The position numbers and the translations under genes were made by a program. Source: a virus. Taken from it: 24,634 bases of DNA. Position 1 is the stretch's first letter, and each line of letters begins with the position of its first letter. The DNA is taken from positions 1 to 24,634 of IMG/VR virus record IMGVR_UViG_3300011114_000517. One strand, 5' to 3'. This document shows positions 1 through 24,634 of the stretch, piece after piece. The notes beneath the pieces were generated by a model. That model had not been told where the DNA came from, did no database searches, and saw only the letters and a program-made list of their open reading frames with translations.

Positions 1-180
1 TATCACATTGAGCGCGGATCGGCTGATTGGTTTTTGATTGCTGTAAACAAATTTCAAAACTGGGGCAACGCAAGCAAAGATCAATTAAGCTTGACCCCTG
101 CACAACGCGACATTGCAGTTAGCAAATTTACGGCCCAGTTTTCGGTGCAAGCGGTCGCCCCGTTAGCGGTGGCAGCATGA
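1..180 (+). CDS. C-terminal end of an unknown phage protein (partial)
   Basis: An open frame runs in from the window edge for 59 codons and ends at TGA 178-180, overlapping the next start as ATGA. The visible part has an aromatic stretch (DWFLIAVNKFQNW), a polar segment with LTPAQRDIAVSKF, and a short Ala/Val-rich tail. I do not recognise a family and the start lies outside the window. The frame has no internal stop, and the overlap with the next gene is the same kind used throughout this operon, which supports it being a real gene end. By position it belongs to the early/replication operon. No function can be assigned. Confidence 0.6.
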   Translation, partial: YHIERGSADWFLIAVNKFQNWGNASKDQLSLTPAQRDIAVSKFTAQFSVQAVAPLAVAA

Positions 181-554
181 CCGCCCCCGAACGCTGCAAC
201 TGCGGGAGCGAGGACTGCCCCCGTTGCTACCCGCTAAGCCGCAAGCAAGCAGAAGTCACCGAGCGCGACCGCGCCGACGCGCTTACCGACATAGTTGAAG
301 AAGTTATGGACTACGGCCGTTTCCCGCGCAGCGGCCGGGCGCAGGTAGACCTCTACGAGTTCGTTGCCGAGCACTTGGATACCAGTTTCGCATTTGAGCT
401 GGTGGTCGCAGTATTGAGCACTGACAAAAACACACTGCAAGCACGCGTCGGCCGCCTTTACGATCAGGTGCAGGAAATGCTCAAGAAGCACTATATCGAC
501 ACCGACCTTGTAGAAGAACTGGCGCAAGAAATCGCAGACGCGAGCGAAGAATGA
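177..554 (+). CDS. Small acidic protein with an N-terminal cysteine knuckle, function unknown
   Basis: This is a 125-residue protein starting at the ATG that overlaps the previous stop. Residues 7-17 hold four cysteines in the pattern CxC-x4-CxxC (C7, C9, C14, C17), which could bind one zinc ion. The rest is charged and predicted mostly helical, with a strongly acidic C-terminus (EELAQEIADASEE). No known catalytic motif is visible. It is translationally coupled on both sides (ATGA at 177-180 and 551-554) and precedes the recombination genes, so an accessory role in early phage metabolism is possible. That is inference only. Confidence 0.7.
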   Translation: MTAPERCNCGSEDCPRCYPLSRKQAEVTERDRADALTDIVEEVMDYGRFPRSGRAQVDLYEFVAEHLDTSFAFELVVAVLSTDKNTLQARVGRLYDQVQEMLKKHYIDTDLVEELAQEIADASEE

Positions 555-643
555 ACTTTCTCGAAATCACCGGCGCCGCCGCGTGCGCCGCAGCAACACT
601 AGCGGCATTTTGGGTATTTATCGTTTTGTTGTTCAGTATTTAA
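551..643 (+). CDS. 30-residue single-helix membrane peptide
   Basis: ATG 551-553 overlaps the previous stop (ATGA) and the frame closes at TAA 641-643. The product begins MNFLEITGAAACAAATLAAF and continues as WVFIVLLFSI, so nearly the whole peptide is one hydrophobic helix. A longer reading frame in another phase (from 583) covers the same DNA, but its real start is the ATG at 655. The overlap, the hydrophobic pattern and the way the stop falls directly before a strong ribosome site make this a plausible microprotein. Its role is unknown; small inner-membrane phage peptides sometimes act on host processes or on lysis. Confidence 0.5.
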   Translation: MNFLEITGAAACAAATLAAFWVFIVLLFSI

Positions 644-658
644 TCGGAGGATTTATGG
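643..658 (+). promoter_or_regulatory. Strong ribosome binding site deciding the start of the Sak4-like gene
   Basis: GGAGG at 646-650 lies four bases before ATG 655. It fixes the gene start at 655 rather than the upstream in-frame start at 583. The 16-base leader ATCGGAGGATTTATGG recurs with one change (ATCGGAGGATGTATGG) at 1959-1974, before the nuclease gene. Confidence 0.75.
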
Positions 659-1422
659 CTATAAATTTACAGGCAATATCCCGCAATACCACACTAGCGC
701 CTCCCCGCATCATGGTCTACGGCCCTCATGGGCTGGGCAAGACCACGTTCGGCGCCAGCGCCCCTAACCCGATCTTCATCCTGACCGAAGACGGGCTTGG
801 GCGCCTTGAGGTTGACCACTTCCCGGTCGCCAAGTCTTACAAAGATGTGCAGGAGGCACTGGCATCTCTCAAGGGAGAGCACGACTTCCAGACCGTCGTG
901 ATTGACTCGCTAGACTGGCTGGACAATCTGATATGGGAGCAAATCAACAGCCAATACGAGGCAAAAGACCTTGCATACGGCAAGGGAGCCGTGATTGCCG
1001 CGGATCTCTGGCGCAAAGTGCTGGAGGATCTGACCGCCTTGCGTGCTAAAGGTATGGCTAGCATCTTACTTGCACACTGCGAGATCAAGCGTTTCGACAG
1101 CCCTGAGGTTGAACCTTACGAAAGGTATCAACCCAAGCTGCAAGCGCGCAGCAGCGCCCTGGTGCAGGAATGGTGCGATATTGTGGGCTTCGCCAATTAC
1201 AAGACGATCGTCAAATCGTCAGACGTAGGCTTCAACAACAAAGTCAGCCGCGGCATATCGACCGGCGAACGCTTGTTATATACGTCGGAGAAGCCGGCCT
1301 ACCTTGCTAAGAACCGCTACAGCTTGCCCGATTCACTGCCGCTTGACTGGTCACAATTGGCAGACGCAATGATGACCACCGCAGCACCCGCAGTAAAAAA
1401 AACCCAACCTAAAGGAAAATAA
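655..1422 (+). CDS. Sak4-like RecA-fold ATPase (AAA_24), phage recombinase
   Basis: This 255-residue protein is a P-loop ATPase of the AAA_24/Sak4 type, which in phages acts as a single-strand annealing or strand-exchange protein with an SSB partner. Walker A is GPHGLGKTT (residues 23-31) with K29 as the nucleotide-binding lysine. Walker B is TVVIDS (80-85) with D84. A segment with ILLAHCEIKRFDSPE follows, then a C-terminal part ending in a basic tail (VKKTQPKGK). The start at 655 is chosen because GGAGG sits at 646-650; the frame is open back to 583 but that region overlaps the 30-residue peptide. The DUF669 gene follows after 2 bases and a nuclease gene after that, a typical phage recombination set. 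The family call is from motifs and neighbours. Confidence 0.85.
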   Translation: MAINLQAISRNTTLAPPRIMVYGPHGLGKTTFGASAPNPIFILTEDGLGRLEVDHFPVAKSYKDVQEALASLKGEHDFQTVVIDSLDWLDNLIWEQINSQYEAKDLAYGKGAVIAADLWRKVLEDLTALRAKGMASILLAHCEIKRFDSPEVEPYERYQPKLQARSSALVQEWCDIVGFANYKTIVKSSDVGFNNKVSRGISTGERLLYTSEKPAYLAKNRYSLPDSLPLDWSQLADAMMTTAAPAVKKTQPKGK

Positions 1423-1424
1423 TC

Positions 1425-1925
1425 ATGGCCTCTTTAAATTTTGACGCTTCAGCAGTAGAACCGCAACAGTCATTCGACGCCCTGCCGCCGGGACGTTACG
1501 AAGTCATCATTACGGATTCGGAGATGAAAGACACCAAAGCCGGAACCGGCCAGTATTTGCAGCTGACCTTCTCCGTCATTGATGGCCAGCACGACGGGCG
1601 CAAGCTCTGGTCTAGGCTTAACCTGGTCAACCCCAACGCAACCGCGGTGGGCATTGCCGAGCGCGAGCTGTCGGCCATCTGTCACTGCGTCGGCATCATC
1701 ACGCCGGCCGACTCCGAGGAGCTGCACGACCGCCCCCTCATCGTCGATGTGATTCAGGAGCTCAACCCGATGTCCGGGCAGCAGACCAATCGGATCAAGG
1801 GTTACGCACAGGCAGACGGATCGCCTGCGGCAAGCAAACCGGCGCCGAAAGCCAAACCTGCCGCACCGGCAGGCTTTGCGACCGGCAAGGTAGCATCAGC
1901 CGCACCCTGGGCAGCTCGCAAGTAA
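1425..1925 (+). CDS. DUF669 family protein, probable single-stranded DNA binding partner
   Basis: This is a 166-residue protein. The first two thirds match the DUF669 pattern: an N-terminal LNFDAS segment, then LPPGRYEVIITDSE, a central strand with QYLQLTFSVIDG and GRKLWSRLNL, and a later DRPLIVDVIQE strand. DUF669 proteins are found beside Sak4-type recombinases and have an OB-like, SSB-related role; binding single-stranded DNA is known for relatives and inferred here. The C-terminus (about 131-166) is low complexity, rich in Ala, Pro and Lys, ending AAPWAARK rather than the acidic tip of a classical SSB. ATG 1425 lies 2 bases after the ATPase stop, with AAAGGA at 1411-1416 as ribosome site. 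A strong hairpin follows the stop. Confidence 0.85.
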   Translation: MASLNFDASAVEPQQSFDALPPGRYEVIITDSEMKDTKAGTGQYLQLTFSVIDGQHDGRKLWSRLNLVNPNATAVGIAERELSAICHCVGIITPADSEELHDRPLIVDVIQELNPMSGQQTNRIKGYAQADGSPAASKPAPKAKPAAPAGFATGKVASAAPWAARK

Positions 1926-1932
1926 GTTAACC

Positions 1933-1956
1933 CGCTGGGGCGGCAACGCCCCGGCG
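1933..1956 (+). promoter_or_regulatory. Very stable RNA hairpin with GCAA tetraloop, upstream of the nuclease start
   Basis: Left arm CGCTGGGGCG (1933-1942) pairs with right arm CGCCCCGGCG (1947-1956): ten pairs, of which one is a T-G wobble at 1936/1953. The loop GCAA (1943-1946) is of the GNRA type. The right arm ends five bases before GGAGG (1962-1966), the ribosome site of the gene at 1971. No T-run follows, so it is not a standard intrinsic terminator. It may shield the transcript from decay, separate the expression of two genes, or be a site for a translational regulator; these roles are inference. Confidence 0.7.
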
Positions 1957-1970
1957 TCATCGGAGGATGT

Positions 1971-3092
1971 ATGGAACTGCCAGAACCGCAAAACAGCACC
2001 AGAACCGCTATTTTTAAGCATTACGAGCAGGCTGCCGACCGGCATGGACGCCCGCATCTTGGCGCCAGCGAGATAGGCCACGAGTGCGACCGCTACCTGT
2101 GGCTTAGTTTCAGATGGGCAAAACCGGCCGACTTTGACGGCAGGATGCTGCGCCTGTTTGACTCAGGCAACCACCAGGAACCGCGCCTGATTGCCGACCT
2201 GCGCGCGATAGGCGTCGAAGTGTGGGACAAGGATCAGGACGGCAAACAGTGGCGCTACAAAGCCGCTGGCGGGCATTTTGCTGGCAGTCTTGATGGCGTC
2301 GGGCTGGGCTTGCCGGAGGCGCCAAAGACGCCGCATTTGCTGGAATTTAAGACCGCAAACGGCAAGTCTTTTTCAGCCATGACAAAAAAAGGCGTAAAGG
2401 AATCCAAGCCGCAGCACTGGTTACAGATGCAAGTCTATATGGGCTGGGCTAGTCTGACTAGAGCCATGTATCTGATGGTCAACAAGGACACGGACGAGAT
2501 CCACGCCGAACGCATTGAATTCAACCAGGACGCATTCGACCAGGCAATCCAGCGTGCAGAGCGCGTCATCACAAGTCCCGAACCGGCCGTCACGATTGCT
2601 GACAGCGCAGCCGGGTTTACCTGCAAATTCTGCCGGTTTAAGGAACAATGCTACGGCACAGAAGCGCCCGCGGTGAGCTGCCGCACCTGCGCCCACAGCA
2701 CGCCGGAGATGGATGGGGACGGCCGCTGGTCATGCGCGCAGGGTAAACCCGACATGGACGTAGCCGCCCAGCGCGCCGGCTGCGGTGAACACCGGCACAT
2801 CCCAACCTTGCTAGGCAGGTTTGCCGAGTTAATGGACGCCAGCGCCAATAACCTGCTGACCTACCGCCACAAACTGACCGGCTTGGAATTCCAACAGCCG
2901 GTTTATACATCGCAAGACATAACCAACCTGGCCGACAAAACTATGCTGGGGGACGCCGGGCTGACTGCCATCAAAACTGAATTTGACTGCAACATAAAAG
3001 CCCCGGCAGCTGACCCATTTGCCGACATGATAGACGATCTGCCGTGGGAGAAAGCCGCTACAGCTAAACGTGCCAAAAAGGTGACGAAATGA
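1971..3092 (+). CDS. Cas4/RecB-like PD-(D/E)XK exonuclease with Fe-S cluster cysteines
   Basis: This 373-residue protein has the order of motifs of the Cas4/AddB-type nucleases. GASEIGHEC is near the N-terminus (C39), followed by GNHQEPR (66-72), SLDG with D108, LLEFKTA with E125 and K127, and QMQVYMG (152-158). CKFCRFKEQC (218-227) then gives C218, C221 and C227, which with C39 make the four ligands expected for a 4Fe-4S cluster. D108, E125 and K127 form the metal-dependent active site. A second cysteine group (C237, C240, C255, C271) is not part of the core fold. The gene starts at ATG 1971 behind GGAGG. It probably supplies the end-resecting activity for the neighbouring Sak4-like and DUF669 proteins. 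Activity is inferred from motifs. Confidence 0.85.
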   Translation: MELPEPQNSTRTAIFKHYEQAADRHGRPHLGASEIGHECDRYLWLSFRWAKPADFDGRMLRLFDSGNHQEPRLIADLRAIGVEVWDKDQDGKQWRYKAAGGHFAGSLDGVGLGLPEAPKTPHLLEFKTANGKSFSAMTKKGVKESKPQHWLQMQVYMGWASLTRAMYLMVNKDTDEIHAERIEFNQDAFDQAIQRAERVITSPEPAVTIADSAAGFTCKFCRFKEQCYGTEAPAVSCRTCAHSTPEMDGDGRWSCAQGKPDMDVAAQRAGCGEHRHIPTLLGRFAELMDASANNLLTYRHKLTGLEFQQPVYTSQDITNLADKTMLGDAGLTAIKTEFDCNIKAPAADPFADMIDDLPWEKAATAKRAKKVTK

Positions 3093-3283
3093 GAATCCAA
3101 ACAGCGATTATATCGACTAAGGAGTTGCAACAAGCATTGGGGGATTTCTGCGCCGACAACGGTGGCATTCCCGACACAGTCATCATTCAGAGCTATAGCT
3201 CGCAAATTGTAGTCAGCTTACGACCAGGCGGCATGATAACCGCCGACGAAATCAACCATTCTGTTACAGGAGCCGAAAAATGA
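3089..3283 (+). CDS. Small hypothetical protein (64 aa)
   Basis: It starts at the ATG overlapping the nuclease stop (ATGA 3089-3092) and ends by overlapping the next start (3280-3283). The product has an N-terminal strand (RIQTAIISTKELQQAL), a central hydrophobic strand pair (DTVIIQSYSSQIVVSLR) and the tail TGAEK. It looks like a small folded alpha/beta protein but I recognise no family. Coupling to the nuclease suggests co-expression with the recombination genes, though it could equally be the first of the small accessory genes that follow. Confidence 0.65.
   Translation: MRIQTAIISTKELQQALGDFCADNGGIPDTVIIQSYSSQIVVSLRPGGMITADEINHSVTGAEK
3269..3283 (+). repeat. 15-base gene-junction repeat, copy 1
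   Basis: GGAGCCGAAAAATGA occurs exactly here and at 3600-3614. In both places it encodes the end of one protein (GAEK then stop), carries the ribosome site GGAG, and contains the ATGA start of the next gene. Confidence 0.75.
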
Positions 3284-3447
3284 CAAAGATATTATGGGTT
3301 GTTGAGGTTTTGTACAAAGGATGCTGGTATCCATGTGTCAATCCTAAATTAAGCCGTGAGAGTGGCCGCACAGCTTTGCAGATCTGGCGCCAGAGTGGAT
3401 CTCTGGATAAATATAGACTGGTTCAATACGGGAGAATTGAAAAATGA
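3280..3447 (+). CDS. Small hypothetical protein (55 aa), aromatic-rich
   Basis: ATG 3280-3282 overlaps the previous stop and the frame closes at TGA 3445-3447, again overlapping the next start. The product begins MTKILWVVEVLYKGCWYPCV and ends YRLVQYGRIEK, a short beta-rich protein with several Trp and Tyr residues. The middle (SRESGRTALQIWRQS) is probably helical. I recognise no family. The support is the exact ATGA coupling at both ends and the ribosome site GGAG contained in the preceding gene end. A function cannot be assigned. Confidence 0.6.
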   Translation: MTKILWVVEVLYKGCWYPCVNPKLSRESGRTALQIWRQSGSLDKYRLVQYGRIEK

Positions 3448-3614
3448 AAACAGATTCACCGGAAGAACAGGACAACGACAACTGCCCGCTGTGCGGCAAC
3501 GACACGCTAGATATTGGCTACGGGTTAGCCGGAGGCGGGATCGGCGTTTACTATTTTTGCAAAACGGATGGGTGCAGCTATTTTCACAAAACCAGAGATG
3601 GAGCCGAAAAATGA
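3444..3614 (+). CDS. Small zinc-ribbon-like protein (56 aa)
   Basis: ATG 3444 overlaps the previous stop and the frame ends at TGA 3612-3614, overlapping the next start. Two cysteine pairs are visible: CPLC (C14, C17) and CKTDGC (C39, C44), separated by a glycine-rich turn and a strand (GVYYFCK). The spacing suggests one zinc-binding ribbon. It sits directly before a second protein with CPFCG and CPEC pairs, so two small zinc proteins are adjacent and may be related or complementary. No catalytic residues are evident. It may bind nucleic acid or protein, which is inference. Confidence 0.65.
   Translation: MKTDSPEEQDNDNCPLCGNDTLDIGYGLAGGGIGVYYFCKTDGCSYFHKTRDGAEK
3600..3614 (+). repeat. 15-base gene-junction repeat, copy 2
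   Basis: Exact second copy of GGAGCCGAAAAATGA (copy 1 at 3269-3283). It again joins a gene ending in GAEK to the next start through an ATGA overlap. Confidence 0.75.
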
Positions 3615-3862
3615 GCAGCAACGCGTTTAACCAATTAGACCGCGAATATACCGAGCGCGAGGATTACTTGGCCAACCGCGCAGAGGAGCGCAAAACGGTA
3701 ATAAATTCCTGTCCATTCTGCGGGCACGATGACGTTGAGGTTGACGAGATCGAGATCGGCATCATTGCGATCTGCTGCCCAGAATGCATGGTGATCGGAC
3801 CGCACCAGGACGGTATGCAGTCGGTCGAGCTCGCAATCGAAAAATGGAACCGCAGAAAATGA
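3611..3862 (+). CDS. Lar-like restriction alleviation protein
   Basis: This 83-residue protein has the Lar family outline: CPFCG (C34, C37), then a strand pair (VEVDEIEIGIIAICC), CPEC (C56, C59), and a C-terminal helix AIEKWNRRK. Lar proteins of phages and prophages reduce cleavage of incoming DNA by host type I restriction enzymes or modulate their methylation. The frame is open upstream to 3356, but the ATG at 3611 is chosen because it forms the ATGA overlap with the preceding stop and has GGAG at 3600-3603. The N-terminal 30 residues (REYTEREDYLANRAEERK) are charged and helical, an extension before the zinc ribbon. The anti-restriction role is inferred from family resemblance. Confidence 0.7.
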   Translation: MSSNAFNQLDREYTEREDYLANRAEERKTVINSCPFCGHDDVEVDEIEIGIIAICCPECMVIGPHQDGMQSVELAIEKWNRRK

Positions 3863-4014
3863 CGCTGACGCAGTTTAAGGTGGTCTTGGAAAAATTCATG
3901 CTTGCTCGAGGTCGCTATATGAGCTCACCCACCAGCGCGACAGCAAAAAAGTGGAAAGCTGCCGATCTGGAACTGGCGCTGGCCTACAACAAATACATGG
4001 AGACACGGAAATGA
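3859..4014 (+). CDS. Small basic helical protein (51 aa), unknown
   Basis: It starts at ATG 3859 in the overlap with the Lar-like stop and ends at TGA 4012-4014 in the overlap with the next start. The open frame extends further 5' (to 3784), but that part lies within the Lar-like gene. The product (MTLTQFKVVLEKFMLARGRY, later WKAADLELALAYNKYMETRK) is predicted to be two helices with many Lys, Arg and Tyr. No family is recognised. Real-gene support rests on the double ATGA coupling. Confidence 0.55.
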   Translation: MTLTQFKVVLEKFMLARGRYMSSPTSATAKKWKAADLELALAYNKYMETRK

Positions 4015-4166
4015 TTCAGACAAACGAAGAGAAAGTGAAAGCCGCTATCGCCTACCTGCGTAGCCGGGACAAATATCTGCTGGACGGTTGCAAGTGGGTT
4101 CCGACCCCGGCAGAAAAGACTGATGTTCGCCAGACGATGCAGCAGTATCGGGAGGCGATGAAATGA
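4011..4166 (+). CDS. Small helical protein (51 aa), unknown
   Basis: ATG 4011 is in the overlap with the previous stop and GGAG lies nearby upstream (3999-4002). The frame ends at TGA 4164-4166, overlapping the next start. The product contains EEKVKAAIAYLRSRDKYLLD, then CKWVPTPAEKTDVRQTM and a short basic end (YREAMK). It reads as a helix, a turn with Pro residues and a second helix. No family is recognised. Confidence 0.55.
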   Translation: MIQTNEEKVKAAIAYLRSRDKYLLDGCKWVPTPAEKTDVRQTMQQYREAMK

Positions 4167-4291
4167 AATTCGTCGATGTTGTGATGTTTGTTGCATTTTG
4201 CACCTCGCTTGCGTTCCTGTGGGGCGTGGTCGATGGGACGATACAGATGGCAACTGTTAAGCAATCCTTAACTGTTGGGTGCGGGAAATGA
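4163..4291 (+). CDS. 42-residue single-pass membrane peptide
   Basis: ATG 4163 overlaps the previous stop and the frame closes at TGA 4289-4291, overlapping the next start. GGGAGG lies just upstream (4150-4155). Residues about 4-24 (VDVVMFVAFCTSLAFLWGVV) form one hydrophobic helix, followed by a polar tail ending TVGCGK. It is too short for a classical holin with several helices. It could be a regulatory microprotein or a membrane-anchored accessory factor, but no function is supported by sequence. Confidence 0.55.
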   Translation: MKFVDVVMFVAFCTSLAFLWGVVDGTIQMATVKQSLTVGCGK

Positions 4292-4650
4292 AAGAGCGTA
4301 TCCAAATACTTGCTGAACAAGAGCGATTAACGGAAGCCGCAGTCCAACTCGCCATTGCGCGGGATGAGATTGTAGACCTTACTGAAGCCCTAACTAACAA
4401 GTATGCACTTGAAGCGGAGATGCAGGTCATGAGCGACAAGCTCACCTGCGCTTTGCTTGATGCAAAAGAAAATATGGAAATAGCCAATGAGTTTAAACGC
4501 TTGATGGAAGAGTATCGCCAGCGCGAGGCAGTGGCATACATAGCCTTGAGAGAAGCCGCAGGGTTGTTGTCCACGACGCCAAAGTTTTCGTGTGAGCATC
4601 CAGAATACATTATGGAATACTTGCTAAACGCACCACGGGAGAAGAAATGA
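4288..4650 (+). CDS. Coiled-coil protein (120 aa), unknown
   Basis: The start at 4288 is chosen because its ATG overlaps the previous stop; an in-frame ATG at 4279 lies inside the upstream gene. The product is almost wholly helical and rich in Glu, Ala and Leu, with heptad-like stretches (LTEAAVQLAIARDEIVDLTE, later ENMEIANEFKRLMEEYRQRE). The C-terminus changes to a short mixed segment with FSCEHPEYIMEYLL. Such proteins are common among small early phage genes and may oligomerise. No enzymatic motif is visible. The stop overlaps the next start as ATGA. Confidence 0.65.
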   Translation: MKERIQILAEQERLTEAAVQLAIARDEIVDLTEALTNKYALEAEMQVMSDKLTCALLDAKENMEIANEFKRLMEEYRQREAVAYIALREAAGLLSTTPKFSCEHPEYIMEYLLNAPREKK

Positions 4651-5021
4651 CAGATAAAGTAATGGTTGGAGTTACAGAGTATGGGGAAGGCATGGATGTA
4701 AAACTTGGGTATGACAAGGGCAGACCTGTGATTATTGCGTTCAACGAGGGTGGTTACGCCAGCACGTTTGTTGATTTAATTCAGTTGTTGTACTGGGTGC
4801 GTAACAATATGCCTGAGTTGCAAAAGGAGGACGCGATGACTAAAACGGCAGCAAATAAAGGCATACGAAATAAGATAAGCAAACGCGAAATGGAAATACT
4901 GGTTGAGTATCTGCTAGCGAATGTTGGTCAAAAGGATTTGGATCGTGTTTTAACTATTGTAAACGAACTGCGGGAGATGGACGCTAAAGAGCAATCAGGG
5001 CATAAAGAACCTGCGCCCTGA
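4647..5021 (+). CDS. Two-part small protein (124 aa) with an internal strong start
   Basis: ATG 4647 overlaps the previous stop. Residues 1-57 look like one unit with strands and a helix (KLGYDKGRPVIIAFNEGGYA, then LIQLLYWVRNNMPEL). Residues 64-124 form a separate helical unit (KREMEILVEYLLANVGQKDL). At the join, residue M64 (ATG 4836) has a near-perfect ribosome site, AAAAGGAGG, five bases upstream. The gene may therefore make a second 61-residue product, or may be a fusion of two once-separate small genes. It is the last gene of the plus-strand operon, and its last 27 bases overlap the end of the endolysin gene on the other strand. Function unknown. Confidence 0.65.
   Translation: MTDKVMVGVTEYGEGMDVKLGYDKGRPVIIAFNEGGYASTFVDLIQLLYWVRNNMPELQKEDAMTKTAANKGIRNKISKREMEILVEYLLANVGQKDLDRVLTIVNELREMDAKEQSGHKEPAP
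4824..4838 (+). promoter_or_regulatory. Internal ribosome binding site and possible second start
   Basis: AAGGAGG at 4824-4830 stands five bases before ATG 4836, in frame within the gene 4647-5021. It would give a 61-residue protein equal to the C-terminal half. It is the strongest ribosome-site match in this part of the operon. Confidence 0.5.
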
Positions 5022-5378
5022 CCGGGGCGGCAAGCATTGCACATGACACCAAGTCGGTGTGGCCGCACCGTCCTCTAGCCACAGTTCTAGCTGCTCCAAC
5101 AGCCCTATATTTTGCCTGCAGAACGCGTCCAGGAGCCCGTCGTTGTCCTCAATATCGACAGCCTGCCCGGTCATATGCCTGGAGCGTGTAGCGCCGCCAG
5201 CAGCGTGGTTTACAGCCGCAGGACGCCATCCTGACCGCAAGCCCCGATCCTCGCCAAACGCTGCAATTAGCTGATTAGCCCGCCCGCAGATAATTTCTGC
5301 GTTTGCGCGGATCTCGTCGGTTAGTTCCGACTCATGCCCGGCTAGGTGCTGGCCTAGATACTCGTCTACGGTAATCAT
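4995..5378 (-). CDS. M15-type peptidase endolysin
   Basis: This 127-residue protein resembles the small Peptidase_M15 endolysins that cut peptide bonds in the peptidoglycan stem or cross-bridge. The signature SRHMTGQAVDI (66-76) gives zinc ligands H68 and D75, and WCHVQC (110-115) gives the third ligand, H112. SGWRPAAVN (49-57) is the usual upstream loop. No signal peptide is visible, so export would depend on the holin encoded directly upstream, whose stop overlaps this start (ATGA). It is the last gene of the late operon and its end overlaps the convergent early gene by 27 bases. The exact bond cut (L-Ala-D-Glu or D-Ala-D-Ala type) cannot be told from sequence. Confidence 0.85.
   Translation of the reverse strand: MITVDEYLGQHLAGHESELTDEIRANAEIICGRANQLIAAFGEDRGLRSGWRPAAVNHAAGGATRSRHMTGQAVDIEDNDGLLDAFCRQNIGLLEQLELWLEDGAATPTWCHVQCLPPRSGRRFFMP
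5014..5029. other. Weak hairpin at the convergent operon ends
   Basis: CGCCC (5014-5018) can pair with GGGCG (5025-5029) around a six-base loop containing the plus-strand stop codon. There is no T-run on either strand, so it is at best a weak pause or end-protecting element. No other terminator-like structure was seen where the two operons meet. Confidence 0.25.
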
Positions 5379-5812
5379 TTTTGCGGAGGAATAACGCCCT
5401 TAATGCGTTCAACTGATCTCATAGCGCCCAACCCTAACATGCCCATCATCACTTGTAGCGTTAAGTCGGTGTCTATGACTGGGAAGTCGCCAGCATAGCC
5501 AAACCAGACTTTGGCCGCGAACCGGGCAAACGGCTCGACCAGGGCGGCGTATGCCAGCCCCGCGCCGCACACCCAACCAATCGCCGGACGCCAGCCCGCA
5601 ACCCACCAGTTAGTGCTTTTGGCTTCCTCAATGTTGGTCTGGATTTGCAGTTTCGCCAGATCAGTCTCTGCCGCAAGCTGAGCCAGCTCCCCGGCCTGTT
5701 GCATCTTGAGCAGCTCAAGCTGCGCCGCCGCTTTAGCCGCGGGATCCGGGAACAGCCGGTCTATCAAACCCTTGCCCAGGTCAAATAGTCCTGACAACAG
5801 CAGCGGATTCAT
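5375..5812 (-). CDS. Holin, 3TM-type family
   Basis: This 145-residue protein matches the outline of the Holin_3TMs family. It has a short hydrophobic N-terminus (MNPLLLSGLFDLGKGLIDRL), a charged helical stretch (25-66), then NWWVAGWRPAIGWVCGAGLA (68-87), the start of the main membrane region, and a last hydrophobic segment (118-133) before a basic tail. The WRPAIGW motif is typical of the family. It would form inner-membrane holes at the set time and release the endolysin encoded just downstream. Start and stop overlap both neighbours by ATGA, so the lysis genes are translated as a coupled set. Confidence 0.8.
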   Translation of the reverse strand: MNPLLLSGLFDLGKGLIDRLFPDPAAKAAAQLELLKMQQAGELAQLAAETDLAKLQIQTNIEEAKSTNWWVAGWRPAIGWVCGAGLAYAALVEPFARFAAKVWFGYAGDFPVIDTDLTLQVMMGMLGLGAMRSVERIKGVIPPQK

Positions 5813-6042
5813 CTGTCTGCTTTAGCTTCCAGTTTCTCAAAGATTTTTGCGAGCATCGCTTTTATGTCGCGGATGTCCTCGCGGTAGTCAGCCCGCAGAA
5901 CGTAGTCTTTGGGCAATTCCTCGCGCAACGAAGCAAGATCGGTTTTTAGCTCTTTGACCGCAGCCCACAACTCACGCGCAAACCAGCCCAAGACCGTAAA
6001 GCCGCCAGCGAGTAGACCGTTTATCAGGTGCTGGTTTTCCAT
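5809..6042 (-). CDS. Small membrane-anchored coiled-coil protein of the lysis cassette
   Basis: This 77-residue protein has one N-terminal hydrophobic segment (about 7-23, INGLLAGGFTVLGWFA) and a charged coiled-coil C-terminus (ELKTDLASLREEL, then REDIRDIKAMLAKIFEKLE). The outline resembles XhlA-like or other small proteins found beside phage holins. It could be a holin partner or antiholin; an inner-membrane spanin is a less likely option because the outer part is short. The start shares one base with the previous stop (TAATG), and the end overlaps the holin start (ATGA). Confidence 0.65.
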   Translation of the reverse strand: MENQHLINGLLAGGFTVLGWFARELWAAVKELKTDLASLREELPKDYVLRADYREDIRDIKAMLAKIFEKLEAKADR

Positions 6043-6761
6043 TACGATTTCTGGATGTAAGCCAGCGCCCAGTACGGCGGCAGGTTTGCGTTCGTGCCGC
6101 TAACTCCGGTCGAAGCGTTTGCAACTGTAATGCCGGTTACCTGCGACCCTGAATTTGTATTAGTGCCGGATGCTGGCCGTGTATTAGACCCACCCTGACC
6201 GGTTGCGGAGTCTGCAAATGGAACTGTGTGCAAATGTCCGGGATCGGTAACGGTTGCAGTATGCGTGTGCGTTACCGTAATCGCATCAGCCGAGCCGCCG
6301 TTGCCGCCAACTGAATAAGTGCTGCCAGCGCCAACAATAAACCTGTTCCGCAGATCCGGCGTGCCGTTCGTGCCATCGCACAGATACCAGCCAGACGGGA
6401 CCGAGCCAATCGCGCCAGACCAGATAATAATACCGCCCGCAGGGAAAGTCGTGCCGCTGGCAGGAGCCGTTCCTATAATCCCGTACAGGTTGTCGTACGA
6501 CTGAATTGTCACGCCACCGGAGTCTTTAAGAACAAACTTATAGTTGTAACCGTAGGTCAGCCAGATTTCATTCTGCGGTCGGCCATCAGTGCCCAACACG
6601 ATAGGATTAGTGTTAGCAGTCGTGCCGTTAACGTCCGTATAGGTTGCAAGCGGCGTGCTGGAGCCAGCCTGGTAGGTATAGATCAAACCGCCGTTAAGCG
6701 GCAGCCCGGTTGTGGTTAGGAACTGAAAGCCGTTGCCGATCGGGGAGAGGTTGACTGACAT
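6042..6761 (-). CDS. Tail fibre or tip protein with phage collar domain
   Basis: This is a 239-residue protein. Residues 1-95 form a beta-rich N-terminal domain common in phage fibre/spike proteins (GGLIYTYQAGSSTPLATYTD, later IWLTYGYNYKFVLKD). Residues 109-145 carry the tail collar pattern (GGIIIWSGAIGSVPSGWYLC, then TPDLRNRFIVGAG), and the C-terminus is LPPYWALAYIQKS, also typical. HTHT (165-168) and HLHT (176-179) give HxH pairs that in T4-type fibres hold metal ions along a trimer axis. It probably sits at the tail or fibre tip and contacts the cell surface. AAGGA precedes the ATG by eight bases. Its place next to the lysis genes is the end of the structural module. Confidence 0.8.
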   Translation of the reverse strand: MSVNLSPIGNGFQFLTTTGLPLNGGLIYTYQAGSSTPLATYTDVNGTTANTNPIVLGTDGRPQNEIWLTYGYNYKFVLKDSGGVTIQSYDNLYGIIGTAPASGTTFPAGGIIIWSGAIGSVPSGWYLCDGTNGTPDLRNRFIVGAGSTYSVGGNGGSADAITVTHTHTATVTDPGHLHTVPFADSATGQGGSNTRPASGTNTNSGSQVTGITVANASTGVSGTNANLPPYWALAYIQKS

Positions 6762-6770
6762 TTTTAATCC

Positions 6771-9020
6771 TTAGTTGACCATATCTTTTATAGGGGTGGC
6801 GTATTCTTGAACTTTCTTTTTTATTGCTCTTTCTTTTATTAGCCTATGGCCTTGCTTTGCAATACTAACAATAGGAATAGGGATTCCTGTTAATGCAAAC
6901 TGTGCGCCAGCCTCAGTCATTGCACCCAATACAGAAGCCGTTCCGCTTGTGTTTACAGCGCCCGCGGGAACAGTTAAAACATCCCTAGCCACATCATTAA
7001 GCGTGCGGTATCTGTTTGCTTGTTCTTTGCCAAAAATAAAATCTAACTTTCCAGACTTGTCGAGTTTTTTAATTATTTTATTTAATTTGTCGGCAGATAC
7101 ATAAGGTTTGCCGCGCTCGTCAAGAGCAATTCCTTTGGAAGATTCTTCCATAATTTTGTCAGCTAGTTGCCCGCGCAATTCTTTAATTAACTGCTGCCCT
7201 TCAGGACCAGCCTTCTCTAGCGTAGAAAAGATAGCCTTTGTGTCCGCTAGAGTTCCTTTAGCAGTCATATGCTCAACCATATTTTCTAACGCTACAGCCC
7301 TGTCTGTTGTGCCTTTTTTCAAACGAGTTATATCGCGCACAGCGGATTGATTTTCAAACTCGCTCATAAAATTAGAATGATTAGCGCGGGCTTTTTTGTA
7401 TAATTCGCCGCCAGCATTCTCTGTAGCTTTGTCTATAGCGTCCTTCATCTTTTTGCCGTGATAAAGGTTTCCCTTCTGCGTGGGATCTGTTTCGTCGATT
7501 ATTAATTGACGAATGTCCTCTAAAGAACCAAGACTGATTTTCCCTGATTTTGATGGGTCATTAGCTTTTAATTCTTCTTCAACTATTGCAAGTATAGGAT
7601 TAGATGCTTTGCGTGTAGGTCTGTTTTCTGTAACTTTATTGAGGTAATTAAGCACAGGCTGATAAGATACAGGGGCAGCAAGTTCTCCTGCGGCTTCTGC
7701 TTTTGCGTAATCTGCTTTCACTTCAGATTTGCGCTCTGCTTTGCGTTTTTCAACTACGCTAAGTGCTTGCTGTCCAATCTGTTCTGCTGCCACGCCTTGC
7801 TGTGTTGCCCCTGTAGATTCTGTTTCTGCTTGCAGGTTTCTTTGCAACCGTGAATTTATTTCTGTGTACGCTTCGCGCAGCGGTGCGCCAAACGTCGGAT
7901 TTTTTGCCATCTCACGCGCATATTGCACATCTTCATGTTTGCGGCTGATTATGTCTTTGGTCAGATCAATGGGCACAAGCAATTGATGCGCTCTTTCTTG
8001 CCTTAATATACCTTCCTCTACAGATGCAGCCCCCAATCCCGGCATTATCGGAATCTCAGGTGTAACAGGAGCTTCTGCGGCTGGTTTAACCCCCTGCGCT
8101 TCAAGCCGTTTCTTTTCAAGTGCGGCTTGCATCTCTGGAAATGTCTGCGTGCCTCTAGGCGCAGGAGCTTCCCCGCGTTTTGCCTCAAACTGTTGACGTA
8201 TAACGGTAGGCACATCAAGAGGTGCTATTTCAGACCCCGGCGCTACTTCTTTTGTAACGCCAGCAGGTTTGGCTTTGCCTTTAATCAATCCCAAAGCAAA
8301 AGGAGAGGCTTCTATCGCGCCCTTGACGATAGCGCCCGCGGCTGGTGACACATTAGCCACGGCGCTGCCAGATGCTTCTGCGAGCGGGCTTATAACGTAT
8401 TCTCCTGGAATGCCCAAAACATTCATCGCGGCCTTGCCTCCAGCAGAAGACGGCTCGTAATTACCTAGTTTTTGTTTAACTTTTTCAACCCATTGAGCGC
8501 CTTGCCCTGTTGGTCCCGGCAGCAGCGAACCAGCAATTCCGGCATAGCCAGCGGCTATTTCTGCCGCAGTATTCTGAATCACTGCACGCGGAACCTCATA
8601 AAGGAAATCTGGCGTGCGAAGAACCTCTGGCGTGCGATTGCTATAATCTGTTTTAGCAACGGTTTGCCTTGCAATATTTGCGACATTGCTTTTAGGTTTT
8701 TCAGTCGTTAAATCTTCCGTCTTTACGGTTCCGGCAGCAGGCGTAGATTCCCACAGATCGGCAAGCGTTCCGACGGTAGATGCGGGCGCTTTGCCGCCCA
8801 TCTCGCGGGTTATGCTATTAATATTTGACTGTGCCCTGCTAATTTCATCTTGCGTCGTTGCGCTAGCAAGTTTTGCACGTTCTTGCGCCAACTCTTGTGC
8901 AAGTAGTTTACTTCGAGCGTCATCCCTCGTTGATTGTTCTTGCGGCGTTACTCTTGGGAAATTAGCCGCCGGAACAGGCGTAGCAGGTGTTTCGCTCCAA
9001 AGCTCGGCAAGGGTTGACAT
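6771..9020 (-). CDS. Large probable internal virion/DNA ejection protein (749 aa)
   Basis: By position after the gp7- and gp20-like genes it takes the place of P22 gp16. The protein has a disordered N-terminus with two copies of a short motif (TLAELWSETPA 3-13 and TLADLWESTPA 85-95). Glycine/alanine-rich hydrophobic stretches follow (AAEIAAGYAGIAGSLL near 152-167; AAGAIVKGAIEASPFALGLI near 227-246), then a long charged helical body and a basic C-terminal segment. Such a layout suits a protein that leaves the capsid and inserts into the envelope to form a channel. No lytic transglycosylase or peptidase motif is visible. The DNA is visibly richer in A and T than the head genes. Function is inferred from context. 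Confidence 0.6.
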   Translation of the reverse strand: MSTLAELWSETPATPVPAANFPRVTPQEQSTRDDARSKLLAQELAQERAKLASATTQDEISRAQSNINSITREMGGKAPASTVGTLADLWESTPAAGTVKTEDLTTEKPKSNVANIARQTVAKTDYSNRTPEVLRTPDFLYEVPRAVIQNTAAEIAAGYAGIAGSLLPGPTGQGAQWVEKVKQKLGNYEPSSAGGKAAMNVLGIPGEYVISPLAEASGSAVANVSPAAGAIVKGAIEASPFALGLIKGKAKPAGVTKEVAPGSEIAPLDVPTVIRQQFEAKRGEAPAPRGTQTFPEMQAALEKKRLEAQGVKPAAEAPVTPEIPIMPGLGAASVEEGILRQERAHQLLVPIDLTKDIISRKHEDVQYAREMAKNPTFGAPLREAYTEINSRLQRNLQAETESTGATQQGVAAEQIGQQALSVVEKRKAERKSEVKADYAKAEAAGELAAPVSYQPVLNYLNKVTENRPTRKASNPILAIVEEELKANDPSKSGKISLGSLEDIRQLIIDETDPTQKGNLYHGKKMKDAIDKATENAGGELYKKARANHSNFMSEFENQSAVRDITRLKKGTTDRAVALENMVEHMTAKGTLADTKAIFSTLEKAGPEGQQLIKELRGQLADKIMEESSKGIALDERGKPYVSADKLNKIIKKLDKSGKLDFIFGKEQANRYRTLNDVARDVLTVPAGAVNTSGTASVLGAMTEAGAQFALTGIPIPIVSIAKQGHRLIKERAIKKKVQEYATPIKDMVN

Positions 9021-10471
9021 TATTTTAATATTCCTAATGCGCGTGCCGCTTTGATTTTATCCGTCATTTCTTTGATTGCAGCCGGGGACATAGATTTTTT
9101 AAGTTTATCAACAGACTCCGGAGTCATCTCTTGAAACAGTCTAGGGTCTGCAACTCTGTCAAATTGCAATTTGCGTTTTTGATACTCTTGCGCGCTATTA
9201 GTAAACGGTTGCAAATAAGATTGTTTGGCCAGCTTCATCTTTTCAACGCCAATTAACTGGTCAACAATATTTTTGATTGATTCTTCGTTGAGTTTTTTAT
9301 TTGGGTTTGCCGCTTCCGCAAGAGATCGAGCAGCATCAGTATTGCCACCGGCAAGAGCAAGAAGATTAGCATTTTTAGATAATTGCTCTGTTGCTGTTTG
9401 TTCAGCCATATACGCATCAATACCGACTATTCGCGCTATACCAGCGGCAAGTGCTTTGCGTTCGCCACCAACGCCGGTAAACGCTTCTGGAGCGTATTTC
9501 TTGATGTCTTGGAAAAGACCAATTCGCGCTTGCGCGGTCGATGCGTCGCTGACCGTCTGCACCCAATCAGGACCTGCAACGGTTCCGGCGGCGGTTAGCA
9601 GTGCTTGCGTTGCTGGGGCACTCCCAGTAACCATTCTGCCGGGAGGCGGCGCGTTTACTGGTATTGGCCCTTGTGGGCCTTTTAAATATTCGGTTCCTGG
9701 TTCCAGTCCTGTTCCATCTCCTGCAACTGCAATAAGTTTAGTAGCTGGACCCGCCTGCTGGATTGCCTGAGTTCCAGGTATTGTCGTTCCCGTTGTATAT
9801 GGTCCGAATTCGTTAGTTGAGACAAACTGACTAACAGCGCCGGTAGAGGTCTGAACGCCAGACGGTTGCAACGCATTAATGCGGGAAGCATGGTCAACGG
9901 TCGTTAATAGCTTTTGTTTTAAAAATTGCCTGAATTCACCCGGCGTTTGAATAACTGTGCTCAAGTATGGAGCAATAGACAAATTCGCCTCATCAGACGG
10001 TATTTTTAATTCTTTTGCCTGCTGTCCTCCATAAGCAGTTACGATTTTTGCTAATTGTTCTTTATTGGCTTCAGCATATGCAGGATTACGCTCGGCTTCA
10101 ATTACCATAGGATTATTAATTAGGCCGGTAAGTCTGCTGACAATACCGTTAGTTCTTTTTGTCGCTAAGTCAAATTCATCAGAACTTGTTTTTAGTTCCG
10201 CTGTTTTTGCGCCAGCTTCAGATGACCTAATTTCAAATGGTAGTTTAGATTCAGCGCTGGTTGTTGCAGCGGTTTGCTGGCGCAACTGCAACGGATTCAT
10301 CTGCCGCGCTTGCTCAACAGTCTGCTGCGCCGCTTGCAACTGCAACGGATTCAACTGCTGCGCTTGCTGCAACGCCTGCGCTTGCGTTGCCATGTTCATC
10401 ATCTCGCCCAGCGTCATGCCAGGCTGTGCGGCTATGTTTGATTTTGCTGGTGTGAAGTTAAAGTCGGCCAT
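9020..10471 (-). CDS. Probable DNA ejection protein (483 aa), gp20-like position
   Basis: The N-terminus is Gln/Met/Ala-rich with two NPLQL repeats (41-45 and 59-63, an 18-residue period). The remainder is mostly helical and polar, with segments such as QQAKELKIPSDEANLSIAPY and a middle low-complexity part rich in Gly, Thr and Pro. It follows the gp7-like gene and precedes the 749-residue protein; in P22-like phages three consecutive genes here encode ejection proteins. AAGGA precedes ATG 10471, and its stop shares a base with the next start (TAATG). No enzymatic motif is seen. The role is assigned by gene order and composition, not by a signature. Confidence 0.6.
   Translation of the reverse strand: MADFNFTPAKSNIAAQPGMTLGEMMNMATQAQALQQAQQLNPLQLQAAQQTVEQARQMNPLQLRQQTAATTSAESKLPFEIRSSEAGAKTAELKTSSDEFDLATKRTNGIVSRLTGLINNPMVIEAERNPAYAEANKEQLAKIVTAYGGQQAKELKIPSDEANLSIAPYLSTVIQTPGEFRQFLKQKLLTTVDHASRINALQPSGVQTSTGAVSQFVSTNEFGPYTTGTTIPGTQAIQQAGPATKLIAVAGDGTGLEPGTEYLKGPQGPIPVNAPPPGRMVTGSAPATQALLTAAGTVAGPDWVQTVSDASTAQARIGLFQDIKKYAPEAFTGVGGERKALAAGIARIVGIDAYMAEQTATEQLSKNANLLALAGGNTDAARSLAEAANPNKKLNEESIKNIVDQLIGVEKMKLAKQSYLQPFTNSAQEYQKRKLQFDRVADPRLFQEMTPESVDKLKKSMSPAAIKEMTDKIKAARALGILK
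10282..10353 (-). repeat. Direct repeat with 54-base period in the ejection protein gene
   Basis: The 18-base string GCAACTGCAACGGATTCA (plus-strand reading) occurs at 10282-10299 and exactly again at 10336-10353, 54 bases apart. It encodes the MNPLQL/LNPLQL repeat of the 483-residue protein, so copy-number change would remain in frame. Confidence 0.8.
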
Positions 10472-10480
10472 GATTGTTCC

Positions 10481-11275
10481 TTATCCCTCTATTGGAGGAT
10501 TGTATCCGCTGCCGGGACCGCTTAATTGTTCTGGTTGATCAGAAATAGGATTAACCGCAGAACCTTTAGGAGCCAAATACCTATACAGCATATAAGCATT
10601 TCCAGCGCCTTGTAGAGCATTGCCATACGCCTGCGCTTGCCCAAGCGTTCCAGATGCTTGAGCGCCTGCCGCGCCTACACCTAGCTGCCCTATGGCATTT
10701 GTTGCATTCGTTCCGGCTTGATTGGTTTGCGTCTGCCCGGTCTGACCGATTCCGGCAATACTGGCCAGCGTGTTGTAAATGCCGGTGCGCTGCGACTGGT
10801 AATTATTAAATGCGTTCTGATAAGCGCCAGAGGCTATGTCCTGCGTTCTATTCTGCAATCCTTGCAAAGCATTGCCGCCAATCAGCCCGCCGCCCACGTT
10901 CGCTGCGGCATTGGCCGCCTGCTGGCCTTGCTGAAGCTGGAAATTATAGTTAGGCGCAAGCCCGGCTTGCAGATCTGCCGGGTTGAATTGATGCTGTAAA
11001 TAACCGGTTCCCTCCTGCGTTCCTGTTGGCCTACCCTGCGAGTCATAAGTCGGCGTTGTGCCAGTTGTCATGCCGCCGATAAGGTTTAAAGCGTTATATC
11101 CAGACGCACGAGATGGAGCCTGCTGTTGCTGAATTAGCTCAAAATTGCGCTGTTGCTGGGCAGCCGCCGCCGCTGCTGCTTGCGCTTGTTGATTAGCTGC
11201 GTTTTTAGCTGCGTCTGCATTTATAAAACCGCTGATTAGTGATGCCCCGCCTACCGCTGCTGCGACCCATGTCAT
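10481..11275 (-). CDS. DNA transfer/ejection protein, gp7-like (264 aa)
   Basis: The N-terminus is hydrophobic and Ala-rich (AAAVGGASLISGFINADAA) and is followed by an Ala/Gln coiled segment (about 23-52). The middle holds FQLQQGQQAANAAA, GGNALQGLQN, YQNAFNNYQSQRTGIYNTL and SIAGIGQTGQTQ, a string of short motifs I associate with phage DNA transfer proteins of the gp7/p32 type. The C-terminus is Gly/Pro-rich. In P22 the gp7 counterpart is packed in the virion and ejected with DNA. One base separates the previous stop from this start. The two following genes would encode the remaining ejection proteins. Confidence 0.7.
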   Translation of the reverse strand: MTWVAAAVGGASLISGFINADAAKNAANQQAQAAAAAAAQQQRNFELIQQQQAPSRASGYNALNLIGGMTTGTTPTYDSQGRPTGTQEGTGYLQHQFNPADLQAGLAPNYNFQLQQGQQAANAAANVGGGLIGGNALQGLQNRTQDIASGAYQNAFNNYQSQRTGIYNTLASIAGIGQTGQTQTNQAGTNATNAIGQLGVGAAGAQASGTLGQAQAYGNALQGAGNAYMLYRYLAPKGSAVNPISDQPEQLSGPGSGYNPPIEG

Positions 11276-11276
11276 T

Positions 11277-11717
11277 TTAGTTTCCTTCCAAAATGTTGCT
11301 TAGTTTTAATTTGTTAGTCGCATCAAACAACGCAAGCTCGTCAGGCTCAACTAATTCGCTCTCGATATCGTCTAGATCGGTCTTGTCGGTCACATGAAAC
11401 GTCACGCCTATGGAGTCCTCAACGGCGTATGTAACGCGCTTTGTGCCGGGTTGAGACTCGACTACATCACCCGCATTTAGCGTTCGCATACCGGTTTCTG
11501 ACCATGCAAGGATCTGTCCTTTAGCGCACAAAAACAGATGCGCTTTCTTGTGCACCTTGCCCACAATCGTTGTGCCAGCCGGTCTAAATACTTTCCGGCA
11601 ATACATGCCGCCAGCGAAATAATGCTCGGTCGGCAGATCGATCTGCGGCATTTTGACCATCTCTGCTTGCAAACGATTAATCTGCTCCAGACTCGGCGGC
11701 AGTTCGATTAGGTTCAT
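11277..11717 (-). CDS. Cupin-fold protein in the tail module
   Basis: This 146-residue protein has a short helical N-terminus (1-25) and then a small beta-barrel pattern typical of cupins: HYFAGGMYCRKVFRPAGTTI, VHKKAHLFLCAKGQILAWSE, a turn with LNAGDVVESQPGTKRV and a final strand (SIGVTFHVT). Histidines H32, H56, H60 and H108 could bind a metal, but the complete canonical cupin metal set is not obvious. The C-terminus is acidic (DDIESELVEPDELALFDAT). Its place between the jelly-roll protein and the gp7-like protein suggests a virion or assembly role rather than metabolism. It starts in an ATGA overlap with the gene before. Confidence 0.65.
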   Translation of the reverse strand: MNLIELPPSLEQINRLQAEMVKMPQIDLPTEHYFAGGMYCRKVFRPAGTTIVGKVHKKAHLFLCAKGQILAWSETGMRTLNAGDVVESQPGTKRVTYAVEDSIGVTFHVTDKTDLDDIESELVEPDELALFDATNKLKLSNILEGN

Positions 11718-12289
11718 GCGCTTACCTGCGTGACGGTAACAATGATTGAAGGAACAGCCGGAATAGATGGCGAAGTTTGCGCGGCATAGTATTGAATGGA
11801 AGTAGTAGCAATGCTCGTTGACCAGTAAAATTCTATGTAATCCGTTGCATTCAAGCTCAAAACATAATTAAGCGCAAATATAGTGTGACCGTTGTCCCCG
11901 CCATGCTTGGCTGGCACAGAAACCAAACTGGCGGTATTTGCTACGTTTGATCCGTTTTTCTGTATCCAAACATAAACGTCGGATACGGATGCCGCAGTAT
12001 TTTCCAACTGGATGCTGAACTGAAAGTTATAAACGCCGGTAGCTTGGCAAATAATTTGAGACGTTACGCTGCCCAAATAAATACCGTTTGATAAATCTGT
12101 TGTGTTTAGCGTTATTGCAGTCGGCGTATTAGCTACCGCCGTTTGAGATACCGTATCCGAAAATGCGCCGTAAAATACAGTTCGACCCAAACCTAGCAAA
12201 TAAAGCAACCATTCCCGCGTTGGCCTGTTGCTTGACGTATCAAGAAACGCGGAACGCGGGATGTTGATATTTGAGATGTTTGAAGCCAT
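11714..12289 (-). CDS. Jelly-roll (C1q/TNF-like) structural protein (191 aa)
   Basis: The N-terminus (1-35) is polar, with PTREWLLYLLGLGRTV. The remainder is a beta-sandwich pattern: TAVANTPTAITLNTTDLSNG, then GVYNFQFSIQLENT, SVSDVYVWIQKNGSNVANTA, the strand pair NYVLSLNATDYIEFYWST and the last strand SIIVTVTQV. This order resembles C1q/TNF-like domains found in phage receptor-binding or head-fibre proteins. It follows the gp10-like gene by a TAATG overlap and may be a neck fibre or adhesin. The family call rests on the strand pattern and is tentative. Confidence 0.5.
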   Translation of the reverse strand: MASNISNINIPRSAFLDTSSNRPTREWLLYLLGLGRTVFYGAFSDTVSQTAVANTPTAITLNTTDLSNGIYLGSVTSQIICQATGVYNFQFSIQLENTAASVSDVYVWIQKNGSNVANTASLVSVPAKHGGDNGHTIFALNYVLSLNATDYIEFYWSTSIATTSIQYYAAQTSPSIPAVPSIIVTVTQVSA

Positions 12290-14151
12290 TAATTTTTGCC
12301 CTGACTGGCTTTCAAGTTTGCAGAAATAATTACGGCTTTGATCGGATCGGTTACGGTTACTTCAAACACCCGATCCCGCGTCTGCCCAAGTCTGCGCCAG
12401 ATTGCGCGGTTCTTGTAAGAACCCGTTAGACCGATTGTTGTCCAGTGTTCGTTTGACCAAGTGCTGCCGCCATCGTCAGACCAGCGCAGCATTGCCTGCG
12501 GATCGTTTCCCTGCCCGGTAGAAAGCCCCACGCCGGGCTGGAACTGGATCTGCAATTCGTCAAAATACTGGCGCTGCAAGTCCGTCACAATGTGCGGAGC
12601 GCGTCTAAGGCGCTTAATTGGCTGCCCGTTGTCGGTGTAGTTGGTCTTGTCGAGCTTGTAGATGATGCCGTTTGCGTAGTCTCCGACCAGCACATGCCCT
12701 TGAAAGAGCGCAGCGCAGTTACCGCGGCAACGGTGATACTGGTTTAAGTTATCGTTATAAAGCCACTTGTGCCACATGGTCGTGGTTGCGTCATAGCACC
12801 AAGTCAGATCAATCGTCGGAAAGCTCACAACGTATATTTCATGGCCTTCTAACTGATAAGTCCACGCCACCGCATCCGTGATTGTTTGATCGACCAGCGT
12901 ATTTTCTACCGCGTGCGTGCTGATGCGGTTTGGCACATAACCATTCATCATCACAATTTCAGCTTGACCTCGGATGTTTTTAGACACGTAAGCAAACGAA
13001 TTGCCTACCCGCGCCATTGAGAAAGTTGCCGCTATTCCGTGTTGCGTCGAGGTTCCAGGTATTCGCTGGAACGCAAAAGGCACGCTGCCGGTATCGACCC
13101 AAACCTCCGAGCTATTCTCGCCCAGCAGATAGACTTCCCGATGATCGACGATCAGAGAAACCAGATTATCGGGAGCCCCGTCTTTGCTTGCAAAACTCAA
13201 CGGCTGAGTAATCGGAGACAAAAGCCCGCTGGCAGCCCATTGCTGCGTATTTGGCCGGTTATAGACAAAATAGTTGTCCACAATGTCGACCACGTTGGCG
13301 CCCGTAAAGGCTCCGTCAGTCGATGGAATAATCGTGTAATTTAGCCCGTAGAGCGTTCCAGAGATAAACGTCTGCGAGTTGTTGATGGTATACGTCCCAA
13401 CCCCACCAGTTCCCGTTCCTAGCGCCGTAATGATCGTGTTGGTAGTAACCCCCGCCCCGCGCACCGTCTGGCCAACATAGAGCGTTCCAGACGTTACCGC
13501 GGTCACGGTCAAAGTAGTTGTTGACATCGAGCCGGTCACCACCGCGCCCACCGTGGCAGAATTCATTAATTCACTTGCAATTGTCTGCGAATTGTTGACG
13601 GTATAAGTGCCGACCCCGCCCGTCCCGCTTACAAGCGCGGTAATTACGGTTTCAGCAGAAATTGACAAGCCAAACAACGCCTGGCTGATTGCTATTGTGC
13701 CGCTGGTCATTGCGGTGACGGTCAAAGTCGTGCCGGTAATTGACCCTGTGAAGACCGCCGCAGCCGGGCTGCTGATGCGCCAGGCATACCGGTAAGTTCC
13801 GTCGACAATATAGACATTCAGACCATTGTCCGTAATGCCGACAGATCCGGTGCTGGTGTTTAAAACCCCCACAATGGTCGGGACTAGGTTTGACGTTAAA
13901 GCATAAAGATAAGGACCGCCAACAGCGACGAGCTGCGCCCCGCCCGATACCGTTCGCATTCCTCGCACTTCCTGCGCGGTTTGCAATACAACTTGCGAAG
14001 TCAGACCCGGAGTCGGGTATAAAGCCACAACGCCGCGGTCACCGGGCTGCTTAAGCGGATCTATCTCAGGATAATAATTGATGCACTCTTGCGCGTCCTG
14101 ATAGATTGAAGGCGCTTCGTAGGATGGGCCGACAAAGCCGAAGTCAGGCAT
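12289..14151 (-). CDS. P22 gp10-like tail accessory (packaged DNA stabilisation) protein with a two-module insertion
   Basis: This 620-residue protein starts with FVGPSYEAPSIYQDAQECIN, a typical opening for gp10-like hub proteins that plug the portal tube with gp4. A beta-propeller-like pattern follows. Residues 134-193 and 205-264 are two tandem copies of a beta-rich module ([14 protein letters not shown] and VTGSMSTTTLTVTA) with no place in the usual family. Removing about 136 residues leaves a length close to the roughly 470 of P22 gp10. The core resumes with DGAFTGANVVDIVDNYFVYN and continues to RRLGQTRDRVFEVTVTDP near the end. The start shares a base with the gp4-like stop (TAATG). It works at the neck, between portal and tail tip. 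Confidence 0.85.
   Translation of the reverse strand: MPDFGFVGPSYEAPSIYQDAQECINYYPEIDPLKQPGDRGVVALYPTPGLTSQVVLQTAQEVRGMRTVSGGAQLVAVGGPYLYALTSNLVPTIVGVLNTSTGSVGITDNGLNVYIVDGTYRYAWRISSPAAAVFTGSITGTTLTVTAMTSGTIAISQALFGLSISAETVITALVSGTGGVGTYTVNNSQTIASELMNSATVGAVVTGSMSTTTLTVTAVTSGTLYVGQTVRGAGVTTNTIITALGTGTGGVGTYTINNSQTFISGTLYGLNYTIIPSTDGAFTGANVVDIVDNYFVYNRPNTQQWAASGLLSPITQPLSFASKDGAPDNLVSLIVDHREVYLLGENSSEVWVDTGSVPFAFQRIPGTSTQHGIAATFSMARVGNSFAYVSKNIRGQAEIVMMNGYVPNRISTHAVENTLVDQTITDAVAWTYQLEGHEIYVVSFPTIDLTWCYDATTTMWHKWLYNDNLNQYHRCRGNCAALFQGHVLVGDYANGIIYKLDKTNYTDNGQPIKRLRRAPHIVTDLQRQYFDELQIQFQPGVGLSTGQGNDPQAMLRWSDDGGSTWSNEHWTTIGLTGSYKNRAIWRRLGQTRDRVFEVTVTDPIKAVIISANLKASQGKN
13360..13539 (-). repeat. 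Beta-module copy B (second copy inside the gp10-like protein)
   Basis: Encodes residues 205-264, starting VTGSMSTTTLTVTA and ending GTGGVGTYTINNSQT. The same landmarks occur in the same order as in copy A with no gaps, 71 residues apart, so the pair is a tandem duplication. Confidence 0.8.
13573..13752 (-). repeat. Beta-module copy A (first copy inside the gp10-like protein)
   Basis: Encodes residues 134-193: [14 protein letters not shown] near the start and GTGGVGTYTVNNSQT near the end. It shares 13 exact bases (GCGGTGACGGTCA) with copy C at 14845-14857, and a 17-base stretch with one change with copy B. Confidence 0.8.
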
Positions 14152-15119
14152 TACCGGAAACCCCCGTACATAATCCAGCCAGCGTCTTTTTGTCGGCCTG
14201 TAATGATCGCGTCAGGATAGCTGGCAACCATCGGAGGTTTCATATTTGTGCGTTTTATGGTTGCTTTTGCTTGCGCTGCGTAGGCTGTAATCATGCCGAT
14301 CTGCGTCTGCGAGGCTTTCCCGTACATGGGCATCAGGCGCTCGGCCAAGCACCAGCGCAACGCCATGTTGTAGCCTTGCGGAAGCGCAAAAACGTCGTTC
14401 TGCGTCTGGTAGCTGCGAAAAATTGTATCCGTAAATATGTGCAGTTCGCCCTGTGCCGGAGCTGGCCAAACAAAGATATTGCCAAGAATCTCGGCAGGCT
14501 GGTAATAAATAGCTTTTGGCCACGGACCGCTTAGAGTTTTTAAACCGATCGAGTTGTATTGGTCAAAATTTAAAACAGCGACAGGATAATCAAGCCCGCC
14601 GCCAATTATCGGGTAACCACCGGAAGTCGTAGAAATGCGAACAAAGGCCGAGGTTAAAGTCAGCGGTCTCTGGTAATAAGCAGAAATCGTCGTGCTGGTC
14701 GCGGTTTGACTTGGCGTAATGGTATACGTTCCGACCTCGTTGACGTTGCCGCCAGCGCCGGTATTGAAGCCTACAATGGTCGTTCCGTCAGTGACTCCGG
14801 TTCCAGACAGCGTTTGACCGATAGCAATAGCGCCAGATCCAATGGCGGTGACGGTCAGCGTCGTGCCAGATATTGAGCCAGTAAAACTAGCGCCAATCTG
14901 CCCGCCCGGTCCGATTGTGTATTGAGTTTGATTCTGTGTAGTCGGGAAAATGATTTCGGTCTTGTAATAGACCATCATGTTTTCGTTTGACCACTGGTCA
15001 AGAATGTCGTTAAGCATGTCGAAAGCGTCTTGCGAGGCTTCAGGACTAGGCGTTTCGCCCGCCGCCAGCGCACCAATGTCTTTCAGTGCGCGGCTGATAA
15101 TATCAATCGGCATTGTCAT
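14151..15119 (-). CDS. P22 gp4-like tail accessory protein with one inserted beta-module
   Basis: Residues 1-72 have the gp4-like helical opening ([37 protein letters not shown]) and a strand ending QYTIGPGG. In relatives this strand is soon followed by a short link and RP-type residues; here residues 79-146 are a module ([18 protein letters not shown] to [17 protein letters not shown]), after which the core resumes as [13 protein letters not shown]. Later motifs include [36 protein letters not shown] and [17 protein letters not shown]. gp4 binds the portal and starts tail assembly. ATG 15119 has AAGGA six bases upstream; a second ATG two codons on is an alternative. Its stop overlaps the gp10-like start. 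Confidence 0.8.
14682..14885 (-). repeat. Beta-module copy C (inside the gp4-like protein)
   Basis: Encodes residues 79-146 of the gp4-like protein. It matches copies A and B through the TTLTVTA, SGxIAIxQ and GTYTI-SQT landmarks and has a four-residue insertion (NVNE) in the loop before GTYTI. Confidence 0.8.
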
Positions 15120-15121
15120 AT

Positions 15122-15403
15122 TTAATCCTTGAACGGCTTAAATGCGTTTTTTATCCACGGCAGATCAACCTTTTCAACCGTCACGGCTTGTTCGTCTAGC
15201 CTGTCTGTGATCGCTTGAGCGCAGTCCTTGTCGATCCACGAAATAATGTCTTGTTGCGTAACGTCCTCAAGCGGCTTTGTCAATACCGGGTTCTTAAACG
15301 TCCAGTGGCCTTCGGTAGCAATATCCCCGGCGGCAACATGATAATGGGCAGACGTTATTAAATCGCCCTTTATCGTGATGCTCTTAATTTGCCAGTTGTA
15401 CAT
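15122..15403 (-). CDS. Small fibre-associated hypothetical protein (93 aa, DUF7936-like outline)
   Basis: The start at 15403 ([12 protein letters not shown]) is preferred to the in-frame ATG at 15424. AAGG lies six bases upstream of 15403, and relatives begin with a short Met-x-Trp strand. The product has N-terminal strands ([20 protein letters not shown]), a middle with EGHWTF, and a helical part [20 protein letters not shown]. It overlaps the preceding gene by 20 bases and is followed after 2 bases by the gp4-like gene. A role near the fibres or neck is inferred from position; the family match is tentative. Confidence 0.6.
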
Positions 15404-15746
15404 TCCACGCCTTTTTAGCTTCATCCCACTGATAAATTTTACCGTCCACAGGCATCGGCACAGGCGCTTCCCACTGGCAAGACTGCTCGCTCAAAACCCA
15501 CGACGGAAACGGTTGCGGAGCAATAAATGCGTCGCGACCTGAGTCGTAAGCGTAACCTATCCCTGCAAAGTTCTTTCGCATCTTGCCGTTGTAACTGGTC
15601 TGCTTCCAATCGCCGCCAAGCAGATGCTCGCAAAACGCAGCGCCGATAGATTCCATTTCAACGCCTTCAGCGGTTGCTGTGTCTGCGTTATCAACAACAA
15701 TCACCTGCGTGACTAGGCCGTTTTCTACTCTAGCAAAATGTGCCAT
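15384..15746 (-). CDS. Conserved small phage protein of the SYNGxxRKNxAGIGYxYD type
   Basis: This 120-residue protein has a pattern I recognise as widespread in aquatic phages: MAHFARVENGLVTQVIVVDN at the start, GGDWKQTSYNGKMRKNFAGI in the middle (44-63), then YAYDSGRDAFIAPQPFPSWV and CQWEAPVPMP. The function of the family is unknown to me; genes of this type usually stand beside tail-fibre genes. It begins in a TAATG overlap with the glycine-rich gene. The ending ([16 protein letters not shown]) overlaps the start of the next small protein. Confidence 0.7.
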   Translation of the reverse strand: MAHFARVENGLVTQVIVVDNADTATAEGVEMESIGAAFCEHLLGGDWKQTSYNGKMRKNFAGIGYAYDSGRDAFIAPQPFPSWVLSEQSCQWEAPVPMPVDGKIYQWDEAKKAWNVQLAN

Positions 15747-16597
15747 TAGAATGTAATGCTCCCAGACCCAGACCAGCTATAGACTCTGTAACCGCCAGCA
15801 ACGGTAATTGTCGGAGAACCCGTTGTAGATGCTGCCGCAGTAAAAGAATCTGCGTAGCGGATTATCACAATGCCGGAGCCGCCAGTGCCGCCCGTTGTGG
15901 TTTGTGAACCACCGCCACCGCCGCCCGTATTGGCAGTCCCGTTTGATCCTGACGTTGTGCCACCGTTACCGCCGCCACCTGTGCCGCCGTTGCCGGGTGT
16001 CGTGCTAAACGTGTTTGCACCAGAACCACCCCCGCCAGCATACGTTACTGATGAGCCACTAATACTGGACGCAGTTCCAACGCCGCCAGCGCCGTTTACA
16101 TTATTAGCGCCATTGCCGCCGACAGCGCTCGCGCCACCACCGCCGCCACCGGCATAGTTAGCCGTTCCGTATGCCGCCCCGCCGTTGTTACCTTGCCCGG
16201 CTGTGCCGTTGCCGCCCGTGTAATTAACGCCGCCAACAACAAGACCTTTGCCGCCACCGGAGCCGCCAGTGGTGGCCATATTTGCGTTAAAGTTTGCCGC
16301 ACCGCCGCCGCCGCCATCGCCTTTTACGGATGTGATTGTGGAAAACACAGAATCGTTACCTTGCGATGCATCAGCACCCGCAGCACCGCCAGCCCCGCCC
16401 GCACCGACAGTTACTGTAATTGGCGTCCCTGATGCCACTGCAAACCCGGTGGCCGTTCTGAAACCACCAGCGCCGCCACCGCCGCCGCTAGACCCGCCGC
16501 CGCCACCACCACCGCCAGCAACGACAAGGTATTCAACAGCCGTTGGCGCAGTTGGAGCCGCCGTTCCGGCAAGAAAGAAGTTTTTAGCAGCAAACAT
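15746..16597 (-). CDS. Glycine-rich tail tip/adhesin protein (Gly_rich_2-like)
   Basis: This 283-residue protein has a short N-terminal helix (MFAAKNFFLAG), the strand VEYLVVAGG, and then about 200 residues with long glycine runs broken by short polar or aromatic strands. The last 45 residues form a beta domain (GGSGIVIIRYADSF to GYRVYSWSGSGSITF). Glycine-rich tips of this kind can fold into polyglycine helix sandwiches that recognise cell-surface receptors, as in S16-type gp38 adhesins. The ATG at 16597 is chosen over a TTG at 16633 because it forms a TAATG overlap with the fibre stop. The proline-rich frames on the opposite strand are shadows of the glycine codons. Receptor binding is inferred. 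Confidence 0.75.
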   Translation of the reverse strand: MFAAKNFFLAGTAAPTAPTAVEYLVVAGGGGGGGGSSGGGGGAGGFRTATGFAVASGTPITVTVGAGGAGGAAGADASQGNDSVFSTITSVKGDGGGGGAANFNANMATTGGSGGGKGLVVGGVNYTGGNGTAGQGNNGGAAYGTANYAGGGGGGASAVGGNGANNVNGAGGVGTASSISGSSVTYAGGGGSGANTFSTTPGNGGTGGGGNGGTTSGSNGTANTGGGGGGSQTTTGGTGGSGIVIIRYADSFTAAASTTGSPTITVAGGYRVYSWSGSGSITF

Positions 16598-18030
16598 TAT
16601 GGTGTGTAACCTTGGGCGATTGAACCATACCAATTTGTGCCATCAGCAATGAATGTCAGAATATCCATCTTGCCAGCGGCGGCGGTAATCGTAGGCGCTC
16701 CAGCAGTTCCCCATTTAACTGATGTAAATGTTGCCGTTCCGTTGCCGGTAGCCGCCGCTTGTTTAAGCAAGAGCACAAAGGATTTACCTGCGGTTGCTGT
16801 GGGCATGGTAAACGCGCAGGCCGTGGATGCGGTTAAAGTAGCGGTCTGAACTGTGCCGGATGTAAGCGACAAAGTCGATGAACTTGTTACCGTTCCAATC
16901 GCGACCACAGATTCGACGTAATTGGTTACGGTCGGATTGTTAACGGTTGGGCTAGTATCCAGCACCATCTTGCCTGTGCCGGTGACCGCGTTTGTCAGCG
17001 TCACGCCGCCGTAGGTAATAGCGCCAGTTGCGCTCAGAGTAGTAAATGCTCCAGCCGCTGGCGTAGTGGCTCCCACTGTGCCGTTAAAAGCGCCCGCAAA
17101 ACTTGTTGCAGTTAATATCCCGGTGCTAGGGTTAAAGCTCAGCTTTGTTGAGCTAGTGTTGTTGCCGGTAATTGTGCCAGTTGTTGCGCTGGTGAATAAT
17201 GGATACCTGGTTGCGTTCGTTGTCGTGTCGTCTGTGACCGTAATTCCGGCAAACGGCGTAGTCCAGGTTGGAGTCCCGGCAGTTGCAGATGTAAGAACCT
17301 GACCCGTAGTTCCAGCCGCGGTAAATGCGTATGCAGTGCCAGTTCCGTAAGGAACAGCGCCTGCAACTGGTGTAGACGTTCCAGCAGTGCCGCCTAAATT
17401 GATTGCAACCGGGTTTGTCAGGCTGAATACAGATCCAACTAGGGTTAGCCCGGTTCCTGCCGTGTAAGAAGTGCCGCCGCTAAACTGCGTGAAATTTATG
17501 GCAGTAACGCCAATCGTGCCGCCAGCGTTGCTAGTGCAGACCCAGCCGGTGTCGGCAAGCGTGGTTCCGGTTTCAATGAAGGTAAACGCACCCGGCACTT
17601 GCGCCCAGGTATTCATGTCATCGGATCTTGCCCATGCGCTGGCAGAAACAACATAAATGCCGTTATCCGCAGCCGCTGTTTGATTTTTTACCAGACAACG
17701 ATCACCAGCGACAAGCGCGATACCGTCTACAGTCTGCGTGCCTGACAGTGTGATGTTTGCCGTTGTGCTGGCAACCACAGACGCCTTGATATCCAGCCCC
17801 TGCGCTACCGCGTCGACATACGCTTTATTGGTGATATCTAGCGGATTGACAGGCGTTGCGGCTATCGTGCCGCTTGTCAGCGTAGCAACGCCAGAAATAG
17901 GCGCAGAGAAATAATCGCCAGCAGGACCGACAAACGTCACTATCGAATGATACTGGTCGAAGATGCCCTGAACGGGCACGATGTTAATGGTCGTTGTCAG
18001 CGCGGTGCTGTTGCTGTTGGTCGTACTCAT
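16597..18030 (-). CDS. Tail fibre protein (477 aa)
   Basis: Residues 65-82 hold DITNKAYVDAVAQGLDIK, and residues 99-125 the segment with VAGDRCLVKNQT and NGIYVV, a common fibre-shaft pattern. Many Ala/Thr/Gly-rich beta repeats follow (GTTGQVLTSATAGTPTW, TGITLTATSF-like turns, GTGKMVLDTSPTVNNPTVTN). The C-terminus (KMDILTFIADGTNWYGSIAQ) resembles fibre ends where chaperone or tip domains attach. The gene lies between a small beta-rich protein and the glycine-rich tip candidate, so the pair may form a fibre and its tip. AAAGGG precedes the ATG by eight bases. Confidence 0.8.
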   Translation of the reverse strand: MSTTNSNSTALTTTINIVPVQGIFDQYHSIVTFVGPAGDYFSAPISGVATLTSGTIAATPVNPLDITNKAYVDAVAQGLDIKASVVASTTANITLSGTQTVDGIALVAGDRCLVKNQTAAADNGIYVVSASAWARSDDMNTWAQVPGAFTFIETGTTLADTGWVCTSNAGGTIGVTAINFTQFSGGTSYTAGTGLTLVGSVFSLTNPVAINLGGTAGTSTPVAGAVPYGTGTAYAFTAAGTTGQVLTSATAGTPTWTTPFAGITVTDDTTTNATRYPLFTSATTGTITGNNTSSTKLSFNPSTGILTATSFAGAFNGTVGATTPAAGAFTTLSATGAITYGGVTLTNAVTGTGKMVLDTSPTVNNPTVTNYVESVVAIGTVTSSSTLSLTSGTVQTATLTASTACAFTMPTATAGKSFVLLLKQAAATGNGTATFTSVKWGTAGAPTITAAAGKMDILTFIADGTNWYGSIAQGYTP

Positions 18031-18042
18031 AGCGACAACCCT

Positions 18043-18381
18043 TTAGTCAGCTTGCGTTGCAGTAATATAAAGCGTGTTCGTTCCGCTGCTGATGCCCTTG
18101 ATATAGAACGGTGCTTTCGGCGCTGCAATAATTATCGGAAACGTCATCGCTGCGGGCAAAACAAACGAGCCACCATTGCCGGTAGAAGCAATTGTCGGCG
18201 TTGTCACTGTGGCGTTGTTCGACAATTCAATTGCAGCCTTGCCAGTGCCGGTGTTAAGCAGGCTTACATAGTTGGTTTGATCGTTCGTTGTTGCCGTAAT
18301 CAGCAGCGCACTGCTGGCGCTTGTGGTCAGGTCAAGAGCAAAGCATTGCCCACTCAGACGCATTACGTTAGTGTTGGTCAT
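18043..18381 (-). CDS. Small beta-rich virion-like protein (112 aa), unknown
   Basis: The product is rich in Thr, Ala, Ser and Asn with alternating hydrophobic strands (NYVSLLNTGTGKAAIELSNN, then GGSFVLPAAMTFPIIIAAPK and FYIKGISSGTNTLYITATQ). It reads as a small beta-sandwich, perhaps a decoration protein or a fibre-base adaptor. It is the first gene after the intrinsic terminator, so it may be made in smaller amounts than the coat. The ribosome site is weak (GGGG at eight bases). Family not recognised. Confidence 0.6.
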   Translation of the reverse strand: MTNTNVMRLSGQCFALDLTTSASSALLITATTNDQTNYVSLLNTGTGKAAIELSNNATVTTPTIASTGNGGSFVLPAAMTFPIIIAAPKAPFYIKGISSGTNTLYITATQAD

Positions 18382-18402
18382 CTTTTACCCCAATAAAAAC
18401 AG

Positions 18403-18433
18403 AAAAAGCCGTCCTTTTAGAGAACGGCTTTTT
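18403..18433 (-). terminator. Intrinsic (probably bidirectional) terminator inside the late operon
   Basis: AAAAAGCCGT (18403-18412) pairs exactly with ACGGCTTTTT (18424-18433), ten pairs around an 11-base loop. On the minus (coding) strand the stem is followed by further T-rich sequence (TTTTTCTGTTTTT). It lies 16 bases after the stop of the 143-residue gene (18449) and 22 bases before the start of the 112-residue gene. Confidence 0.85.
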
Positions 18434-18448
18434 CCATTAATTACATTT

Positions 18449-18880
18449 TTAGAATGACGAAAAGTCGGTGCCGTAAATAAATATATCCACGGTGCCACCA
18501 GAAACCGCGGTGCCAACTTTGACATAAAAGTTTTGCGCCGACAGGTTTGCAGTGCCGGTTGCGGCAACAACGGTTGATTTCGTAACATATGCAGAGCTGG
18601 TGTTGCTCGTCAGCGCAGCATTCGTCACAATTTCAGTGCCAGCGCCAGCCGGCTGCGTCCAGATGGAGAGATAGCCAGCGGAAACGTCTTTATTGGCATT
18701 GGTGATGACGACGTTCGTCACGTTGTAGCTCGTCGTGTTGATAACGCTCATTACTTGCGGAGCATCGCCAGTAACGTTCAACGAAACGCCGGTCGCTGAT
18801 GCAAGCAAGCGGATCGCTTGATTGCTAGTCAGTCCTTGCGGGTGAATAGTGCTAACTGAAGCTGGGCCGGGATTTGCCAT
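18449..18880 (-). CDS. Small protein after the coat gene (143 aa), probable virion protein
   Basis: The product has many small polar residues and beta strands (NPGPASVSTIHPQGLTSNQA, then IRLLASATGVSLNV, VMSVINTTSYNVTNVVITNA, and the C-terminal strands QNFYVKVGT and TVDIFIYGTDF). No family is recognised. Its place directly after the coat gene and before the terminator means that it is transcribed with the head genes and probably at a high level, so a capsid decoration or head-fibre protein is a reasonable guess. AAAGGA precedes the ATG by eight bases. The assignment rests on position. Confidence 0.55.
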   Translation of the reverse strand: MANPGPASVSTIHPQGLTSNQAIRLLASATGVSLNVTGDAPQVMSVINTTSYNVTNVVITNANKDVSAGYLSIWTQPAGAGTEIVTNAALTSNTSSAYVTKSTVVAATGTANLSAQNFYVKVGTAVSGGTVDIFIYGTDFSSF

Positions 18881-18902
18881 GATTTTTTCCTTTAAAAGTT
18901 AG

Positions 18903-20150
18903 TTAAGCAGCAACGCGGCAAGCAAGCTCGGGGTACAGCGGAGCCCAGCCATACAGCACATCCAAACGCGTCGGAATGCTGTCGTTGTTGATCGTGTATT
19001 GACGCACCACACGCATCGACAGACCCAGTTCCTTGTCGCTCGCACGCCCAGCAAAGTGCACGCCTTCAGGCAACTCAAGATCGGCAACCGCCAGGCAAAA
19101 TGCATTTTTGTGCATGATGATGTTCTGCGGGCTGACCACGCCGGTGTTGTTGAACGGCGTAACCGTCGACGCACCAGCAGAAGTTACCGACACATTCTGA
19201 AATTGACCGGCAGTAATAACCGCAGGCGAAACCACAACGCTGGTCGTGCTCGAGGTCGCAACCGTCACATCCGCTTGCACCACGAAGTTACGCAGTTTGT
19301 TAGAGCCATACGCTTGACGGTTCTGCGGGTTAACCGCGTAGACGTTAGCAATCTGGATAACGTCACCTTGCTTCAAGCCAGCGGTCGCGGTTGCCACAGA
19401 CAGCGCGATGGTCGAGGTAGACGCCCAGCCGGTGGTCAGAAAGCCCGTAGCAGTCGCGGTCTGGCAAGAGAACGAAGTCGCAGTCGCATACGAACCAAAC
19501 GTCTGGTTCACTACGTTCTGATCCATTTTCCAGTTCATGCCGGAAGAATCCGTTCCCATCATGCCCTTTTCGTATTGCTTGCTGATTTTCTGGTTCGGGT
19601 TAAACAAACCTTTCAGCGAGTCTACGATCGTTGCGCTGGTGAACGGCTCAATAGTGCAGCTACGGCGGCCATCACGCGGCGCACCCTCGGCATCAAGGTA
19701 AGCAGCAGCGGTCAGGTAGGTGATCAAGCCAGTCGGCGGCGTGCCAGCAGTGCCGACGATGTTGGCGGTCGCATTCTTCGCCATTACCAGACCATCGCGA
19801 TCCATCTTGTTGGCAATCGCGGCAACCGCGGGCTTCAGCACGCGATCCGAAAACGCATCAAGAGACAGCGCCAAATCTTGCGTCGTGAACTGCGTGTCAA
19901 CGTGGAACTGCGTTGAGAGCGTAACCGGCACGCTGGTTTCGTTGAAGTCTTCAACAGACAACGCCGGGCCCGTCGTGCCGATAAAGCGACCCGGCCTACG
20001 GACGTTAACGGTTGCGCCAATTTTTGCACCGACAACCGCGAACTGGTCATCGTAGTTACGGTCAACTTCGCTGGTAAAGGTCAGTTCGTTTTCCAGCACC
20101 ATCAATGCTTCATTCGTAATTTTGCTGATAGTCAGCAGATTATTAGCCAT
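18903..20150 (-). CDS. Major capsid protein, P22 coat (gp5) family
   Basis: This 415-residue protein begins MANNLLTISKITNEALMVLE and continues DRNYDDQFAVVGAKIGATVN and VRRPGRFIGTTGPAL (52-66), the P22 coat family opening. The middle has VSVTLS-like strands and TTQDLALSLDAFSDRVLKPA. The C-terminal part has HKNAFCLAVADLELPEG, the strand MRVVRQYTINNDSIPTRLDV and YGWAPLYPELACRV. It assembles the icosahedral shell with the scaffold encoded just upstream. The ATG at 20150 has AGGA about ten bases upstream. The length is close to the 430 of P22 gp5. Confidence 0.9.
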   Translation of the reverse strand: MANNLLTISKITNEALMVLENELTFTSEVDRNYDDQFAVVGAKIGATVNVRRPGRFIGTTGPALSVEDFNETSVPVTLSTQFHVDTQFTTQDLALSLDAFSDRVLKPAVAAIANKMDRDGLVMAKNATANIVGTAGTPPTGLITYLTAAAYLDAEGAPRDGRRSCTIEPFTSATIVDSLKGLFNPNQKISKQYEKGMMGTDSSGMNWKMDQNVVNQTFGSYATATSFSCQTATATGFLTTGWASTSTIALSVATATAGLKQGDVIQIANVYAVNPQNRQAYGSNKLRNFVVQADVTVATSSTTSVVVSPAVITAGQFQNVSVTSAGASTVTPFNNTGVVSPQNIIMHKNAFCLAVADLELPEGVHFAGRASDKELGLSMRVVRQYTINNDSIPTRLDVLYGWAPLYPELACRVAA

Positions 20151-20179
20151 GATAATTTTTTCCTAAATTGGATTAGTGG

Positions 20180-21079
20180 TCAGCGAATCTTGCCCGCTTG
20201 CCGCGCTGCTTTCCAGTTCTGGTAGCTTCCGTGGAACTCGCCCTTAGAGTCCACCTTGAAATCAGAACCGCTGGCAGCGCCGCGTATCGGGCTGATTGGC
20301 GCTGGTGCTTTGGATCGTGTAACAGACTGAACAGACTGAGCAGACTCAGCGGGCTTTTCCAGCCGCGCTTCCAGTTTCCCAATTTCACGAATAGCAGTAA
20401 TTAGAGGCATTTCATTCAGCTTGAGCGCAAAATCCTCGTTCTCTGCAAGGTGGTATAGGATTCTTGGTCCGATATCACTTTCAAGAATGGCATCCCGGAT
20501 CGCGTCGCTTACGGTCACCGTGGAACTTTCAACCATCTCTGCAAAGTCCGGGATTTCTGCTTTCGTCGCTTTCAAACGAGTTTCCCAGCCCTTTATGAGC
20601 TTGGCCTGTTCGACCGCGGCGCGTTTCTCAGCGTCCTGCCTGTCTCTGTTTGTTAATGCTGCCTCTGCGGAATATTCAGCTAATGCCTCGGCATACTCAA
20701 AGGCATCGGTGAATTGCTCAGGTTTTGGCTTTGCGTCTGCGGGAGATTTGGCTTCCGGTTTTGCGCCGCCTTCTAACTCTTTTACCCGAGCCTCTAGCGT
20801 TTCTCTGGCCTCGCGTTCCTTTTGTGCTTCGGCTTTCGCCTGGTCGCGGGCTTTTGATAGCGTCGAGAACCGTCGTTCAAGTTTGGGATTCTGTTTCTTT
20901 TCATCTGTTGCTTCTGGTTCACTCTGCTCGACTTCGACTTCCGGCTCCGATTGCTCGGCCTCGGAAGGTGCGCGTTCAGCTAATCCCAGCTTTTCTGCAT
21001 TAAATGCTTCCAGAGTTTCGCTGGTAACAATGTTTCCAGCTTGCTTTGGTTCGGTGACTTCGTTTTGCGTGTCGGCCAT
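20180..21079 (-). CDS. Scaffolding protein (299 aa)
   Basis: The protein is highly charged and mostly helical, with long coiled-coil stretches rich in Glu, Lys, Ala and Gln (KARDQAKAEAQKEREARETL, later EELA/KAEI-type repeats). The C-terminus SKGEFHGSYQNWKAARQAGK is the pattern I associate with scaffolds of this phage group. It stands between portal and coat, as in P22, and would direct shell assembly and leave the procapsid. The start is uncertain: ATG 21079 is used here, but TTG 21088 has GGAG closer (4 bases) than the ATG (13 bases). Confidence 0.8.
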   Translation of the reverse strand: MADTQNEVTEPKQAGNIVTSETLEAFNAEKLGLAERAPSEAEQSEPEVEVEQSEPEATDEKKQNPKLERRFSTLSKARDQAKAEAQKEREARETLEARVKELEGGAKPEAKSPADAKPKPEQFTDAFEYAEALAEYSAEAALTNRDRQDAEKRAAVEQAKLIKGWETRLKATKAEIPDFAEMVESSTVTVSDAIRDAILESDIGPRILYHLAENEDFALKLNEMPLITAIREIGKLEARLEKPAESAQSVQSVTRSKAPAPISPIRGAASGSDFKVDSKGEFHGSYQNWKAARQAGKIR

Positions 21080-21101
21080 ATTATTCAATAAGCTCCGGTT
21101 C

Positions 21102-21116
21102 CCGCAAAACCTGCGG
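21102..21116 (-). other. Short hairpin just before the scaffold ribosome site
   Basis: CCGCA (21102-21106) pairs with TGCGG (21112-21116), a five-base stem with a five-base loop. It ends five bases upstream of GGAG (21093-21096) on the minus strand. It is weak and might only affect scaffold translation. Confidence 0.3.
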
Positions 21117-21144
21117 TGTGGTTTTTTATACTCTTTTAATCTAT

Positions 21145-23256
21145 TTATTGTCTAGTAATTAATGGATTTGAACCTTGCTCAATGTCTTGAGCTGCGGTTT
21201 GGGCAAACTGGTATTGCTCCAGGTTGCGCCGGTCGATCTCGGCCATCAGTCGACTGGTGTCCATGTGATGCAGCATTAGCTGGACGATAGCGTCGATTTC
21301 CGTCTTGTTCTGGCTGGTAATTGCCCGCGTGTTTTGGTCGTTAACCCTAACCTCGGACATCGTTTCCGTGTTGTGCGCCCGGGCGGTTACGTCCATCAGC
21401 TTCCTTCGGTTTGCCCCTTCTTCCTTAATTTGGGCAATAGATCCGCGGTTGTCAATCTCGAGCTGCATCGCCATCATCTGCTGCTTCATTTGCTCGATGG
21501 TCTGTTTTCCCTGCGCGAGCTGCATCTGCACCTGCGGCGGGATTGGGCTTTTATCGTCAATCTGCGCCAGCGGGTTGCTGGCAGCCAGCCGGTCGGCAAT
21601 GACATCCGCGCCGGGAAAGTCCATATTCCGGAAAATCAAATCGCCAGCAATCTTAAACAGATCCTGATTGGCCATCATGGGAGCCATTGCTTCTACAGCC
21701 TGCTGGCGCTTGCTGTTGTAGCCGGGACCGGTGTCCATCACCACATCGTATTCGCCTACCGTAATGTCGTTCAAAACCTGGCCGACAGCCGTTTTCTCAT
21801 TGATCGTAATCAGGTCAGGCTGACCATCGTCACCAATAATTCGCATTACCCGCTGACCGTCGTAGATTTTGGGTATCAGATCAAGAATGATTTTGCCGGT
21901 AAATTTAATGCTGCGCGTCAGGTTGTCGTAGTAATGGAAGTTCGACATGTCCCCTTGCTGCTGTGCACCATTTAGAGCCTTGCCGCTGACATTACCGGGC
22001 ATCTGTTGAGCAGGATCGAATATGCCCAGCACAGTTTGCAAGTCATCAGATATGGCGGCAGCCGCAGTCATCACGCCAGCGGGCGGCGGCTCAGGCTGTA
22101 GACGGACGGGAACGGGCGCTGTCCGACCATCAATGTCCGTCTGCTTGTAGCGCAGCACAGGCGAGGATCTGACGTTCGCCGCAGCCCACTCTGTCTCGTG
22201 TCCTTCGTCTTGACCTTCGGCCAGCAGCCACTTTGCTTTCGGAGCCAAAGCAACCGATTCGGTCATGCTGGTACGCCAAAAGTTATACATGCGCTGCGGA
22301 TCTTTGGCGAACCGCACGAGCCCGAATTTCTTGCGCTTATCGTCGACGATCACTTGCTGCCCATAAACCGGCACGATAGGAATAAACCGTCCCGGCCAAT
22401 CGCGTTCTTCCAGGACTTCCATCGTGGTTAGCTTGCACCACTTAATCACTTTCTTGTAGCTCGGGCGCTCGCCAACAATAGTAATGCCAGCAAATGCCAA
22501 TATTTCCGCGCTTGGCAATTCGTCCTTAAATATTTTCGTACCGTCTGACAGCAGGACAAGCGTTGCCTTTTTGCGCTCAATATAGAAATACTCGGCAATG
22601 CGGATATCTTCCTTTGTCATCCATTCGCTTGAATCGTCACCAGTAGCCCTCGGCTGGAATCCTTGCCCATCGTCCTTGCCCGGATACATCTGTCTAAATT
22701 GCTCTTTTGGAATCATCGTGGTGATGATTGCCCGTTCAGCATCAGATCCATCGGGCGCCGTACTGTTGGGATCGAAATAAACCGTGAACGGGTTTTCTAC
22801 CGGCTTAATCAGTATCTCTTGGTCGAACGAATCCTCGCGCATGTATTCAGTCACCACGCGCCAATATCCCCAGCCCATCCTGACCGAGTAATCGAAAGCG
22901 TTGTCATAGGCATGGTCTGCGTTGCTGTTTAGCTCAATGTGCCTGGTAATGCCTTCAATCACGCTTGCAACCTTTGCGTCGGCCTGCGTGTTGGTCGGAT
23001 GCACTTTAATACGCGGGCGCTGCTGGCGCTGTTGGTTGGTGACCTGCCGGATATAAGCGTCAATCTTGTTGATCGTCAGACACGGCCTAGCCTCAAGATT
23101 CCGGCTGTTCTGGATCTCGGTCGGCCACTGATCGCCAGCGGCAAACTTTAAGTCCTCCAGCGCTTCCATCCGGTTGCTTGAGTCTGCATCGCCGCACAGA
23201 CGCAGGAACTTGACCGCTTCCTCTATCCTCGGATCGTTGTCAAATTGGCTGTTCAT
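21145..23256 (-). CDS. Portal protein, P22 family (703 aa)
   Basis: The start at ATG 23256 is chosen because it forms an ATGA overlap with the terminase stop; a GTG at 23265 is the other choice. The protein opens with DPRIEEAVKFLRLCGDADSS, then FAAGDQWPTEIQNSRNLEAR and RPCLTINKIDAYIRQVTNQQ, the P22-type portal pattern. Further blocks are RMGWGYWRVVTEYMRED, NPFTVYFDPNSTAPDGSDAE and MYNFWRTSMTESVALAPK. The last 130 residues are helical and rich in Gln and Met (QMKQQMMAMQLEIDN), like the long barrel of P22 gp1. Twelve copies form the DNA channel that binds terminase during packaging and gp4 afterwards. Confidence 0.9.
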   Translation of the reverse strand: MNSQFDNDPRIEEAVKFLRLCGDADSSNRMEALEDLKFAAGDQWPTEIQNSRNLEARPCLTINKIDAYIRQVTNQQRQQRPRIKVHPTNTQADAKVASVIEGITRHIELNSNADHAYDNAFDYSVRMGWGYWRVVTEYMREDSFDQEILIKPVENPFTVYFDPNSTAPDGSDAERAIITTMIPKEQFRQMYPGKDDGQGFQPRATGDDSSEWMTKEDIRIAEYFYIERKKATLVLLSDGTKIFKDELPSAEILAFAGITIVGERPSYKKVIKWCKLTTMEVLEERDWPGRFIPIVPVYGQQVIVDDKRKKFGLVRFAKDPQRMYNFWRTSMTESVALAPKAKWLLAEGQDEGHETEWAAANVRSSPVLRYKQTDIDGRTAPVPVRLQPEPPPAGVMTAAAAISDDLQTVLGIFDPAQQMPGNVSGKALNGAQQQGDMSNFHYYDNLTRSIKFTGKIILDLIPKIYDGQRVMRIIGDDGQPDLITINEKTAVGQVLNDITVGEYDVVMDTGPGYNSKRQQAVEAMAPMMANQDLFKIAGDLIFRNMDFPGADVIADRLAASNPLAQIDDKSPIPPQVQMQLAQGKQTIEQMKQQMMAMQLEIDNRGSIAQIKEEGANRRKLMDVTARAHNTETMSEVRVNDQNTRAITSQNKTEIDAIVQLMLHHMDTSRLMAEIDRRNLEQYQFAQTAAQDIEQGSNPLITRQ

Positions 23257-24530
23257 CCCATCCACCCCGCATTTTCAAATTGTTGAATTCTAGGCTTCCG
23301 CGGCTTCCGCGGCTCGTTGACCATCAGGCCGATGTAGCGGAAAGCGTCTGCGCCGTGGCTGTATTCGTCGTGCAGCGGCGACTTGCTGAAGCTGCCGTAT
23401 GCGTCGGTTTCATACCGATAATGGCGCAGGCAATTGATGCCATCGGCTGCGTTCTCACGATCAAACCAGCAGTTAGGGAATATGGTGCGTGCTGCGTTGA
23501 TGCTGTCGACAACCGGCACCTTTGGAATGATGTTCACCCGGTAGCCTGCGGCACGCACGATCTCCTCAATAGACTTGCCGTTCGCTGCCAGTGTCTTATT
23601 CTCAGCATCATGCGGTAGCCATAGCGTGTCGTAGACGTAACCGAACTTCTGCATCTCGGCCAGATACCAACTCATTGTCTGCTGGTTGTTCTCAATGTAA
23701 CGAATCAACCGGGTTTCCATCCCAACGAATTGCAGGAACCAGATGGCAGTAGCGTCCGACCAGCCCAAGTCAAAGATGGCATGCACAGGCTTGGACGGGT
23801 CGTATATGACCCTTGTCAAACGGCCTTGAATATCGGCCATCTGCACTTCCTTAGCAAATATCGCGCCGTCCACGTTTTGCCTACACAGACCCTCCCAGAC
23901 GTTGTTGTACGCTTCGGAGTCGCGGTTCTTGAGCGCATCCTTCTCAAGCTCCAGCGTATGCGGAAACCACGGATTGTCGTCCCAGTTTACCTTTTGCACC
24001 ACGCAGTCATCAGGAGGTTTTAAGACAAACCGTTCGTAAGTCTCGTCGGTCTCGAGCTCCGGGTTAAACGAGATCCATATCTCGCTGTTGTCCTTGCGGA
24101 TCGTCGGTATCAGCACGTTCCAGCTTAACCGGCTGACCGACTGCGCTTCCTCGACCCATACAATGTCGCAGCCTTCGTAGCTTTTGATGTTGCTGATGTT
24201 GTTCTTCAACCCTGCGAACAGAAATTCGGTGCCGTTACTGCCCCGGATGCTGGCCTGCGTGATCTCGTAAAACCCCAGCAAGCCCATAGACTCAATCTGA
24301 TCGCACAGCAGCTTGTGCACCGAGTCTTTGATGCTGGTCTGGTATTCGCGGGCGCAGAGAATGCGTAGCGGAGATTTCGCACCTAAGATGAGCAATGCTC
24401 GGCTGATCCCCCAGGATTTAGCGCCGCCCCTGCCACCGTAAAGCACCCGGTATCGGCAGTGTTCAGGCTCAAACAGGCAATTCAGCTTCCTCGGAAACTC
24501 AGCGCCCGCAAAGACTGACTCGAGGTTCAT
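23253..24530 (-). CDS. Terminase large subunit (Terminase_3 / PBSX-type)
   Basis: This 425-residue packaging motor has Walker A YGGRGGAKS (31-39) with K38, Walker B IVWVEEA (123-129) with E127/E128, and coupling motif SFNP (154-157). The nuclease half carries D254 (IFDLGWSDATAIW), D308 (LPHDAE) and D388/D395 (HDEYSHGADAFRY), which make the RNaseH-like metal site. It drives DNA through the portal and cuts the concatemer. The C-terminus PRKPRKPRIQQ is basic, coded by a short 9-base tandem repeat (CTTCCGCGG twice on the plus strand). Start and stop overlap both neighbours by ATGA. Confidence 0.92.
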   Translation of the reverse strand: MNLESVFAGAEFPRKLNCLFEPEHCRYRVLYGGRGGAKSWGISRALLILGAKSPLRILCAREYQTSIKDSVHKLLCDQIESMGLLGFYEITQASIRGSNGTEFLFAGLKNNISNIKSYEGCDIVWVEEAQSVSRLSWNVLIPTIRKDNSEIWISFNPELETDETYERFVLKPPDDCVVQKVNWDDNPWFPHTLELEKDALKNRDSEAYNNVWEGLCRQNVDGAIFAKEVQMADIQGRLTRVIYDPSKPVHAIFDLGWSDATAIWFLQFVGMETRLIRYIENNQQTMSWYLAEMQKFGYVYDTLWLPHDAENKTLAANGKSIEEIVRAAGYRVNIIPKVPVVDSINAARTIFPNCWFDRENAADGINCLRHYRYETDAYGSFSKSPLHDEYSHGADAFRYIGLMVNEPRKPRKPRIQQFENAGWMG

Positions 24531-24634
24531 GCCCGCGGCTTGGGATCAACGAATATGACCTTGATGCCCTTAATTTTGGTGCCATCAGCGTTTGCAAATT
24601 GAGTGGTGTTTGTCTCCGACCACCGCATCTGCGC
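24527..24634 (-). CDS. C-terminal end of a gene before terL (partial), candidate small terminase
   Basis: An open frame of 35 codons enters from the window edge and ends at TGA 24527-24529, overlapping the terminase ATG as ATGA. The visible part (RWSETNTTQFANADGTKIKG, then IKVIFVDPKPRA) ends in a strand and a Pro/Arg tail. The position directly before TerL is where the small terminase subunit usually lies, but the piece is too short to identify it. A separate packaging-related protein is equally possible. Confidence 0.45.
   Translation of the reverse strand, partial: AQMRWSETNTTQFANADGTKIKGIKVIFVDPKPRA

What the first reader, a model, noticed from the sequence alone, without database searches (positions are those of the whole stretch)
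13360..14885. One beta-module found three times in two adjacent neck proteins
The sequence shows a 60 to 68 residue module (landmarks [14 protein letters not shown] and VGTYTIxxSQT) twice in the gp10-like protein and once in the gp4-like protein. In both, well-known family segments continue on either side, so the module is an insertion in a surface loop. gp4 and gp10 touch each other in P22-type necks, so the modules may lie side by side on the virion. The DNA copies are diverged but still share short exact strings. A mobile domain with an unknown binding role is the most striking feature here. I recall similar strings in other phage structural proteins but cannot run a search.
Basis: partly seen in the sequence, partly recalled or inferred. 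Interest (0 to 1): 0.78.

Follow-up and report, generated by a model that had tools for sequence, protein, structure and literature searches.

The report
Mobile beta-barrel grafted into phage tails
Two adjoining tail proteins of an uncultured short-tailed phage carry three copies of a small, independently folding, still unnamed barrel-shaped domain that phages have grafted into many unrelated virion proteins, most likely as an outward contact surface.

Summary
A ~65-residue module occurs twice in the P22-gp10-like nozzle protein (residues 132-196, 203-267) and once in the gp4-like adaptor (77-145). Copies are 55-61% identical, Z 15-21 over shuffles, and long diverged at DNA level.

Relatives lack it cleanly: gp10s 60-65% identical have an uninterrupted hairpin there, and large inserts recur at one site in gp4 and two in gp10. 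Tree mapping needs one change per gene. All 327 nearest neighbours share position, so copies are now inherited in place. dN/dS is 0.08-0.13, near the cores.

The module alone is predicted as a compact all-beta domain (pLDDT 92.7) resembling EF-Tu-domain-II/FCCH-type barrels; the best PDB hit is a 124-residue chain of phage Bridgette. No Pfam, NCBIfam or PDB-sequence entry covers it, yet it sits in about 30 clusters of other proteins: tail sheath, terminator, cement, capsid, baseplate, fibres, tailspikes, bacterial giants.

The gp10 site matches, by blade count, the propeller blade from which T7's nozzle tip hangs, so gp10 modules probably project at the distal tail and are not beside the gp4 modules. 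Function (weak multivalent adhesion favoured) is inferred.

The parts
12289..14151 (-). gp10-like nozzle / packaged-DNA stabilisation protein (620 aa) carrying two modules
   Evidence: Pfam Phage_stabilise E 9e-7; phrog_578 Hc3 E 2e-105; AF2 model pLDDT 90.3; VIA Z 38.3 to P22 gp10 8eap_D, 444 residues aligned
13564..13758 (-). module gp10a (gp10 residues 132-196)
   Evidence: E 1.5e-27
13351..13545 (-). module gp10b (gp10 residues 203-267)
   Evidence: E 1.6e-25; AF2 of this module alone (71-residue construct) pLDDT 92.7
14151..15119 (-). gp4-like head-tail adaptor (322 aa) carrying one module
   Evidence: Pfam SU10_adaptor 31.2 bits, cut-off 27; phrog_12985 and phrog_637 adaptor Ad3
14685..14891 (-). 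module in gp4 (residues 77-145)
   Evidence: E 1.9e-25
13765..13791 (-). gp10 host strand before the insert (residues 121-129); with residues 272-275 it forms the hairpin that module-less relatives keep closed
   Evidence: alignment with 10 other phages; strands E121-125 and E272-275 in the model; equivalent to P22 gp10 about Y117-T120

Best explanation
The repeated segment is a self-contained, about 65-residue beta-barrel-like domain (EF-Tu domain II / FCCH / RIFT-like arrangement) that phages have repeatedly grafted into virion proteins, here into beta-hairpins of the adaptor and nozzle. Shown here: its separateness, its wide spread over unrelated virion proteins, its absence at the same site in relatives, one change per site on the lineage tree, and purifying selection. 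Inferred: with P22 stoichiometry (12 gp4, 6 gp10) this virion would display 24 copies, 12 on the adaptor's fibre-dock-like region and 12 as six two-domain arms on the blade-3 hairpin of the nozzle, near where the T7 nozzle tip and the SU10 nozzle domains are attached. Most likely role: an accessory contact surface that binds weakly but many-fold to something conserved outside the virion (cell-surface or extracellular polymer), the gp10 arms doing so at the tail tip. It is not a hypervariable receptor-specificity domain.
For: Separate fold: AF2 of one module alone, pLDDT 92.7, pTM 0.77; both copies are high-confidence beta units in full gp10. Insertion: gp10 of ctn9Y15 and cta1H496 (65% and 60% identical) has a few residues where the window has ~140; in 298 gp10 and 296 gp4 proteins, inserts of 25 aa or more recur at two sites in gp10 and one in gp4. 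Single change: gp10-module rows (134 of 319) split off on one branch, support 99; gp4 modules also need 1 change. Promiscuity: 61 distinct further host proteins in 30 clusters after masking the module, including tail sheath DUF3383 and terminator in one phage (L372), cement protein, baseplate wedge, collar fibre, LamG, pectate-lyase tailspike, Phage_capsid_4, Baseplate_J; BFVD has it in an HK97-type capsid protein, Stf, P22 Gp10 and tip attachment protein J. Selection: dN/dS 0.12, 0.13, 0.08 for gp10a, gp10b, gp4 copy against 0.09 and 0.07 for cores. Site: P22 gp10 hairpin ~117-120; a blade-3 loop leads to the T7 nozzle tip (PMC6702177); SU10 nozzle domains between blades 2 and 3 (PMC9509320).
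Against: No binding was shown and no ligand is known. The fold match is below Z 8 (best 7.7), so the fold name is a resemblance. The blade count was made from DSSP strands, without coordinates or a complex; the sequence comparisons with T7 and SU10 proteins were not significant. The low, core-like dN/dS also fits a purely structural contact.
Confidence: 0.5

Rival explanations
1. Architectural role: the gp10 modules are a nozzle tip or extension and the gp4 module a fibre-dock extension. They hold fibres, needle or neighbouring subunits, or straighten at ejection as SU10's Ig-like nozzle domains do, and bind nothing outside the virion.
For: Same region of the propeller as the T7 nozzle tip and SU10 nozzle domains; tandem chains of 2-4 domains at the gp10 site; slow evolution like the cores; no loss seen within the clade. 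The best PDB relative is a 124-residue chain of phage Bridgette, a phage described as having dimeric capsid cement proteins (PMC13033339); whether that chain is the cement protein was not checked.
Against: The same module sits on sheath, terminator, capsid, fibres, tailspikes and bacterial giant proteins, which share no virion neighbour. P22, Sf6 and the module-less relatives work without it.
Confidence: 0.3
2. Tolerated passenger: a domain that is easily inserted into hairpins, kept by chance and with no function.
For: Very wide host-protein range; copies in giant bacterial proteins as well.
Against: dN/dS about 0.1; no loss in 134 gp10-module genomes that form one clade; insert sites are few and fixed.
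Confidence: 0.12
3. Receptor-specificity domain that sets host range, like a tail-fibre tip.
For: Also found in tail fibres and tailspikes, including cultured Sinorhizobium phages phiLM21 and phi3LM21.
Against: Not hypervariable: same-position identity between phages is 63-70%, close to the cores at 70-74%, and dN/dS is low. Many hosts are not receptor-binding proteins (sheath, cement, terminator, capsid).
Confidence: 0.08

Closest known systems
Ig-like domains of tailed phages (Fraser et al. 2006, cited in PMC10684548; tail-sheath additional domains, PMC9230969)
   Same: Small beta domains inserted or appended in many unrelated virion proteins, exchanged between phages, suggested to help adhesion weakly
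   Different: Sequence family and predicted fold differ: EF-Tu-II-like barrels are the top fold matches, no Ig-family Pfam match above cut-off; here the insertion is in a P22-type nozzle and adaptor
124-residue chain 1 of PDB 8eci (Arthrobacter phage Bridgette)
   Same: Best Foldseek PDB hit, probability 1.00, TMq 0.75, 31% identity over 70 columns; VIA Z 7.2
   Different: A short separate virion chain rather than a domain inserted in a tail protein; Foldseek E 0.025 only; molecule identity not verified here
Insertion domain of LKA1 tailspike gp49 (residues 284-370; PMC5701251)
   Same: Six-stranded beta-barrel interrupting another fold in a phage tail protein; VIA Z 5.8 over 62 residues
   Different: 16% identity; reported to deepen the substrate groove of the beta-helix, with no counterpart in gp4 or gp10
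SU10 nozzle domains and T7 nozzle tip (PMC9509320, PMC6702177)
   Same: Extra domains attached to the nozzle propeller at blade 3 (T7) or between blades 2 and 3 (SU10); 4 in tandem in SU10, 2-4 here
   Different: SU10 domains are described as Ig-like and the T7 tip is a different beta-barrel; no significant sequence similarity
RIFT-related domains shared by tail and neck proteins (ECOD-based survey, PMC10684548)
   Same: The survey states that RIFT-related domains occur in many structural proteins such as tail and neck proteins
   Different: It names a broad fold group; the passages read do not single out this sequence family or its gp4/gp10 insertion

Membership tests
P22 gp10-type nozzle protein (Pfam Phage_stabilise) | Family sequence profile and propeller/platform fold | tested here: met
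   28.3 bits, cut-off 25; phrog_578 2e-105; VIA Z 38.3 to 8eap_D
Podovirus head-tail adaptor (SU10_adaptor / P22 gp4) | Family sequence profile | tested here: met
   SU10_adaptor 31.2 bits, cut-off 27; helix segments of the family match P22 and Sf6 adaptors
Podovirus head-tail adaptor with fibre-dock domain (T7/SU10 type) | Beta fibre-dock domain between the helices, absent in P22 and Sf6 | tested here: inconclusive
   The segment missing from P22/Sf6 adaptors is present, but the direct profile comparison with T7 and SU10 adaptors was not significant
Ig-like domains of phages | Match to an Ig-family profile | tested here: not met
   123 module copies against Pfam: one Ig-family match at E 0.35 in one member only
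Ig-like domains of phages | Ig beta-sandwich fold | tested here: inconclusive
   Top fold matches are barrels; absence from that list does not exclude the Ig fold
EF-Tu domain II / translation-protein (RIFT-like) barrel | Barrel topology covering the whole domain | tested here: inconclusive
   Many EF-Tu/eEF1A/IF2-type chains at Z 6-7.7, 66-70 of 71 residues, 2.2-2.7 A; Z under 8
E1 FCCH domain (Pfam E1_FCCH) | Pfam profile match | tested here: not met
   No E1_FCCH among the listed Pfam families for 123 members; fold resemblance to Uba1 178-257, Z 6.2
Weak surface-adhesion domain | Binding to cells or glycans | not testable with these tools
   No experiment available

The most novel reading that the evidence does not exclude
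A single unnamed barrel family works as a phage-wide surface graft. In this lineage a P22-type phage has built a T7/SU10-like nozzle tip out of it (2-4 barrels in a row at the propeller blade-3 hairpin) after first acquiring it on the adaptor, which would be a convergent construction of a tail tip from an unrelated, exchangeable part.
Probability: 0.3. Interest if true: 0.65.

Novelty: new variant of a known kind. Interest (0 to 1): 0.5.

Why it matters
The domain is common in environmental phages but has no Pfam or NCBIfam name, and routine BLAST with low-complexity filtering found nothing with it. Naming it would annotate parts of many 'unknown' virion proteins. The gp4/gp10 case gives occupied and empty versions of the same site in related phages, and cultured phages with the module exist, so the old question of what promiscuous virion surface domains do becomes testable.

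Tried and rejected
tblastn of the tandem modules against the phage collection gave nothing; this is probably due to BLAST's low-complexity filter, since a less biased copy found phiLM21. Sequence search of PDB with modules: no credible hit. Profile comparison of gp4/gp10 with T7 and SU10 adaptor/nozzle: not significant. Recent tandem duplication or gene conversion between copies: rejected, since same-genome pairs are hardly more alike than cross-genome pairs (0.546 v 0.536; 0.526 v 0.521; 0.502 v 0.496) and 327/327 nearest neighbours are same-position. Chance similarity from T/G/S-rich composition: rejected by shuffles. Hypervariable, host-specificity-type evolution: rejected by identity and dN/dS. 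E1_FCCH membership (a recollection): no profile match. A first dN/dS script failed on an empty core and was rerun.

Full report
What the sequence shows. The window is a 24,634-base linear virus record from IMG/VR with P22-type morphogenesis genes: terminase, portal, scaffold, coat, adaptor gp4 and nozzle gp10. The three repeats are gp10 residues 132-196 and 203-267 and gp4 residues 77-145, at window 13564-13758, 13351-13545 and 14685-14891, minus strand. They show 36-38 identities over 62-69 aligned columns, 15-21 SD above composition-preserving shuffles. A family profile gives E 1e-25 to 1e-27 for each and finds no fourth copy in the window. At DNA level they are old: only 39% of third positions agree at residues shared by the two gp10 copies, and the longest shared strings are 11-13 nt.

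It is an insertion. In ctn9Y15 (MW202674) and cta1H496 (MW202520), whose gp10s are 65% and 60% identical to the window's, and in eight more distant phages, the gp10 hairpin that holds ~140 extra residues in the window is closed by a few residues. The gp4 of the two close phages has the module, that of seven of the others does not, and Xanthomonas phage PBR31 has a different, only weakly similar insert at the same gp4 loop. Across 298 gp10 and 296 gp4 proteins from related loci, inserts of 25 residues or more recur at the module site and one other site in gp10, and at the module site in gp4 (one 29-residue exception elsewhere). On a 319-row gp10-core tree, gp10-module genomes (134) split off on one branch with support 99, and gp4-module presence also needs one change; every gp10-module genome whose gp4 could be read over the site has the gp4 module (the seven without are loci with no gp4 or, for L088, a fragment). 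The usual states are 2+1, 0+1 and 0+0 (gp10 + gp4); 3-4 in gp10 and 2 in gp4 also occur. Direction (gain) is inferred from the module-less state of P22, Sf6, Pam1 and other distant relatives. The sets are capped best-80 lists, so the counts are not frequencies.

The copies are now inherited in place. Over 109 genomes with the 2+1 layout, all 327 modules have their nearest neighbour at the same position of another genome, and same-genome pairs are hardly more alike than cross-genome pairs. dN/dS is 0.12, 0.13 and 0.08 for gp10a, gp10b and the gp4 copy against 0.09 and 0.07 for the cores. The modules are therefore under purifying selection and are not hypervariable.

It is a domain of its own. 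AF2 of one module with 100 sequences in the alignment gave pLDDT 92.7 and pTM 0.77, all beta. In PDB the best Foldseek hit is a 124-residue chain of Arthrobacter phage Bridgette (E 0.025, probability 1.00, 31% identity). VIA-align ranks it with EF-Tu/eEF1A domain-II-type barrels (Z up to 7.7, 66-70 of 71 residues), a region of a phage tail tube protein (Z 6.4), the E1 FCCH region (Z 6.2) and the LKA1 tailspike insertion domain (Z 5.8). Z below 8 means resemblance only. No Pfam or NCBIfam model names it and no PDB sequence matches credibly; two PHROGs contain it (phrog_21413, phrog_38233).

It is promiscuous. After masking the module, 61 distinct further host proteins fall into 30 clusters. Those that can be named in viral contigs and prophage-like loci are virion parts: tail sheath (DUF3383) and tail terminator in the same phage L372, cement/minor capsid protein, baseplate wedge, Baseplate_J, tail collar and tail fibres, LamG and pectate-lyase-type proteins, a Phage_capsid_4 protein. 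BFVD adds an HK97-type capsid protein, Stf, P22 Gp10 and tip attachment protein J. The terminators show an occupied and an empty site within one family: L372 has two modules, and L431 has one, at L372's second site. Cultured examples are the tail fibres of Sinorhizobium phages phiLM21 and phi3LM21 (E about 1e-22). Giant proteins of some Bacteroidota assemblies carry it too.

Where it sits. The gp10 model (pLDDT 90.3) aligns 444 residues with P22 gp10 at Z 38.3; the insert maps to the P22 gp10 hairpin near residues 117-120. By my strand count it lies between the third and fourth strands of blade 3 if the velcro-closed blade is blade 1. In T7 a loop of blade 3 leads to the distal nozzle tip (PMC6702177), and in SU10 four Ig-like nozzle domains are inserted between blades 2 and 3 and straighten at ejection (PMC9509320). 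In gp4 the module interrupts the segment that P22 and Sf6 adaptors lack; T7 and SU10 adaptors have their fibre-dock domain there. Direct profile comparisons with T7 and SU10 were not significant, so these are positional analogies. They suggest that the gp10 and gp4 modules are not neighbours on the virion.

Mechanism. With P22 copy numbers (12 gp4, 6 gp10; established knowledge) there would be 24 modules per tail. The shared feature of the nameable host proteins is that they are particle components likely to be exposed, with no common virion neighbour, so I favour a weak multivalent contact with something conserved outside the virion (about 0.5 for the whole statement), with an architectural nozzle/dock role next (0.3), a passenger (0.12) and a host-range determinant (0.08) behind.

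Known or new. Promiscuous beta domains on virions are known: Ig-like domains (Fraser 2006, cited in PMC10684548), sheath additional domains (PMC9230969), RIFT-related domains in tail and neck proteins (PMC10684548), and the LKA1 insertion domain (PMC5701251). What this adds is an unnamed family with its own profile, its wide host-protein list, and a clear insertion history in gp4 and gp10 at a site tied by analogy to the nozzle tip.

Noticed in passing
L008 gp4 (locus 4045-4998): Xanthomonas phage PBR31 carries a different ~70-residue insert at exactly the same gp4 loop, with a weak match to the module profile (GDISGAGIPAGATVTAI): possibly a sister module type using the same graft site.
   Followed up: partly
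gp10 family, profile position 397 (for example L005 8001-9587): Second insertion hot spot in gp10: 106 of 298 proteins carry an insert of 25-68 residues in the C-terminal region, away from the module site.
   Followed up: no
L125 1425-3563, L140 5743-7878, L099 6354-8498: Some gp10s have ~220-residue inserts at the module site with a weakly matching third unit, suggesting a further diverged or different domain in the chain.
   Followed up: no
L420 2785-9837, L422 5194-12201, L428 1-11769: Very large (2,300-3,900 aa) open frames in Bacteroidota assemblies carry the module: possible bacterial surface proteins sharing the domain with phages.
   Followed up: no
BFVD A0A1V0SCQ2 and A0A1V0SDM6 (Indivirus ILV1): Collagen-repeat proteins of a giant virus contain the same predicted domain (TMq 0.92 and 0.87), outside tailed phages.
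   Followed up: no
window 16597-18030: A 477-aa protein between coat and gp4 genes whose residues ~65-205 match many different head and tail PHROGs: perhaps another shared virion module.
   Followed up: no
window 15746-16633: Glycine-rich (Gly_rich_2) 295-aa protein, likely a virion surface or fibre component.
   Followed up: no
window 583-3092 (+): Recombination block: Sak4-like annealing protein, SSB and Cas4-domain exonuclease in a row.
   Followed up: no
L004 6382-7365 (MW202674.1) and L005 7023-7991 (MW202520.1): Their gp4-like adaptors are annotated 'portal protein' in the public records, although they align end to end with the window's adaptor.
   Followed up: no
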